Of a stretch of DNA of 64,000 bases, positions 1-64,000 are shown in pieces. Below the pieces are notes generated by a model that did not search any database, was not told where the DNA came from, and saw only the letters and a list, made by a program, of their open reading frames with translations. This DNA is from Niastella populi. GTDB taxonomy: Bacteria; Bacteroidota; Bacteroidia; Chitinophagales; Chitinophagaceae. Made by a program: the position numbers and the translations under genes. The stretch's first letter is position 1. The number at the start of each line of letters is the position of its first letter. The stretch is from positions 1-64,000 of the forward strand of contig NZ_LWBP01000189.1 in the NCBI RefSeq assembly GCF_002078015.1, in the 5' to 3' direction.

Positions 1-26
1 GTGTATCCTATGTTATGCTATACGAC

Positions 27-51
27 ACTTAGAACTTAAAACTTAAAACTG
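27..51. repeat. Short tandem arm at window edge
   Basis: Three copies of an AACTTA-rich 8-9 bp word are followed by CTGTATTC. This looks like one arm of the arm-core-arm intergenic repeats found elsewhere in the window, whose cores carry a similar TTGTATTC at the arm boundary. The other arm would lie left of the window, so the assignment is tentative. Confidence 0.35.
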
Positions 52-107
52 TATTCATGTATTTGGGTATTCCTAAGTATTTCTTACTATCAATTGGCCG
101 GTTTTTG

Positions 108-251
108 TTGACAATTGTCAATTTGCTGGGTTATTCTACAAATTCTAACCATAATATAACTGCCCGTGCGTTAATTTTGCGGCAAACTTTGCCAAGCGTT
201 TCTAATTTTCATTAAAAAGTGAGTTCGCCGGTTACGAAATGAACACCGGCG
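108..251 (+). promoter_or_regulatory. Upstream region of ECF sigma operon
   Basis: Three elements are visible before the sigma gene. A perfect 14-bp palindrome, TTGACAATTGTCAA, lies at 108-121 and could be an operator. TAATTTTG at 172-179 fits the Bacteroidota -7 consensus TAnnTTTG, but no clear -33 TTTG stands 19-21 bp before it. A hairpin, CGCCGGT (226-232) with ACCGGCG (245-251), lies in the presumed leader and ends 19 nt before the start codon, so it could affect translation. No function has been shown for any of these; this is pattern reading only. Confidence 0.4.
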
Positions 252-270
252 TTTACTATTAATACCGAGC

Positions 271-873
271 ATGATAAAGGGCAATATGTACTCCGATGCG
301 GAATTAATTGCTGCGATCGGAAGAGGTGATCAGATGAATAACGCCATTTTTTACATTTACGAGCAGTATTCTTCTACCATCCAGTCTTATATCCTGGCCA
401 ACAGCGGTACGCCGCCAGATGCCGAGGATATATTTCAGGAAACGGTAATCACTTTTATTGACCTGGTTAAAAAGGACAAGTTCAGAGGTGAAGCCAGCGT
501 GAAAACTTTTTTGGCAGCCATTGCCCGAAACCTGTGGCTGAATGAATTGAAGAAAAGACAACGGAGCGAAGTTCGCGAAAAAGCATTCGAAACGAGCCGC
601 GACCTTACTGAAATGGATGTGAGCGAATACATTGCCGACCGGGAAGTAAAACAACAGTTTGTTGAAGTATTGAGCAAACTGGGGGAGCCCTGTAAAAAAC
701 TGCTTACCCTGTTTTATTATGAGAATCTGTCAATGAAAGACATCACCCATCATTTGCCCTACGAAAATGAACAGGTGGTGCGCAACAAAAAATACAAATG
801 CCTGCAGTCGCTGACGGAACTGGTAAAGCAAAATCCCGTTATCGCAAAGCTGGTAAATAAACAGTCTGATTAG
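271..873 (+). CDS. ECF RNA polymerase sigma factor
   Basis: A 200-residue sigma-70 family factor of the extracytoplasmic-function type. Region 2 covers roughly residues 25-100, with the DAEDIFQETVITFI segment and the aromatic/basic stretch around FLAAIARNLWLNELKKRQR that in this family melts the -10 DNA. Region 4 (about 130-185) has a CKKLLTLFYYENLSMKDI helix-turn-helix that would read the -35. The length is normal for the family. ATG 271 is used; a second ATG five codons later is possible. The downstream gene begins 6 nt after the stop and encodes a membrane protein with an anti-sigma-like N-terminus, so the two probably form a sigma/anti-sigma operon. The regulon is unknown. Family assignment is secure; specific group is not. 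Confidence 0.9.
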   Translation: MIKGNMYSDAELIAAIGRGDQMNNAIFYIYEQYSSTIQSYILANSGTPPDAEDIFQETVITFIDLVKKDKFRGEASVKTFLAAIARNLWLNELKKRQRSEVREKAFETSRDLTEMDVSEYIADREVKQQFVEVLSKLGEPCKKLLTLFYYENLSMKDITHHLPYENEQVVRNKKYKCLQSLTELVKQNPVIAKLVNKQSD

Positions 874-879
874 TTTTTT

Positions 880-1656
880 ATGGAAGACCGCAACGAACAT
901 TTACTCATTAATTACCTCGACCGAACCCTCGAAGAAAGGGAAATGCGGGAGATGGAAGCGCTGATCAACAGCGATCCGGAAACACGTAAACAATGGCAGT
1001 TTTTGCAACTGGCCGTTGATGCCGTTGAATATTCGGCAATTTACGACCAGGTAGCGTCGGTAAGGGAAAACTTCAGGAACATACAACCCGTTGAGGTATT
1101 ACAGGCATCTAACAGAAGACCTGCACGTATTTTTCGCATGAGCAGGGCGTTGCGCGTAGCAGCTGCCGTGTTGTTGCTGATGGTAGGTGCAGGAGCGTAT
1201 AAATTTTTTACCGTTAACGCAACACGCGTCTATGAACAGGCGTTCATAGGGTACACACTACAAACTGACAGAGGTCAGGCAACCATTACCGAAACAGAAA
1301 AAGCGTACCGTCTTCAGAACTGGAACGCTGTTATTGCCACCATTGACCAACTTTCCTTAAAAGATAATAAAGCCTTATTCCTTTCCGGCATGGCCAATCT
1401 GCAATTGAAACAATATGCAGAAGCAGGTATGTTGTTCGAGCAGGTGCTGCAAAACAATAAGCAGGCGGGCGATGACCTGTATCACGATGAAGCGCAGTAT
1501 TACCTGGCGCTGAGCGAACTGGGCGGTAACAATACCCAACAGGCCGTGAAATTATTTCAACAGATCCGGGCCGATAAAGGCCATAAGTATCATACGCAAG
1601 CCGGAAAGATCGGTGATCTCGATCTGAAGATATTGAAATTCAAGGCGAGCCGTTAA
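880..1656 (+). CDS. Membrane TPR protein, anti-sigma-like
   Basis: A 258-residue protein. The N-terminal 60 residues are charged and helical (LLINYLDRTLEEREMREME), resembling the cytoplasmic anti-sigma domains that precede a membrane span, but without the zinc ligands of zf-HC2 proteins. One transmembrane segment lies near 89-110 (VAAAVLLLMVGAGAYKFF). The rest, outside the membrane, holds about three TPR-like helical pairs (for example ALFLSGMANLQLKQYAEAGMLF trimmed around 170-190). The gene follows the ECF sigma gene by 6 nt. The inference is that it holds the sigma factor at the membrane and that its TPR part senses a partner, possibly the TPR-CHAT protein encoded convergently. The anti-sigma role is inferred from position and topology. 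Confidence 0.7.
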   Translation: MEDRNEHLLINYLDRTLEEREMREMEALINSDPETRKQWQFLQLAVDAVEYSAIYDQVASVRENFRNIQPVEVLQASNRRPARIFRMSRALRVAAAVLLLMVGAGAYKFFTVNATRVYEQAFIGYTLQTDRGQATITETEKAYRLQNWNAVIATIDQLSLKDNKALFLSGMANLQLKQYAEAGMLFEQVLQNNKQAGDDLYHDEAQYYLALSELGGNNTQQAVKLFQQIRADKGHKYHTQAGKIGDLDLKILKFKASR

Positions 1657-1757
1657 TTTGAAATAATTTTTAAAAAAAGTTACGATTCGCGGTTACGTTC
1701 TTTTCAACAGCTTTTACTAATTAATAGAACCAGCTCTTTTAAATAATTCCCTTTCAC

Positions 1758-2356
1758 GTTCGTGAGGATCCGAATCAATAATATCGGAAACCTGATCCCG
1801 GCACTGACCGGGAGACAGAGAAACCTGTGTGGTTCCGTCTTCACGAACATCTTTCTACGTTCGTGAAGATCCGAATCAATAATATCGGAAACCTGATCCC
1901 GGCACTGCCTGGGAGACAGAGAAACCTGTGTGGTTCCGTCTTCACGAACATCTTTCTACGTTCGTGAAGATCCGAATCAATAATATCGGAAACCTGATCC
2001 CGGCACTGCCTGGGAGACAGAGAAACCTGTGTGATTCCGTCTTCACGAACATTTATAACATTCGTGAAGATCCGAATCAATAATATCGGAAACCTGATCC
2101 CGGCACTGACCGGGAGACAGAGAAACCTGTGTGGTTCCGTCTTCACGAATATCCCTACACATTCGTGAGGATCTGAATCAATAATATGGAAACCTGATTC
2201 CGGCCTGACCGGAAGACAGAGAAACCTGTGTGGTTCCATCTTCACGGATATTAGCCTCGCATTCGTGAGGACCAGATCATGATATCGGAAACCTGATCCC
2301 GGCACTGCCCGGGAGACAGAGAAACCTGGATGGTCTCTTCTTCACGAATTTTTTTT
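1758..2356 (+). repeat. Six-unit structured inverted-repeat array
   Basis: Six units of 89-91 bp start at 1758, 1859, 1960, 2060, 2161 and 2261 (spacing 100-101 bp), separated by 10-12 bp AT-rich spacers. Each unit begins with GTTCGTGAAGA or a variant and ends with its reverse complement TCTTCACGAAC, giving an 11-bp outer stem. Inside is a second hairpin, TCCCGG-loop-CCGGGA, flanked by a direct repeat of GAAACCTG. Differences between units are often paired: the closing G-C of units 1-3 is A-T in unit 4, and the inner stem of unit 5 is TTCCGG/CCGGAA. Unit 6 is followed by seven to eight T residues. Units 5 and 6 diverge most. Pairing conservation points to a folded RNA or DNA. The function is unknown. 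Confidence 0.9.
2261..2356 (+). terminator. Terminator-like last unit of the array
   Basis: Unit 6 has an outer stem (ATTCGTGA at 2261-2268 with TCACGAAT at 2342-2349) extended by an inner 7-bp stem AGATCAT/ATGGTCT, and is followed directly by a T-run to 2356. This is the form of a factor-independent terminator for rightward transcription, so the array would be the 3' end of the sigma/anti-sigma transcript or of its own RNA. The stem is long for a terminator, hence the moderate confidence. Confidence 0.5.
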
Positions 2357-2591
2357 ATTATCCTTTGTGGCGTTCAGTATCCGCCACCTGGTGGATTAAG
2401 TCACATACCTTTATAGTTTTCTAATGTAGTTCCATGCATGCGTTGCTCCCACACAGGCATCGTATGCTTTCTGATTCAGTCATGTGGTCAAATGCATTTT
2501 TTTTAACTTGTTTTGCCCGCTAAACCCTAACTTTTCTATTACACCCCTGGAAAACGGGACCTGATTTGAATTAATGATTTAGTTTTCTGTT

Positions 2592-2626
2592 GGTAATCGG
2601 GCAGGCCTCAAAGTCGCCCGGTTACC
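2592..2626. terminator. Hairpin in intergenic region
   Basis: GGTAATCGGGC (2592-2602) pairs with GCCCGGTTACC (2616-2626), with one G-T wobble and a 13-nt loop, and is followed by ATTTTTA on the plus strand. It could end stray rightward transcription or, less likely, leftward transcription past the CHAT gene, whose 3' end is 300 bp away. Confidence 0.4.
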
Positions 2627-2637
2627 ATTTTTAGGTT

Positions 2638-2768
2638 ATCGTTTATGGTTTATAGTTCTTTATGTGCAACAGGCATTAGTTTCCGGCACATTACTTATGG
2701 CGAGGTTACAGTTTGTTAAGAATTCGGAATGAATGAACCATAAACCACAAACCATAAACCACAAACTG
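2638..2768. repeat. Intergenic arm-core-arm element D
   Basis: The left arm is made of GTTTATGG and TTTATAG words; the right arm is made of ACCATAA and ACCACAA words, so the arms are approximate reverse complements. The core, read on the minus strand, contains AGTAATGTGCCGGAA and then CTGTTGCACATAAAGAAC, both shared with element E at 8052-8201, and the second also with element F at 9300-9474. The element lies in the convergent gap before the CHAT gene end. No protein is encoded. Confidence 0.75.
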
Positions 2769-2925
2769 ACCAATAATTGTAATTAGATCAATCCAGATAA
2801 TTCATCCCTATATATAGTATGGGATACAACTTATAAAAGTCGACGTTTGATCAAAGGATAACGCAGAATATGCTAGTCCGGAGTACACACATCAGAGCAA
2901 TATTTAATCCGTATACTTGTGTTAA

Positions 2926-5763
2926 CTACGTCGACTTTTTTCTTCTTTTTCGCAGTATCATCAACATTACCGCCAGGGCTGTCATCATTACGCCTATAAC
3001 CGGCAAATACCAGTATGAAGCGGGTGTTTTTACCAGCGGCTGGGTATCGCCGGTCAGGAGTAAATGCGCCCAATAATCAGGCGACCTGTTCACCGCATCG
3101 CTGTGCAGGTAATCGAGTTTTGCCTGTCGCAGCGCTTTGGATTTTGTATATCCCTTTTGTAAGTAAATATGAAATCGATGTAAGATAGCGGCTGTGGCTT
3201 CATCATCGGCCTTCCATAAGCTATTCACCACACTGGCGCAGCCGGCATAGGCAAATCCCCGCGAAATACTTAACACGCCTTCACTATTCACCAAATGACC
3301 ATTTCCTGTTTCACAGGCGCTGATGATCATCAGCCGGGTATTTTCCATATTCAGTCCATACAACTCCTCGAGGTACAGGGCATCCTGCGCCGGTTGTTGT
3401 GTGGCGGGGTAGAAGGTAATGAACGAGGCGGCGCTATTGCCCGTATCGGCTATGGCATGCGTGGCCAGGTGCACAACGGGGTATTGCTGCAGGTGTTGCA
3501 GGAAGGCTTCTTTGGTTGCCTCTTCACCCGTAAACGACTTTCCGGCTAAACCGGCAATTTCCTTTGCCGATGCCGGCAGTTGTTGCATGTAATCATAATG
3601 CGGATGCGGGTATTGCATGCCGCTTTGCGAAAAGGGCGCCATGGCCAGGGTAGAAAACACGGCGGGCGGCGCTTGTGTGCGCGCAGCCTGCGTTACAAAA
3701 AAACGTGCGCCGAACTGGTAACTGATCTCATTTGTTTCAAGCAATAGCCTGGCATTGGGCCCGTCTGCGGCCGGCAACGATTCAAATGGCAGATAGTACA
3801 GGATGTTATCGGGAATGATGGTCCATTCGAACTTATTACCGGCCAGCGCCTGAACAGGTTTTATCAGGTGCCGGTAAATTTGTTCGCCCCAGGGCCCGCC
3901 TTTGAAGCGGCGCCCGCTTTCCGTATTTTGTAAAGCGGTTAGCCATTGTGTTATGGCCTGCTTCAAAACGGGAAATGAATCGATGCGGGTTTGTTTGAAA
4001 TCGTTCTTTGTAATTACAAAAACCTGCAGCGCATTGCCGGTGGCATAAAAACTAATGACCGCCTGCTGTGCATTGAGGTATTGTTGTATGGAATCGGGCC
4101 GGGGATACGCATCGTTGTACTTATGCTGATAGTACACGCTGTTTTGCTCTATGGCATGTTGTACCTGCGCCAGTTGAATTTCAAAGGTCGCTTTTTCGCC
4201 GGCCAGCGCAGCCAGCCTGGCGCTGTCGGTTGTTTGATCGCCGCGGATGCTGATACGGGCGATATTATATTTTATATTTCTCTCCTGTTGTATAAGCGCA
4301 GGATCGATGCCCGGCAGTTTGCGAAAGCTTTTCTCGGCAAGGCCGCCAAACATTACCGAGGCCTTGTTGCGTTCGGCCAGTACAAAGGCCTGCTGCGCGT
4401 AACCTGCACGGGGATGCAAATCGTGTAACTGTAAACATAGCTGCACCGCCTGCTGGTGTACCTGCTGGTTATTGTTTTTCAGGAACAATTTGGCGTCGTC
4501 GGTGTCGTAGCTTTTTTCAATATAGCGTAAGAGGGCGATGGCGCTGTTATAGGTTGCCAGCGCTGTTTGCAGGTGTATTTCTTTTTTCTGTACCGAATAA
4601 AGCGTTTCAAACAGGGTAGCTTTTTTATACAGGGCATCGAAGAGGCGAAAGGAAGTGAATGTACCGGTAAAACTTACAGGGTTCGTTAACGGATCGGGAT
4701 TGTTGTAATGCCCGCTGAAAATGATAATGGCTTGTTGTATTTCGCGCAGCGCGGCATCATATCGTTCTCTTTTCAGCAGTACTTCGCCTTCGTACAAATG
4801 GTGCATGCCGTAGTAAATGCTGTTGGTTTTTGTTGTACCTGCCAGCACCGCCGGTTCGAACCGGTTCAGAAAATGCTGGGCCGAATCGGTATTGTTCCGC
4901 AACAGGTGCGTATGCGCCAGCTCGTTGTACACCCGGGGCAGGGTAGTGGCGTTTACCCGGTGAAACCAGTGCAGCGCCTGTTGGTAATTGCCCATGGCCT
5001 TGTAGGCAAGCCCCATGTTCAGGAAGATCTGGCTGGTAAAAACCTTTTGCGAACAGAGCGTCTGGTATATAGCGATGGCCTGCTGATACAAACCCAGTTT
5101 GTAACAGGATGCGGCAATATTGTTTTCGATATTCACTACCCAGCTTGCATCTCTTTCGGGGTTCTTATTGATGATCTCGAGCGCATGGGTGAAATAGTTG
5201 CGGCTTTGTAAATAATTTCCGTTCTCATAGTATAGAACGCCGAGGTCGTTATACAATCTTTCCTTTTCGGGCACTCCGGGAAAACGTTGCGCCAGCATTT
5301 CGGCCTGCAGCAAAAAATAACTGGCCGAATCGAAATTATTGAGATGATAATAGGTTGTACCGGTATGCTCGCTTACGTCGTACAACAGCGAATCGCTCCA
5401 GTTCCTGTTGCGTTGTTTTATGCGGTGGGCCTGCAGGTAGGCTTCAATGGCCTGCGCATAGCTGGCCTGCACTTCGAGCAAAATGCCTTTGTTCACATGA
5501 GTAAAGAACAACAGGGTATCGGGCACATTGCCGTGTTTTGCAGCCAGGTCGATCACCTGTTCAAAGGTGGCAAGGGCAACACTGTCGGTTGCGTCGGTGG
5601 GGTTGGGCAAACGGAACAACCTGTTTGCTTTATGATACAGGTCGCGGATGGTGGCGGGTCTTACGCTTTCACCGGTATTGTAGGAGCAAAACAGCCAGGC
5701 GGCCAGCGGCAGCCAGCCTTTCCATAAAATGCAATCGATAGTAAGCCTCATTAATTTAACCAT
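2926..5763 (-). CDS. Exported TPR-CHAT caspase-like protein
   Basis: A 945-residue protein with a hydrophobic N-terminus (around 10-28, likely signal peptide), about ten TPR units over roughly 35-460, a linker helix region, and a C-terminal CHAT domain (about 640-900). CHAT domains belong to the caspase/separase clan; the catalytic pair is visible as H769 in HLATHA and C817 in SACETG. A final transmembrane segment near 917-937 is followed by a basic tail RKRRKK, so the enzyme would face the periplasm, tethered by its C-terminus. It is transcribed toward the sigma/anti-sigma operon. The substrate is unknown; the anti-sigma partner is one candidate by proximity. A start at M5 is also possible. 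Confidence 0.85.
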   Translation of the reverse strand: MVKLMRLTIDCILWKGWLPLAAWLFCSYNTGESVRPATIRDLYHKANRLFRLPNPTDATDSVALATFEQVIDLAAKHGNVPDTLLFFTHVNKGILLEVQASYAQAIEAYLQAHRIKQRNRNWSDSLLYDVSEHTGTTYYHLNNFDSASYFLLQAEMLAQRFPGVPEKERLYNDLGVLYYENGNYLQSRNYFTHALEIINKNPERDASWVVNIENNIAASCYKLGLYQQAIAIYQTLCSQKVFTSQIFLNMGLAYKAMGNYQQALHWFHRVNATTLPRVYNELAHTHLLRNNTDSAQHFLNRFEPAVLAGTTKTNSIYYGMHHLYEGEVLLKRERYDAALREIQQAIIIFSGHYNNPDPLTNPVSFTGTFTSFRLFDALYKKATLFETLYSVQKKEIHLQTALATYNSAIALLRYIEKSYDTDDAKLFLKNNNQQVHQQAVQLCLQLHDLHPRAGYAQQAFVLAERNKASVMFGGLAEKSFRKLPGIDPALIQQERNIKYNIARISIRGDQTTDSARLAALAGEKATFEIQLAQVQHAIEQNSVYYQHKYNDAYPRPDSIQQYLNAQQAVISFYATGNALQVFVITKNDFKQTRIDSFPVLKQAITQWLTALQNTESGRRFKGGPWGEQIYRHLIKPVQALAGNKFEWTIIPDNILYYLPFESLPAADGPNARLLLETNEISYQFGARFFVTQAARTQAPPAVFSTLAMAPFSQSGMQYPHPHYDYMQQLPASAKEIAGLAGKSFTGEEATKEAFLQHLQQYPVVHLATHAIADTGNSAASFITFYPATQQPAQDALYLEELYGLNMENTRLMIISACETGNGHLVNSEGVLSISRGFAYAGCASVVNSLWKADDEATAAILHRFHIYLQKGYTKSKALRQAKLDYLHSDAVNRSPDYWAHLLLTGDTQPLVKTPASYWYLPVIGVMMTALAVMLMILRKRRKKST

Positions 5764-5819
5764 GAGCAGGGAGGATAAATGGTTAAAGGAATAAGGTATA
5801 AGAGTCAGTAAAATATATT

Positions 5820-5839
5820 ACCCCCTCTACGGAGGGGGT
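5820..5839 (-). terminator. Terminator after lipoprotein gene
   Basis: ACCCCCTC and GAGGGGGT form an 8-bp GC-rich stem around a TACG loop, 9 bp past the stop of the minus-strand lipoprotein gene. On that strand it is followed by AATATATTTT. It separates this gene from the CHAT gene, which therefore probably has its own promoter in the 57 bp between. Confidence 0.65.
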
Positions 5840-5847
5840 GGGAAAAG

Positions 5848-6759
5848 TTATCTCGACAAACCGGCAATGATCAGCAATGGCGGACGTGGCTTGCCGTTCA
5901 CTATCTGGTAGTTGAACATGCTGAAGTTTTTACTGGCCACCTCCAGTTGCAGGTTTTGCGGTATGCTCGACACTTTATCGAAGTACATAACCTGTACGGT
6001 TATTGTTTGCGTGGCATTATTACTGGCATCGTTCAGTTTGTACAAAATGGGGATCATTTTAAAATCGCCGTTCCTCAAATTAGGACCAAACATACCATCG
6101 GCCATTGATTTCTTCAGGTTGATGATACCGCTGGTTGTACGTACCCGCAGTTTTTGATCATTGGCCTTTGAGCCCGGGGCCGCATTATCGAACTGGCACC
6201 TGTTATTGCCGCTGCTGTTATTATCGGGATAGTCGGTATCGTCGCTGGCATCGCAAATCGACGGACCGAAAGGATCGGCATTGAAGACGGGTTTGGCGAG
6301 GGTGTCGTTCTGGTCGAGCGCATAGATATGGTCGAGGTAGGTCATACCGCCAACGACCAGCTGACTTGTACAGGTATCGGTAGTGCCTTTTTTAACGAAA
6401 GCCACCTTGTACCGTACACCGGTTTCGCTTTGTGAAAGGTTGATGACGCCTGTTGTGCGGTTCAGCATAAGCCCATCGGGCCAGCTTAAATACGTACCCT
6501 GTACGCCGCTATTGTTTACGGGGTTAACGAAAAAATCGCCGCCCGTAGTAGGTTTTGTAAAAAGGATGGTGTCCCCGTAATTGGGGGCATACATACAGGT
6601 GGGGTTGGTTCCTGTTAAAGGAGTCGCATTAATAACTTCTTCTCCTTTAGTTATATCTTCACTCTCACTGTCTGTATGATCGGCTTTGTTGCACGCAATG
6701 GCAAGAAGTAGCAATACGAACGACAGCAGGGAAATGCCAGAACTCTGTTTGCTTTTCAT
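5848..6759 (-). CDS. Secreted lipoprotein, unknown function
   Basis: A 303-residue protein beginning MKSKQSSGISLLSFVLLLLA with lipobox LAIAC, so it is predicted to be lipidated at Cys 23. The ATG at 6759 is chosen because it places the signal peptide at the N-terminus; an upstream ATG at 6831 would add 24 residues without signal character. The mature part has beta-rich stretches reminiscent of putative immunoglobulin-like folds and an Asp/Asn-rich segment (near DDTDYPDNNSSGNN) that might bind calcium. No known family is recognised. It lies upstream of the CHAT gene on the same strand but is separated from it by a strong hairpin. Confidence 0.7.
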   Translation of the reverse strand: MKSKQSSGISLLSFVLLLLAIACNKADHTDSESEDITKGEEVINATPLTGTNPTCMYAPNYGDTILFTKPTTGGDFFVNPVNNSGVQGTYLSWPDGLMLNRTTGVINLSQSETGVRYKVAFVKKGTTDTCTSQLVVGGMTYLDHIYALDQNDTLAKPVFNADPFGPSICDASDDTDYPDNNSSGNNRCQFDNAAPGSKANDQKLRVRTTSGIINLKKSMADGMFGPNLRNGDFKMIPILYKLNDASNNATQTITVQVMYFDKVSSIPQNLQLEVASKNFSMFNYQIVNGKPRPPLLIIAGLSR

Positions 6760-7004
6760 GTAAGTTTCGGTTTTTAACGCGGGAATCCATTGATCAGACA
6801 AGGTTTGGTTTCCTGTACCAGCGTATATCACCGTAATTCAACGGATACGGATGAACAAATATTCGATTTTTAGTTAATAATACACGAATATATATTACTG
6901 TCTTATTTATCATACTGATTTACAGTGATTAAAAGGTAGTTATTTTTATTGACTTATTATAAATATTAGGATTACTTACTTATGTCCGTACGGGAATAGC
7001 TGTT

Positions 7005-7269
7005 TTAACCTGCCGCCAGTTCCGGCGTTTCTTCGGGCTCACGGTATGCTGACTGTACCGTTTTCATGGTATGGAGGTGGAACACAGGTAATAAGATCAC
7101 ATATTGTACCAGGGTAAATCCTGCCAGGTACCACATGGTCATTCCATTATCGAATAAACTGGAGGGTGACCGGTAACCATAAACACCATACGCATTCTTC
7201 ATGCCGTTAGCAGGCCGGCGAGAATACCAGGGGAAAGATCTTTACATAGGAGTTGCGGCGCTCGTTCAT
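7005..7269 (-). pseudogene. Small membrane protein gene, frame-disrupted
   Basis: A 65-codon open frame (7202-7005) holds one hydrophobic segment, MWYLAGFTLVQYVILLPVFH. Just upstream, an ATG at 7269 opens a different frame beginning MNERRNSYVKIFPL that stops after 20 codons, and the third frame between them reads GILAGLLTA. Joined by two frame changes the pieces would give one continuous protein with two membrane segments. This may be a decayed gene, a sequencing error, or coincidence with the 65-codon frame alone being real. No family is recognised. Confidence 0.35.
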
Positions 7270-7307
7270 AGTTTAAGGATTCTGCGGCGAAATGTACAAA
7301 GTACATC

Positions 7308-8021
7308 TCAGAGGTACAAGTAATAATCCCTTAACAATTCCACAAATTCGGGGGTGTAGCCGTTGTTTTCGTTTTTTATGATTAGTTCAAAGGAAGGGGC
7401 GAATTCGTCGTGGTTCCGGGCGTAATGCAGGATGGCCCGGAAGGGAGGATGTTTGGGGGTTTGCTTTACATCGAGTTTTTCGATAAGCGAAAAACCCGAT
7501 CGTACGGCCAGTTTGTTGAAATGCTCCCAGCGGTGAAAGGGGAGCAGGATGCCGAAGGCGCCATGCGGCTGCAGGTTGGCGGCGATGGCTTCCATCAATT
7601 CCTCGAGCGAAAGGTGTTTGCTGTGTTTGGCAACCTGTTCGCGGTCGTCGGTGCTTTGCAGGTCATTATCGAAGAAGGGCGGATTGGTGATAATGAAATC
7701 GTACTGCAGGGGGAAATGGAAGCTGCGTACGTCGCCGGGAAATGCCCTCAGGCGCTCTTTCCACTCGTTCTGGCTGACGTTTTCCTTTAACTGCCTGAAT
7801 GCGGCCAGGTCTATTTCAATGCCGTGGATCTCGGCCTGGGAGCGTTGTGCGAGCATCATCATTTGCAAACCGGTTCCGCTGCCGATATCGAGCACCGTGG
7901 CGTACTGCGGAATTTTCGCCGAGAACCAGGCGCCAAGGATACACGCATCGGTGCATACTTTCATTGCTACCTGGTCCTGGTGTATAGTGAATTGTTTGAA
8001 TTGGAAATAAGAGTTAGCCAC
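7308..8021 (-). CDS. trmN6: tRNA1(Val) A37 N6-methyltransferase
   Basis: A 237-residue Rossmann-fold methyltransferase. The SAM site is VLDIGSGTG (about 43-51) and the N6-adenine motif IV is NPPFF (about 113-117), with the FKQFTIHQ N-terminus typical of the YfiC/TrmN6 family, which methylates A37 of tRNA-Val1 in the cytoplasm. The start is GTG at 8021; no in-frame ATG precedes the conserved N-terminus. Element E lies directly upstream, between this gene and tsaD, so the two may not share a transcript. Length is normal. Confidence 0.9.
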   Translation of the reverse strand: MANSYFQFKQFTIHQDQVAMKVCTDACILGAWFSAKIPQYATVLDIGSGTGLQMMMLAQRSQAEIHGIEIDLAAFRQLKENVSQNEWKERLRAFPGDVRSFHFPLQYDFIITNPPFFDNDLQSTDDREQVAKHSKHLSLEELMEAIAANLQPHGAFGILLPFHRWEHFNKLAVRSGFSLIEKLDVKQTPKHPPFRAILHYARNHDEFAPSFELIIKNENNGYTPEFVELLRDYYLYL

Positions 8022-8051
8022 CTGATTAAATTAACTATTTTGGGTTGCCGT

Positions 8052-8201
8052 TCAGTTTATGGTTTTTGGTTTATAGTTTATGGTTCCTTCATTCGAATAT
8101 TCTTCTTTATTTCAAAACTCGCTACGTCAATAACTGCTGCAAAAAGTAATGTGCCGGAAGCCAGCTACTGCTGCGCATAAAGAACAATAAACAATAAACT
8201 G
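8052..8201. repeat. Intergenic arm-core-arm element E
   Basis: The left arm has GTTTATGG and TTTATAG words, the right arm ACAATAA and ATAAACTG words. The core contains AGTAATGTGCCGGAA and CTGCTGCGCATAAAGAAC, matching element D in reverse orientation and element F partly. The right arm ends one base before the tsaD stop codon, so it fills the whole gap between tsaD and trmN6. Confidence 0.8.
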
Positions 8202-8202
8202 A

Positions 8203-9246
8203 TTAAAATTCCGCCCTCGCAGTCGGCCCGGTGCCCAGATCTGCAAAATCATTTTCAAGGAACTTATAATAAGCGGTGATGGCGATCATCGCGGCATTGT
8301 CGGTACAATATTGAAAGGCGGGGATGAACGTTTGCCATTTATACTTTTGGCCCATTTCGGTAAAGGCCTGGCGCAATCCGCTGTTGGCCGATACGCCGCC
8401 GGCGATACAGATCTGATCGATACCGGTAGTGCGGGCTGCGGCCTTTACTTTATTCAGCAAAATACTTACGATGCGGTGTTGAATGGAGGCGCAGATATCG
8501 GCCAGGTTCTCTTCTACAAATTTTGGATTGGCAGCCGTATGCTCCTGCAGAAAATAAAGGATGGCGGTTTTCAGTCCGCTAAAACTGAAGTTCAGTGCCG
8601 GCATCTGCGGTTCAGGGAATTTGAACCGGTTGGGGTCGCCGGTTTTGGCGTATTTGTCAATAAGCGGTCCGCCGGGGTACGGCAGTCCGAGCAGTTTGGC
8701 CGATTTATCAAAAGCTTCTCCTGCGGCATCGTCCATGGTTTCGCCAATCACTTTCAGCGAGAGCGGCGATTCGCACAAAACGATCTGGGTATGGCCCCCG
8801 CTTACGGTAAGGCAAAGGAACGGGAATTCGGGCCGGGGATCTTCAATGAGGTTGGCTAGCACGTGTGCCTGCATGTGATGTACGCCAATCAGCGGCACAT
8901 TGAGCGCCAGCGCCAGCGATTTCGCAAACTGGGCGCCTACCAGCAGGGAACCAATAAGACCGGGCGCCTGGGTAAAAGCCACCGCATTTACCGATTGCAG
9001 CATGGTGTTCACAGATGCATCGTTCACATATTCGCCTGCCTGCACGGCCGCTTTTTGCAGGGCGGCATGCACTACCGGTACAATGTTTTGCATATGCGCA
9101 CGGGAAGCCAGTTCGGGCACCACGCCGCCGTATTGTTCATGTACGGTTTGGTTGGCTATAAAATTCGAAAGAATGTCCCCGTCGCGGATGACAGCGGCGG
9201 ATGTTTCGTCGCAGGAAGACTCGATTGCTAAGATGGTAATACTCAC
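8203..9246 (-). CDS. tsaD: tRNA t6A37 threonylcarbamoyltransferase TsaD
   Basis: A 347-residue ASKHA-fold enzyme that transfers threonylcarbamoyl from TC-AMP to A37 of ANN-decoding tRNAs, working with TsaB/TsaE. The N-terminus ITILAIESSCDETS is diagnostic. Metal ligands are visible in VHHMQAH (H124 and H128). The phosphate and GGHT loop (TVSGGHTQIV) and C-terminal segment (CTDNAAMIA) are present. The start is GTG at 9246, fixed by the conserved N-terminus. TATATTTG, a -7-like box, lies at 9251-9258 on the minus strand only 4 nt before the start, which would imply a nearly leaderless message; the match may be chance. Confidence 0.97.
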   Translation of the reverse strand: MSITILAIESSCDETSAAVIRDGDILSNFIANQTVHEQYGGVVPELASRAHMQNIVPVVHAALQKAAVQAGEYVNDASVNTMLQSVNAVAFTQAPGLIGSLLVGAQFAKSLALALNVPLIGVHHMQAHVLANLIEDPRPEFPFLCLTVSGGHTQIVLCESPLSLKVIGETMDDAAGEAFDKSAKLLGLPYPGGPLIDKYAKTGDPNRFKFPEPQMPALNFSFSGLKTAILYFLQEHTAANPKFVEENLADICASIQHRIVSILLNKVKAAARTTGIDQICIAGGVSANSGLRQAFTEMGQKYKWQTFIPAFQYCTDNAAMIAITAYYKFLENDFADLGTGPTARAEF

Positions 9247-9299
9247 ACCACAAATATAGTTACTGTAAAGAATTATTGGTGTTGCGTACTCCTATTGAA

Positions 9300-9474
9300 C
9301 AGTTTTTGGTTTATGGTTTGTTGTTTGTGGTTGCTGCCGCGCTTTGAGAAGTGTTTATAATTTTTCAGATCACTTAATTTCAGGAATGGCCGGGAGGTTC
9401 CGGATAACAGCGACTGTTCGCATAAAGAACCACAAACCATAAACCACAAACCACAAACAACAAACAACAAACTG
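9300..9474. repeat. Intergenic arm-core-arm element F
   Basis: The left arm has GGTTTATGG, GTTTGTTG and TTTGTGG words and ends in GGTTGCTGCC; the right arm has ACCATAA, ACCACAA and ACAACAA words. The core carries CTGTTCGCATAAAGAAC, related to elements D and E. The left-arm boundary is the same 24 bp found inside valS at 46747-46770. The element lies between tsaD and the downstream permease gene. Confidence 0.8.
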
Positions 9475-9524
9475 ATACCTATAGCTCTATAAAGTTCAAT
9501 ACAGGCTGAAGTTTTTTCTGGTTA

Positions 9525-10775
9525 TTATTTGCTTCTGATAGCTACTACCGGATCCATTTTAGCTGCAATCGATGCAGGTATAATACCCGCCAGTACGCCG
9601 ACGATGATACAAATGGAAATGGCGAGTATCAGTATGTTGGGAGCTATGAATACCGCAAACCCAAAAATGGCTTTGGAGGCCAGGGTGAGCAGGAACACGA
9701 TCGAAAGACCCATCAATCCGCCCATAATACAAAGGAAAGCGCTTTCGAGCAGGAATTCGGTAAGAATGACGGAGCGTTTGGCGCCGATGGCTTTTTTCAG
9801 CCCTATTTGCGAAGTGCGTTCGCGAACGGTTACGAACATGATATTGGCCACGCCAAACATGCCCACCACGAGTGAAAGAATGGCAATGGCCCAGCCGCCT
9901 TTGTTGATGCCGCCAAAAATTTCGCTGGCGAAACTGCTGAAGGCGTCGATATCGTTCAGTGCAAAATCGTCTTCCTCTGTAGGTTTCAGTTTGCGTATGG
10001 AACGCATGGCGCCGGTAAGTTCATCGCGCAGCTGTTCCATGGCCACCGATTCGCCGCCCTGCACCATGATGATGGGGTTGGCGTTCTTTTCACGGAACAT
10101 TTCCCGCATAAAACCCAGGGGCATCAGGATGCAGTTATCGTATTCCCAGCCGTTCACAATGCTTTTGCCCTGTTTTTTGATCAATCCCACCACCTGGGCG
10201 CGTTTGCCCGATTTCAGGATGATGGTTTTGCCCAGTGCTTTTTCCGCTTTGCCAAACAGGGTTTCGGCAATGGCATAACCCATTACCACCACGTTGGCCG
10301 AAAAGTCGTAATCGGCCGGCTGCAGGTAACGGCCCAGTTCAATATCTATCGGTTGAATTTTTACAAATTCTTCAGTTATGCCGTAATAATTGACGTTGTT
10401 GATGACGTCGTCGTCGAAGCCCACATAGCTGTTATTGCTGATATTGAAGGCTACATTGGTGGCTGCCGGCACTTTCTGTTTAATCAGTTGCATTTCCTCG
10501 TAGGTAGGGGCGGGGCGTTTTACATAACGCCACCAGGGATAGTCGGGACCGCCGGCATATACCCATTTATCGATGTAAACGGTATTGGTGCCAAGGGCCT
10601 TGATGTCTTTTTGTACCTGGTATTCGAGACTGTCTACCGTTGCCAGCACGCTGATGATACAAAAAATGCCAAAGGCCACCCCGGTCAATGAGAGCAAGGT
10701 GCGAATTTTATGGCTTTTGAATTCCTGCCATGTTAAGTTGAGGCTACTGCCCAGTATTTCCAATACGCGGCGCAT
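9525..10775 (-). CDS. MacB/FtsX-type ABC transporter permease
   Basis: A 416-residue inner-membrane permease with the MacB core fold: a first transmembrane helix near 25-45 (LLSLTGVAFGIFCIISVL), a large periplasmic domain (about 50-285), and three C-terminal helices in the FtsX domain (about 300-410; the motif VRERTSQIGLKKAIGA is typical). ATG 10775 is chosen since it starts MRRVLEILGSS, the usual N-terminus; the frame upstream lacks domain character. No ATPase gene is adjacent, so the partner is elsewhere. These permeases drive mechanotransmission for export or lipoprotein release; the substrate cannot be told. Confidence 0.9.
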   Translation of the reverse strand: MRRVLEILGSSLNLTWQEFKSHKIRTLLSLTGVAFGIFCIISVLATVDSLEYQVQKDIKALGTNTVYIDKWVYAGGPDYPWWRYVKRPAPTYEEMQLIKQKVPAATNVAFNISNNSYVGFDDDVINNVNYYGITEEFVKIQPIDIELGRYLQPADYDFSANVVVMGYAIAETLFGKAEKALGKTIILKSGKRAQVVGLIKKQGKSIVNGWEYDNCILMPLGFMREMFREKNANPIIMVQGGESVAMEQLRDELTGAMRSIRKLKPTEEDDFALNDIDAFSSFASEIFGGINKGGWAIAILSLVVGMFGVANIMFVTVRERTSQIGLKKAIGAKRSVILTEFLLESAFLCIMGGLMGLSIVFLLTLASKAIFGFAVFIAPNILILAISICIIVGVLAGIIPASIAAKMDPVVAIRSK

Positions 10776-11000
10776 GGAGTAAATATAATATGAAGCCGCT
10801 GATACGCCAAAAGCCTGTGTGTTAAATGGTAATGCCGGCTGAAGAGGGGCAAGTATTATTTGTTTGGCACATTTCAAAATGTTCGATCGATGTTCTGTTC
10901 AAATAAGTTAATTTTATAATGCATTTCTTTCCTCCCATCCCCATGATAATTGTTTGAACGTGGCAAAAGTTTATTCTTCACCGTCTTAAAACACATAATC

Positions 11001-11393
11001 ATGAAACCAGCAGATGTTGAGCAACAATCCCTGTATGAACGCCTTGGTGGAACAAAAGGGATCCACGATCTGGTTGACGAAATAGTTGAAGCCCATATGA
11101 GCAATCCGGTTATTAAGGCGCGGTTTCTTCCCTACAAAGACAAACCCGATCAGCTAATCCAGATCAAAAAACATGTTGTTGATTTTTTTGATGCAGGAAG
11201 CGGCGGGCCTGCGGTTTATACGGGAAGGGATATGCCGACAACTCATCGTGGAATGAATATCAATGAGGCGGAATATATGGCTACGATAGATGACATTTTG
11301 AAAGTGCTGACAGAACATGGAATAGATGAAGATACCCGTAAGGACGTGCTGGCCATTTTGTATTCGTTGAAGGAAGGGATCCTGAGGCAATAA
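11001..11393 (+). CDS. Truncated haemoglobin
   Basis: A 130-residue globin of the 2-on-2 truncated type, probably group I. The pattern SLYERLGGTKGIHDLVDEIV near the start, the region around KKHVVDFF (proximal histidine neighbourhood near 57) and GRDMPTTHRGMNINEAEY fit the family, which binds haem and handles O2 or NO. ATG 11001 is preferred over an upstream ATG at 10950 because the family N-terminus begins here. It is a single gene followed by a strong terminator. The role is not shown by context. Confidence 0.88.
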   Translation: MKPADVEQQSLYERLGGTKGIHDLVDEIVEAHMSNPVIKARFLPYKDKPDQLIQIKKHVVDFFDAGSGGPAVYTGRDMPTTHRGMNINEAEYMATIDDILKVLTEHGIDEDTRKDVLAILYSLKEGILRQ

Positions 11394-11409
11394 GAGATTT
11401 GAAAAAGTA

Positions 11410-11456
11410 AACCGGAGCAGGCGGGATTTCTCACAGCTGCCTGCTCCGGTTTTTTA
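11410..11456. terminator. Terminator after truncated haemoglobin
   Basis: AACCGGAGCAGGC (11410-11422) and GCCTGCTCCGGTT (11439-11451) form a perfect 13-bp stem followed by TTTTTA, 16 bp after the haemoglobin stop. It may work in both directions, since the convergent epimerase gene ends at 11515. Confidence 0.9.
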
Positions 11457-11514
11457 TATAAGGTTTGCACCGGGCGGCTGAAAATATTGCCCGGTTTGCT
11501 TTGCAAATTGTCAT

Positions 11515-12384
11515 CTAATACAATGTCACTGTCCAGGTGCGCGTAAACGACTCTTCCGGTTCCAGCTTGTTGATCCCTTCTTTCTCACTCAATTGTTGAT
11601 TTGTGTTTACGCTGTCGGCAATGCCGCACCAGGGTTCTATACATACAAAATCGGCGTTTTTGGCGGCCCAGATGCCGAGGAACGGAAATCCGGGATAGTC
11701 GAACCGGAAACCGTGCGGTGTTTTGTTTGAACCCAGGGTGACGATGGTAGAGGCCATGCTTTTCAATACGAGCGCATCTTTCTGAAACAGGTCTTTGCTC
11801 AGGTTCAGCCGGTTGGTATTTTCAAGCAGGGGAATGGGCGATTGTTCAATCAGTCCATCAGCAGAAATAGGCCAGCGCGGCGTTGTTTCGGTTTGGTTGA
11901 ACTGTAAATAATAGTCGGTATACCCGGTGCCGGGTGCCAGCGGTAATTTAAAAGCGGGGTGGGCACCTACGGAAAAGTACATCATTTCCCTGCCGGTATT
12001 CACTACCTCACAGGCAACTGCCAGCGAGTTTTCGAACAACGTGTACCGGAGGCGGAACTCAAAAGTAAAGGGAAAAACAGCAAGCGTATCGGCATCGCTG
12101 CGAAGCAGGAAAGTAATGGTATCGGCGCTATGTTCTTCCACTGCAAACTGTTTGTCGCGGGCAAATCCATGCCGCGGCAACTGGTACAACTGGCCGTTGT
12201 GGATGTAGGTATTATTTTTTAATGTTCCTACTATCGGGAACAATACCGGCGAATGTTTGCCCCACACTGCGGGATCGCCATGCCACATGTAATCGAGTTG
12301 ATTTTCTTTATGTACCAGGCTGGTCAATTCGGCGCCTTTGGCATTGATAACTGCTTTGATCTGTGTGTTTTCTATGGTAAACAT
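11515..12384 (-). CDS. Aldose 1-epimerase family protein
   Basis: A 289-residue galactose-mutarotase-like protein, closest by eye to the LacX/YeaD branch. Conserved features include AELTSLVHK near the start, a WHGDPAVWGKHSPVLFPIVG stretch, the RHGFARD motif with a likely catalytic His, and VGAHPAFKLP followed by a C-terminal CIEPWCG. These enzymes interconvert sugar anomers in the cytoplasm or bind hexose-6-phosphates. The start at 12384 is preferred; an ATG five codons upstream is possible. It is divergent from mgtC with only 39 bp between, so the promoters overlap. Confidence 0.85.
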   Translation of the reverse strand: MFTIENTQIKAVINAKGAELTSLVHKENQLDYMWHGDPAVWGKHSPVLFPIVGTLKNNTYIHNGQLYQLPRHGFARDKQFAVEEHSADTITFLLRSDADTLAVFPFTFEFRLRYTLFENSLAVACEVVNTGREMMYFSVGAHPAFKLPLAPGTGYTDYYLQFNQTETTPRWPISADGLIEQSPIPLLENTNRLNLSKDLFQKDALVLKSMASTIVTLGSNKTPHGFRFDYPGFPFLGIWAAKNADFVCIEPWCGIADSVNTNQQLSEKEGINKLEPEESFTRTWTVTLY

Positions 12385-12423
12385 ACTGCCAAGATACATA
12401 AGAAGTAAAAACCAACAACCAAA

Positions 12424-13056
12424 ATGGATACAGTAGATATTATATCCAAATTGCTAAGCGCCGTTATAATAGGCGGCATCATCGGCGCCGAAAGGGAATA
12501 CCACAATAAATCGGCCGGATTGAGAACCCTGATGCTGATCTGTCTGGGGTCAACCCTGTTCACTATATTTTCCATGGAAATTGGCAGGGAAAGTTCGCCC
12601 GACCGGATCGCCGGCGGTATTGTTGCCGGTATCGGTTTTGTGGGCGCAGGGGTGATCTTTATGGGCGGTACCGGAATTAACGGTGTTACCACGGCGGCTA
12701 CCATTTGGGTAACGGCCGCGCTGGGTATGGGGGTGGGCGCGGGTCACCAGTACGCATCCCTTATAGGTTGTGTTATTCTGGTAGGTATACTACAGGCGTT
12801 TACCATTATTGAAGCCTTGATGGAGCGGTTAAACAGTTCTCACACCTATAAGATTACCTGTGCGTACCATGACAGGGTATTTGAACAATACGAAACCCTG
12901 ATGAAACAGCACCGGTTGAAATTTATCAGGGGGCCGCAATGCCGCGATCGTCAAACTGCATCAACCACCTGGGAGGCGCAGGGGTCAAAGAAAGCCCATG
13001 ATGCGTTTATTCACCAGATGCTGGCCGATGAATCGGTGCTGAAGTTTGAATTCTAA
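12424..13056 (+). CDS. MgtC/SapB family membrane protein
   Basis: A 210-residue protein with about four to five transmembrane helices in the first 135 residues and a soluble C-terminal part. The N-terminal pattern IIGGIIGAEREYHNKSAGLR and GIGFVGAGVIFMGG are the conserved MgtC/SapB signatures. The family is linked to magnesium limitation and, in pathogens, to inhibition of the F-type ATPase; the role in free-living Bacteroidota is unclear. It stands alone, divergent from the epimerase gene, with a repeat element downstream. Confidence 0.9.
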   Translation: MDTVDIISKLLSAVIIGGIIGAEREYHNKSAGLRTLMLICLGSTLFTIFSMEIGRESSPDRIAGGIVAGIGFVGAGVIFMGGTGINGVTTAATIWVTAALGMGVGAGHQYASLIGCVILVGILQAFTIIEALMERLNSSHTYKITCAYHDRVFEQYETLMKQHRLKFIRGPQCRDRQTASTTWEAQGSKKAHDAFIHQMLADESVLKFEF

Positions 13057-13081
13057 TCCCGGCTGAAGTCGGGACAAGTCG

Positions 13082-13214
13082 TGATGATACGATAATGTGA
13101 TAATTCGATAATTCTTTCATTGCGGGCAGTTCCTATTATCATCAGGCCCACGCGTATGCATTCTCAAAATTGTATTCCATTATCACATTAGCAAATTATC
13201 ACATTATCACATTG
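13082..13214. repeat. Intergenic arm-core-arm element H
   Basis: The left arm is built of GATAATGTGATAATTCG-type words and the right arm of ATTATCACATTAGC words, its approximate reverse complement. The core has CACGCGTATGCATTCTC and then TTGTATTCCATTATCAC. The same order, with changes, is seen in element I (39354-39501), and the second part in element J (47440-47593). The right arm ends 13 bp before the TACCTTTG promoter box of prfC. Confidence 0.8.
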
Positions 13215-13226
13215 GCGTTTTAGCGT

Positions 13227-13234
13227 TACCTTTG
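13227..13234 (+). promoter_or_regulatory. -7 box of prfC promoter
   Basis: TACCTTTG matches the Bacteroidota -7 consensus exactly and lies 47 bp before the prfC ATG. No TTTG is found at the usual 19-21 bp upstream, where the arm of element H sits instead. A 13-codon frame starts at 13244 after the box and ends in a TGA overlapping the prfC start, which could act as a leader. Confidence 0.6.
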
Positions 13235-13281
13235 CGCGGCTAAATGGCTATTGCCAGGAAGGCACAACTCGATATAAAACA

Positions 13282-14877
13282 ATGAAATACAACAACGAAA
13301 TTCATAAACGACGCACTTTTGCCATTATCTCGCACCCCGATGCCGGTAAAACCACCCTTACCGAGAAGTTCCTGCTGTTCGGTGGCGCCATTCAAACGGC
13401 CGGCGCGGTAAAAAGCAACAAGATCAAAAAACACGCTACCAGTGACTTTATGGAAATTGAGCGCCAGCGTGGTATCTCGGTAGCTACGTCGGTGATGAGC
13501 TTTGAATATAAAAATATTTTAATTAACCTGCTCGATACCCCTGGTCACAAGGACTTTGCGGAAGATACTTACCGCACCCTTACGGCCGTGGACAGCGTTA
13601 TTCTGGTGGTTGACAGCGTGAACGGGGTCGAGGACCAAACCCGCCGCCTGATGGAGGTTTGCCGTATGCGCGATACCCCGGTGATCGTGTTCATCAACAA
13701 AATGGACCGCGATGGCAAGAACCGGTTCGACCTGCTGGAAGAGATCGAAAATGAACTGAAGATCTCCCTGCACCCGATGACCTGGCCTATCAACAGCGGT
13801 AAAGACTTTAAGGGCGTTTACAACCTGCACGATAAAAACCTGTTGCTGTTCACCGCCAATACCAAGGCGGCCGATGATGATGTGGTGCAGATCTCTGACC
13901 TCAGCCTGCCCCTGCTCGACGAAAAAGTAGGCGACAAAGACGCCTCTATTTTACGTGAAGATGCCGAGCTGATCGAAGGCGTTTATGGCGAACTGCCCGT
14001 GAACGACTACCTGTCGGGTAAGGTGGCGCCCGTTTTCTTTGGCAGCGCCATCAATAACTTCGGGGTAAAGGAAATGCTCGATACCTTCATTCGCATTGCA
14101 CCGGTGCCCCGCCCGCGCGCCACTTCGGTTCGGGATGTGCCGCCAACGGAAGACAAGTTCTCCGGTTTCATTTTCAAGATCCACGCCAACCTCGATCCCA
14201 AACACCGCGACCGCATTGCCTTTTTGCGGGTGTGCAGCGGTAAGTTCGAGCGGAACAAATACTTCCACCACGTGCGCCTCGATAAAGATGTGCGTTTCAG
14301 CAACCCATATACCTTCATGGCCCGCGATAAGGATGTAATTGAAGAAGCATATGCCGGCGATGTGGTTGGTTTGTTCGATACCGGAAACTTCAAGATCGGT
14401 GATACATTAACGGAGGGCGAGAATTTCTTCTTTACCGGCATTCCGTCGTTCTCTCCTGAAATATTTAAAGAGGTGATCAACAAAGACCCGATGAAAACCA
14501 AACAATTGGAGAAGGGACTTTTACAGTTGACCGATGAAGGGGTGGCCCAGTTGTTCACCCAGTTTGGCGGCAATAAAAAGATCATCGGCTGCGTAGGCGA
14601 CCTGCAGTTTGAAGTGATTCAGTACCGCCTGTTGCAGGAATACGGCGCTTCGTGCGAGTTCAGGGCACTACCTTATTTCAAGGCCTGCTGGATAACGGCC
14701 GCCGACCCCAAAAAGCTGGATGAGTTCACCCGTTTTAAATCGAATAACATCGCTACCGATAAAGACGGGCACCTGGTTTACCTGGCCCAAAGCGAATGGT
14801 TCCTGAATACCGAGCGAACAAACAATCCTGATATCGAGTTTCACTTTACGAGTGAGATACATAAAGAGGCAGTATAA
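13282..14877 (+). CDS. prfC: Peptide chain release factor 3
   Basis: A 531-residue translational GTPase. The G1 loop is [13 protein letters not shown]-like (SHPDAGKTT near residue 18), the switch region [12 protein letters not shown]3 DTPGHKDF, and G4 NKMDRD. Domain II and the RF3 C-terminal domain (for example [19 protein letters not shown]) follow. RF3 removes RF1/RF2 from the ribosome after termination and aids post-peptidyl quality control. Length is normal for RF3 and shorter than EF-G, which rules out the latter. Start ATG 13282 is followed directly by the family N-terminus. Confidence 0.97.
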
Positions 14878-14975
14878 GGTTTGTGGTTTGTTGTTTGTAG
14901 TTTGTCGTTGGGGCTCCTGGTTTTGCAGGGACAGTTTATTGTAACCACAAACCTTAAACTACAAACCACAAACAT
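14877..14975. repeat. Intergenic arm-core-arm element G
   Basis: The left arm reads TTTGTGG, TTTGTTG, TTTGTAG; the right arm ACCACAA, ACCTTAA, ACTACAA, ACCACAA. The core is short (about 40 bp) and not clearly like D, E or F. It fills the gap between the prfC stop and the acetyltransferase start, so the latter's promoter would have to lie inside it or the genes be cotranscribed. Confidence 0.75.
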
Positions 14976-14980
14976 CTGAC

Positions 14981-16003
14981 ATGGTTATTTTTGAAACAGT
15001 GCGCTTAATTATACGTCAATATACACTTGCCGATGAAGAGAATTTTTTCCGCCTGAATGGCGACCCGGAGGTAATGAAGTACATCCGCGAGCCCAAGGGC
15101 CGGCAGGAATGTACTATCTTTTTAAAGCGGAACCTTTCTTTCTATGAGCAAAACCCGCTGATGGGCCGCTGGGCCATGATCGAAAAAGCATCCGGTGCAT
15201 TTGTTGGTTCCTTTGCCATTATTCCCGTTGAAACAACCGATCGCAGCCGCCATACAGAAATACAATTGGGCTATGCCTTATTAAAAGAACACTGGGGCAG
15301 GGGGTATGCAACTGAATCAACCCGGGCGGGGCGGCAGTATGCCTTCGACATCATGAAGCTGCCGGTGATCGTTGCCATTACAGAAACCGCCAACCTCGCT
15401 TCGCAAAAAGTATTGCTTCGAAGCGGTTTCATTCAACAGGCCAATATTCACGAAGGCAATAAACCGCTTTGTTATTTTACCAGCCGCAATCCTAACGTAA
15501 TAGAAACGGAACGGCTTCATTTATTTCCACTTACATTAGCTCAACTTGAATTATACCTGAAAGGGAATGACGGGTTGGAAAAAGAATTGGGGCTAACGCC
15601 GTTCGGCCGCACCGTTGCACCGCAGGTAAGGGATATGGTTACAAAGTTCACGCTGCCGAAGATCTATGAAGCCATGCCGGAAGATTACCTCTTCTATACA
15701 TTCTGGCTGGTAGTTGACAAACAAAGCAGGGTGATTGTGGCGGAGATGGGTTTCAAAGGGCCGCCCGTTGATGGGGGCAGGGTAGAGATCGGGTATGGCA
15801 CCATGCCGGCCATGCAAAGCAAAGGGTATATGACCGAAGCGGTAAATGGCATGTTGCAATGGACCGCTGGCCGCAGGGATATTAGACTGGTACTCGCAGA
15901 AACACATGCAAGCAATGTTCCTTCAATAAGAGTTGTCGAGAAGAACGGATTCATACCGCTCACCAAACAGGGTGAAATGATATGGTGGAAAAAGATCGTA
16001 TGA
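14981..16003 (+). CDS. Tandem GNAT acetyltransferase
   Basis: A 340-residue protein made of two GNAT (RimJ/RimL-like) domains in one chain. The first (about 1-165) has the acetyl-CoA loop HWGRGYATE and the C-terminal SQKVLLRSGF. The second (about 168-340) starts NVIETERLHLFPL and has QSKGYMTEAV with VPSIRVVEKNGF. Both loops look intact though the second is less canonical. RimJ/L-type enzymes acetylate protein N-termini, amino groups of small molecules or drugs; the substrate is not told by context. No operon partner is evident, as element G separates it from prfC. Confidence 0.85.
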   Translation: MVIFETVRLIIRQYTLADEENFFRLNGDPEVMKYIREPKGRQECTIFLKRNLSFYEQNPLMGRWAMIEKASGAFVGSFAIIPVETTDRSRHTEIQLGYALLKEHWGRGYATESTRAGRQYAFDIMKLPVIVAITETANLASQKVLLRSGFIQQANIHEGNKPLCYFTSRNPNVIETERLHLFPLTLAQLELYLKGNDGLEKELGLTPFGRTVAPQVRDMVTKFTLPKIYEAMPEDYLFYTFWLVVDKQSRVIVAEMGFKGPPVDGGRVEIGYGTMPAMQSKGYMTEAVNGMLQWTAGRRDIRLVLAETHASNVPSIRVVEKNGFIPLTKQGEMIWWKKIV

Positions 16004-16008
16004 AATGC

Positions 16009-16190
16009 AAAAGGGAAATGCAAATGTCGAATATCGAATGTTCAATATTGAATGTCGAAGTTAATACAGCCAATCCGTTTTTTACTTCGACATTGTATTC
16101 AACTTCCTAATTCTTCATTTTTAATTTCTCATTTCTCATTTCCCTCACTTCGACATTCGACATTCAGCATTCAATATTCAGCATTCGATA
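16009..16190. repeat. Intergenic arm-core-arm element N
   Basis: The left arm has ATGTCGAAT, ATCGAATGTTC and AATATTGAATG words; the right arm has TTCGACATTC, AGCATTCAATATT and GCATTCGATA words, its reverse complement in style. The core includes ACATTGTATTCAACTTCC and a run of TTTCTCATTTC words. It lies between two convergent genes and its right end touches the purB stop codon. Confidence 0.75.
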
Positions 16191-16193
16191 TTT

Positions 16194-17540
16194 TTAAAAC
16201 TCAGGATTCACCCCTGTATAATTCTGCGGAGTTATCTTCTTCAGCTCTTTCTTCACGGCCGATGAAACTTTCAGTCCGTCGATAAACTCGTGCATGCTTT
16301 CCTGGTTGATGCCGTTTTTACCGCGCGTGAGTTCTTTCAGCGCTTCGTAAGGCTGCGGATAATTTTCGCGGCGCAAGATGGTTTGAATGGCTTCAGCCAC
16401 TACCGCCCAGTTATTTTCAAGGTCGGTATTGATGGCGTTACTGTTAAGCACCAGTTTGCCAAGGCCTTTTTCTATTGATTTCAATGCGAGAATGATATGA
16501 GCGAACGGAACGCCGATGTTACGCAGAACGGTTGAATCGGTAAGGTCGCGTTGCAGGCGGCTCACCGGTAATTTGGCGGCGAGGTGCTCAAGCAATGCAT
16601 TGGCGATACCCAGGTTGCCTTCGGCATTTTCAAAATCGATGGGGTTTACTTTATGCGGCATGGCGCTGGAACCTATTTCACCCTTCACGGTCTTTTGCTT
16701 GAAATACTCCATGGAAATATAGGTCCACATATCGCGGCAAAGATCGATCAGGATGTTGTTGATGCGTTTCATGGCATCGAAATGCGCGGCGAGGTTATCG
16801 TAGTGTTCGATCTGTGTGGTGAACTGCTGGCGTTGCAAACCCAGCACGCCTTCTACGAAATCATTCCCGAACTGCACCCAGTCCTTTTCAGGAAATGCAA
16901 CGGCATGGGCATTGAAGTTACCGGTAGCGCCGCCGAATTTGGCGGTGACCGGCACATTGATCACCTGCTCAACCTGGTTGGTGATGCGTTCTACAAACAC
17001 CATGATCTCCTTGCCCAGCCGGGTGGGGCTGGCTGGTTGACCGTGAGTATGGGCCAGCATGGGAACTTCTTTCCATTCGGTAGCCAGCAGTTCCAGCTGC
17101 CGGTTGAAATTAAGCAGGGCAGGCAGGTATTCGTTTTCGATGGCATGTTTCCAGGAAAGCGGGATAGCCGTATTATTGATATCCTGGGAAGTTAAACCGA
17201 AGTGCACCCATTCCTGGATGTTTTCGGCTTCCATGGCGGCTAATTTTTCTTTAAGAAAATATTCTACGGCCTTTACGTCGTGGTTGGTGATCTTTTCTGT
17301 GTCCTTTATCTTTTGGGCGTTCTCTAATGTGAAATTCTCACAGATATCCTGCAGGCCTTTTTTTTGGGCGGCGCTGAGGGCGAAGAATTTTTTATCGGCC
17401 AGGAACCGCAAATACTCTACTTCTACCAGTACCCGGTATTTAATGAGGGCGAACTCTGAAAAATAATCGTCTAAGTGCTGAACCTGATGACGATAGCGTC
17501 CGTCTACAGGTGAAATGGCCGTAAGTGCGTTTAGTTCCAT
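16194..17540 (-). CDS. purB: Adenylosuccinate lyase
   Basis: A 448-residue enzyme of the fumarase/aspartase superfamily that releases fumarate from SAICAR and adenylosuccinate in purine synthesis. Key features: HDVKAVEYFLKEK near the N-terminus, the TSQDIN segment, AHTHGQPASPT with the catalytic His, and the superfamily signature GSSAMPHKVNPIDFENAEGN. The longer E. coli-like subtype fits. ATG 17540 is used. Its promoter region is shared with the divergent mqnA gene. A -7 box TAATTTTG lies on the minus strand at 17587-17594. Confidence 0.97.
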   Translation of the reverse strand: MELNALTAISPVDGRYRHQVQHLDDYFSEFALIKYRVLVEVEYLRFLADKKFFALSAAQKKGLQDICENFTLENAQKIKDTEKITNHDVKAVEYFLKEKLAAMEAENIQEWVHFGLTSQDINNTAIPLSWKHAIENEYLPALLNFNRQLELLATEWKEVPMLAHTHGQPASPTRLGKEIMVFVERITNQVEQVINVPVTAKFGGATGNFNAHAVAFPEKDWVQFGNDFVEGVLGLQRQQFTTQIEHYDNLAAHFDAMKRINNILIDLCRDMWTYISMEYFKQKTVKGEIGSSAMPHKVNPIDFENAEGNLGIANALLEHLAAKLPVSRLQRDLTDSTVLRNIGVPFAHIILALKSIEKGLGKLVLNSNAINTDLENNWAVVAEAIQTILRRENYPQPYEALKELTRGKNGINQESMHEFIDGLKVSSAVKKELKKITPQNYTGVNPEF

Positions 17541-17549
17541 GAACAATTG

Positions 17550-17580
17550 TTGTTTATTGAGGCACGTCAGAGTACCTTTG
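17550..17580 (+). promoter_or_regulatory. Promoter of mqnA
   Basis: TTG at 17550-17552, a 20-bp spacer, and TACCTTTG at 17573-17580 agree with the Bacteroidota consensus. The predicted start of transcription, near 17587, excludes translation starts further upstream and supports the TTG start at 17601. Confidence 0.7.
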
Positions 17581-17586
17581 TGCCCG

Positions 17587-17594
17587 CAAAATTA
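17587..17594 (-). promoter_or_regulatory. -7 box of purB promoter
   Basis: TAATTTTG on the minus strand, 47 bp before the purB ATG, fits the -7 consensus. It lies within 20 bp of the opposite -7 box of mqnA, so the two genes probably have face-to-face overlapping promoters. No clear -33 box was found. Confidence 0.5.
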
Positions 17595-17600
17595 AATCAA

Positions 17601-18362
17601 TTGAATAAGATTAAGGTTGGAATTGTTAATTATCTCAATACGAAGCCTTTAATATTTGGAATTCAGCATGCGCCGGTGGCAGGTGAGTTGTTATTGGTAG
17701 AGGATTATCCCGCTAATGTTGCGCGGATGCTGATGGAGGGAACAATTGATGTGGGCCTGGTTCCCGTGGCGGTGATCCCGCACCTGAAAGAGCACCATAT
17801 TATTACCGATTACTGCATAGGTTGTACCGGAGCCGTGGCCTCGGTGGCCATTTTTAGTGAAGTTCCTATTGAAAAGGTAGAAAAAGTACTACTCGATTAT
17901 CAAAGCCGCACATCGGTGGCGCTGGCTAAAGTGTTGCTGCGCAAATACTGGAAAACAGAACCGAAGCTGGTGGACACAAAGGCCGATTACCGCGCTTCTA
18001 TCAAAGGCACTACCGCCGGCGTGGTCATTGGCGACCGCGCGCTGGAACAACGCAAAGTGAGTACCTACCTGTACGACCTCGGCGCCGCCTGGATAGATTT
18101 TACCGGTTTACCGTTTGTATTTGCTGCGTGGGTGAGCAACAAACCTCTGCCGGCAGATTTTATTGCTGCGTTTAATGAAGCCAATAAGATCGGGCTTGAA
18201 AACATTGACCGGGCAGTGGCTGAGCATCCTTATGAGATTTACGACCTGCAAACCTATTACCGGCAGAACATCAGCTATGAGCTAACGGCGGAGAAGAGGA
18301 AGGGGCTGGATAAGTTTTTGGGGTTTTGTGCTTATGAAAGTATTATAAAAACCCACGGATAA
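17601..18362 (+). CDS. mqnA: Chorismate dehydratase MqnA
   Basis: A 253-residue periplasmic-binding-protein-like enzyme that converts chorismate to 3-enolpyruvylbenzoate, the first step of the futalosine route to menaquinone. Recognised by KVGIVNYLNTKPLIF at the N-terminus, GTIDVGLVPVAVIP, the substrate-region SRTSVALAKVLL, GVVIGDRAL, and DLGAAWIDFTGLPFVFAAW. The start is taken as TTG at 17601, since it directly precedes the conserved N-terminus and lies downstream of a good promoter; no in-frame ATG exists in this part. It is monocistronic by the downstream terminator. Other mqn genes are not in the window. Confidence 0.93.
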   Translation: MNKIKVGIVNYLNTKPLIFGIQHAPVAGELLLVEDYPANVARMLMEGTIDVGLVPVAVIPHLKEHHIITDYCIGCTGAVASVAIFSEVPIEKVEKVLLDYQSRTSVALAKVLLRKYWKTEPKLVDTKADYRASIKGTTAGVVIGDRALEQRKVSTYLYDLGAAWIDFTGLPFVFAAWVSNKPLPADFIAAFNEANKIGLENIDRAVAEHPYEIYDLQTYYRQNISYELTAEKRKGLDKFLGFCAYESIIKTHG

Positions 18363-18408
18363 CAGGTGAAAATAGTTTAATTGATAACGAAATGTTTTGG
18401 GTATAAAT

Positions 18409-18443
18409 AAAAAAACCGCCCTTAGTTACGGGGGCGGTTTTTT
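18409..18443. terminator. Bidirectional terminator after mqnA
   Basis: AAAAAACCGCCC and GGGGGCGGTTTTTT form a GC-rich stem around a short loop, with T-runs on both strands. It lies between the convergent mqnA and T9SS-protein genes, so it can serve both. Confidence 0.9.
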
Positions 18444-18459
18444 ATTTAGAATATTCCGG

Positions 18460-20889
18460 TTACAGTACCATTATTTTAAACGTTTTAATGGTGCCGCCTA
18501 CTTGTATTTTCACATAATACTGACCGGCCGGAACGCTAACCCGGTTAATATTAAAGGTTATTACGTTCACACCCACATAATAAGAAATCGAATGTTTGAG
18601 CACCTGCTTCAGATTGCCACGCAGATCATAAAGGCTGGCAGCCCCTTTTTGAGCGCTGTTGGTATATACCCATGCCAGCAATGGTCCGGTTGTTGGGTTG
18701 GGATATAATTTTACTTCTACATTGTTGCTGTCGGCATCTTCGATCTGGTAACAGATCTCGAGGCGGGGCTTCAGCGAATCGGGCGCCTGGCCTGAATTGA
18801 AGATAAGGCTGTTGTAGTATTGTTCAGACTGCAAACGCAGCAACATACCATTGTTCTGCTCAGGATGTTTCACCCATGTTTGTACGAAGTCTGTTATATC
18901 AACCACATAGTTTTGAGCCGTAGACGAGCTTTGCGTTAATTGTTTTTGCCGTGCGGTTGTGGTTGCCGGTTGATTGTTCCAGCCGGTGCCGCCTACTGTC
19001 CACGGTGCCGTTACCTCTTGCAACAGACCGGTATTATTGCTGCCGTATGTTGGACTGCCGTATACTCCATTGATGTTGTTGGTTTTGGCGTATAAGTGCA
19101 GTTTAGCGCTTGTAATTCTTGTATGGGTGGGCAAACTGCTCAACTCATAACGGAACAGTGATCTGAAATCACAGATCGGATAACCTCCGGCATTGCAGGT
19201 CCAGGCCGCAGCGCCCAGCTCTGGTTGGGTGGTGTCTGATGCAAACGGTGCGTTGCTGTCGAGGAACAATTGTTTGAATTTGCCGCTGACTCTGTCGCCT
19301 CTTACAATCAACGATTTGCTGTTGGTACAGGCTGGTGTGGTTGACGGTGTTCCAAAAATGGTGATCTTTCTGCAGTATGAACTTTCGCAACCTCCTTCAT
19401 ATTTTATTGTAACGCAGATATCATAATTGCCATGGGTAGAATAATTATGTGTGATGCTGTAATTTGTATTGGATGAAGTGTAACTTATACAGGTATCTTT
19501 TCCATCCCCAAAGTTCCAGCAGATCAGTACCGGTTTTTTATTCCCCGAGTTCCAGGTGTGGGCGACGAATAATTTCTTTAGCGGGTTGTTTTCAATAAGT
19601 GAGTCGGTGAAATTGCCGCGGCAACTGTCTGTACCAGTTACGGGAACCGTGTAGCAGATCTCAAGGCGGGGCTGCAGGCTTGAATCTTTAGCCTGCCCCG
19701 AGTTAAATACCATGCTATTGTAGTAGCTCTCGGCCTGCAAACGCAGCATCATGCCATAATTGCTATCGGGTTTGTTCACCCAGGATTGTACAAAATCGGT
19801 TACATCTACTACATAGTTCTGGGCAGTGCCGGTGCTTTGCGGCAGGGTTTTCTGACCGGTTGTTGATACCGCCGGTTGGTTATTCCAGCTTACGGTTGCC
19901 AGGTTCCAGGCCGATGTTGCTTTTTGCAGCAGGGCGGTATTGGCTGTACCAAAGGTTGGATTGCCGGGATTGCCATTGATGTTATTGGTTTTTGCATACA
20001 GGTACAGTTTGGCGTTGGACACCACTGCATCGGCTGGTATGCTGCTAACATCGTACCGCAACATGCTTCTGAAGTTACAGGTTGGGAACCCACCGGCGGA
20101 ACAGGTCCATGCAGCGGCAACAATTTCGGGCTGTGCGGTATCGGATGCGGTTGGGTGCGAGGTTCCCATAAGTGCCTGTTGAAATTTTCCGCTGAAAGGA
20201 TTTCCTTTTATAACCAAGGAATTATTGCAGGTTGGTGGTGGCGCCGGTTCCGTGTAGCAGATTTCGAGCCGGGGTTGCAGGGTTGAATCTGTAGCCTGTC
20301 CCGAGTTAAAGATCATGCTATTGTAATAGCTTTCGTTTTGCAAACGTAAAAGCATTCCATAATTGGTATTGGGCTGGCCTACCCATGATTGCACAAAATC
20401 GGTTACGTCTACGACGTAATTCTGAGCCTGACTGGTGCTTTGAGGTAATGTTTTCTGGTTGGTGGTAGTAGCGGCAGGTTGGTTAAGCCAGCCCGTGTTT
20501 GCCACCGTCCAGCTGGTCGTTACTTTTTGTAACAGTGCGGTATTGGCTGAACCGTATGTGGGGGAGCCATAATAACCATTGATCGCATTGGTTTTCGCAA
20601 ACAGATGTAGTTTGGCGCTGACAACTGTTGCATTAGCTGGCACACTGCTTACATCGTACCAGAACAGCCCCCTGAAATTACAGGTACTATAACCGCCCGA
20701 TGCACAGGTCCAGGCAGCGGCAACGATTTCAGGTTGCGACGTGTCGGACTGGTAGGGGCCCTTGGTATCGAGCAGTAGCTGTTTGAATTTTCCACTTTTT
20801 GCATTGCCACGAATGGTAACACAGGAGGTTTGTGAAAAGCCATTAATGAAAATGCTGGTTAATGCAATTAATAAGTAAAAATATTTCAT
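18460..20889 (-). CDS. T9SS-secreted protein with three DNRLRE-like repeats
   Basis: An 809-residue secreted protein. Signal peptide 1-19 (YFYLLIALTSIFINGFS). Three copies of a ~195-residue beta-sandwich of the DNRLRE type follow at about 20-215, 223-418 and 523-720; each contains a TCNFR or ICDFR motif, a KLHLFAKTN-like strand, NYVVDVTDFVQSWV and YYNSMIFNSGQA. A PKD-like domain (about 435-520; CWNFGDGKDTC) lies between repeats two and three. The C-terminal 75 residues (KLYPNPTTGPLLAW) are a type A sorting domain for the type IX secretion system, so the protein is exported to the surface or medium. DNRLRE domains occur in adhesins and polysaccharide-binding proteins; no catalytic domain is seen. 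The binding target is unknown. Confidence 0.88.
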   Translation of the reverse strand: MKYFYLLIALTSIFINGFSQTSCVTIRGNAKSGKFKQLLLDTKGPYQSDTSQPEIVAAAWTCASGGYSTCNFRGLFWYDVSSVPANATVVSAKLHLFAKTNAINGYYGSPTYGSANTALLQKVTTSWTVANTGWLNQPAATTTNQKTLPQSTSQAQNYVVDVTDFVQSWVGQPNTNYGMLLRLQNESYYNSMIFNSGQATDSTLQPRLEICYTEPAPPPTCNNSLVIKGNPFSGKFQQALMGTSHPTASDTAQPEIVAAAWTCSAGGFPTCNFRSMLRYDVSSIPADAVVSNAKLYLYAKTNNINGNPGNPTFGTANTALLQKATSAWNLATVSWNNQPAVSTTGQKTLPQSTGTAQNYVVDVTDFVQSWVNKPDSNYGMMLRLQAESYYNSMVFNSGQAKDSSLQPRLEICYTVPVTGTDSCRGNFTDSLIENNPLKKLFVAHTWNSGNKKPVLICWNFGDGKDTCISYTSSNTNYSITHNYSTHGNYDICVTIKYEGGCESSYCRKITIFGTPSTTPACTNSKSLIVRGDRVSGKFKQLFLDSNAPFASDTTQPELGAAAWTCNAGGYPICDFRSLFRYELSSLPTHTRITSAKLHLYAKTNNINGVYGSPTYGSNNTGLLQEVTAPWTVGGTGWNNQPATTTARQKQLTQSSSTAQNYVVDITDFVQTWVKHPEQNNGMLLRLQSEQYYNSLIFNSGQAPDSLKPRLEICYQIEDADSNNVEVKLYPNPTTGPLLAWVYTNSAQKGAASLYDLRGNLKQVLKHSISYYVGVNVITFNINRVSVPAGQYYVKIQVGGTIKTFKIMVL

Positions 20890-20967
20890 TTTAAAAAGTT
20901 AGTTAACACAATATTCAAAAAGTAAGGTATCAACAATTTCTGTTGCTGTATTCAAAAATTGATATCT

Positions 20968-21002
20968 GTGCAGTTTTGGCCCAAATTCGTGCAGTTTTGG
21001 GC
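20968..21002 (-). promoter_or_regulatory. 21-bp-phased direct repeat, possible operator
   Basis: GTGCAGTTTTGG occurs twice, at 20968 and 20989, exactly 21 bp apart, about 80-110 bp before the T9SS-protein start. Two direct repeats on one DNA face at this spacing, with a CAGTT core, are the form bound by LytTR-domain regulators. A LytTR regulator is encoded at 33662. The link is inference. Confidence 0.5.
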
Positions 21003-21208
21003 AATAGATGTGAAACGGGAAACCGCTGATAACTGTACTTTCTCGCCGGGCATCGCGAAAGCAATGATGACTGAAGGGAGAAGCGCAAGGTTATCTGGGT
21101 ATTCAATGTGACCTGAACTGCCCGGGAATATTCGTTTGAAAGTATTGATAACGAATATAATATAAACTTATTTCTGGCCGTCCATTTTTTTTAATTTAAG
21201 GGTTTTAA

Positions 21209-21241
21209 TTGTGCAAAATAACTGAAATACAGTTAGTTTTG
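21209..21241 (+). promoter_or_regulatory. Promoter of the glycan cluster
   Basis: TTG at 21209-21211 and TAGTTTTG at 21234-21241, 22 bp apart, approximate the Bacteroidota promoter, ending 18 bp before the ATG of the first sugar-nucleotide gene. The spacer is slightly longer than usual. Confidence 0.5.
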
Positions 21242-21259
21242 CAGCAATTTTTAAGCGTT

Positions 21260-22039
21260 ATGAAAGTTGTCATATTTGCCGGTGGGCTGGGTACACGCAT
21301 TGCGGAAGAAACAGATACCCGTCCCAAGCCAATGGTTGAAATTGGCGGAAAACCAATTCTTTGGCACATCATGAAAATTTACGACCAGTATGGCTACGAT
21401 GATTTTATTATCTGCCTTGGTTATAAAGGTTTTTTGATAAAGGAATATTTTATGCAGTACTACCTGCATAATTCTGATATTACCATTGAGCTTGGCAGCA
21501 ACAAACTCGATGTACATTATACCAATTCAGAATCGTTTAAAGTTACCCTGGTAGATACCGGGCTCAGCACCAAAACCGCCGGCCGCCTTAAACGCATTCA
21601 GAAATATATCGGCAACGAAGATTTTATGCTTACGTACGGCGATGGCGTTTCTGACGTTAATCTGCCCGAACTGGTAAAATTCCATAAAGCGCATGGCAAG
21701 AGCGCTACGGTAACCGCCATTCAGCCCGAAGCCCGCTTTGGAGGAATGGAGATCGGTGATAATGGCATCGTAAATACTTTTAAAGAAAAACCCAAAGGCG
21801 ATGGCAAATGGATAAACGGTGGTTTTTTTGTGCTTCGTCCTGAGGTTTTCAAATACCTGAAGGATGATGCCGATGATACCATGTGGGAAGACGACCCCAT
21901 GGAGCAATTGGCAAAAGACGGCCAGTTGATGGCTTTTAAACATCATGGGTTTTGGAAATGTATGGATGCCATGCGCGATAAACTGGAACTGGAAGCATTA
22001 TGGCAAAACAATCAGGCAAAATGGAAAATCTGGAAATAG
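21260..22039 (+). CDS. rfbF: Glucose-1-phosphate cytidylyltransferase
   Basis: A 259-residue nucleotidyltransferase that joins CTP and glucose-1-phosphate to CDP-glucose, the entry to CDP-linked deoxysugars. The N-terminal KVVIFAGGLGTRIAEETDTR signature (nucleotide binding) and RPKPMVEIGGKPILWHIM identify the RfbF subgroup; the TYGDGVSDVNL and GGFFVLRPEVFKYL stretches follow. ATG 21260 is preferred over a start 17 codons upstream, which lacks similarity and would overlap the promoter. The next gene overlaps its 3' end, so the two are translationally coupled. Confidence 0.95.
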   Translation: MKVVIFAGGLGTRIAEETDTRPKPMVEIGGKPILWHIMKIYDQYGYDDFIICLGYKGFLIKEYFMQYYLHNSDITIELGSNKLDVHYTNSESFKVTLVDTGLSTKTAGRLKRIQKYIGNEDFMLTYGDGVSDVNLPELVKFHKAHGKSATVTAIQPEARFGGMEIGDNGIVNTFKEKPKGDGKWINGGFFVLRPEVFKYLKDDADDTMWEDDPMEQLAKDGQLMAFKHHGFWKCMDAMRDKLELEALWQNNQAKWKIWK

Positions 22040-23106
22040 GGCAGCAGTTATCGACTTATTATAAAAACAAAAAAGTTTTTGTAACCGGGCATACCGGGTT
22101 CAAGGGCAGTTGGTTAACAGCTACCCTTCATTCGTTAGGCGCTGTTGTAAAAGGATATGCGCTGGCGCCTGATTATGAAAACGGTTTGTACGATCTGCTT
22201 CAGCCGTATAAGACAGGGGAGAGCGTAATTGCCGATATCAGGGATAAACAAAAGCTGGTTGCAGAGATTTCAGCCTTTCAGCCCGATTATCTATTTCACC
22301 TCGCCGCCCAACCCCTGGTAAAACGCTCCTACGAAATTCCTGCGGAAACCTTCGATGTGAATGTGACCGGTACGGCCAATGTACTGGAAGCGGTGAAGGG
22401 GTTGCCCGGTAAATGCGCGGTGATCGTTATTACCACCGATAAAGTATACGAGAACAAGGAAAAAGATATCTTATATAACGAGCAGGACGTTTTAGGCGGT
22501 TACGACCCCTATAGCGCCAGTAAGGCCTGCGCCGAACTGGTGGTAAGTGCTTTCAGGAATTCTTTTTTCAATACGGCAGAATACGATAAACATCTGAAGG
22601 CCCTGGCCAGCGTACGCGCCGGTAACGTGATCGGCGGGGGCGACTATAGCCGCGACCGTATTGTGCCTGATATCGTGCGCGCACTGCAAAAGCAGCAAAT
22701 CATTCCGGTACGCAACCCGCATGCCGTACGACCCTGGCAACATGTGCTGGAGCCAATTGGCGGTTATTTGTTATTGGGCGGGTTATTGAACGGGGCGCCG
22801 CTGCAATTTTCAAAAGCCTATAACTTCGGGCCGCTGCCCAACGATCACCTTACGGTAAAGGACCTGGTGCAAAAAGCGATCGGTGTATGGGGAAGCGGCT
22901 CCTGGGAAGATATGTCGCAACCAGACCAGGTGCATGAAGCAGGGTTGCTGAAGCTCGATATTACCCGTTCCCGAACTGAATTGGGATGGCAGCCCCAATG
23001 GGATGCCGCACAGGCCATTCAGCAAACGATTAACTGGTATAAACAGGATGCGGGCAAACGGGCCGAATTTACATTTCAACAAATCAAAGCCTACTTTGCC
23101 AGATGA
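22021..23106 (+). CDS. rfbG: CDP-glucose 4,6-dehydratase
   Basis: A 361-residue extended SDR enzyme that converts CDP-glucose to CDP-4-keto-6-deoxyglucose. NAD-binding motif TGHTGFKGSW (about 24-33), catalytic YxxxK in YDPYSASKACAE, and the typical RAGNVIGGGDYSRDRIVPD segment specific to this family. The ATG at 22021 overlaps the cytidylyltransferase gene by 19 nt; an ATG at 22000 would give seven more residues. It ends in an ATGA overlap with the next gene. Part of a tight operon. Confidence 0.95.
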   Translation: MENLEIGQQLSTYYKNKKVFVTGHTGFKGSWLTATLHSLGAVVKGYALAPDYENGLYDLLQPYKTGESVIADIRDKQKLVAEISAFQPDYLFHLAAQPLVKRSYEIPAETFDVNVTGTANVLEAVKGLPGKCAVIVITTDKVYENKEKDILYNEQDVLGGYDPYSASKACAELVVSAFRNSFFNTAEYDKHLKALASVRAGNVIGGGDYSRDRIVPDIVRALQKQQIIPVRNPHAVRPWQHVLEPIGGYLLLGGLLNGAPLQFSKAYNFGPLPNDHLTVKDLVQKAIGVWGSGSWEDMSQPDQVHEAGLLKLDITRSRTELGWQPQWDAAQAIQQTINWYKQDAGKRAEFTFQQIKAYFAR

Positions 23107-23648
23107 TCTTTACCCCAACGCCATTGACCGGGAGTTATGTGATAGGTCTTGAGCCTTTCACCGATGAGCGGGGATGGTTTGCCCGTTTTTATTGTGAGAA
23201 AGAATTTGAGCGTTTAGGGCATACCGGAAATTGGGTGCAGATGAACCATTCAACCACCTATGCAAAAGGTTCGTTAAGGGGCATGCATTACCAGCTGCCC
23301 CCGTATCGTGAAATAAAAATGGTTCGTTGTATTGCCGGAGCGGTATACGACGTTATAATAGACATCAGAGAAGGGTCGGCTACTTTTTTACAATGGTTCG
23401 GCACTGAATTATCAGCTGCAAACAAAAACATGTTGTATATACCCGAGGGGTTTGCCCATGGGTTTCAATGCCTCACCGATAATTGTGAGCTCATTTATCA
23501 TCATACCGAGTTTTATACCCCGAATGCAGAAGGGGGAATTCGTTTTGATGATCCTATGGTAAATATTCAGTGGCCCCTGCCTGCAGGCGTGCTTTCTGCA
23601 AGAGATGGCGCGCACCCGTACCTTACTGATGATTTTAAAGGAATTTAA
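23103..23648 (+). CDS. NDP-4-keto-6-deoxyhexose 3,5-epimerase (RmlC-like)
   Basis: A 181-residue cupin-fold epimerase of the RmlC family. The catalytic histidine is H62 in LRGMHYQ, and IPEGFAHGFQCL and ELIYHHTEFYTP are conserved. In RmlC proper the substrate is dTDP-4-keto-6-deoxyglucose; here the neighbours make a CDP-linked sugar, so it probably epimerises the CDP form at C-3, C-5 or both. The start overlaps the dehydratase stop (ATGA). Enzyme class is firm, exact substrate inferred. Confidence 0.9.
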   Translation: MIFTPTPLTGSYVIGLEPFTDERGWFARFYCEKEFERLGHTGNWVQMNHSTTYAKGSLRGMHYQLPPYREIKMVRCIAGAVYDVIIDIREGSATFLQWFGTELSAANKNMLYIPEGFAHGFQCLTDNCELIYHHTEFYTPNAEGGIRFDDPMVNIQWPLPAGVLSARDGAHPYLTDDFKGI

Positions 23649-23650
23649 CT

Positions 23651-24877
23651 ATGCAATGCAGATTTTGTAAAACCGATTTGAAGCATGTTTTTATCGATCT
23701 GTTCAATTCACCTGCTTCCAATTCATTCGTGACAGCCGAACAATTGAACGAGCCCGAAACATTTTATCCGTTAAAGGTGTTCACCTGTCATCAATGCTAT
23801 CTGGTGCAGGTTGACGAATACAAGAAATCAGACGCTATATTCAATAGCGATTATGTATACTTCTCCTCTTATTCCACTACCTGGCTGGCGCATGCCCGCG
23901 AATATGCCAACAAAATGGTAGCCCGGTTTGGTTTCAATGCCCAATCACAGGTGATTGAAATTGCCTCCAACGACGGGTACCTGTTACAATATTTCCATCA
24001 GAAAAATATTCCGGTATTGGGTATTGAGCCCACTGCCAACACGGCCAAAGTGGCCATTGAGAAAGGTATCAGTTCCGTTGTTGATTTCTTTGGGGTACGG
24101 CTGGCCAGCGAACTGAAAAAGAAGAACATTCAGGCCGATCTGTTACTGGGTAATAACGTGCTGGCGCATGTGCCCGATATCGTTGATTTCGTAAAAGGCC
24201 TGAAGCTGGCGCTGAAACCACAGGGCGTCATTACCATGGAGTTTCCGCACCTGATGCAACTGGTAGAAAATAACCAGTTCGATACCATTTACCACGAGCA
24301 TTTTTCTTACCTGTCGTTCAGCACCGTTAAAAGAATATTTGCTGCACAGGGGCTCGGGTTGTTCGATGTGGAAGAACTGCCAACGCATGGCGGCTCATTG
24401 CGTATATACGCCAAACACGCAGAAGATGCCGGCAAACCCATTGGTGAGGCAGTAGAGCGATTGTTGCAAAAGGAAGAAAGCAAGGGCATGAACAGCCTTG
24501 CTTATTATGATAACTTTCAACAAAAAGCACTACAGGTTAAACTCGACCTTACCGAACTGCTGATAAAACTAAAACGCGAAGGGGCAACAGTAGCCGCCTA
24601 CGGGGCGGCCGCCAAAGGTAATACCCTGTTGAACTATTGCGGAATCAAGAGCGATCTCATCGATTTTGTAGTAGATGCCAATCCGCATAAACAGGGGAAA
24701 TGGTTGCCGGCCAGCCATATTCCGGTTGTGAATGAGGCGCATTTAAAACAAACAAAACCTCAGTATGTGATCATATTGCCCTGGAACCTGAAAGAGGAGA
24801 TCACCAGGCAACTGGCTTATATAAAAGATTGGGGCGGCCGTTTTATTGTGCCCATTCCTAAAGTGGAAATTGTATAA
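23651..24877 (+). CDS. Sugar C-methyltransferase
   Basis: A 408-residue SAM enzyme with the three-part layout of NDP-hexose C-methyltransferases (TylC3/TcaB9-like): N-terminal zinc domain with CRFCKTDL and CHQC (about 3-50), a Rossmann core with IEIASNDGYLLQYF (about 100-115) and the YHEHFSYLS segment holding a likely catalytic His, and a C-terminal domain with AAYGAAAKGNTLLNY. These enzymes add methyl to C-3 of a 4-keto sugar. It starts 2 nt after the epimerase stop. Product would be a branched 6-deoxyhexose. Confidence 0.9.
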   Translation: MQCRFCKTDLKHVFIDLFNSPASNSFVTAEQLNEPETFYPLKVFTCHQCYLVQVDEYKKSDAIFNSDYVYFSSYSTTWLAHAREYANKMVARFGFNAQSQVIEIASNDGYLLQYFHQKNIPVLGIEPTANTAKVAIEKGISSVVDFFGVRLASELKKKNIQADLLLGNNVLAHVPDIVDFVKGLKLALKPQGVITMEFPHLMQLVENNQFDTIYHEHFSYLSFSTVKRIFAAQGLGLFDVEELPTHGGSLRIYAKHAEDAGKPIGEAVERLLQKEESKGMNSLAYYDNFQQKALQVKLDLTELLIKLKREGATVAAYGAAAKGNTLLNYCGIKSDLIDFVVDANPHKQGKWLPASHIPVVNEAHLKQTKPQYVIILPWNLKEEITRQLAYIKDWGGRFIVPIPKVEIV

Positions 24878-24951
24878 GGTGCTATGAAACGTCCATGGCA
24901 AAGTTTTCATTGAGACACATAAGGAAATGAAAATTTAGCTATAGTAAGTTC

Positions 24952-24965
24952 CCCGTTCGAACGGG
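24952..24965. promoter_or_regulatory. 14-bp perfect palindrome in glycan operon
   Basis: CCCGTTCGAACGGG lies in the 132-bp gap between the C-methyltransferase and the next gene, the largest gap of the operon. An IR of TTTTCAT/ATGAAAA lies just upstream. It may be an operator or a processing hairpin; no -7 box was seen with confidence. Confidence 0.35.
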
Positions 24966-25009
24966 TCGTCCGGGCGGGCATCTCGCCAACACCCAATAAG
25001 TATTTTCAG

Positions 25010-25867
25010 ATGAAAAAAGTATTGGTTACCGGTGCTACCGGGTTTATCGGGAACTATGTGGTTCAGCAATTGGTGCAGCAGCGATGCGCCGTAATTGCCA
25101 GTTCCGCCAATGAGCAAAAAGCCGGCACTTTTTCATGGTACAACCAGGTACAGTACATTCCGTTTAAACTGGAAGACGCCGACCCGGCCGTTGATTATTA
25201 CCGGTTCTTCAATGAACCCGATGTAATGATACACCTTGCCTGGGAAGGGCTGCCCAATTATAAGTCATCTTTTCACACCGATATTAATTTACCGCGCCAT
25301 TTCACTTTTCTGCAAAACCTGGTGCAGCATGGGCTTACCAACCTGGCTGTAACCGGCACCTGTTTCGAGTATGGCATGCAGGAAGGGTGTTTACATGAAG
25401 CGCTCGAGGCGCGCCCCGATAATGCATATGCCCGGGCCAAGAATGAGCTTCGGCTGCAATTGCAACAGTTACAACGGCAAACCCCGTTCATGCTTAAGTG
25501 GATACGGCTTTTTTATATGTATGGAAAAGGACAAAACCCGAAATCCTTACTTTCGCAGTTGGATGCGGCGCTGGCCGCCGGTGAACCGGTATTTAACATG
25601 AGTGGGGGAGAGCAGGTGCGCGACTTTTTACCGGTTGAAAAAGTGGCCGAATATATTGTAAAGATCGCATTGCAGGAGCAGGTTACTGGTATCATCAATT
25701 GTTGCAGTGGGGAACCGGTCACTGTCAAAGACTTTGTAAAAAACTATCTGGCGCGGAAAAACCAACAGATTGCGCTTAATCTGGGGCACTATCCGTACCC
25801 TGATTATGAGCCCATGCGTTTCTGGGGCGATAATACGAAACTAAAAAACATTCTGACTAATGAATAA
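25010..25867 (+). CDS. NAD-dependent epimerase/reductase, extended SDR
   Basis: A 285-residue protein with NAD(P)-binding GATGFIGNYVVQQL at the N-terminus and an active-site YARAKNELR (Tyr and Lys four apart). The TGTCFEYG and SGGEQVRDFLPVEKVAEYI segments are typical of sugar-nucleotide SDRs. By place after the dehydratase, epimerase and C-methyltransferase, it is likely the 4-keto reductase finishing the CDP-deoxysugar, in the manner of CDP-abequose synthase. That role is inferred. Its 3' end overlaps the next gene by 8 nt. Confidence 0.82.
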   Translation: MKKVLVTGATGFIGNYVVQQLVQQRCAVIASSANEQKAGTFSWYNQVQYIPFKLEDADPAVDYYRFFNEPDVMIHLAWEGLPNYKSSFHTDINLPRHFTFLQNLVQHGLTNLAVTGTCFEYGMQEGCLHEALEARPDNAYARAKNELRLQLQQLQRQTPFMLKWIRLFYMYGKGQNPKSLLSQLDAALAAGEPVFNMSGGEQVRDFLPVEKVAEYIVKIALQEQVTGIINCCSGEPVTVKDFVKNYLARKNQQIALNLGHYPYPDYEPMRFWGDNTKLKNILTNE

Positions 25868-26597
25868 CCCGATCAAGGCATTTATTGAAGAAAGAAAACA
25901 ACGCGTCGATACCAATGGTAATAACGATAAATTGAAGCAGGCGGCCGAGGCGTTCAATATAGAGTCGAACAAAAGCCAGTACTCTTATAACTTTTCATGG
26001 ATGGGCCGCCCCATCATTCAATACCCGCAGGATATGATCGCCATGCAGGAGATCATCTGGGAAATAAAACCCGACCTCATCATTGAAACAGGCATTGCCC
26101 ATGGCGGCTCTTTGATCTATTATGCTTCATTGCTTGAACTGATCGGTAAAGGCGAAGTGCTGGGCATCGATATCGATATCCGCGAGCACAACCGCAGGGA
26201 AATTGAAGCACACCCCATGTTCAAACGTATTAAAATGATCCAGGGATCTGCAATAGACGAGCAGCTTGTTGAACAGGTGAAGGAAGTGGCGAAAGGAAAA
26301 CAAACCGTATTGGTTGTGCTTGATTCAAATCATACCGAGGATCATGTGCTGAAGGAATTGGAGTTGTATTCGCCTTTTGTTACCCTGGGTTCTTACATAG
26401 TGGTGTTCGATACCATTGTTGAAGATCTGCCGGAAGGGTATTTTAAGGAAAAACGCCCCTGGGGCATTGGAAATAATCCAAAGACCGCGGTGTGGAAATT
26501 CCTGAAGCAGAACAATAAATTTGAAATAGACGCTGCCATAGATAATAAGCTGTTGATAAGTGTTGCACCGGATGGTTATTTGAAACGTATTAAATAA
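25860..26597 (+). CDS. CmcI/rhamnosyl O-methyltransferase family protein
   Basis: A 245-residue SAM-dependent enzyme of the CmcI family (cephalosporin hydroxylase/rhamnosyl O-methyltransferase). Conserved are YNFSWMGRPIIQYPQDM, LIIETGIAHGGSLIYYAS (SAM loop), GIDIDIREHNR, and LDSNHTEDHV with the acidic/His metal-binding set. In glycan clusters these usually O-methylate a sugar hydroxyl. It overlaps the upstream reductase gene by 8 nt, so it belongs to the operon and likely modifies its product or a terminal residue. Confidence 0.85.
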   Translation: MNNPIKAFIEERKQRVDTNGNNDKLKQAAEAFNIESNKSQYSYNFSWMGRPIIQYPQDMIAMQEIIWEIKPDLIIETGIAHGGSLIYYASLLELIGKGEVLGIDIDIREHNRREIEAHPMFKRIKMIQGSAIDEQLVEQVKEVAKGKQTVLVVLDSNHTEDHVLKELELYSPFVTLGSYIVVFDTIVEDLPEGYFKEKRPWGIGNNPKTAVWKFLKQNNKFEIDAAIDNKLLISVAPDGYLKRIK

Positions 26598-26609
26598 ACC
26601 AGGAATAAA

Positions 26610-27662
26610 ATGAGCAGCAGCAACGAACAAAAGCATAACACCAGTCCCTGGGTTACCTTTTGTATGACTACATATAAGCGTCCTGATTTTTTAAGAGATC
26701 AGATCAATGAACTGTTTAAACAAACGTTCACTGATTTTGCTATAATCATACATGATAACGATACAACGGCCAGTGCAAAAAGTGTAGTAGAATCGTTTAA
26801 CGATCCAAGAGTACAGTACTTTACCAATGAAGAGAACCTTGGTATGGTTAAAAGCTTCAACAGAAGCCTGGCGCGCGCTACCTCGCCATATGTGGTAATG
26901 ATAACGGATGACGACCCGGTGTATCCTGATATGCTGCAAACGGTATATGACCTTACCATTCAATATCCCGGTTTTGGTATGTATTATGGAGGTTGTAATA
27001 TCATGTATAATAATCCGGAGGTGGCCAAACCATCGAGGGGGAAAGTGGGAATGAATTCATGCCTGGCCGATCTGCCGATCGATACTGTTCGTACTTTTTC
27101 GGGGCAGCAGTTCCCTTTTGCCTTCTTTTCAGGTGAAACAGGCCATATGTTGTGGTCGTGTGGTATCGTAAAAAGGGAAATTGCGCTGGCAGTTGACGGT
27201 ATGCCCGATTTCGGTTCGCCCTATAATACCGATTTCGGGTATATGGTGCTTTGTGGCGCCCGTGAAGGTGTTGTTTTGCTGAATAGAGCATTGGGACATC
27301 AGGTGGTGCATGGGGCCAATTATGGGTTTACCGAATCTGATTTTGAGAAATTTTACATAGTACCCGAGGCCTGGATAGCGTGGATACAGCAGCGGTTACC
27401 CCAAAAGAATGATTATACGGGCTTGCAAAAGCTGATGGAAGAATATACCGGGCGCTGGGTTGTGGCTTATGCCATGTCCATAAAAAGATACCTGAATGAT
27501 AAAAAGTTAACAAACGATAACTTCAACAAATTCGTCAGGAAGATATTCAGGATTTCTTACCTGCGTAAATGGAAAATGAAATACCTGCTGGCTGTACGGT
27601 TTCCGAATTTATTTGAATTGTTGATCGAGGCAAAACGCAGGATGTTTGATCGTAAACGATAA
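26610..27662 (+). CDS. Glycosyltransferase family 2
   Basis: A 350-residue GT-A fold transferase. The N-terminal VTFCMTTYKRPDFLRDQI and the acidic motif ITDDDP (metal and nucleotide-sugar binding) are clear. It has no transmembrane segment, so it acts at the inner face of the membrane. Donor and acceptor cannot be told, but the operon suggests it may transfer the CDP-deoxysugar or a backbone sugar. It starts 12 nt after the methyltransferase gene. Confidence 0.88.
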   Translation: MSSSNEQKHNTSPWVTFCMTTYKRPDFLRDQINELFKQTFTDFAIIIHDNDTTASAKSVVESFNDPRVQYFTNEENLGMVKSFNRSLARATSPYVVMITDDDPVYPDMLQTVYDLTIQYPGFGMYYGGCNIMYNNPEVAKPSRGKVGMNSCLADLPIDTVRTFSGQQFPFAFFSGETGHMLWSCGIVKREIALAVDGMPDFGSPYNTDFGYMVLCGAREGVVLLNRALGHQVVHGANYGFTESDFEKFYIVPEAWIAWIQQRLPQKNDYTGLQKLMEEYTGRWVVAYAMSIKRYLNDKKLTNDNFNKFVRKIFRISYLRKWKMKYLLAVRFPNLFELLIEAKRRMFDRKR

Positions 27663-27668
27663 TTAATC

Positions 27669-28658
27669 ATGTTTTCATTCAGCATTATATTACCTGTACG
27701 CAATGGCGGAGAATATGTGAAAGAATGTGTTCGAAGCATTTTACAGCAGGGGGGGATGGATTTTAATCTCCTCGTGCTTGATAATTGCAGTACTGACGGA
27801 ACGGCTGAATGGATTGAAGCGTTGGGCGATGAACGGATCACTATCTATCGTTCGGCAAGATCGTTGACCATCGAAGAAAACTGGGGTAGAATAAAAGAAG
27901 TGCCTAAAAACGAGTTCATGACCATGATCGGTCATGATGATGTGTTACTTCCGAATTACCTGCAGGAAATGGATACCCTGATCGCCAGGCATCCACACGC
28001 CAGCTTATACCAAACGCATTTCAATTATATTGATGAAAAAGGGGAATTGGTAAGGCCATGTTTGCCAATGGACGAAGTGCAATACGCCAGTGAATTTATT
28101 GCCTGCCAGTTTGCAAGAACAATTGATAGTACCGGTACCGGTTACATGATGCGTTCCGCTGATTTTGATGCAGTAGGGGGGATGCCGGTTAATTATCCTA
28201 ACCTGATCTTTTCAGATTATGAGCTGTGGGTTAAATTAATGAGCCGCGGGTATAAAGCTACCTCGTTGAAGAATTGTTTCTGCTACCGGGTGCATCAAAG
28301 CGTTTCCACTACTACGAATGGTATGTTGTACCAGGACGCTTTTATGAAATACATGCAGTTTTTAAAAACAGTGAGGCTGGAATATTCAACGATAAATGAG
28401 GTGATTGACAGGTATGGTAAACAATTTCTACTGTATTATTGTGAAAGCATGTCGCACAGGTTATTGAAGACGCCTGTTTCAAAGCGCAGCCTGCGCGTGG
28501 GTGAATTTATAAAAAGATGTGAAACGCTCGCCGCAGAGATCATTCCGGGTGAGCGTTTTCAGCCCCTGGATGTATTCAGGATCAGGATTGCGATGCTGTT
28601 AGACCGGTCTTTTTTGGGAAGAAGTTTGTTCAAAGTATTCAAAAAGCTGGTTCCATAG
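27669..28658 (+). CDS. Glycosyltransferase family 2
   Basis: A 329-residue GT-A fold transferase beginning FSFSIILPVRNGGEYVKECV, with LLVLDNCSTDGTAE and the IGHDDVLLP acidic motif. It is the last gene of the rightward glycan operon, 6 nt after the preceding glycosyltransferase. Its 3' end overlaps that of the convergent glycosyltransferase gene by 20 bp, so the two transcripts are partly antisense. Confidence 0.88.
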   Translation: MFSFSIILPVRNGGEYVKECVRSILQQGGMDFNLLVLDNCSTDGTAEWIEALGDERITIYRSARSLTIEENWGRIKEVPKNEFMTMIGHDDVLLPNYLQEMDTLIARHPHASLYQTHFNYIDEKGELVRPCLPMDEVQYASEFIACQFARTIDSTGTGYMMRSADFDAVGGMPVNYPNLIFSDYELWVKLMSRGYKATSLKNCFCYRVHQSVSTTTNGMLYQDAFMKYMQFLKTVRLEYSTINEVIDRYGKQFLLYYCESMSHRLLKTPVSKRSLRVGEFIKRCETLAAEIIPGERFQPLDVFRIRIAMLLDRSFLGRSLFKVFKKLVP

Positions 28659-29832
28659 GTAATTGCAACAGCTGCCTGTATGATCTGCAGAATTCCACCC
28701 TGCTAAAGCGCTCGATAGCGATAGCACGGCTCCTTTCACCGAGTGCAATTCGCATCGGCTTGTTATTCAATAACTCTTCTACGTATTTACAGCCTTCTGC
28801 AATTATTTCCTGCTCATCAGTTGACTGTATCAGCAGGCCATTCTCTAAATGGTGAATGTAGTTGGGAATGCCATTCACTGCCGTTGAGATGACAGGTTTT
28901 CCCCTGGCCATCATTTCCATAACTACGATGGGTAAACCCTCATAGGCCGAAGTCAGGATCAGCACATCGGCATGTTCATATATTTTTTCCATCAACGCAT
29001 CATCCTTTACATTGCCATAAAACTTGCAATAAGGATAGTTCGATGGATCAATGACATTTCTTACATCTCCAACAAGATTGAATTTTACTGGCAGCTGTTT
29101 ACTGTTTATTTTTTCAGCAATCGCCGCTACGAGGTGAACTCTTTTTTGTGGAGCGCCCCGGCCTATAAAATAAACCTCCAAATTGTTATTATCGGTTGGG
29201 GTGTATTGTGGGATATCGATGGCATTATCTATAAAATAAAGCTTTTTATAGTAGTGTTCCGCCAGTTTGTTGTCGCTGTATTGTTGCGCTACCTGCTGTT
29301 TCAACGCTTCAGTACTAAATATCCTCGCGTCGATGCGGTCAATAAAGCCAATACTGTAAGGTAGCCAGGTGGCCAGATGACAAATTTCCGCACACCTGAT
29401 CTCTTTGCTGAGGTGCGGAATGACTTTATAAAAAAACAGGCTTTCGCCGCCAATAACTATCGCTCCCTTCTGCTTATTTATCCATGTTGCCAGCAGGCCC
29501 CGGTAAAAGAAATTAACGAAATGTATCAATTTGTAATCGATGAGGCGGTGAAGATCCAATGTTCTTACACCTTCCATTACATATCTATCTTTGAAAAGTC
29601 CGTTTTGAGGTTTTTTGGAAAAGATAATAAGTGGCTGTTGGTCTTTTACACACCTGGTCAGATCTATATTGACCATTGGAGAGCCCCCGATATCGGTGTT
29701 TGGAAAAAAAAGAAAAATACGGTGTTTCGTTTTTAAAGGGAAAATATATCCGCAGATCCTGCCCAGCAGCACAAATGGGAACATACCTATACGCTCAAGT
29801 AAAAGTTTTCTTTTTGCCTCTTTGTAAATCAT
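28639..29832 (-). CDS. Glycosyltransferase family 4
   Basis: A 397-residue GT-B fold transferase. The C-terminal half holds the retaining-enzyme pattern EGLPIVVMEMMARGKPVIST (EX7E-like) and NGIPNYIHHLENGLLI; the GRGAPQKRVHLV segment is the donor-site start. It pairs with the SDR gene only 2 nt upstream and likely belongs to the same glycan pathway on the opposite strand. Confidence 0.88.
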   Translation of the reverse strand: MIYKEAKRKLLLERIGMFPFVLLGRICGYIFPLKTKHRIFLFFPNTDIGGSPMVNIDLTRCVKDQQPLIIFSKKPQNGLFKDRYVMEGVRTLDLHRLIDYKLIHFVNFFYRGLLATWINKQKGAIVIGGESLFFYKVIPHLSKEIRCAEICHLATWLPYSIGFIDRIDARIFSTEALKQQVAQQYSDNKLAEHYYKKLYFIDNAIDIPQYTPTDNNNLEVYFIGRGAPQKRVHLVAAIAEKINSKQLPVKFNLVGDVRNVIDPSNYPYCKFYGNVKDDALMEKIYEHADVLILTSAYEGLPIVVMEMMARGKPVISTAVNGIPNYIHHLENGLLIQSTDEQEIIAEGCKYVEELLNNKPMRIALGERSRAIAIERFSRVEFCRSYRQLLQLPMEPAF

Positions 29833-29834
29833 TA

Positions 29835-30521
29835 TTAATTAAAATATTTGTGCAATAGGCCTGGCAAATATAATTCATTAAAACTAATATTCAGTTCGTT
29901 GAAAAGGGGTTCAATGGCCGTTGTGTCTATTACCGGACTACTGCCTTTTTCTTCAAAAGTGTAAACACCTTTGGTGTGAAAGTGGCTTTCGATGGCTGCG
30001 ATGATCGTAGTGACCGGATAGTTGACCGGATTGGCGATATTTATTATGCTGTTGCGAAAAAGCCCGTTTTTAAGAATATGATCACAAATGGCATACATAT
30101 CGTCTATATCGAGTAAATTTCTGGATGCATATTTCCAGATAGCGAATGGCTTTTTTTCCTGAATGTGCTGAATGAAAAAATTAAAGACAGTGTGTGTATT
30201 TTTCGTTCTGCCTATGGGATTAGATACCCTGAATATGAGATATTTTTTTGCGTTTGTGGTAATGACCTCCTCCATTTTTAACTTATGTAAAACATAAGCG
30301 GATTGACGCGTAGAGGGATCATAGATACTGCAGGTACTGAAATATACCAGTGTTTTTTCCGGATTAGCTTCGATCGTATGCCTTAACAGGTTATCTTCTC
30401 TTGAATAAGCAGCAGCTTCTATTGTTGTAGAATCAGATACGCCTGAGGCAAAGATGGTATAGTCATTGTTTGTCCCATAGTTCCCGAATCTTTGTGCGAT
30501 CATACCATTTCCAATAACCAT
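29835..30521 (-). CDS. Short SDR-family sugar-nucleotide protein
   Basis: A 228-residue NAD-dependent epimerase/dehydratase-like protein. The dinucleotide motif is reduced to VIGNGMIAQRFG at the very N-terminus, and YVLHKLKME provides Tyr-x3-Lys. STCSIYDP and RVSNPIGRT match the SDR substrate region. It is shorter than normal extended SDRs (about 300), missing part of the N-terminal sheet. It is the first gene of a two-gene unit with the GT4. Substrate unknown. Confidence 0.75.
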   Translation of the reverse strand: MVIGNGMIAQRFGNYGTNNDYTIFASGVSDSTTIEAAAYSREDNLLRHTIEANPEKTLVYFSTCSIYDPSTRQSAYVLHKLKMEEVITTNAKKYLIFRVSNPIGRTKNTHTVFNFFIQHIQEKKPFAIWKYASRNLLDIDDMYAICDHILKNGLFRNSIINIANPVNYPVTTIIAAIESHFHTKGVYTFEEKGSSPVIDTTAIEPLFNELNISFNELYLPGLLHKYFN

Positions 30522-30590
30522 GCATCCGATTTAAAATGTTTTGCTCGATACGGCGCCCTTTCCGGAGCGTCGTTCCCTTAAAAAGGTAGA

Positions 30591-30614
30591 CAAAATAATG
30601 CAATTTTACAGCAA
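30591..30614. repeat. 24-bp repeat, copy 1
   Basis: The 24 bp beginning CAAAATAATGCAATTTTACA recur exactly at 38258-38281. Each copy lies between a minus-strand gene and a plus-strand gene that diverge, 70 bp and 25 bp before the minus-strand start. It may be a shared regulatory site. Confidence 0.8.
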
Positions 30615-30723
30615 CTTGCAAAATTCTGTATTTTCATGGATGTATAAAAAACAAGCAGATCGGTAATAGGTAAAATGACGGGCAACTTTTCTGAACCGGG
30701 GCTGCTTTAAACTTTTTGGCCTT

Positions 30724-33639
30724 ATGATTGGCAGAAGACTTTCTTTTTTACTGTTTTTTTTATTTCTGTACGTATGGCCTTTCGTTGTGCGTAGCCAGGA
30801 ATTCAGTTATACACGTTATGATACCAGGGACGGCCTGGCCGGCTCTACGGTGTTTTGTATATCGCAGGATAAAGAGGGGTTTTTATGGTTTGGTACCGAA
30901 ACCGGGTTAAGCCGTTTCGATGGCACTCATTTTAAAAATTTTACCCGGGAAGACGGGCTTCCCGACAATGATATTATACAACTGTTTGCCGATTCAAAAG
31001 GCCGGGTGTGGCTGGCGCCGTTTCATAAATCAATTTGCTATTATTATAAAGGGAAAATTTTCAATAGCGAAAACGATACCCTATTGAAGAAACTAACGAT
31101 CCATGAACATGTATTGCGGTTTGCAGAAGACCGGGAGGGGAATATACTGTTACAGGAATTTTCGAGGTTACATTTAATTAAAACGAACGGGGAAGTTACC
31201 ACCATTATGAAAAATGGTAATGAACCGTTGGGTTATTTATCGTTGATCAGTAGTCGCCCTGAAGGAGGATTCTGGGTGCTGCTGAATGATAAATTCTATA
31301 TTTTAAAAGATAATGGGTTTACGTTATGGAAAACCGTTGAATTCCAGGTGAAACATTATAACTATACGGCAGGCAAGAGCGCTTTGTTGATGTGGCGAAA
31401 TACCCCCCGCGAATTGTCTGCAATTTCTACGCACAATGGCAAAATGGCAAAATTTCATCTGGTAGCTGAAAATCACCAATATATTAATACTGCAGCAATC
31501 GATGATCAGTATATAGCCAACTGCTCACAAAATGGCGCCTGGGTTTGGTGTGTGAATAACCCTGATAGTGTGCAGCAGTACCTTCCCGGCATTTCGGTTT
31601 TGAACATGTTTAAAGATTCGGAAGGCAACTGGTGGTTTTGCACAATTGGAAAGGGCGTATTCCGGCTGAACTCAGCCGTTGCATTGAATCTGCAATTTCC
31701 ATCAAAAGACCGGCAGGATTTTAGGGTAATATCAATTTTAAAGTATAAAGACTGGTTGCTGACCGGCACTACATTGAATAGCATTCATGGTTTTCCGCTT
31801 AATGCGGCAAAAATGGTAAACCGGCAGGTTTTCAGACATCCCAGTCAGGGTTCAAAAATAATCGTAACCTCAGTTGGCGATAGCTGTGTCATCGTCGGAA
31901 GTGATTCTTACATTGCAAAATTGTCGCCAGACCTTACTCATTTTACTTCAAAGCTGGAAAGGTTTACTGTTAAGGATTTCTGTTTGCACCGGAATGCGCT
32001 ATTGGTAGCCTCTGAAAAATGCGTGTTTTCTGTTGACCAGCTGACATTCAAAGTGATCGATACGTTATGGCATTCCCGGGCCACCTGTGTTTTTTCAAAT
32101 AACGATACCATTTATATAGGTACACAGAATGGTTTATACCGGCTCGATCCTGACAGAAAAAAACATTTCGTGGGGGCTGCATTGAAAGAGTTGCAGGGCC
32201 GCATCGTTGCCGTTCGTGAAGATGCCAATCATGTACTATGGGTAGCTACTGCCGGCGATGGTTTGATAGCCTGGAAGAATGGCCAGCTGATTAAACGTAT
32301 TTCCCGTAATAATGGATTAACCAGCAGTATTTGCCGGACCCTTTATTTAGATAAAGGGAATCTTTGGGTAGGCACCCATACAGGATTGAATAAGGTACAT
32401 GTATTATTGCCCGGCTTTCCGATTGAAAAGTATACTACCAATGATGGGCTGTTATCGGATGTTATCAATACGATTTTCGTAAATGATAATAAAGTATATG
32501 TTGGAGGTCCGGAGGGTGTCTCGCTCTTTGACGAAGGGAAAATGGCGCGGCAGTCCCGATGCGATCTGCGTTTTACCGGCATCACAATTGAAGGAGAAAC
32601 CTTCCATGCCGGCGAAGCCCCTACGGTGATTGCGCACGAGAAGAACAATATCAGGTTTAATTATGTAGGTATTTCCTATAAATCAAATGGCGATATTCGA
32701 TACCGGTACCGGTTGCTCGGGCTCGACAGCACCTGGCATGAAACCCGGGAAACTTTTGTGAGCTATCCCACACTACCTTCCGGCAATTACCAGTTGCAGT
32801 TGCAGGCCATCAACAAATTCGATGTTTCCAGTAACCTGCTTACCACGGCATTTTCCATAGAAAAATTGTTGTACGAGAAAACCTGGTTCCGGATATTGTT
32901 TGTCATGGTATTCCTGGCTGTAACCGGTTTTATAACATGGATCTTCATTCGCCGTGTACGCAGGCGTGAGCAGGAAAAAACCAGCTTTCAAAAAAGGATC
33001 AGCGATCTGGAGCAACTGTCGCGCAAAGCGCAAATGAACCCGCATTTTATTTTCAACAGCCTTAATTCCATACAGCAATATGTAATGGACGCCGATGTAG
33101 CCGGCGCCAATAAATTCATTTCCGGGTTTTCGCGGCTGATAAGGCAAACGCTCGATTTTTCCTCGCGGCCTGAAATAAGTCTGGAAGAGGAACTCGATTA
33201 TCTCACCAATTACCTGGATATTGAAAAAACAAGGCTGGAAGATGCTTTCTCCTGGTCGATGCAGATAGACCCTGCTGTTGACCCGGCCGAATACTACATA
33301 CCACCGATGATATTGCAACCGTTTGTAGAAAACAGTGTCAGGCATGGTTTGCGGTTTAGGCGTGATAAAAACGGTGTTGTAACGATCAGCGTAAAACGAG
33401 AAGGAAACCATCTGATATGCGTGCTGGAAGATAACGGGGTGGGCCGGAAAGCGGCTATGCAGTATAAAAGTATTTCACCTATCAATTACCAGAGTAAGGG
33501 GCTATCATTAACCGCCGACCGTATTGCCATGTTCAACAAGGAGCATAATGAAAAAATAAATATGACCATTGAGGACCTTGAGGATAATTTTCACAATTCC
33601 CTGGGGACCAGAGTGACAATAAGTTTTCCGGTTTTATAA
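30724..33639 (+). CDS. Propeller-sensor LytS-type histidine kinase
   Basis: A 971-residue sensor. Signal peptide, then a periplasmic region (about 25-710) made of two-component-regulator propeller repeats (GLAGSTVFCISQDKEGFLWF, GLPDNDIIQLFADSKGRVWL and later copies) closed by a Y_Y_Y-like domain (YRYRLLGLDSTWHET near 660). One transmembrane helix near 725-745, a short coil, and a LytS-type kinase: QMNPHFIFNSLNSIQQY with the phospho-His near 773, then an ATPase with NSVRHG and DNGVG. Unlike hybrid propeller kinases it lacks a receiver; the LytTR regulator is the next gene, 22 nt on. In Bacteroidota such sensors often detect glycans, though here the ligand is unknown. Confidence 0.92.
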   Translation: MIGRRLSFLLFFLFLYVWPFVVRSQEFSYTRYDTRDGLAGSTVFCISQDKEGFLWFGTETGLSRFDGTHFKNFTREDGLPDNDIIQLFADSKGRVWLAPFHKSICYYYKGKIFNSENDTLLKKLTIHEHVLRFAEDREGNILLQEFSRLHLIKTNGEVTTIMKNGNEPLGYLSLISSRPEGGFWVLLNDKFYILKDNGFTLWKTVEFQVKHYNYTAGKSALLMWRNTPRELSAISTHNGKMAKFHLVAENHQYINTAAIDDQYIANCSQNGAWVWCVNNPDSVQQYLPGISVLNMFKDSEGNWWFCTIGKGVFRLNSAVALNLQFPSKDRQDFRVISILKYKDWLLTGTTLNSIHGFPLNAAKMVNRQVFRHPSQGSKIIVTSVGDSCVIVGSDSYIAKLSPDLTHFTSKLERFTVKDFCLHRNALLVASEKCVFSVDQLTFKVIDTLWHSRATCVFSNNDTIYIGTQNGLYRLDPDRKKHFVGAALKELQGRIVAVREDANHVLWVATAGDGLIAWKNGQLIKRISRNNGLTSSICRTLYLDKGNLWVGTHTGLNKVHVLLPGFPIEKYTTNDGLLSDVINTIFVNDNKVYVGGPEGVSLFDEGKMARQSRCDLRFTGITIEGETFHAGEAPTVIAHEKNNIRFNYVGISYKSNGDIRYRYRLLGLDSTWHETRETFVSYPTLPSGNYQLQLQAINKFDVSSNLLTTAFSIEKLLYEKTWFRILFVMVFLAVTGFITWIFIRRVRRREQEKTSFQKRISDLEQLSRKAQMNPHFIFNSLNSIQQYVMDADVAGANKFISGFSRLIRQTLDFSSRPEISLEEELDYLTNYLDIEKTRLEDAFSWSMQIDPAVDPAEYYIPPMILQPFVENSVRHGLRFRRDKNGVVTISVKREGNHLICVLEDNGVGRKAAMQYKSISPINYQSKGLSLTADRIAMFNKEHNEKINMTIEDLEDNFHNSLGTRVTISFPVL

Positions 33640-33661
33640 TATATTTATTTTTCTTTGCTGT

Positions 33662-34411
33662 ATGATTAACGCCCTGATTATAGATGACGAACCCAAGAAC
33701 ATCCGCATTTTACGTGGGTTATTGAACGAAAGTTGTCCCGAAGTTCGGATAATAGGCGAAGCCGTTAGTGCTGAAACGGCTATTCCCCTTATTGCCGAAA
33801 CCCGTCCCGACCTGGTATTTCTCGATATTGAAATGCCGCATGGAAACGCCTTCGATCTGCTCGACAAGATAATGCCGATCGATTTCGAGATCATATTTAT
33901 TACGGCCTTCGACGCCTACACGTTAAAGGCATTCAAATATAGTGCGCTCGATTACCTGCTAAAACCGGTGAGCATAGATGAATTGAAAACGGCGGTGCAG
34001 AAAGCCAAAGAACGCATCCGTTTCAAAAACATCAACGTGCAATTGCAAAACCTGATGTTCAATATCAACAAACCGAATTCCAACCTGCAAAAAATTGCCC
34101 TGCCCAATAACGATGGGCTGGTATTCGTTCAGTTGGCGCAGATCATTCGTTTTGAGGCCAGAGGCGGTTATACCTATGTGCATACAACCGAAAATCAGAA
34201 ATACGTTTCATCGAGGATCATTAAAGAGTACGAAGAGATTCTGCCCGCCGAGATTTTCTTCCGCATCCATAACTCCCATATCATAAACCTGAACTTTGTA
34301 AAGAAATACCATAAGGGCAGGGGCGGGTTAATTGAAATGAACGACAATGCATTAATAGAAGTAGCCACGCGGCGTAAAGATGAATTTTTAGCCCGGTTTG
34401 GTATAAAGTAA
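33662..34411 (+). CDS. LytTR-family response regulator
   Basis: A 249-residue regulator. The receiver domain (1-120) has acidic pocket IIDDEP (D8, D9) and phospho-acceptor D55 in VFLDIEMP, with T/K residues in ITAFDAY and LLKPV. A LytTR DNA-binding domain follows (about 145-245; FFRIHNSHIINLNFVKKYH). LytTR regulators bind paired direct repeats about 21 bp apart. It is cotranscribed with the upstream kinase. A possible target site is the phased repeat at 20968-21002. Confidence 0.95.
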   Translation: MINALIIDDEPKNIRILRGLLNESCPEVRIIGEAVSAETAIPLIAETRPDLVFLDIEMPHGNAFDLLDKIMPIDFEIIFITAFDAYTLKAFKYSALDYLLKPVSIDELKTAVQKAKERIRFKNINVQLQNLMFNINKPNSNLQKIALPNNDGLVFVQLAQIIRFEARGGYTYVHTTENQKYVSSRIIKEYEEILPAEIFFRIHNSHIINLNFVKKYHKGRGGLIEMNDNALIEVATRRKDEFLARFGIK

Positions 34412-34425
34412 TAAACCGTGCTAAG

Positions 34426-35547
34426 TTATTTTTCAATAAATAAGGCTGCTTTTTTAGCAATATTATCCCAATAAAAGTGATCGAAAAAGGCTGGCGGTAT
34501 ATCATTTTTACAGGTTGAAAGCCGAATGATATTTTCGGCAAAACCATCTATGGTGTCATCGGTTATTTGAAGCTTGCCATTGCAAATGGCTGTATCAATT
34601 CCTATGGCGCCATGGCTGGTCGACACAGCATTCAAATTATTTCCCAGTGCTTCTACCAGTTTAGTTTTAATGCCACCTCCCTCGAAAATGGGATTTAAAA
34701 AAATATCGGCTCCCTTAAAATAGGTTGTAATGTCTTCTACAAAACCGGCAATGATTAAATGAGGCTGGTTTAACTGCTTAATTGGAGGCGGGATGTCTTT
34801 ACCGCAGATGAGCATGGTGTATTTAAAAGACCCCTTCTTTTGCAGGGAAGGCAATACATCATGAATGATCCTTTCAAGGCCATTCAAATTAGGCGTATAA
34901 CCGAAGGCGCCATTGAATAGTAAAATACAATGATCGTAAGGAATGCCATGCCGGCTAAGCAGGATTTGCCGGGCAAACCGTTTTTCTTCAATGGCGGGAG
35001 GCGTTTGCCATTCGATGCCATAGGTAATGGTTAAACACCTGTGAGGTTGCAAATTAAAGTGTTCAATAGCATACAGGCGGTCGCTATCCTGCATGAAAAA
35101 ATTGAAGTGCGCCTGTTTGTGTATAAACTTTTCATAATGCCACAATAGTTTCCACCACCATTTATCCAGGATCTTCCATCGCAAACCTTCTATATTATGC
35201 GACCTTATAATCAATTTTACACCGGTAAACCGTTTTAATAACAGGCCCAGCCAGCCCAAATAAGGATGTTCCAGTTGAACATGTGTGACGTGCCGGCGGC
35301 GAATGACCTTTCGAATGGTAAAGAATGTGAAGGGATTGATATACCGGAGCGGCGAATTGGACCAAGCCGTAATTAACTGGTACCCTTCGGCCTGCCCGGG
35401 ATCATTGTTCCGGGTAGTGATACAGGTGAACTGTACATGCCGGGCCAGGTATTTGTTGAATAATGCAATGGCCCTTTGCCCACCCATAACCGGTGGAAAA
35501 ATTTTATAGGAAACGAGGGAAGCAATATGTATCTCACTCTCTTTCAT
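34426..35547 (-). CDS. Glycosyltransferase family 4
   Basis: A 373-residue GT-B fold transferase. HIASLVSYKIFPPVMGGQRA at the N-terminus is the acceptor-side loop; GADIFLNPIFEGGGIKTKLVEAL carries the donor-site glutamates. It ends 14 bp from the convergent response-regulator gene and starts 9 nt after a perfect terminator hairpin that follows the yfhO-like gene, so it may be expressed from read-through or a weak own promoter. Role in the local glycan pathway is likely but not proved. Confidence 0.88.
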   Translation of the reverse strand: MKESEIHIASLVSYKIFPPVMGGQRAIALFNKYLARHVQFTCITTRNNDPGQAEGYQLITAWSNSPLRYINPFTFFTIRKVIRRRHVTHVQLEHPYLGWLGLLLKRFTGVKLIIRSHNIEGLRWKILDKWWWKLLWHYEKFIHKQAHFNFFMQDSDRLYAIEHFNLQPHRCLTITYGIEWQTPPAIEEKRFARQILLSRHGIPYDHCILLFNGAFGYTPNLNGLERIIHDVLPSLQKKGSFKYTMLICGKDIPPPIKQLNQPHLIIAGFVEDITTYFKGADIFLNPIFEGGGIKTKLVEALGNNLNAVSTSHGAIGIDTAICNGKLQITDDTIDGFAENIIRLSTCKNDIPPAFFDHFYWDNIAKKAALFIEK

Positions 35548-35555
35548 AAAAGAAA

Positions 35556-35585
35556 ATACCCGTTGCTACCGATAGCAACGGGTAT
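35556..35585 (-). terminator. Terminator between yfhO-like and GT4 genes
   Basis: ATACCCGTTGCTA and TAGCAACGGGTAT form a perfect 13-bp stem with a 4-nt loop. On the minus strand it is followed by TTTTCTTTT and then the GT4 start codon 9 nt later. It would stop transcription from the yfhO-like gene and, if read through, could hide the GT4 ribosome site. Confidence 0.85.
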
Positions 35586-35596
35586 AATATGTTAAT

Positions 35597-38233
35597 CTAC
35601 TGCTTGCTTTTTTTGACGCCCAGCCATATCTGCCAGCCAATATAAGCTGCCAGAAGCAAGGTCAATAACCAGCCTGTAATGGCAGATATCGTGCTGCCGG
35701 TATTGTATGCGGTTGGTTCAAATTTAAATTCAATAGTGTGTTTGCCGGCGGGTATCAACAGGGCGCGTAACACATAATTGGCTTTGGCAATTGGCGCCGG
35801 TTTACCATCGATGTAGGCTTTCCATTCCTTATAGTAGATCTCACTGAACACAGCTACATGGGGCGCATTGCTGTTGCTTTCGTATTTAATGTTCTCGAAG
35901 TCGAAGGCTACCTGTTTAATAGACGCGCTGCTGTCGGCAGGAACTGCTCCGGTTAAAAGCGGTTTGAAGGAATTATCGACGATAGCTACGGTTGCCGGAT
36001 TGAAATTGTTAAGGGCAGTCATTTCTTCCACGGGACCATTTACATATTTTACATTTTCGACAAACCATGCATTGCCCAGTGCATTGGGATTGGGCACCGC
36101 ATCAACCGAGTTGGTTTGGCGATTCTGCTCGATCCGGTACTTGACATTGAGCATGTTGATCACCGCCTGGTTTTCCCCGTTCATCAACTGGTAGGTCATC
36201 AAATCATCGTAAATGCCTAACCGGGCGGGGTGGTAACCGCCTATTGACTTGTGATAATATGAGGTGCGGGAGTCACCCTGGAACGGATCGCCTGCCGTTG
36301 TATTATAAACCCGGAAGTTGGGATCGGTATCTTTCAGTATTTCCTCGTCGGCAGGTGTAAGCGGAAATACCGACGCCTCGTAATTTTCCCTGCTGCCGAA
36401 ACTGAAACTGTTCAGGTATTTACTATCGATGATCAGCAGGTCGATGACCGTTACCAATCCAATACCCACCAGCATCATCATTGCGTTTATCTTTTTTAAG
36501 GCATACAGGTATAAAATGCCCAGGCCTATAAGCACAAAGATCAGGGAGCGGAGTATTGTTTCGCCAAAGGCCTTTTGACGGTCTTCCCGCAAAGCGGTGA
36601 CTATGCCACGTGCAACGGCAGGATCGGCTTTTGCCTGAAATAAAAAGTTTTCAAATATCCTGTTATCTGCCAGTGCGGGAAACGCGCGGTTAATGGAGTC
36701 GAGGGCTGCCATCGTTGATGGGGTCATGCCACCGCTCATTACCTGGGTTACGGCAGAAGTACGTTTTTTATTCTCATTGGCGTAATCTGCCGAAAAATAT
36801 ATGCCTGCAGCCACCAGGAATACGCCGCCGGTTATCATAGCGGCCTGCTTCATTATTTTAAGATCGACACTGCCTGTCGATACCAGCTTCTCCAAACCGA
36901 GGGCAGCGCCAATGGCCACTACCATTCCGGTAATTTCCAGCGCCATGGTTGGTACCCTGAACTTATTGTAGAATGGCAGGTAATCGAACAGGAAATAATT
37001 GAATGAAGGAAAATGTTTCCCCAACGCCAGTAATATTCCCAGTACGGCCGCTGTCAGTATCCACCATTTGTGTTTCCCATCGAGGTAGACCATGGCAAAT
37101 ATGAACAACAAACATACTACTGCGCCCAGGTAAATAGGGCCTGCTGTAAACGGCTGATCGCCCCAGTATAAATTGCCGCTTAACTGAAAGGCTATATTCG
37201 TAGCCTGCTCTTCGGGCAGGTTTAGTTTTTCCTGCAGATGTTTGGCCACATGTGAATTCTCATCGAGTTTGGGATACATGAACTGATCGCCATCTCGTTC
37301 GGCATAATGTTGGCCATAGCCCATAACGCCGGGAAACATGAGGGTCAGTGACTCCGTCCACCCGTAGCTCCACTGGAACGCATAATCTTTACTCAATCCT
37401 TTTGTTTTACTGCCTTCCACCACATCTTTCGTGTTCTCTTTTTTATCAATCACCAACTGACCGCCGCGTTTCGATTCTTTCGAATATTCGTACACGGTCA
37501 ATAGTACTACCGCATTGAACAGGATGCCCAATGTGCAGGCTACTATTGCCAGGCCAGCTGCCTTTAATTTAGGAATCCCCTCTCCGGAACGGAAAGCCCG
37601 GATCAGGAAGAATAGTGACATAATGCCGATCACCAGGAACATATAGTAACTTATCTGCTGGTGACCTGCTGCTATTTGCAATGCAGAGAATAATGCAGTG
37701 GCAATAAATCCGCCGATATATTTTTTCTCGAACAACAGGATAACTCCACCCAATACCGCCGGTGCATATGCCAGGCCCAGCATCTGGGTGTCGTGCCCCG
37801 CGGTTATAAAAATAGGAAAGGTTGTACTGTAGGCAAACGCAAGTCCGCCAATAACAGCCACCCAGGGCCGGATACGGAGGCAAATACAAAGAAAATAAAA
37901 ACAAATGCAGGCCAGGAAAAATATGTTAATGGGCTTGGGTAAACCCAGTTTTAATATTGTGTCCACAAGAAATGTCGGCGTCCAGGGACCATCCATGCCA
38001 ATCTGGTAAGCAGGCATACCAGCATACATACTCGGTGTCCATAATGGATAATGGCCGTGTTTTTCCTTGTAAATGTCTGACTGGTGAACCATGCCCTGCC
38101 AGTTCATAATATCGCCCTGCTTCATCACGGTATCGCTTTCCAGCGCGGGTTTACAGAAGATAAGGGCTACTATCAGAAAGATAGCAACGGATATCAGATG
38201 TGGCATTACCTGTTGCCAGAGTGTTTTCTTCAT
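35597..38233 (-). CDS. YfhO-family polytopic membrane protein
   Basis: An 878-residue membrane protein with about 13 transmembrane helices and a C-terminal soluble domain. The N-terminal region (DTVMKQGDIMNWQGM, then YPLWTPSMYAGMPAYQ) and the HTIEFKFEPTAY C-terminal strand fit the YfhO family, which in Gram-positives helps add glucose to teichoic acids and resembles GT-C glycosyltransferases. An acidic pair after the first helix (ESDT/GDIM) is compatible with a GT-C active site. It probably glycosylates a surface polymer from a lipid-linked donor. Confidence 0.85.
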   Translation of the reverse strand: MKKTLWQQVMPHLISVAIFLIVALIFCKPALESDTVMKQGDIMNWQGMVHQSDIYKEKHGHYPLWTPSMYAGMPAYQIGMDGPWTPTFLVDTILKLGLPKPINIFFLACICFYFLCICLRIRPWVAVIGGLAFAYSTTFPIFITAGHDTQMLGLAYAPAVLGGVILLFEKKYIGGFIATALFSALQIAAGHQQISYYMFLVIGIMSLFFLIRAFRSGEGIPKLKAAGLAIVACTLGILFNAVVLLTVYEYSKESKRGGQLVIDKKENTKDVVEGSKTKGLSKDYAFQWSYGWTESLTLMFPGVMGYGQHYAERDGDQFMYPKLDENSHVAKHLQEKLNLPEEQATNIAFQLSGNLYWGDQPFTAGPIYLGAVVCLLFIFAMVYLDGKHKWWILTAAVLGILLALGKHFPSFNYFLFDYLPFYNKFRVPTMALEITGMVVAIGAALGLEKLVSTGSVDLKIMKQAAMITGGVFLVAAGIYFSADYANENKKRTSAVTQVMSGGMTPSTMAALDSINRAFPALADNRIFENFLFQAKADPAVARGIVTALREDRQKAFGETILRSLIFVLIGLGILYLYALKKINAMMMLVGIGLVTVIDLLIIDSKYLNSFSFGSRENYEASVFPLTPADEEILKDTDPNFRVYNTTAGDPFQGDSRTSYYHKSIGGYHPARLGIYDDLMTYQLMNGENQAVINMLNVKYRIEQNRQTNSVDAVPNPNALGNAWFVENVKYVNGPVEEMTALNNFNPATVAIVDNSFKPLLTGAVPADSSASIKQVAFDFENIKYESNSNAPHVAVFSEIYYKEWKAYIDGKPAPIAKANYVLRALLIPAGKHTIEFKFEPTAYNTGSTISAITGWLLTLLLAAYIGWQIWLGVKKSKQ

Positions 38234-38257
38234 TATTGCAAATAATTAATAGTTGGG

Positions 38258-38281
38258 CAAAATAATGCAATTTTACAGCAA
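38258..38281. repeat. 24-bp repeat, copy 2
   Basis: Exact copy of 30591-30614 and in the same orientation. It lies in the 57-bp divergent gap between the yfhO-like gene and the small membrane protein gene, ending 9 bp before the latter's ATG, so it is well placed to act on one or both. Confidence 0.8.
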
Positions 38282-38290
38282 GTTGACTAT

Positions 38291-38581
38291 ATGCAAAGTT
38301 TAATATTTTTCAGTCGGGTGGCTTTTATTTGTAATGTTTGCTTTGTGTTGGTGTGGGTAATGCGGTATTATCCTGTATTGGAGGAGGGGCGGCCTTCCGA
38401 TGCGGTTTCGCTGGTGCTTATCCTGGGCATTTTATTCGCATTTGCGCTGAATATAATAGTGAACCTTTTCCTGCTTGTATTTATCTTGCGGCGCAGGCCC
38501 GTTTGGAAACATTTCCCGGGCTGGCTTATAATTGCTAATTTTCTTTTTTTATTGCCCCAGATAATACTTTTTTTACGATGA
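38291..38581 (+). CDS. Small three-helix membrane protein
   Basis: A 96-residue protein with three predicted transmembrane helices (about 8-25, 38-62, 73-92) and a basic RRRPVWK loop. It overlaps the start of the next gene by 4 nt (ATGA), strong support for a translated gene cotranscribed with the queuosine-precursor transporter. No family recognised; it may be an accessory subunit or simply linked. Starts directly after the 24-bp repeat. Confidence 0.75.
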   Translation: MQSLIFFSRVAFICNVCFVLVWVMRYYPVLEEGRPSDAVSLVLILGILFAFALNIIVNLFLLVFILRRRPVWKHFPGWLIIANFLFLLPQIILFLR

Positions 38582-39351
38582 TCCAATCTATTATCAAGGA
38601 TAAACCTACCCGGCTCTTTGTATTTTTCAGCGCTTTTTTTGTAGCCAATGCCCTGATTGCGGAAAGTATTGGCACAAAGTTGTTTTCCCTCGAAAAACTC
38701 TTAGGCGTTCCGCCCGCTAATTTTACCCTGTTTGGTCAGTCGGGCCTTGCCTTTACCCTTACCTGCGGGGTTTTGTTGTGGCCGCTGGAGTTTGTGATGA
38801 CTGATATAATCAATGAGTATTATGGGCCCAAAGCCGTGCGCCGCATCAGTATCATTGCGGTAATTCTTATTTCATATGCCTTCGTAATGTATTACCTCGC
38901 TATTCATGTGCCGGCGGCCGATTTCTGGATAGGCAGTGGAAAGGACAAAGGCATTCCCGATATGCAGAGCGCTTTCAATGGCGTGTTCGGACAGGGGATG
39001 CGGATCATAGTGGGTAGCCTGGTGGCCTTTCTCGTAAGCCAGCTGGTTGATGTGGCTGTATTTCATAAAATAAAGAAACGCACAGGTGAAAAACATGTAT
39101 GGTTGCGGGCAACCGGTTCAACCGTAGTGTCTCAGCTGGTTGATAGTTACATTGTATTGTTCATAGCTTTTTCGGGCATCTTTACCTGGCAGCAGATCCT
39201 GGCCATCGGTATAATGAACTATACCTACAAGTTCATTATGGCCCTTGCACTTACACCGGTTATTTACCTTGTTGAAAAAAGAATAGAAATTTACTTTGGT
39301 CCTGAGCTTACCAGGAAGATGAAACTGTCAGCCATGGGACAGGAAGCCTAA
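38578..39351 (+). CDS. yhhQ: Queuosine precursor transporter (YhhQ/VUT family)
   Basis: A 257-residue inner-membrane protein with six to seven helices, of the VUT_1/DUF165 family whose E. coli member YhhQ takes up preQ0/preQ1. Diagnostic parts are WPLEFVMTDIINEYYGPKAV, VDVAVFHKIKKRTG and WLRATGSTVVSQLVDS. Transport of queuosine precursors lets the cell modify tRNA without full synthesis. It overlaps the small membrane protein gene upstream. Name by similarity; specificity not shown. Confidence 0.88.
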   Translation: MIQSIIKDKPTRLFVFFSAFFVANALIAESIGTKLFSLEKLLGVPPANFTLFGQSGLAFTLTCGVLLWPLEFVMTDIINEYYGPKAVRRISIIAVILISYAFVMYYLAIHVPAADFWIGSGKDKGIPDMQSAFNGVFGQGMRIIVGSLVAFLVSQLVDVAVFHKIKKRTGEKHVWLRATGSTVVSQLVDSYIVLFIAFSGIFTWQQILAIGIMNYTYKFIMALALTPVIYLVEKRIEIYFGPELTRKMKLSAMGQEA

Positions 39352-39353
39352 TG

Positions 39354-39501
39354 GGCAAATGTGCAAATGGGAAAATGAGAAAATGAGAAAATGTGCAAAT
39401 GCTTCTGTGCTGACGGTTCTTTTATTTCCAAAGCTCACGCGTAAGCACTCTGCAACCTTGTATTTCATTTGCACATTTTCACATTTGCTAATTTGCTAAT
39501 T
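39354..39501. repeat. Intergenic arm-core-arm element I
   Basis: The left arm has GTGCAAATG, GGAAAATGA and GAAAATGTG words; the right arm has TTGCACATTTTCACATTTGC and GCTAATTTGC words. The core contains CTCACGCGTAAGCACTCTG and CTTGTATTTCATTTGCAC, parallel to element H. It lies between convergent genes and reaches to the stop codon of the GNAT gene. Confidence 0.8.
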
Positions 39502-39993
39502 GTGTATTGGCTTCTCCATCACATAATCGACCATAAAATATCCATTGCCTATATCGATATCTTCTTCCTTCACAATGTTGAATCCCAGCTTTTCATAAAA
39601 AAAGCGGGCTTTGTTCTGGCGGTTGACGTTCAGGCGCAGGGTGTGCATGCCTGCGGGTTGCAGTATGTTCACAATATGATCGATCAGTAGTTTGCCAATG
39701 CCTTTGCCCTGTGTTTTCTGATGTACGTAGATCTTATGCAGTTTGCAAACACCGGGTTCAACGGTTGAAAAAACCGCAAACGCCACCGGTTCGCCATCGA
39801 GCTCGGCCATTAAAAAAGTATGCTGTTGATTAAGCATCTGGTCGCGCAGCAGGGCCTGGTCATAAATAAGGTCGAGCATATAGTCGAGCTGCTCCCGGGA
39901 AAGTATTTCACCATAGGTTCCCGGCCATATTTCCCGGGCCAGCCTTTCTACCGTAACAATGTCATCAACGTTCGCTTTTCGGATGTTTACCAT
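39496..39993 (-). CDS. GNAT family N-acetyltransferase
   Basis: A 165-residue single-domain GNAT enzyme. The acetyl-CoA loop is QKTQGKGIGKLLI (Q-x2-G-x-G type) after the KLHKIYVH strand, and NKARFFYEKLGF is the last conserved helix and strand. Substrate unknown. It ends inside element I, which supplies its last codons or ends just at its stop. It starts 12 nt from the end of prsW upstream on the same strand, so the two are probably cotranscribed. Confidence 0.85.
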   Translation of the reverse strand: MVNIRKANVDDIVTVERLAREIWPGTYGEILSREQLDYMLDLIYDQALLRDQMLNQQHTFLMAELDGEPVAFAVFSTVEPGVCKLHKIYVHQKTQGKGIGKLLIDHIVNILQPAGMHTLRLNVNRQNKARFFYEKLGFNIVKEEDIDIGNGYFMVDYVMEKPIHN

Positions 39994-40005
39994 GCCGCAA
40001 AAATA

Positions 40006-40743
40006 TTATACTTCGGTGATTGATCCATTGCTTTTATGATAGTGCTGGCGCGAAAGTTCTTCATGCAGTCTGATCGACCTGATCGATATCCTGATAGCGA
40101 TATACCACATCACCAGTGCACCGCTGATGAGCAATCCGTTCGATACATGGCGTTTTACCTGTGAGCTGTTCTGCAACATAAGAAAGAAGTCGAACGCCCC
40201 GTGAAAAAAGATGGCCAGCAGCAAACCCTTTACTGAATGTTGAATGGAGTGGGGTTTATCGAATTTGGCCAAACCTACATGATAACCCACCAGAACGGCG
40301 AAAGCGCCATGGGAGGGAACCGATAAGAACATACGCAGAATACCGGTCTTGAAACCATAATTCAATACGTAACCGATATTTTCGAGCGTGGCAAATCCCA
40401 TGCTGATCATTACCGAATAGATGATGCCATCGAAAGGTTCGCTAAATGCCTTGTTGCGGTAGGCATAGGAGCGAAGCATAAGGTATTTGCAGCCTTCTTC
40501 ACTGGCGGCAACAATAATAAATGAGAGTAAAAAGTAATACCAGATAGTGAAATCGGGGAACTGCAGATACAACACCGGCCGCAAACCGTTTTGAATATAA
40601 ATGGCCGGGGCGGTGGCAACCATGCCCAGCAAAAAGGAGATCAGTAAAGGCTTCAGCGGCTCCCTGTCGTATTTATCCCTTGAGTAAATATACAACGTAA
40701 TGGCAGCGCCGGGTGCTATGGCCAGTGCTAATAAGGAAAGCAT
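40006..40743 (-). CDS. PrsW-family intramembrane protease
   Basis: A 245-residue membrane protein with seven to eight helices. The four PrsW motifs are present: EEGCK (EExxK), FATLENIGY, SVPSHGAFA and FFHGAFDF, giving the glutamate and histidine metal set of this glutamic-type CPBP-related family. In Bacillus PrsW cleaves the anti-sigma RsiW; here the window holds a membrane anti-sigma-like protein 38 kb away, but a link is not supported. It is followed by the GNAT gene 12 nt on. Confidence 0.88.
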   Translation of the reverse strand: MLSLLALAIAPGAAITLYIYSRDKYDREPLKPLLISFLLGMVATAPAIYIQNGLRPVLYLQFPDFTIWYYFLLSFIIVAASEEGCKYLMLRSYAYRNKAFSEPFDGIIYSVMISMGFATLENIGYVLNYGFKTGILRMFLSVPSHGAFAVLVGYHVGLAKFDKPHSIQHSVKGLLLAIFFHGAFDFFLMLQNSSQVKRHVSNGLLISGALVMWYIAIRISIRSIRLHEELSRQHYHKSNGSITEV

Positions 40744-40847
40744 GGGTTTCTAATGTGTTTTTTCCTGGGGGATACAGAAGTGGTACAGGGGCCAAGATAC
40801 AACTTCAGTTACACTTTCTGCAATTGTATGTTCACTGGTGCTGCTGG

Positions 40848-41018
40848 CGGCAGACGGGAGACGTGAAACGGCAATCGGCAGACGGCAGACCTTAGCGCGG
40901 CCTTCACGACAATCGCTCGAAATTCGAGCGGCGCAAGTTCGTAATAAGATCTGACTAGTCGCGAGGCCATTGCCCATTGCCCATTGCCCCTTCACCCTCT
41001 GCCGATTCACGCCAGGCC
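40848..41018. repeat. Intergenic element L, two word types
   Basis: The left side has GGCAGACGG, GAGACGTG and CGGCAATCGGCAGACGGC words; the right side has CCATTGCCCATTGCC words and CTCTGCCGATTCACG. Only part of the arms (CGGCAGA/TCTGCCG) is reverse complementary. A palindrome, GCTCGAAATTCGAGC, lies in the core. It fills much of the divergent gap before the gene at 41116; no promoter box was clear. Confidence 0.65.
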
Positions 41019-41115
41019 ACTGTCGATTTTTCTTGTTTGTTTATAGAAAAAAGGCTTTATTTTCAGGTTTATATAACAGCATGGTGGAAAGGAGCGTACT
41101 TTATAATACTTAGTA

Positions 41116-43932
41116 ATGAGAAAACTTTTTCTTTTTATATGTTGCCTGCCTGTGTTGAATGTATTACAGGCGCAGCAGTTTGGCGGACATCCCCCTTCTA
41201 CAAAATGGAACCAGATCAATAACGATACGCTGCGGCTTATTTTTCCGGCCAATCTCGCACTGGAAAAACAGGCTGCGGATATTGCCGCCACCATACAACG
41301 CCTCGGTGTGCAAACTTTGCCCACTATCGGCGATCGCATCCGGAAGGTGAGCATCGTATTGCAGCCACGCACCACTATCTCCAATGCCTATGTGGCACTG
41401 GGCCCCTGGCGCAGCGAGTTCTACCTGATGCCGCCGCAAAGCGCCTTCGACCTCGGCACCACACCCTGGTACCATGCCCTGGCACTACACGAGTACAGGC
41501 ACATACAGCAATACAATAATTTCCGCAAAGGGCTATCGCGGGTGGCTTATTATTTGTTCGGACAGGAAGGCCTTGCCATGGCCAATAGCGCCGCCATCCC
41601 AAACTGGTTTTGGGAAGGCGATGCCGTTTACCAGGAAACGCTGAAAAGCCGGCAGGGCAGGGGACGGCTGCCATTTTTCTTTAATGACTACCGCTCTTTA
41701 TGGCTTGCCAATAAAAATTATTCATGGATGAAACTGCGCAACGGTTCGCTGCGCGATTTTGTACCCGATCATTATCGCCTCGGTTATATGCAGGTGGCGT
41801 ACGGACGTGAAAAATACGGAGCCGGTTTCTGGAAAAAAGTGACCGACGATGCAGCCAGGTTTAACGGAGTGTTTTACCCATTTCAGCGCGCCATCAAAAA
41901 ATACAGCAATACCGATTATAAAACCTTTCGCCGGGAAGCCATACAATATTTCCGCGCATATGCCGATTCGGTCGGCGGCGATGGCGTCAGCAACTGGGCA
42001 GGCAGGCAGTCGCATTTTGCAGGCGATGAAGAGTTTGCCCAATGGATAAACGATAACACCGTTGTGCTGGTAAAAAGCAGTTATAAAAAGATACCGGCTT
42101 TTTACCTGCGTAACATAAGTACCGGTAACGATACGCGCCTGCGCACAAAAGATATTTCGCTCGACAACTACTTCTCATACCGCAACGGAAAAATTGTATA
42201 TGCCGCTTATGAAGCCGATACCCGGTGGAACTGGAAAGATTACAGCGTGCTGAAGGTGCTCGATGTGGAAACAAAACAACAGCACACCATCACGCACCGG
42301 TCGAGTTATTTTGCGCCCGATATTGCTGCAGATGGAAAAACCATTGTGGCGGTAGATGTACAGCCCGGCGGTTTTGCCACCCTGCATATAGTAGATGCCG
42401 CTTCAGGCGCCGTTTTGAAAAAAATACCCAATCCACAGCAATTGTTCTATAGCCAGCCCAAATTTTATGACCGGCAGTCGGTAGTGGCTGCGGTGCGTAC
42501 AACAACCGGCGCCAATACACTGGTAAAGGTGAACATCGATGACGGCACGGTAGAGGAATTGTTGCCATGGTCGATGCGCGCCGTCGGGTTCCCGGCGGTA
42601 CAGGGCGATACCATTACTTTTACGGCTGCCTGGGAACAAAGAGATGAGTTGTTTTCGCTGGTGAACAAACAATTGTATCGTTTGCCAACGCCCGATAATA
42701 CCGGTACTGGCAATTACCAGTTAAGCACGAATAATAATAAAGCGGTTTATTCGGCCTTTACGGCAGCGGGTTATCATCTGGTGCAACAGGACCTGTCAGG
42801 TAAAAGCTGGCAGCCGGTGAGCGCTGAAGCGTTTACCGCGCCATTGTTTGAATATAGTTTGGATAATTTGAAACAGGACCAGCCGATACCTGTCGATACC
42901 AGCCGCCGGTACCGCATCAGCCGTTACCGTAAAACATTTAACCTGATCAATTTTCACAGCTGGCGGCCTTACATTTCCGACCCCGATTATACGTTTTCAC
43001 TGGTGGGCGAGAATGTGCTGAACACGTTGCAGACGGAGATCTATTTCAATTACAATACCGACGAGAAGTATAAAGAGCTGGGTGTTTCAGCCATTTATGG
43101 CGGCTATTTTCCTTACCTGGTATTGGGCGTTTCAGAAACATTCGACCGCCGTGAGTCGGATACTCCCAACCGCACATGGAATGAATTTAACGGCCGTTTT
43201 GGTTTGCAGTTTCCCTTTACTTTCAATGGCGGCCGCTTTTACCGGCGGCTGAGTTTATCGGGCGGCTTCAATCATCACCAGGTAAATTATACGCTGGGCT
43301 CAAAGAACAGGTTTGCCGATAAACAGTTTGAATTTGCAGATGCATCGGTGTCATTCACCATGCAGTCGCAGGTTGCGCGGCAGCATATTTACCCGCGTTT
43401 CGGCATCAGCCTGTTTTCGCGGTACCGCACCATACTTACCACGTACAGCGGATACCAGTGGTTAACGAGCGCTTCGTTGTACCTGCCGGGTGCATTCCCT
43501 ACGCATAACCTGGTTTTGAATGCGGCGTATCAAAAACGCGATACGTTAACTGACTATAGCTTCAGCAACAGCTTTCCCATGTCGCGCGGGTATTTGGGCA
43601 TAAACTATTACCGGTGGCCCGAAATGTACAAGGTGGGGGTGAACTATCATTTCCCATTGTTGTATCCGGATGTTGGCATTGGGAATATTGTTTATTTCCA
43701 GCGGGTGCGCACCAATGGTTTTTACGATTATACCGATCTTAAATATTATCGCGGTGACGCGCATTTGCAGTTCCGGTCTGCAGGCGCAGAAATGTTCTTC
43801 GATACCAAATGGTGGAATGAATACCCGGTTAGTTTCGGTATTCGTTACAGCCGGTTGATGGATGGGGAGTTGATGGGGCTGGGGGCGAACCAGTGGGAGT
43901 TTATACTGCCTGTAAACCTGCTTGGGAGATAA
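41116..43932 (+). CDS. HExxH, propeller and outer-membrane barrel protein
   Basis: A 938-residue exported protein. Signal peptide 1-19 (LFLFICCLPVLNVLQAQ). A gluzincin-like domain (about 20-290) has HEYRH (H125, E126, H129) and, 38 residues on, WFWEGDA with E167, the place of the third zinc ligand in MA-clan peptidases. A TolB-like beta-propeller follows (about 300-590), then about 310 residues of aromatic alternating strands resembling a BamA-type surface-antigen barrel, ending LPVNLLGR. It would span the outer membrane with the peptidase part in the periplasm. Activity and target are unknown. Confidence 0.75.
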   Translation: MRKLFLFICCLPVLNVLQAQQFGGHPPSTKWNQINNDTLRLIFPANLALEKQAADIAATIQRLGVQTLPTIGDRIRKVSIVLQPRTTISNAYVALGPWRSEFYLMPPQSAFDLGTTPWYHALALHEYRHIQQYNNFRKGLSRVAYYLFGQEGLAMANSAAIPNWFWEGDAVYQETLKSRQGRGRLPFFFNDYRSLWLANKNYSWMKLRNGSLRDFVPDHYRLGYMQVAYGREKYGAGFWKKVTDDAARFNGVFYPFQRAIKKYSNTDYKTFRREAIQYFRAYADSVGGDGVSNWAGRQSHFAGDEEFAQWINDNTVVLVKSSYKKIPAFYLRNISTGNDTRLRTKDISLDNYFSYRNGKIVYAAYEADTRWNWKDYSVLKVLDVETKQQHTITHRSSYFAPDIAADGKTIVAVDVQPGGFATLHIVDAASGAVLKKIPNPQQLFYSQPKFYDRQSVVAAVRTTTGANTLVKVNIDDGTVEELLPWSMRAVGFPAVQGDTITFTAAWEQRDELFSLVNKQLYRLPTPDNTGTGNYQLSTNNNKAVYSAFTAAGYHLVQQDLSGKSWQPVSAEAFTAPLFEYSLDNLKQDQPIPVDTSRRYRISRYRKTFNLINFHSWRPYISDPDYTFSLVGENVLNTLQTEIYFNYNTDEKYKELGVSAIYGGYFPYLVLGVSETFDRRESDTPNRTWNEFNGRFGLQFPFTFNGGRFYRRLSLSGGFNHHQVNYTLGSKNRFADKQFEFADASVSFTMQSQVARQHIYPRFGISLFSRYRTILTTYSGYQWLTSASLYLPGAFPTHNLVLNAAYQKRDTLTDYSFSNSFPMSRGYLGINYYRWPEMYKVGVNYHFPLLYPDVGIGNIVYFQRVRTNGFYDYTDLKYYRGDAHLQFRSAGAEMFFDTKWWNEYPVSFGIRYSRLMDGELMGLGANQWEFILPVNLLGR

Positions 43933-43951
43933 AGTTATGTCTTATTGAATA

Positions 43952-44062
43952 TAGGGAAGGGCTAAAAGCCAAAAGCTTAACGCTGAAAGCAAATACAAAT
44001 ACAGTTGAAGGCCTGAGGCATTAGGTTTTCTGCTTTAGGCTTTCGGCTTTCAGCTTTCAGCC
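43952..44062. repeat. Intergenic arm-core-arm element M
   Basis: The left arm has GCTAAAAGCCAAAAGC and GCTGAAAGC words; the right arm has GCTTTAGGCTTTCGGC and TTTCAGC words, the reverse complement in style. The core is short (CTGAGGCATTAGG). It lies between two convergent genes and could act as a terminator for both. Confidence 0.75.
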
Positions 44063-44655
44063 TGCCGTTATATCCTATAAAGCTGGAATTACACTCGGTT
44101 TCTTCTTAAATAACCATTTATTGGCCTTATACATCAACCATGCGCTTCCCGCCCCGATAACGGCGCCGGCCAGCACGTCGCTGGGATAATGCACGCCGAG
44201 GTACATGCGGCTATAACCTACCGCCGCGGCATACGTAAATGCCGGAACGGCTACATACCATTTGGGATAGGCCAGGTACAACGAGGTGGCCGAGGCAAAT
44301 GCTACTGAAGTATGCCCGCTGGGGAAGGAGGGGCTGTTGCCTGTGCCGGCAGCGGATAGCCCGTCAATCTTCATATAGGGCCGCGACCGCTTAAAGGAGT
44401 ATTTCATCCCATAGGTGATAAACGTGGCTGCTGCGGCCGATTCGGCCAGGTATAACCCCTTTTTCAGGGTCATTTTATTATTGTCGATAAGCCCAACCAC
44501 TGTAACCGTGGCGGGAATAAGAAACGATATTTCCTGCGTGTAGTCTGATATGCCCCGCATCACTTTTGTAACCCCCTCACGCCGGGTCTCCATCATATTC
44601 ACCAGTATGCGCTGGTCGAAGTTCAGTTTTTGCGCCCGGCAAGGCTTAAAACAGG

Positions 44656-44686
44656 AAAAGCACACCGCAATGAGCAGTGTGCTTTT
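44656..44686 (-). terminator. Terminator-like hairpin after valS, inside PAP2 gene
   Basis: AAAAGCACAC and GTGTGCTTTT form a perfect 10-bp stem with an 11-nt loop, 29 bp past the valS stop. It resembles a terminator for valS but lies in the coding part of the PAP2 gene (signal segment), so it could attenuate PAP2 transcription from the valS promoter. Confidence 0.5.
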
Positions 44687-44714
44687 AAAAATGTATGAAA
44701 GGGGCGTCGCTACT

Positions 44715-47393
<2,679 letters not shown>

Positions 47394-47421
47394 AGATTTT
47401 GTAATCTGCTTTAAGGGAGGG

Positions 47422-47429
47422 CAAAGGTA
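47422..47429 (-). promoter_or_regulatory. -7 box of valS promoter
   Basis: TACCTTTG on the minus strand lies 29 nt before the valS ATG. As at prfC, no TTTG stands at the -33 distance, and the arm of repeat element J begins about 11 bp upstream of the box. Confidence 0.6.
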
Positions 47430-47439
47430 ACGAAAAGGA

Positions 47440-47593
47440 ATGTGCTAATTTGCTAATGTGCTAATTGGCTGATGAATGTGATAATTGGATAATGGAATAC
47501 GGGGTACCGCTGTTTGTCACTTATAGTGAGCTATGCCCGGTACGAGGCTGTATTTCCATTAGCATATTATCACGTTAGCCACATTAGCTAATT
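47440..47593. repeat. Intergenic arm-core-arm element J
   Basis: The left arm has TGTGCTAATTTGCTAATG and GTGATAATTGG words; the right arm has TTAGCATATTATCACG and ACATTAGCTAATT words, its reverse complement in style. The core ends with GGCTGTATTTCCATTAGC, like the cores of H and I. It lies between valS and a small-protein gene. Confidence 0.8.
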
Positions 47594-47711
47594 AAAAAAG
47601 CACCCCGCCTCTCCGCAGAATGCTTACAAAATGACTCTCACTCCAATACCACATCTGTTGTGATACCAGAAAGCTTTTTGTGTTTCATGTAAGGTTTGTT
47701 GCAATCAGCAA

Positions 47712-47825
47712 TTAGGCATACCAGTACAGGTATGACAACAGCATAATAAAGCTGAGAAAACCTAATGCAAGTAATGCAACTTTACCGTTTTCGCCCAGAT
47801 GGAAATGTTGTGTTGACTTTTTCAT
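47712..47825 (-). CDS. 37-residue single-span membrane protein A
   Basis: A short frame from ATG 47825 encodes 37 residues: a polar N-terminus (MKKSTQHFHLGENGK) and one hydrophobic span (VALLALGFLSFIMLLSYLYW). A second small protein 0.5 kb away (48285-48395) has the same plan: FHL or FNLH, then a GE dipeptide, then a span ending in SY and an aromatic pair. This likeness between two neighbouring frames supports both being real genes. No family is known to me. Confidence 0.6.
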   Translation of the reverse strand: MKKSTQHFHLGENGKVALLALGFLSFIMLLSYLYWYA

Positions 47826-48135
47826 ACGCTACGTTTGTTTTTTAAATGTTAAGTACGTAGTACGATCATGCAATCGGTTTTCACAGGCTTACGAAGTAAA
47901 GGGTATTGTAAAGATTGTAAACTAAAGCCGTGGTGATTCAGGAAGGATATAAACCAGTTAGATAAAATTCCACGCAATTGATAATAGCCACTACAAATGT
48001 AATACACAGCCGTTAAAGCTGCAAATATCGGCGTTAAAAATGTGAAAAATACGGGGGTACATGAGGGTAAAAAATACACTATTAAGGGCTGAAAGTTATA
48101 ACGTTAGTCGCCAGGATGGGGAAAAGGTGACAGAA

Positions 48136-48255
48136 AGTATGAAGCACAAAAGAAGGAGTGCTCACGATATGGCTAAACGCAGGATGGCCCCGGGGTTGAC
48201 AGGGTGGCTTTTAGCATATCGTTGTTATTCAGCTGTATTCTTCGTGCTTCATACT
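48136..48255. repeat. 120-bp palindromic element
   Basis: AGTATGAAGCAC (48136-48147) is the exact reverse complement of GTGCTTCATACT (48244-48255). Inside, ACGATATGGCTAAA pairs with TTTTAGCATATCGT, one base bulged. The element could fold into a long two-part hairpin and lies between the two small membrane protein genes. It may be a mobile non-coding element or an RNA. Confidence 0.65.
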
Positions 48256-48284
48256 AAAGAAACTACTTCAGATGGAACGAAAAA

Positions 48285-48395
48285 TCAGCCCTGTGTGAAC
48301 CAGTAAGAAAACAGTACCAGTGCAGCAAAGAACAGAACAACTACTGCTACAACGGTGCGTTTCTCCCCTGATTGATGCAAGTTAAATTTTTGCAT
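48285..48395 (-). CDS. 36-residue single-span membrane protein B
   Basis: A short frame from ATG 48395 encodes 36 residues: MQKFNLHQSGEKRT, then a hydrophobic span VVAVVVLFFAALVLFSYWF. It resembles protein A (47712-47825) in length, in the FNLH/FHL and GE motifs before the span, and in the SY-aromatic end, so the two are probably paralogues. Role unknown; small one-span proteins often bind larger membrane complexes. Confidence 0.6.
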   Translation of the reverse strand: MQKFNLHQSGEKRTVVAVVVLFFAALVLFSYWFTQG

Positions 48396-48614
48396 AGTCA
48401 ACGGATTTTTTGAGGTTTAACAATGCGGGTCGGATTAAACACTCATGGGGTAGGATTACCGAAGTCGGAATATGAACTAAGCGAGGTATGGGAAGTTTTT
48501 TAGTAAAGTAAAGAAATTCAATTGGTTGTGATTTCTTACTTCCAGCTTCTTGCTACTTTTTTTAGTTTTCCGGCATCGTCTTCCGGTGGTTCTTTGTAAC
48601 TTTACCATCAATCT

Positions 48615-49985
48615 ATGTACGCTATAGTTGATATAGAAACTACCGGGGGGTACGCTGCCAATAACGATATTACCGAGATCGCTATTGTGTTGCACGACGG
48701 GCAATCTGTTATAAACCGGTTCGAAAGCCTGGTACGGCCGGTTCGTACCATTCCATACTATATTCAGGTATTGACGGGCATTTCCAATGAAATGGTGAGT
48801 GATGCGCCTTCCTTTGAAGAGCTGGCGCCGCAATTATATGAGTTGTTGCAGGGAAGGATCTTCGTGGCCCATAATGTAAACTTCGATTACTCGTTTCTGA
48901 AACATCATTTCAGCGCCGCGGGGTACGAGCTTACTACAAATAAACTTTGCACGGTACGGCTTTCAAAAAAAGTTTTTCCCGGCATTCCATCTTACAGTTT
49001 GGGCAACCTTTGCCGTTATTTCGGTATTACTATTCAAAACCGGCACCGCGCCGGGGGCGATGCCGATGCCACTGTTCGCCTGCTCGAGCATTTACTGCAA
49101 AATAATGCGAAGCCCCATATTCAACAGTTTATAAAACGCGGGGCGAAGGAACAATCGCTGCCGCCTAATTTGCCTGAGGAACAGGTGGCTCAATTGCCGT
49201 ATACGCCCGGGGTGTATTATTTCCATAACCAAACCGGGAAGGTTATTTACGTGGGCAAGGCGAAGAACCTGAAATACCGCGTAAGCAGTCATTTTACACA
49301 TAACGGATCGGGTAAACAGCGGCAGGATTTTCTGCGGAATATTTACAGCATTACGTATCAGTCGTGCAGTACGGAACTGATGGCATTCATTCTCGAAAGC
49401 GTGGAGATAAAACGGTTATGGCCTCAGTTCAACAGCAGTCAGAAGCGGTTTGAACATGCTTACGGTTTATACATGTTTGAAGACAGCAGCGGTTATATGC
49501 GGCTGGCTATCGACAAAAAGAAAAAACACATGGCGCCGTTGTATACGTTCAATTTGCTGGTAGAAGGGCATAGGCTCATCAACCGGTTGATAGAGCGGTT
49601 TAATCTTTGTCCGAAATTATGCTTTATGCAAACCGCACCGGGACCGTGCTCGCCAGGTGGCGAAGTGGTTTGTTTGGGCGCCTGTGAGCATAAGGAAGCC
49701 GTTGATACGTATAACCACCGGGTGAATGAAGCATTGCAATGGCTGGAAGAATGGCTGCCTACCTTTGCGGTGGTCGATGCCGGCAATGAGCGCGATGAAC
49801 ATAGCTGCATATTGATGGAGAAAGGCAAGTTTTATGGTATGGGTTATATTCCCGCCGGCGTAGGCATTACCAACAGGGAAGAATTGAAAACCTACCTCAC
49901 AAGATATCCTGAAAATGATTATATACGGGGATTGGTATATCAATTCATAGAAAAGTATCCTGGTAAAAAGGTGAATTTTGGATAA
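48615..49985 (+). CDS. DnaQ-like exonuclease with GIY-YIG nuclease
   Basis: A 456-residue fusion. The N-terminal DEDDh 3'-5' exonuclease (about 1-165) has YAIVDIETTG (DxE), HNVNFDYSFL and HRAGGDADAT (H and D). A GIY-YIG endonuclease (about 195-275) has GVYYFHNQTGKVIYVGKAKNLKYR, split here as GVYYFH, VIYVGKAKN, and E in MAFILESVEIK. The C-terminal part (about 275-456) resembles the UvrC/Cho region with a Cys cluster (GPCSPGGEVVCLGAC). It probably cuts damaged DNA and trims it, but which pathway is unknown. This fusion occurs in other bacteria. Confidence 0.9.
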   Translation: MYAIVDIETTGGYAANNDITEIAIVLHDGQSVINRFESLVRPVRTIPYYIQVLTGISNEMVSDAPSFEELAPQLYELLQGRIFVAHNVNFDYSFLKHHFSAAGYELTTNKLCTVRLSKKVFPGIPSYSLGNLCRYFGITIQNRHRAGGDADATVRLLEHLLQNNAKPHIQQFIKRGAKEQSLPPNLPEEQVAQLPYTPGVYYFHNQTGKVIYVGKAKNLKYRVSSHFTHNGSGKQRQDFLRNIYSITYQSCSTELMAFILESVEIKRLWPQFNSSQKRFEHAYGLYMFEDSSGYMRLAIDKKKKHMAPLYTFNLLVEGHRLINRLIERFNLCPKLCFMQTAPGPCSPGGEVVCLGACEHKEAVDTYNHRVNEALQWLEEWLPTFAVVDAGNERDEHSCILMEKGKFYGMGYIPAGVGITNREELKTYLTRYPENDYIRGLVYQFIEKYPGKKVNFG

Positions 49986-50116
49986 TGTGATAATTTGATA
50001 ATGAATACAGCGAACGGGAAAATATAAAACCTGAGGCGGTTTCGCAATATTCGCACAGGCGAATTTTCGCGAGCCCATTGCCCATTGCCCATTGCCCATT
50101 CACCATTCACCATTCC
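49983..50116. repeat. Intergenic element K, two word types
   Basis: The left side has GATAATGTGATAATTTGATA words and GAATACAGC, the right side has CCCATTGCCCATTGCC and TTCACCATTCACC words. The arms are not reverse complements of one another, unlike the other elements, but each matches words of element H or L. It may be a hybrid of two elements. It follows the nuclease gene directly. Confidence 0.6.
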
Positions 50117-50273
50117 CTCCTTCGGTAATTACCATCCGGCTACGTACATTTCCAACATATATATGACCGTTGGTCAATATTAAACCACTTTGGTATTAAA
50201 GTTGTGAAACATTTGGCGGCATTCTTTTTCAGGTAATTTTTTTTACATATTTTTTGTACAAATAACCCACACT

Positions 50274-50768
50274 ATGAAAAGACGCAATCTGTTACTATGC
50301 TGTTTGCTCGCAGCAGGGTGTCGTGAGACAGCACCCAACAATGAAGCAGCTGCTAAAGCCGCTACGGCAGAAAAAACGCCGCCCGCTATCAAGGCGCCAC
50401 CGGTTGAAAAAATTCCACTGTATCGCACAACGGTGAATGAGGAACCAATAGCGGAGCATAAGGAAAAAACGTCCAATCCGTTAAACGATTGGTATTTTTC
50501 AGTAAAGCTGTATGAAACGCCTAAAACTTTTCAGTACCTGATGAAATGTAAGTATGAAGAGCTGGAAGGCGACGATACATTGTATTTGCCCAATATGGGT
50601 GTAACGCCAAAACCTGTTATACAAAAAGGGGAGGACAAGTACTCCTGTATCGTAGGTTTTATGGATAACAATAATCAGTTTCGGGAGTACAAAAAAGTGT
50701 ATGTGAAAAATGATCAGCTGAAAGTTACATCCCTGAAACATTATACGGTAGTTACTTATGAAAAGTAA
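50274..50768 (+). CDS. Small lipoprotein, unknown function
   Basis: A 164-residue predicted lipoprotein: MKRRNLLLCCLLAAGC gives a type II signal with lipobox LAAGC (Cys 16), followed by an Ala/Pro/Lys-rich linker (about 20-60) and a compact beta-rich domain (about 70-164; YFSVKLYETPKTFQYLMKCKY, trimmed). No family is recognised. It stands alone and ends in a terminator, so it is probably monocistronic. Confidence 0.7.
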   Translation: MKRRNLLLCCLLAAGCRETAPNNEAAAKAATAEKTPPAIKAPPVEKIPLYRTTVNEEPIAEHKEKTSNPLNDWYFSVKLYETPKTFQYLMKCKYEELEGDDTLYLPNMGVTPKPVIQKGEDKYSCIVGFMDNNNQFREYKKVYVKNDQLKVTSLKHYTVVTYEK

Positions 50769-50798
50769 GGCTACACGTAATTAACCGGGAATTTATGC

Positions 50799-50833
50799 AA
50801 AGGGAGTGTCTTCAACAGGAGGCCTCCCTTTTT
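50799..50833. terminator. Terminator between lipoprotein and aat genes
   Basis: AAAGGGAG (50799-50806) and CTCCCTTT (50824-50831) form a stem followed by TTAG, between convergent genes; the aat stop codon is 4 bp away. It can end both transcripts. Confidence 0.65.
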
Positions 50834-50836
50834 AGT

Positions 50837-51487
50837 TTATTCTTCGATCAGCAACTGCAGTAACTGAACAAAATCTTCCCTTGAGATCATATGCGCGCCC
50901 AGGCTTTCGAGGTGCTCGGTATATACCTGGCAATCGATCAGCTGTACATCATCTTTTTCCAGTTGTTTTACGTAGCTGATGAAGGCATATTTGCTTGCAT
51001 TGCTGACCTTGCTGAACATGCTTTCGCCAAAGAAAACCTTTCCCAGTCTTATGCCGTACAAACCGCCCACCAGTTCATCGTTCTGCCAAACTTCAGCACT
51101 GTGGGCAACGCCGAGCTTGTGTAAACGAATGTAGGCTTCTTTCATCTGGTTGGTGATCCAGGTACCGCTTTGTCCGGGCCGGTCGATGCTTTTGCAGTTA
51201 TTGATGACTTCAGTAAAAGCTTTGTCGATGGTGAAAGTAAATGTTTCGCGTTTGAGCAGTTGTTTCATGCTTTTGCTCACTTTCAGGGTGGGGGGCGTTA
51301 AAATAAAACGCGGATTGGGGCACCACCAAAGGATATGCTGACCTTCATACCAGGGAAAAATGCCCTGGCGGTACGCCAGTAATAAACGTTCGGTAGAAAG
51401 ATCGCCGCCAACAGCCAGCAATCCATCCGGTTCAGCCAGGTGAACCGGGGGAAAAATGATCTCGTTATCCAAAGCAAATAGAGGCAT
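50837..51487 (-). CDS. aat: Leucyl/phenylalanyl-tRNA-protein transferase
   Basis: A 216-residue enzyme that adds Leu or Phe to proteins with N-terminal Lys or Arg, making N-degrons. Typical parts: FPPVHLAEPDGLLAVGGDL, RQGIFPWYEGQHILWWCPNPR, VAHSAEVW and GGLYGIRLGKVFFGESMFS. The start at 51487 matches the family; an upstream start at 51544 would add unrelated residues. Lies 120 bp after clpS on the same strand, so tagging and recognition of N-degrons are encoded together. Confidence 0.96.
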   Translation of the reverse strand: MPLFALDNEIIFPPVHLAEPDGLLAVGGDLSTERLLLAYRQGIFPWYEGQHILWWCPNPRFILTPPTLKVSKSMKQLLKRETFTFTIDKAFTEVINNCKSIDRPGQSGTWITNQMKEAYIRLHKLGVAHSAEVWQNDELVGGLYGIRLGKVFFGESMFSKVSNASKYAFISYVKQLEKDDVQLIDCQVYTEHLESLGAHMISREDFVQLLQLLIEE

Positions 51488-51607
51488 GCCGGGCGTGGTT
51501 GGTTGCCGTAAAAATAATAAAAAGAGAAATGTGGTTTGGGTCAAAGCGCCCGATTACTGTTGTGGGCAGATGGCAGGCAAAGGTTAGCGGGAATTTGCGC
51601 TGAATTT

Positions 51608-51904
51608 TCAGGCAAGTACTTCCAGTGTGGCGCCGATGCCGCGGTCGGTAATGGCATCGCATTGAGGTTTCAGCTCATCGTAAGAGCCTTGTTTAACGGC
51701 GTACTTACCCTGAAAATGGATGATGTAAGCGCATTGTTCAGCCTGTTCGGTAGAATGGCCGCATACTTCAACCAGGGTTTCAATAACCCATTCAAACGTA
51801 TTCACCTCATCATTCCATACGATGAGGCTATATGGCTCATCCAGCGTGGTGAGCACATCGGTTTCCTCTTCGTAAAGTGGTTTAACAGATCCATCAAAAG
51901 CCAT
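51608..51904 (-). CDS. clpS: ATP-dependent Clp protease adaptor ClpS
   Basis: A 98-residue adaptor that brings N-degron proteins to ClpAP (in Bacteroidota to ClpC/ClpA-like). YSLIVWNDEVNTFEWVIETL carries the binding pocket (N-D-E), and a HSTEQAEQCAYIIHFQGKYAV segment, split here, completes the fold. The N-terminal tail is short. It lies just before aat, which adds the Leu/Phe it recognises, an operon-like pair. Confidence 0.95.
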   Translation of the reverse strand: MAFDGSVKPLYEEETDVLTTLDEPYSLIVWNDEVNTFEWVIETLVEVCGHSTEQAEQCAYIIHFQGKYAVKQGSYDELKPQCDAITDRGIGATLEVLA

Positions 51905-52167
51905 ATACTATGGTTTAATCCGTTACAAATTTATAAAAATACCCGTGCCGCAGCAAGCGCTTTTATTGGTTTTTAATAATGGGTGGTTTTTACGTAAATG
52001 ATTCATATAGAATAAATAAAGTGTGTGAAATACAAAAAAGTGCCATTGCGCCATTGTTAAATCGGGAACAACGAATGGTAATTCAGCCATCGGATTGCCG
52101 GCAATGGGCATGCGTATTTGCGGTTCACCGCATCACTGGTGCAATGCTAAATGATCTCTTTCCTTTT

Positions 52168-52716
52168 TTATTTTTTTCTCAGTTTCTGCTTCATCTTTTC
52201 AACATCTGCAATTATAGAGTATTCCCGATTTTCGATCTCATGCCCGTTTTCAAGCAACAGCGTTTTCAGCCAGTCATAGGTTTTATAATCGGCCTTTATA
52301 TCCTGATGTGGCGCTGCATACATGTACATGCACGCAAAACAGATATTAAGGTTAGATACCACATTGTTTTTATGATCATAAAATACAAGTGCATCACGGT
52401 AAACCGGGGCACACAACAAGCTGAATTTTTGTTCAATTGGTGTTTGTAAAACTTGCTTTAACCTGGCTGAAAGAGGGTGATCGCTTTTGAATGTGTTTAT
52501 TTTTTTCGCAAAAGGATGAAATTGTCCCGCGTCATTTATCAATACAGCATATTTTCGCTCCAATACGGTATAAGCAGTTAGCCTTTCTTCAATGTCCTCA
52601 ATTGATCTTACCTGTTCATATTCGGCGTTCACCTGCTTCTCTTCCGGTTCCCGGTTAAAGCTCCAGGTTTCAACATAATCAAAGACGATGCTATCAATAT
52701 ATTCAGCTGTATTCAT
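52168..52716 (-). CDS. Hypothetical soluble protein
   Basis: A 182-residue protein with no signal peptide or transmembrane span. It is helical and charged in the first half (EEKQVNAEYEQVRSIEDIEE) and has a beta-like middle with LVFYDHKNNVVSNLNICFAC, a Cys-x2-like pair near an Asp/His set, then a basic end KMKQKLRKK. I recognise no family. It lies between clpS and the AraC gene, on their strand, with wide gaps, so no operon is implied. Codon use looks like its neighbours. Confidence 0.65.
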   Translation of the reverse strand: MNTAEYIDSIVFDYVETWSFNREPEEKQVNAEYEQVRSIEDIEERLTAYTVLERKYAVLINDAGQFHPFAKKINTFKSDHPLSARLKQVLQTPIEQKFSLLCAPVYRDALVFYDHKNNVVSNLNICFACMYMYAAPHQDIKADYKTYDWLKTLLLENGHEIENREYSIIADVEKMKQKLRKK

Positions 52717-53138
52717 ATGACGGGGTTTTAGTTGGCTAATATAAAAGTTTCTGTTTTAGCCGCATAGAATCTTACGCGTGTTCAAATTGGCTATTGTCTG
52801 TTGCCTTTTGGTCAATTGGAGGCTGTCCTGTACCATCCTGCCCGGCAGCGGTTGCGATCATTGATGAAATCTTCTGAAAATCGCTCTGGTGGCGGGTTTT
52901 GCAATTGTATAGCAGGGTTAGGCATAATAAAAAAGCGTAAAAGTGGGTTATGCCATGTTCCCGGCGCGCTGTACTTTTACATCATCAACAACGGTAGCAC
53001 GGTAAAAAGAGAGAGAAAGCGCAGAAGCTACCATGAAGCGAAATGCTTCACTTCAAATCAGATTTTACCTTTTTTTTCATATGGCAAGCAATCGTTAGAG
53101 GTCGGCTGTTTCTACAGAGGACCTTTTTTCTTTTCAGG
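52717..53138. other. Intergenic region without recognised gene
   Basis: No convincing gene is seen. Two overlapping inverted repeats occur: GGCATAA (52921-52927) with TTATGCC (52948-52954), and GTAAAAGT (52937-52944) with ACTTTTAC (52973-52980). The left arm of the second lies in the loop of the first, the form of an H-type pseudoknot. A 131-codon plus-strand frame overlaps the AraC gene and looks random. Confidence 0.4.
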
Positions 53139-53960
53139 TCATTCCTCTTTTACCTTTGGAAAATTCTCGGCTACTTCATTCAACTGTTTTTTATAATCGA
53201 AAGGCGACACGCCGGTAAATTCCCTGAACGTGCGAATGAAATGTGACTGGTCGCTATAGCCATTCTCGTAAGCGATATCAGATAACTTTTGATAGTTATT
53301 TTTCCTAAGCTGGTTAAGCGATTCCTGGAAGCGGCAGATGCGGGAAAATAATTTGGCAGAAACCCCGATCGATTGTTTGAACCGGCGCTCGAGCGTGCGT
53401 TCACTCAATTGCAATTGCTTCAACAGCGCATTGAATGAAACTGCTCCTTTGCCGCGGAAGATCTCTGTTACGGCAAATTTTGTAATGGCATCCTGCTTAT
53501 CGCCGGTATGTTGAACAGAATTGCTAAGGCTGGAAGAAAATAAATTGATCTGTTCTTCAATAGTGGTGGCGCCCATCAGCTTTTCCAGTAAATTTTTTTC
53601 TTTTTTATGCTGAACAAGGCCCATGTCGACACAGGTTCCTGTAAGCTCATTTGCATCGAGGCCAAAAACCGATTGCAGGGCATGTGGTTGTAAACAAATT
53701 CCGATCGTGTTCAATTTTCCCGACAGGATCATCTTCGCCGGTTGAATGGTTTGTCCGTACAACAAAACAGAAGGCAATTGTTTTTGATCTTCCAGATAGA
53801 ATGTTCCCTTATCGGGTGGCTGAAACATGATACCGGGACTGCCATCGGCGAGGGGACTGAACGTTTCAACGGAACCGGCATTACCATTATTTTCCAGTAC
53901 CCAAAAGTACCGGACGAAAGGCCGCAAATTTTCAGGCGGAAGAACAATACGATAATCCAT
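53139..53960 (-). CDS. AraC-family transcriptional regulator
   Basis: A 273-residue regulator with a C-terminal double helix-turn-helix of the AraC/XylS type (about 170-265; LQLSERTLERRFKQSIGVSAK and ENGYSDQSHFIRTFREFTGVSPFDYKK, each partly shown) and an N-terminal effector domain of about 150 residues beginning DYRIVLPPENLRPFVRYFWV, a type frequent in Bacteroidota AraC proteins. The target and ligand are unknown. No divergent partner gene lies next to it; the tRNA-Val gene is 250 bp upstream. Confidence 0.9.
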   Translation of the reverse strand: MDYRIVLPPENLRPFVRYFWVLENNGNAGSVETFSPLADGSPGIMFQPPDKGTFYLEDQKQLPSVLLYGQTIQPAKMILSGKLNTIGICLQPHALQSVFGLDANELTGTCVDMGLVQHKKEKNLLEKLMGATTIEEQINLFSSSLSNSVQHTGDKQDAITKFAVTEIFRGKGAVSFNALLKQLQLSERTLERRFKQSIGVSAKLFSRICRFQESLNQLRKNNYQKLSDIAYENGYSDQSHFIRTFREFTGVSPFDYKKQLNEVAENFPKVKEE

Positions 53961-54090
53961 GTTGGGAAGCTTATACAGGTAAGATGTAACAATGATCCCG
54001 TTCCGGGGCTAATGCAATTTATAGCTTTTTAGCCGAGCCGGGTTCCTTTCAAAAAAATGAGGAAAAATGTTCATTATCAATGAAAAAAAA

Positions 54091-54121
54091 TTTGGCGGAA
54101 ATGTGGCAAGCCTTATCTTTG
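54091..54121 (+). promoter_or_regulatory. Promoter of tRNA-Val gene
   Basis: TTTG at 54091-54094, a 19-bp spacer, and TATCTTTG at 54114-54121 fit the Bacteroidota promoter exactly. The tRNA begins 89 bp later, leaving a leader to be removed by processing. Confidence 0.8.
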
Positions 54122-54209
54122 CACTCCCAAAACGGAATAAGGGCAGCGAAGAGAAAGGAAAGTTTGGGAAAACAGCTCTAAAGTATTGAAAGTTAGTAGA
54201 TAACTATAA

Positions 54210-54284
54210 GGGAGTTTAGCTCAGTTGGTTCAGAGCATCTGCCTTACAAGCAGAGGGTCGGCGGTTCGAGCCCGTCAACTCCCA
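54210..54284 (+). tRNA. tRNA-Val (anticodon UAC)
   Basis: A complete cloverleaf: acceptor stem GGGAGTT/AACTCCC, D arm GCTC/GAGC, anticodon stem TCTGC/GCAGA with loop CTTACAA (anticodon TAC, reading GUA and other GUN codons), variable GGGTC, and T arm with TTCGAGC. The 3' CCA is not encoded. A single gene with its own promoter and terminator. Confidence 0.97.
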
Positions 54285-54294
54285 CAGAATAGGT

Positions 54295-54323
54295 AAAGCC
54301 CTGCATTGCAGGGCTTTTTTTTT
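54295..54323 (+). terminator. Terminator after tRNA-Val
   Basis: AAAGCCCTGCA and TGCAGGGCTTT form an 11-bp stem with a very small loop, followed by nine T residues, 11 bp after the tRNA. Confidence 0.95.
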
Positions 54324-54478
54324 ATCTCTACCAGATATTCGAACCTCTGAATGTCCAGTGCCATATTGCAAATATTTATTGTTGCCTTATAAATATGCAG
54401 TTTGATGTCGTAAAAATCATCATAAAGACTTTGTAGTATCGGTATAACTTCAGAAGTTCATTAAGCTATTTTCTTCCG

Positions 54479-54886
54479 TTATTTGTTGTCTTCAAACCAT
54501 TTCACAATAGAAGGCATATTCCTTTCAAAGCCGCCAGGTATAAAGAAATTTAATGCTCCAGCTTTATTGCCGGTTTTGTTTTTGAAGTCATGGGTTGTTT
54601 TTGCAGGAATTCTTAAAAATGTTCCTTTGTCAGCATCTATCCATTGATCGCCAACAAGGAACGACACTGTACCTTCCAGCACATAAAATACTTCGTCGTT
54701 TTCTTCGTGGGCATGTGGTCCCGGCCCGTCGGAGTTTGGCGCTAACCACCATTCTGAAATACTATATTTTGCGCTGGTTTCATTTTCGTCTGCTTTAAAA
54801 ATAGCAGTCATCGTTCCGCAGTTGTAAACTCGTCCTTGTCCATTTGTGAGAACAATAGGAACTGTTTGGTCATTTTTATGTTTCAT
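54479..54886 (-). CDS. Cupin-domain protein
   Basis: A 135-residue single cupin. Motif 1 is GPHAHEENDEVFYVLEGTVSF (partly shown: two His, Glu) and motif 2 has PAKTTHDFKN with the final His, giving a 3-His/1-Glu metal site. Such small cupins act as dioxygenases, isomerases or sensors; the function is not told. It stands alone. Confidence 0.88.
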   Translation of the reverse strand: MKHKNDQTVPIVLTNGQGRVYNCGTMTAIFKADENETSAKYSISEWWLAPNSDGPGPHAHEENDEVFYVLEGTVSFLVGDQWIDADKGTFLRIPAKTTHDFKNKTGNKAGALNFFIPGGFERNMPSIVKWFEDNK

Positions 54887-55299
54887 TTCTTGTATTGAAA
54901 GACAAATTTATCGAAAGAAAATTCATGTCATCAATATCTCCGTAACAGGTTCGTGAAAACGCAAACTCTTTGGCGCATCTTGCTTCTTCCAGGTGGTAGT
55001 TTGTTCCATAAAAGGTGAAAAAACGGTAAGAAAGGAATGTTGGAAGTTGCTAAATTTAAAGAAATGTAACCATTAGCCACCAGGCAGATTAAATCATGAA
55101 AATAACCATGACATTAGTTCTCAATAATTGGTTTCTTTTGGGAAATAAAAAATAAATCATCTACATTTATTATTACTTCCTTACACTTCCAATCCTCTAA
55201 AAAACAAATCATTGAGCCTCGTCCCGTCCCATGTCGGTTTTCTTCTATTTTCCGGCTTTTCGGCCATATAATTTTGGTTTCATAATAACCATCCCTATT
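54887..55299. other. Intergenic region, nothing recognised
   Basis: A 413-bp AT-rich stretch between divergent cupin and cytochrome genes. No gene, strong hairpin or clear TAnnTTTG promoter pair was found by eye. Promoters for both neighbours presumably lie here. Confidence 0.5.
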
Positions 55300-56277
55300 A
55301 TGAAACGGATAATTATAGTTACCATTTTACTTGTAACCGCCATTATAGCTGCTGTATATCTCGCCGGAAGCGCCTACTGCGCAAGTACCGCTCAATACGA
55401 CCGCATGTTGCTGCCAAGGATCTCAGATTATAAAATATTCGCAGGCGAACCGGTTGCGCTTATCCCCGGTAATGGCTTTCAGTTGTACGAACTGTCAACC
55501 GGTTTGTTCACCGATTATGCCGAAAAACAACGCCTGATAAAACTGCCCGCCAGTAAAACTATCGTAGCGGTGAATGATGGGCTGCCCCATTTTCCCGATA
55601 GTACCATCCTGGTTAAAACGTTCTATTACTTTAACGATAAAAGAAATATCTCCAAAGGTAAACGGCTTATCGAGACCAGGCTGCTGGTGAAATATAATGG
55701 CCAGTGGCTGGCTGGCACCTATGTATGGAATGAAGCGCAAACCGATGCCGTGCTGGTAAGCAAAGGCGCTACAACGGCTGTTTCATGGATCGATGAAAAT
55801 GCAAATACCCGCAATATTACTTACCGTATACCAGCACCGAAAGATTGCGCTTCCTGTCATAAGAGTAATAATTTGCTGTTGCCGGCCGGATTTAAGATGC
55901 GGAACCTCAACCGGAACGTAGTGCGGAATAATGCTACCCTAAATCAATTACAATATTTACAGAATGCAGGTGTGTTGAGCCCTGTTGATCCGGCTGCTTT
56001 CTCTTCATTGCCCGACTGGCAAAATGAAAAGCATACTATCCCGGAAAGGGTACGGGCATACCTGGAAATGAATTGTGCGCATTGTCATAACGATAAAGGT
56101 TCCTGCGCCCTTTCATCTGTACGTTTTGGCTGGGAAATACCGCTGGCCGATACCCGCATTGAAAACAAAAAATACCGCATTATAAACCTGATGACAAAAG
56201 GAAGAATGCCACGCATCGGCACCACCATCGTCGATGCAGAAGCGCTGACACTGATAAAAAAATATTTTCAACAATAA
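55300..56277 (+). CDS. Dihaem c-type cytochrome-like protein
   Basis: A 325-residue exported protein. Signal or anchor helix 4-22 (IIIVTILLVTAIIAAVYLAG). Two haem-attachment motifs CASCH and CAHCH lie in the C-terminal half, near 187 and 264, as in the SO2930-type dihaem cytochromes. The N-terminal half is a beta-rich domain. ATG 55300 is chosen for the signal; an upstream start at 55231 would add 23 residues. It is followed after 16 nt by the DUF1772 gene. The electron partner is unknown. Confidence 0.8.
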   Translation: MKRIIIVTILLVTAIIAAVYLAGSAYCASTAQYDRMLLPRISDYKIFAGEPVALIPGNGFQLYELSTGLFTDYAEKQRLIKLPASKTIVAVNDGLPHFPDSTILVKTFYYFNDKRNISKGKRLIETRLLVKYNGQWLAGTYVWNEAQTDAVLVSKGATTAVSWIDENANTRNITYRIPAPKDCASCHKSNNLLLPAGFKMRNLNRNVVRNNATLNQLQYLQNAGVLSPVDPAAFSSLPDWQNEKHTIPERVRAYLEMNCAHCHNDKGSCALSSVRFGWEIPLADTRIENKKYRIINLMTKGRMPRIGTTIVDAEALTLIKKYFQQ

Positions 56278-56293
56278 TATAAAACCACGTCCA

Positions 56294-56803
56294 ATGACTT
56301 TTGCAAATATCGCATTACTGATCGCCGCTTTTACTACTGCACTTATTGCCGGGCTTTTTTATTCCTATTCCTGTTCGGTAAATGCCGGACTGGGCAAACT
56401 GCCCGATGCCGGATACCTGGCTGCTATGCAATCGATCAACCGCGAGATCCTGAATCCCTTATTCTTTATGAGCTTTATGGGAACATTGTTCCTGTTGCCC
56501 GCCGCCACCTGGCTGCAATACAGTAATCAGGGAACTACCCGGTTTTACCTGTTGCTGGCCGCAACACTGGTTTATACAATCGGTACTTTTGGGGTTACCG
56601 TACTGGGCAATGTACCGTTGAACAATGCGCTCGATGGTTTTCAGTTGCAGTCTTCGTCGGCCGGCCTGCTTCATCAGCAAAGAGAATTATTTGAAAAACC
56701 CTGGAACCGCTTGCACAGCATTCGCACAATTGCCAATGCCATCGCTTTGATTTTGGTTTTGCTTGCATGTATAGTAAAAACAGAAACACTTAAACCAGAA
56801 TAG
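56294..56803 (+). CDS. DUF1772 membrane protein
   Basis: A 169-residue protein with four transmembrane helices (about 5-25, 52-72, 82-102, 145-163), of the DUF1772 (anthrone-oxygenase-like) family: GLFYSYSCSVNAGLGKL and GNVPLNNALDGF are characteristic. In fungi a member oxidises anthrones; in bacteria the role is unknown. It is cotranscribed with the dihaem cytochrome-like gene, which suggests a redox task. Its 3' end is part of the terminator stem. Confidence 0.85.
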   Translation: MTFANIALLIAAFTTALIAGLFYSYSCSVNAGLGKLPDAGYLAAMQSINREILNPLFFMSFMGTLFLLPAATWLQYSNQGTTRFYLLLAATLVYTIGTFGVTVLGNVPLNNALDGFQLQSSSAGLLHQQRELFEKPWNRLHSIRTIANAIALILVLLACIVKTETLKPE

Positions 56804-56826
56804 CATCTTCTGGTTCAAGTGTTTTT
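56784..56826. terminator. Terminator at end of DUF1772 gene
   Basis: AAACACTTAAACCAGAA and TTCTGGTTCAAGTGTTTTT form a stem of 15-16 pairs with one mismatch and a 7-nt loop. The left arm encodes the last codons of the DUF1772 protein. It may also serve the convergent susD gene. Confidence 0.9.
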
Positions 56827-56865
56827 ACTTTACATTTCTGATACTTAATTTTTCATTCCCAATGT

Positions 56866-58743
56866 TTACCATCCCGGAGCCTGCTGCAATACCGGGTTTT
56901 TGATCAGCTCATCCTGCATAACAGGAAAGAAAAAATGCGTGGGCGACACAAAAACCCAGGTGGCCACATAGAACCGTTCCATCCTGTATGTCTTTCCGCC
57001 TATGTTTATTTTTCCATTGGGATCTTCAACCGGTTTCATGCCGTTTACCATGCGCTGGCATTTGGGATAGGGCCAGAAATTCCGTGAGCGGGTATCATTG
57101 TCGCTCCCTGCCGATTGCCAGGCCTGTTCCCGGGTTAGCTGGGTTGTACTGCTGGGTTCCAGGTATAAACGTGCTGTGAACCAGCGTTTGTTCTCAAAGA
57201 AAAATTCTACCCGGCGTTCACGTTGAATATATTCGTTTGTCTTGTCTTTATCGCCTTTTACCGCTGGCGGAACCGGCGCCATAAAAGCCCGCTGCCTGAT
57301 GGTATTCAGCATGGTAAAGATCTCGTCGGCAGAACCGCCGGTCTCATTCAGGGCTTCTGCATAGATCAGCATGATCTCGGGCAGGCGGATCAGCGGATAA
57401 TGAATTTGAAAGGAGACGCCGTTACCGGGGCGGTAATCCTCGCGATAGAACTTGCGCAAAAAATATCCGGTAGTGGTTGAATTGGTAGCGCCTATTTTGT
57501 CGGAACCGGTAGCTGTATTTCTTACTGCATTTCTGAAAGATGAACCATGATAAATTACGTCGCGGTAAAAACGGGGATCGCGTTTTACGCTTTCGTATGG
57601 GTTCGCATCGTCATACCCATCGGCAACTGCGCGTGCATCATATACCGGGTAACCGTAACCGTCCGGGGCAATATATTCGTATTCATCTACCTGCTCCTGC
57701 GCCGGTTGCTGGCGCGAACCGCCGCCCTCTGAAGGTGGATAATTATCACCCTGCCAGGCTTCCCACTTGTCGTTCATATTCATGAAAATGCCTTCCTGTT
57801 TGAATGCATTGAAATCGTAGAACTGCTGAAATAGACGTGAGTATACCTTGTTGTTGCTGCCCGAAACAAAATCATTGGTGCCATAACCGGTATACAGGTT
57901 GTAACGAAGTTGTCCGTTTTCCGATCGCAGGTCAAGCACCGCTTTGGCCGCATCGCGGGCTGCTTCCCAGCGTTTGTTATCGCGTGTGTGGTAACTGCTT
58001 TTTCCTTTGCGCGTATCATTGGGCAGTATGCCGCCATTGTAGAGTGGGGTGGCGGCCATCCAACGTACGATCGCTTTCAATGCCAGCGCCGTTCCTTTCT
58101 CTGCCCGGGCAAATTGCGGATCGGTTTGGTTAACCGGTAGCAGGGCGATGGCTGAATCGCAATCGGCGCTGATCTTTTCTACCACCGAATGAAATGTTTC
58201 CTGTGCAATGCCCAAATCGCCATTGGGGTCAACAATGAAATCGATGTAGGGAACCTCACCATACAACCGCGCTGCCAGGTAATGATACCAGGCACGCATA
58301 AAATAGGTTTCACCCCGTCTGATGTCGAGGTCGCCTTTGTTGAGCGGATTATCGGGCGTACTGTATTTTCTCACCCCCGAAATGATCAGGTTCGAAATGC
58401 GGATGGTGGAATAAATGTCGGCCCATTTATAACCGCTGCCCGGTTGTTCGCTGGGGTTCCAGCCACCGGTATTGAATGTGCGCGACTGCCCGTTCTCTAC
58501 AGTAGAGCCGCGGCACTCATCGGTAATGGCGCTTAATGAAAAGTGCTGAAGAAATGCCAGCCCGCGCGCGCGGGAATGCAGATCGCTGTACAGGTCGGTA
58601 ACCAGCTTGTTCACTTTTTCATAATCGGCAAACACCTGTGCTTCGGTCATCTGGTCATCGGGTTTGCGAACGAGGAAATCTTTTTTGCAACCCAACAGGA
58701 GTATTACGATGAAAATATATGGATTGAATATTTTTGTTTTCAT
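56866..58743 (-). CDS. SusD/RagB family nutrient-binding lipoprotein
   Basis: A 625-residue outer-membrane lipoprotein. Signal II peptide with lipobox LLLGC; the mature protein starts CKKDFLVRKPDDQMTEAQVF, typical of SusD. It has an N-terminal SusD-like domain with TPR helices and a C-terminal RagB domain (LPEIMLIYAEALNETGG, RREGFFE-type region VEFFFENKRWFTARLY). It caps the SusC transporter and binds the substrate. The ATG at 58743 is chosen for the signal. It follows susC by 149 bp. No glycoside hydrolase or protease is in the visible part of the locus, so the substrate is unknown. Confidence 0.95.
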   Translation of the reverse strand: MKTKIFNPYIFIVILLLGCKKDFLVRKPDDQMTEAQVFADYEKVNKLVTDLYSDLHSRARGLAFLQHFSLSAITDECRGSTVENGQSRTFNTGGWNPSEQPGSGYKWADIYSTIRISNLIISGVRKYSTPDNPLNKGDLDIRRGETYFMRAWYHYLAARLYGEVPYIDFIVDPNGDLGIAQETFHSVVEKISADCDSAIALLPVNQTDPQFARAEKGTALALKAIVRWMAATPLYNGGILPNDTRKGKSSYHTRDNKRWEAARDAAKAVLDLRSENGQLRYNLYTGYGTNDFVSGSNNKVYSRLFQQFYDFNAFKQEGIFMNMNDKWEAWQGDNYPPSEGGGSRQQPAQEQVDEYEYIAPDGYGYPVYDARAVADGYDDANPYESVKRDPRFYRDVIYHGSSFRNAVRNTATGSDKIGATNSTTTGYFLRKFYREDYRPGNGVSFQIHYPLIRLPEIMLIYAEALNETGGSADEIFTMLNTIRQRAFMAPVPPAVKGDKDKTNEYIQRERRVEFFFENKRWFTARLYLEPSSTTQLTREQAWQSAGSDNDTRSRNFWPYPKCQRMVNGMKPVEDPNGKINIGGKTYRMERFYVATWVFVSPTHFFFPVMQDELIKNPVLQQAPGW

Positions 58744-58892
58744 AAAAATGAGTTTGTTCTTAGTTCTCAATTTTTAGTGCTGAACTTTTTGATTTTGACT
58801 GTAATGGCATGATGTGGTTTTCCCCTTGTCAATATGTCGGCTTGTTAACTTTTCAACCTGCCTGTGTATACCTCGATGCCTTCTTACATTCT

Positions 58893-61800
58893 TTAAAGAG
58901 TAATGTCTACTCCAAAGTTTATTACTCTCATAATTGGGTACCAGTTGCCATTGGGGTCGTTGGTTTCGGGGTCAACGTCAACCGTTTTTAAATTGTCGAA
59001 GGTGAGCATGTTCATACCTTGTACGTATACACGGGTGCGTTGCAAACCGGCCCGTTTCATCCACTTCGTTGGCAGGTAATAACCTGCCTCAAAATTTTTC
59101 AGCCGCAGGTATTGGGCGTTGTACAGGAACAGGCTGCTCCAGTATTGTTTATTGTTGTCGTATTTGCCATAATGCAGTGCCGGGAATTTGGCTGTTTCCG
59201 CTGTGGCAGGGGTCCACCGCTGCAGGTGCATGGGTTTTACTTTTCCTACTTCATCATTCTGATATAACGGGAAGTCGTAGGTGGCCGGACCGCCCAGCAA
59301 TAATGAAGTATGTGTAGCTCCCTGGAACAGGATGCTCACGTCGAACGATTTGTAACGGCAGCTGATGGGAATACCAAACTGAATTTCCGGAACACGGGGA
59401 TACCCTCTTGCCACCCGGTCGTTCAGATCGGTGATCTGGTTGTCGCCATCTATATCAACATATTTTACATCGCCCGGCATTACAGTGCCCCATTTCTGAA
59501 AACCGGTTCCATTGTTCATGGTATTCAGGTCGTCAGCTTCTTTCTGGTTGTTGATAAAACCATCGAAAAGATATACGAAAGGTTGTCCCACCGGCAGTCC
59601 TGTACGATATTGCCAGGGAAAGCTGCGCATTACTTCGCGCTGGTATGCTATCTTATTGCGGGCAAATGAGAAGTTGGGTCTTACCGTATAGGTGAAGTTG
59701 CTGCCGATCTTGTCGCTCCAGGAAACTTCAAAGTCGATTCCCCGGTTGTTCACTATACCTACGTTCAGCAGGGGGGCGCTTGTTCCTACAAGCGAAGGGA
59801 AACCCTGTTTGTCGGCCCCGCTGAGATCGGTTATGATATCGTAACGATGTTCATGGAACATATCTACGGTGATGGTAAGCCGTCTGCGTAACAGCTCGAG
59901 ATCGATACCCATATTTATCTTGCGTGCTTTTTCCCAGGTAAGAATGGGGTTGGCCAGCCGGCCCGGGCGAATACCGCCGGGGTTCTGGTTGTTCTGCGTA
60001 CCGAAATTGTATGCGTCGCCTGAATTGTTATAGAACTGCAGGTAGCCAAAACGGTTATCGCTTGGGTTGGAACCAGCCTGGTCGTTGCCTACCAGGCCAA
60101 ATGAGCCGCGCAGCTTTAACATGTCGAGCCAGCCCTGGGTGCGCTCCATAAAGCTTTCATTGCTTATTACCCAGCCAATAGAGGCTGCGGGGAATTTACC
60201 ATAACGGCTGCCAGGCGCAAAGTTTTCAGAACCATTATAACCCATATTGAATTCGGCGAGATAGCGCTGGTCGTAGTTATAGGTTATGCGGCCCGAAATA
60301 CCCTGGTAACAGAACGGCACTTCATTATTTTTGATCCTGATAGAGCGGTTGGCCAGTATCAGTCCCGACAAATTGTGTTTGCCGAATGTTCGCAGGTAGT
60401 CGAGTTTGAGCTGGTAATAGGTACGGCCAATTTCATCATCACGTGAAAAGCTGTTGCCGAGTGTATTGTCTGTCGACCGGCGCGGCGTGCTGTATGCTCC
60501 TGTGTAATGGCCTGCTTTCATATAAACATCCACCCCGTCTGTTGGGTAAAATGTAGCATAACCGGGATAAACGCGGTAACCCTGCGATTCGGTAGGTACT
60601 GAGCGGGTAACCCAATAGCCTCCCTGCCGGTCGTAGGAGAACATGCCTTCAAACTTCAATCCTTTGGTCAGCGCATCGAGTTTGTAACCCATAATGAACG
60701 TTCCATCGAGATAGTTTACGCGCTGGTTCAGGTAACCGGTTTTCGACAGCTCGCCCAGCATATTGAACCGATAGGTTTGCGTACCGAACAGCATCCCGTT
60801 CGGGAAGTTTACGTTATGTACGCGATTGGCGGCATTGTCGTTCGACTCCACAACGATGGGATAAATGGGCGGTTGCGTATTGGCGATCTCCATTACGCGG
60901 TTGGCCGTAGTGCCGGGCGCATTGCGATCGGTAAGGCGGGCGCCCAAAATTAATGTGGCATATAAGGAATTGGTAATGTCTACATCTACATTCGAACGGA
61001 AATTATACCGTTTGAAGATGGCTTGTGTTTTATAAGGATCGCTGATGGTTTGCCGGTAATTCCCGTTCTGCTGAAAATAGTTACCCATTATAAAGTAGCG
61101 GGCTTTGTTGCTGCCACCCTGAATGGTTAAGCTATAATCCTGCTGAAAACCGGGTTTAAAGGCAAAATCGAAGTAATCTATATTGTAACCGAGGCCATCG
61201 CTGTTATCGCCTTTGGCTTTGCGGTAGTTTTCTATTTGTTCGTCGGTGAACAGGTTCAGGTTACCGGGCGATACACCCGGGTTATCGTTTATTTTGGCCT
61301 CGTTGAACAGCATGGCATAATCGGCCGAGCCCAGGTATTTGGGAAAATGAATGGGGGTGTTGATGCCGTCACTGATCTTGAAGTTCAGCGTCGCTTTTTC
61401 CGATGCCTTTCCGCGTTTGGTAGTGATTACTATTACGCCGTTGGCGCCGCGTACACCGAAAACAGCGGTTGCCGACGCATCTTTCAAAATGGTAAAGCTC
61501 TCTATTTCATCGGCGCTCAGGTAGTTCAATGATCTTTCCACCCCATCTACAATTACGATCGGCCTTGCATTGCCATAAGTACCGATACCCCGAATGTAAA
61601 TGTCGCTGATGTCAACGCCGGGTTCACCACCGGCAAACTGGTTTACATTCAAACCCGGCAGGCGGCCTGCCAGCGCATTGGTTAAATTGGCGGTTGGGCT
61701 TTGCTGTAATTCTTTTGATGAAATTGCCGCTACCGCGCCGGTGACCGTCATCTTTTTTTGCGTTCCGTAGCCAACCACTACCACATCTTTCAGGTTTTGC

Positions 61801-62429
61801 GCATCTTCCTTTAACGTTATGGTTACCGTATTACGTCCCTGCAGGGCTACTTCCTGCGACTGGTAACCGATAAAAGAGAATACCAGCGTTGCTTCTGCAT
61901 AAGGAACGTTCAATGAAAAACGTCCCTCGCGATCGGTAACCGTTCCTGTTGCCGCCCCGCGTACCATTACCGTTACACCCGGTATTGGCTGCGATTTGTC
62001 GTTCAGTACCTGGCCCTCTACGATTATGGCGGGGGCTGGTGTTCCATAACCGGCCTGTTCCATTGTTTTTTTTTGACCGGTGGGCGCATTGTACAGCAGG
62101 ATCTGTTTATCGTCAATGATGCTGAATAAAATGCCCACGGGCGATAACACGTTGCTGAAAAGTTCGGCGAGCTTTTTATTTACCAGCCGGCACGACACTT
62201 TTTTGTTCAGGTTAATGATGTCGCTGCTGTAAATAAAGGATACGCCTGTCTGGCGTTGAATTTCCCGCAGCAATTTTTTTACTTCAACCTGGTCCATGCT
62301 CAGGTTTACTTTTTTGTCGAGGATGTTCTGCGCATTGGCCTGCACCGTATTGCTGCAGATAATTACCAATGCCAGTTGCCATAGCAGGAAGCGGGCGATG
62401 ATCGGCAATCGCAATCGTTCTTTTCTCAT
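58893..62429 (-). CDS. SusC/RagA TonB-dependent transporter with STN domain
   Basis: An 1178-residue outer-membrane transporter. Signal peptide (about 10-35), STN domain (about 40-115; SMDQVEVKKLLREIQRQTGV), carboxypeptidase-D-like domain (about 140-205; VEGQVLNDKSQPIPGVTVMV), plug (about 215-330; DASATAVFGVRGANGVIVIT) and a 22-strand barrel to the C-terminus. The STN domain contacts the FecR-type anti-sigma factor, so the transporter also signals. ATG 62429 is chosen; a TTG seven codons upstream is possible. Neighbours are fecR upstream and susD downstream. Confidence 0.97.
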   Translation of the reverse strand: MRKERLRLPIIARFLLWQLALVIICSNTVQANAQNILDKKVNLSMDQVEVKKLLREIQRQTGVSFIYSSDIINLNKKVSCRLVNKKLAELFSNVLSPVGILFSIIDDKQILLYNAPTGQKKTMEQAGYGTPAPAIIVEGQVLNDKSQPIPGVTVMVRGAATGTVTDREGRFSLNVPYAEATLVFSFIGYQSQEVALQGRNTVTITLKEDAQNLKDVVVVGYGTQKKMTVTGAVAAISSKELQQSPTANLTNALAGRLPGLNVNQFAGGEPGVDISDIYIRGIGTYGNARPIVIVDGVERSLNYLSADEIESFTILKDASATAVFGVRGANGVIVITTKRGKASEKATLNFKISDGINTPIHFPKYLGSADYAMLFNEAKINDNPGVSPGNLNLFTDEQIENYRKAKGDNSDGLGYNIDYFDFAFKPGFQQDYSLTIQGGSNKARYFIMGNYFQQNGNYRQTISDPYKTQAIFKRYNFRSNVDVDITNSLYATLILGARLTDRNAPGTTANRVMEIANTQPPIYPIVVESNDNAANRVHNVNFPNGMLFGTQTYRFNMLGELSKTGYLNQRVNYLDGTFIMGYKLDALTKGLKFEGMFSYDRQGGYWVTRSVPTESQGYRVYPGYATFYPTDGVDVYMKAGHYTGAYSTPRRSTDNTLGNSFSRDDEIGRTYYQLKLDYLRTFGKHNLSGLILANRSIRIKNNEVPFCYQGISGRITYNYDQRYLAEFNMGYNGSENFAPGSRYGKFPAASIGWVISNESFMERTQGWLDMLKLRGSFGLVGNDQAGSNPSDNRFGYLQFYNNSGDAYNFGTQNNQNPGGIRPGRLANPILTWEKARKINMGIDLELLRRRLTITVDMFHEHRYDIITDLSGADKQGFPSLVGTSAPLLNVGIVNNRGIDFEVSWSDKIGSNFTYTVRPNFSFARNKIAYQREVMRSFPWQYRTGLPVGQPFVYLFDGFINNQKEADDLNTMNNGTGFQKWGTVMPGDVKYVDIDGDNQITDLNDRVARGYPRVPEIQFGIPISCRYKSFDVSILFQGATHTSLLLGGPATYDFPLYQNDEVGKVKPMHLQRWTPATAETAKFPALHYGKYDNNKQYWSSLFLYNAQYLRLKNFEAGYYLPTKWMKRAGLQRTRVYVQGMNMLTFDNLKTVDVDPETNDPNGNWYPIMRVINFGVDITL

Positions 62430-62586
62430 AGTGACAGTTTTTTCATTCAATAATTAGGTTTGCAGTAGTTGGTTTAATGAAGGCAATAGCAGGCCCGGCC
62501 GCATGATACAGCATAGCGCATACCGCGCGAGGCCCGGTATTTCCGGTTTAACAGCTTTTGTTTATTGTAATCGCAGCGCCTTTAGA

Positions 62587-63651
62587 TCACTGGTTTTGGT
62601 TTTCTTTTACGATTATTTGTGAACCGTTTATTTCGTATGTAGTTTGTGTTGATTTACAAATGATATCAAGTTGGGTGAACAGGCTGTATTTTGACAGGTC
62701 GCCGGTAAAATGGTATTCTGCAATTTGTGCATTGTTGGTGGTGATCATTATGCCATATGCATCGCTCAGTGTTTGCAATACGTTCAGCAATGATGCTTCT
62801 TCAAATACAAATTGCTGTTTGATTGGCTGACTGCCTGCACCTGCCTGTATTTTTGAATCCGGGCGGGGCAGGGGATTGTCTACAATGCTCGTGATCAGTT
62901 GATTCAGTTCGGCGTTGAACGTTACTTTTTTATTACGGGTCAATAGCACGCGGCCAGTACTGTTTGCTTCGGCATTATCATCCTGCGCTCCCCTGTACAC
63001 AAGCACTTTTCCGGTTACAACTGCCACTTCCACATTCCAGTCGGTTTTGTTTTGTGTGATGTTAAAACTGGTGCCAAGCACTTCGGTGGTAAGCTCGTTG
63101 TTCATGTGCACTTTGAAATGTTTTTGCGGGTTGTGGTGCACGTTGAAAAAGGCGCTTCCATGTAAGTACACATCACGGGTTGATAAGGTAAATGCAGCGG
63201 GGTAATATATTACGGCCCCGGGTTGCAGGGTGATAAGGGTACTGTCGCCCAGCATGAACTTACGTTCTGTGCCGGTTGAATTTACCAGGCTGTCATAACC
63301 CACTTGTGGCAGCACCATTGTCAGTTGGTTGTTTTTACCAGATGGTTGGCGATACAATACAATGGCGGTGACGATCAACGTTACTACAGCTGCGGCGGCG
63401 GTTGTCCTGAACCAGTTGCGGGCGGTAATTGGTTTCACCCTGGCTGGTTGCATGGCCGGCTGATCCGCTACATTGCTTTTAATGGTTTGCCACAGTCTTG
63501 CTTCTATCAGCGACCGCTCAGTTGGTGATAAGTGCAGGTCGCTGTTGGCGGTCAGGCTTTTGTACCATTCGAGCACAAGCATTTCTTCTTCTTCAGTGCA
63601 TTCGCCTGCCAGGTATTGCTGCAATAAGTGATCGAAGTTCGACTGGCTCAA
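62587..63651 (-). CDS. FecR-family anti-sigma factor
   Basis: A 354-residue membrane protein. The N-terminal cytoplasmic part (SNFDHLLQQYLAGECTEEEE) binds the sigma factor; a transmembrane helix lies near 85-103 (AAAAVVTLIVTAIVLY); the FecR domain follows (about 130-230; GSAFFNVHHNPQKHFKV) and a C-terminal FecR/STN-like domain (about 285-350). It relays the transporter signal to the ECF sigma factor. The start codon is TTG at 63651; a stop codon lies just upstream in frame and no ATG precedes the conserved N-terminus. Confidence 0.93.
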   Translation of the reverse strand: MSQSNFDHLLQQYLAGECTEEEEMLVLEWYKSLTANSDLHLSPTERSLIEARLWQTIKSNVADQPAMQPARVKPITARNWFRTTAAAAVVTLIVTAIVLYRQPSGKNNQLTMVLPQVGYDSLVNSTGTERKFMLGDSTLITLQPGAVIYYPAAFTLSTRDVYLHGSAFFNVHHNPQKHFKVHMNNELTTEVLGTSFNITQNKTDWNVEVAVVTGKVLVYRGAQDDNAEANSTGRVLLTRNKKVTFNAELNQLITSIVDNPLPRPDSKIQAGAGSQPIKQQFVFEEASLLNVLQTLSDAYGIMITTNNAQIAEYHFTGDLSKYSLFTQLDIICKSTQTTYEINGSQIIVKENQNQ

Positions 63652-63737
63652 TTACGGTGTTTATTATATGACGGGAAGAATTACCGTATCCCTAAAGGTT
63701 GACAAAGAAATTTTTTCGGGTGCGGCCCTAAAGCAGC

Positions 63738-64000
63738 TTATAATAAAGAGAAATAAGTGTTTAGATAATTGCGCAGGTGGCGGCGCAGCAGTTTGAGCGA
63801 ACGGGTAATGTGGTATTCAACCGCTTTTTCGGTGAGCTGCATATGACCGGCAATTTCCTTTACCGATTTGTGTTCGTATCGGCTTAGTTTGAAAATGGTT
63901 TGCGTTTTTTCGGGCAGTTCATGCAGGTGCGTTTCTATCAGTACCATCAGTTGTTCCTGGTCGATGCCGGTTTCACCATCGCTGGTGGTTGCCGGCTGTT
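63738..64000 (-). CDS. ECF sigma factor, partial (C-terminal part)
   Basis: Only the last 86 codons are in the window; the frame is open to the edge. The visible part is region 4: LPEKTQTIFKLSRYEHKSV, EIAGHMQLTEKAVEYHITRS, and a basic LRRHLRNY end, as in the Bacteroidota sigma-70 family (Bacteroides expansion type). With fecR 86 bp downstream it forms a sigma/anti-sigma pair regulating the susCD genes. An internal ATG at 63947 is not the true start. Confidence 0.85.
   Translation of the reverse strand, partial: QPATTSDGETGIDQEQLMVLIETHLHELPEKTQTIFKLSRYEHKSVKEIAGHMQLTEKAVEYHITRSLKLLRRHLRNYLNTYFSLL

Follow-up and report, generated by a model that had tools for sequence, protein, structure and literature searches.

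The window, by which we mean the whole analysed stretch of 64,000 nucleotides from the soil bacterium Niastella populi, contains near its left end a tandem array located between a sigma/anti-sigma gene pair and a convergent protease gene. The locus is made up of the following elements:

230–258, plus strand: promoter P1, ECF-type (GGTTAC-N16-TTTACTA), an exact match before the sigma gene
271–873, plus strand: ECF sigma-70 factor (Pfam Sigma70_r2, 9.9e-10; NCBIfam sigma70-ECF, 2.8e-18)
880–1656, plus strand: membrane anti-sigma-like protein with a C-terminal TPR region (TPR_6, 4.8e-07)
1691–1719, plus strand: promoter P2, a second copy of the sigma promoter, an exact match before the array
1732–1743, plus strand: putative boxA-like leader AGCTCTTTTAAA, of which GCTCTTT is kept in all ten genus loci
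1757–1849, plus strand: unit 1 (covariance model R1, 96.2 bits)
1858–1950, plus strand: unit 2 (R1, 96.0 bits)
1959–2051, plus strand: unit 3 (R1, 95.5 bits)
2059–2151, plus strand: unit 4 (R1, 100.1 bits)
2160–2250, plus strand: unit 5 (R1, 93.2 bits)
2260–2350, plus strand: unit 6, of terminal type (R1, 100.6 bits)
2349–2356, plus strand: T-run right after the last unit, the first terminator-like site
2592–2632, plus strand: second terminator-like hairpin GGTAATCGGGC/GCCCGGTTACC with a T-run, identified by eye in the genus intergenic regions
2835–2939, plus strand: 3' closing element AAAAGTCGACGT (81 nt) ACGTCGACTTTT, overlapping the CHAT stop codon
2926–5763, minus strand: convergent TPR-CHAT protease with hydrophobic helices at both termini (Pfam CHAT, 9.1e-56)

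Translation of the sigma gene could begin instead at the ATG at position 286; the majority of matches from outside the genus set in near this residue. The identity of the anti-sigma protein is based on its position, its membrane helix and a sub-threshold model match (NCBIfam antisigma, 0.00028, weak and below the model cut-off). Its structure model contains a helix at residues 83–111, hydrophobic by eye, plus TPR-like helices, and gave no PDB match under an E-value of 0.001. The CHAT His and Cys motifs are present in nine out of nine full-length genus proteins (that of G008, of only 196 codons, was left out). The model of the Niastella populi CHAT protein has a mean pLDDT of 78.2, with helices within residues 2–27 and at 915–943 that are hydrophobic by eye; it is unsure at residues 817–851, at, and directly after, the catalytic Cys motif. 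With VIA-align, the best match is Csx29 (7y9x_B; Z 23.0, r.m.s.d. 7.0, 475 aligned), followed by plain TPR proteins with Z up to 20.8 (LGN, 20.8), and with Foldseek separases rank first and the Craspase TPR-CHAT protein sixth. At the level of the fold, the model points to a TPR-CHAT protease of the Csx29 type. PADLOC returned no matches among the four neighbouring proteins.

The tandem array of six units that had been described from the letters alone is real: TRF places a repeat at 1751–2348, with 6.0 copies, a period of 101 and 89% matches, and the covariance model finds six full units. By this model, whole units of about 92 nt are separated by linkers of 7–9 nt, the unit spacing in the window being 100–101. 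Each unit contains an outer stem (stem P1), a mid stem (stem P2), a purine-rich core with two copies of GAAACCTG and a tip formed by a hairpin between CTG and CAG. A CRISPR array was ruled out, as it is the whole units of about 92 nt that repeat and not short identical repeats separated by unique spacers. Rfam has no match to the array; region 1650–2950 gives none up to an E-value of 1, and a check across 11 loci revealed no known RNA family. The only Rfam match at gathering score in the window is a tRNA gene at 54210–54284.

The DNA search located the array in ten of 99 genomes, which are precisely the ten of the genus (Niastella populi among them); the 89 others gave no match. Likewise, a covariance model from 45 units, run on 394 family genomes with strict filters by which weak members could be lost, gave matches in ten, all in the genus, and none in the other 384. 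By the nearest relatives of its sigma, too, the 8.6-Mb genome (G000) belongs to Niastella. Genus records with a name are Niastella vici, N. soli, N. caeni, two Niastella sp., Longitalea luteola and L. arenae; outside the genus, no array units were found in the loci of 23 named relatives. Arrays contain three to seven units per genus genome and occupy one position (that of G001 is split over two contigs), with an anti-sigma orthologue adjoining the array in all ten. In the Niastella populi genome there are six covariance-model matches, all within this array. The surrounding module, which consists of an ECF sigma, a TPR anti-sigma and a convergent TPR-CHAT membrane protease, is shared by many genera of the family. 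In the Niastella soli genome, another tandem array, with periods of 81–101 bp, lies upstream of the module (L053, oriented 260–1045).

For the analysis of pairing, 45 complete units from the ten genomes were aligned, with the cut copy G001b_1 dropped. The RNAalifold consensus contains 28 pairs, 11 of them with double changes. Standard pairs make up 94.7% of the 1256 pair cells, compared to 86.9% when partners are shuffled and 40–49% when they are slid, and 126 cells are altered on both sides, compared to 55 after shuffling. The excess is modest for pairs with a double change (11 versus 8.8, attained in 13 of 500 shuffles) and for further pair types (38 versus 34.8, in 24 of 500 shuffles), and, the units being kin, the shuffles overstate the significance. 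Selection on pairing, as the sequence-only reading had proposed, is borne out by these comparisons, and the upkeep of the stems in relatives, on which that reading had staked its claim, was found throughout the genus. Three of the paired changes singled out earlier are in the alignment: the outer closing pair G-C to A-T, in units 4–6, TTCCGG/CCGGAA in unit 5 and AGATCAT/ATGGTCT in unit 6. A fourth, at the inner edge of the outer stem of unit 5, is doubtful; C to T and G to A are both present, but in the folds the partner of the G/A is a U that lies farther outward (U-G to U-A), and genus-wide the two letters at this edge fail to keep pairing (by eye). The T-run that had been seen directly after unit 6 is T2349–T2356.

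Stems P1 and P2 together contain 612 Watson-Crick, 96 G-U, 0 A-C and 11 other cells. These G-U cells are distributed across 10 of 16 pairs and are partly inherited, with 38 of the 96 from one pair that is usually U-G and the remaining 58 from nine pairs. An excess of 96 G-U over 0 A-C points to an RNA of the plus strand, since a minus-strand RNA should have the opposite bias. In the tip stems, which are loosely aligned, the strand signal is weak (21 G-U versus 13 A-C cells). Folding of the plus strand is better than that of dinucleotide shuffles in the three units tested (z-scores of -5.45, -4.98 and -3.90); the minus strand also beats its shuffles in these three units (-3.87, -5.23 and -2.77), so folding energy alone cannot name the strand. 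The plus strand is favoured in 31 of 46 units and the minus strand is lower in 15, including five of the six window units. The consensus core is not the only possible fold, because in the lowest-energy folds of window units 1–4 the core is paired differently (TCGG with CCTGA). The tips are the most telling for an RNA fold: they are varied segments, 40 distinct ones among the 45 units in 16 families, and nearly all keep a hairpin. When the segments are folded in isolation, the flanking CTG and CAG pair in 38 of 40, and 8 of the 16 family representatives reach p < 0.05 against letter shuffles, with a combined Fisher p of 1.3e-8. Covariation, the G-U/A-C bias and the tip folds support the rightward transcription of a multi-hairpin RNA suggested earlier, and a structured, noncoding plus-strand RNA appears to be the best reading of the array.

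Two other readings of the repeats should be weighed against these data. The units could be DNA-level repeats, that is, an array of recombination sites, a REP-like element or a mobile palindrome family. They are tandem inverted repeats, and in relatives some tips have a TCCGCCA-n-TGGCGGA-type palindrome (by eye). Nevertheless, the array is at a single locus in its own genome and at a fixed position across the genus, the outer stems have 96 G-U to 0 A-C cells, and there is a promoter of its own with terminator-like ends; this reading is largely refuted and retains only a very slim chance. REP/MITE and integron attC repeats as such were ruled out, the copies occurring at one locus only in the genome. 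A palindrome of the same type, with one mismatch in the window, lies just past the array at 2380–2395; it also forms the tip hairpins of some units in G002, G005 and G009, as if a palindrome that is common had become a tip. Nor do we give appreciable credence to the minus strand coding for a repetitive protein. There is an open frame of 154 codons at 1841–2305, but the longest stop-free runs of that strand in 11 stretches from the ten genomes range from 34 to 166 codons and the unit spacing of 100–101 is not a multiple of three; no long reading frame is conserved on either strand.

Promoter P2 begins 35 bp past the anti-sigma gene, with boxes and a 16-bp spacing identical to those of promoter P1. 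The strict patterns used would miss weaker targets; with them, P1 and P2 are the sole exact matches in the 8.6-Mb genome, and one-mismatch matches elsewhere in it number 19, fewer than for the reversed control (50). GGTTAC-N16-WTTACTAWT has 20 matches across the ten genomes of the genus, two in each, all at the array locus and none elsewhere, and the reversed control has five. To judge by these patterns, the ECF sigma seems to have, apart from its own genes, a single strict target, the array. Promoter patterns indicate that the RNA has the sigma's own promoter type before it, as an ECF-sigma-dependent small RNA should, and conserved structure with a terminator is present as well (T-rich ends judged by eye). 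An Hfq partner as in enterobacteria is not: the Niastella populi genome gave no Hfq matches in a search in which control rings were found in 5 of 14 genomes.

The sequence-only reading had placed the array, with a perhaps, at the 3' end of the sigma/anti-sigma message. As a 3' untranslated end, it would stabilise that mRNA or be cut off from it as a small RNA. The distance from the anti-sigma stop to the array is only 100 bp, and read-through from the sigma operon could occur, because no terminator is seen by eye at 1656–1691. Against this, the gap contains a full second promoter, which follows the anti-sigma gene in ten out of ten genus genomes; the earlier assignment is not upheld in the form proposed, and an untranslated end is in our judgement quite improbable.

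Between promoter P2 and the first unit, the leader AGCTCTTTTAAA resembles the boxA of rRNA operons of the genus, and its assignment as boxA-like, from this likeness to rRNA leaders, is provisional. A 16S gene was looked for in the Niastella populi genome and not found; four other genus genomes have one, of which three gave readable leaders. In these, five of six stretches read have AGATCTTTGAAAG ahead of the 16S gene and AGTTCTTTGACA behind it. Leaders of the short-repeat loci described below contain TTCTTTGAAA or CTCTTTGAAA in 7 of 18 printed (by eye).

On the other side of the array, a T-rich stretch follows the last unit in all ten genus loci (by eye; weakest in G009). The ten last units are on one side of a branch of the unit tree (SH-aLRT 89, not starred, 72 columns), and this grouping suggests a terminal unit that is specialised and has been passed on vertically. 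The hairpin at 2592–2632 is preceded by a conserved ACCTGATTTG...TTTAGTTTTC stretch (by eye). Over 2550–2632, between the array and the CHAT gene, the genus loci that were read share a ACCTGATTTG...AATGATTTAGTTTTC stretch with a GGTAAYCGGGC terminator-like hairpin behind it, and this region could represent another small RNA. When the best long stem was sought in 29 RNA-type loci, without a control, the closing element was identified in 28, including the ten genus genomes; L154 and L160 were left out and L127 failed. Both-sided changes are present in some loci (GTCGGCGAA/TTCGCCGGC in L135).

These 3' elements bear on an explanation purely in cis, in which transcription from P2 towards the convergent CHAT gene, with its stack of hairpin terminators, tunes or protects the expression of CHAT as a feedback through interference, and the RNA has no partner. 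The transcription unit ends against the CHAT 3' end, the closing element is at the CHAT stop in 28 of 29 loci, and in the genus several terminator-like sites succeed each other. On the other hand, three to seven copies of a fold of about 90 nt with a conserved core exceed what termination needs, and a lipoprotein gene fills the same slot in sister lineages. We regard the cis explanation as unlikely.

The position behind promoter P2 was compared in relatives by a scan with the sigma alignment, which yielded 80 named loci. Besides the window, seven named loci have the genus array in this slot, 21 have short-repeat noncoding stretches, 28 a protein gene and nine no slot; 15 are unclassified (contig end, slot not computable or no anti-sigma found). 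Six of the 28 slot proteins were tested on Pfam, and five are DUF4382 proteins; L180 had no match. By a loose pattern, promoter P1 is found in 61 of the 80 loci, with its first base 34–86 nt ahead of the sigma match (L183 has a further match at -212). The loose pattern for promoter P2, applied without a control, has a match in 18 of the 21 loci of short-repeat type. Of the 28 loci with a slot protein, 14 match, 12 of these no more than 130 bp from the anti-sigma match; the nine slotless loci, which leave hardly any space for a promoter or none, give no match. Outside the genus, a related consensus was searched for in 14 genomes that have short-repeat loci; 11 of these genomes gave 18 matches, 15 at the module locus and three elsewhere. 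One of the three, in L221 (G438:C34:175900), is just ahead of a small sigma-factor-like frame. Two tandem promoter copies lie ahead of the noncoding slot in L132, L133, L139, L156 and L160 (some by eye). In L154, from a Puia sp. MAG, a short-repeat stretch and a promoter are located between sigma and anti-sigma; in L131, from this MAG too, the slot is missing.

Stretches of the short-repeat kind, which occur in Flavitalea sp. BT771 and Puia dinghuensis among others, are rich in A (or in A and C) and poor in G. In the 15 analysed, a 20-base motif recurs around CCAATCC-nn-TGAAAAAC, in many of them at a spacing of 19–25 nt; the starting motif was drawn by hand from the same sequences it scored, and six of the 21 loci were classed by eye, outside the motif. 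Held-out scoring gave 84 sites versus 15.7 in shuffles, and on leaving one out 13 of 15 stretches have p ≤ 0.05, with L128 and L135 above. In the window array the motif has no sites (1.43 in shuffles), for which reason we treat the two kinds of body as unrelated by sequence, and a shared binding partner has no sequence support. Three other genus arrays have 2, 3 and 2 sites, versus 1.3, 0.8 and 0.6 in shuffles; four of the ten arrays were scored in all.

In the sigma tree, one starred branch (99) divides 35 rows from 46. On the 35-row side are all eight genus arrays, 20 of the 21 short-repeat loci, six without a slot and one unclassified; the 46-row side contains the 28 protein loci, 14 unclassified, three without a slot and one short-repeat locus (L160). 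A single exchange is a tentative reading of this division, because the tree was quickly made, some of its forks are open and its branches, above all that of L173, are very long. Genome G044 has two copies of the module, L059 (G044:C35) and L065 (G044:C27), one with a noncoding slot and one with a DUF4382-like lipoprotein gene (by eye). As a possibility that we would put somewhat short of even, ECF switches of the Chitinophagaceae swapped DUF4382 lipoprotein and repetitive noncoding RNA outputs, perhaps once, the Niastella/Longitalea RNA became a tandem folded array, and CASP-like parts feed this array RNA, a multivalent regulator. If true, this would be a clean case of RNA and protein trading places in a stress circuit.

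Taken together, the array probably serves a dedicated ECF sigma switch as its noncoding RNA output, which may act in trans as a multivalent RNA. The case for a dedicated switch is helped by the promoters of the same type that, in relatives, precede other repetitive noncoding stretches or a lipoprotein gene. In the proposed mechanism, envelope stress would be sensed by the TPR-CHAT protease or by the TPR domain of the anti-sigma, upon which the anti-sigma would be lost and the sigma freed. CHAT may act on the anti-sigma, by analogy to Csx29, a TPR-CHAT protein described in the available text of PMC10028731 as cleaving the sigma inhibitor Csx30 in type III-E CRISPR. The freed sigma would read the two promoters that it has at strict consensus, P1 and P2, and from P2 a plus-strand RNA of six folded units would be made, as covariation and strand bias suggest. 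This RNA would end at the T-run of the specialised last unit or at one of two further terminator-like sites before the CHAT gene, and the boxA-like leader may keep the polymerase moving through the hairpins. In the last and weakest step, the RNA, whole or in pieces of about 90 nt, might show many largely unpaired GAAACC surfaces and act in trans. Its most likely role would be that of a multivalent binder of an RRM-type protein or of target mRNAs, the RNA arm of the stress response; such a binder is preferred because the genome has no Hfq match and seven RRM_1 matches, and because, by analogy, a Bacteroides RRM protein binds multicopy small RNAs. Pairing of the two conserved core segments with the starts of three neighbouring mRNAs is no better than in shuffles (8 of 10 genomes). 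With a strict regulon of two promoters, function should be directly testable, as overexpression of the sigma should switch on little else.

Small RNAs driven by sigma factors are already known. In enterobacteria, the envelope-stress ECF factor Sigma-E drives the noncoding RNAs MicA and RybB, with Hfq as the partner. The array is similar in that an ECF sigma appears to drive a noncoding RNA from its own promoter type, with terminators that have a T-run; it differs by its units in tandem behind one promoter, by being the sole other strict target, by the absence of an Hfq match and by the phylum. LhrC of Listeria, a set of multicopy sibling small RNAs, also consists of many copies of one RNA. The literature covered, which leaves subscription papers outside, yielded no description of the array or the module. 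Among conserved small RNA candidates of Flavobacterium psychrophilum, Rfp18 is likewise a strongly folded noncoding RNA in the Bacteroidota, and the available text on these candidates describes no sigma-dedicated array (PMC9723704). FopS of Bacteroides, also many copies of one RNA in the Bacteroidota, is described in the available text as 14 paralogous small RNA genes with the RRM protein RbpB (PMC11697453); these are separate genes, while the Niastella copies are head to tail behind one promoter. The CASP/Craspase system (Csx29, Csx30 and CASP-sigma), as far as the text of PMC10028731 covers it, has the same set of a TPR-CHAT protease, a sigma inhibitor and an ECF sigma; the fold match to Csx29 (Z 23.0) and a repeat array at the locus are further likenesses. 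Unlike it, the Niastella CHAT protein has hydrophobic helices at both ends, and the Niastella array is free of spacers and follows a sigma promoter, as a probable output. If true, TPR-CHAT/anti-sigma/sigma modules outside CRISPR would be linked to RNA outputs, and a CASP-like module would feed a repeat-array RNA rather than being fed by one. From its sequence, the array would be a new RNA family within a known kind of circuit, with an output that is unusually dedicated and exchangeable.
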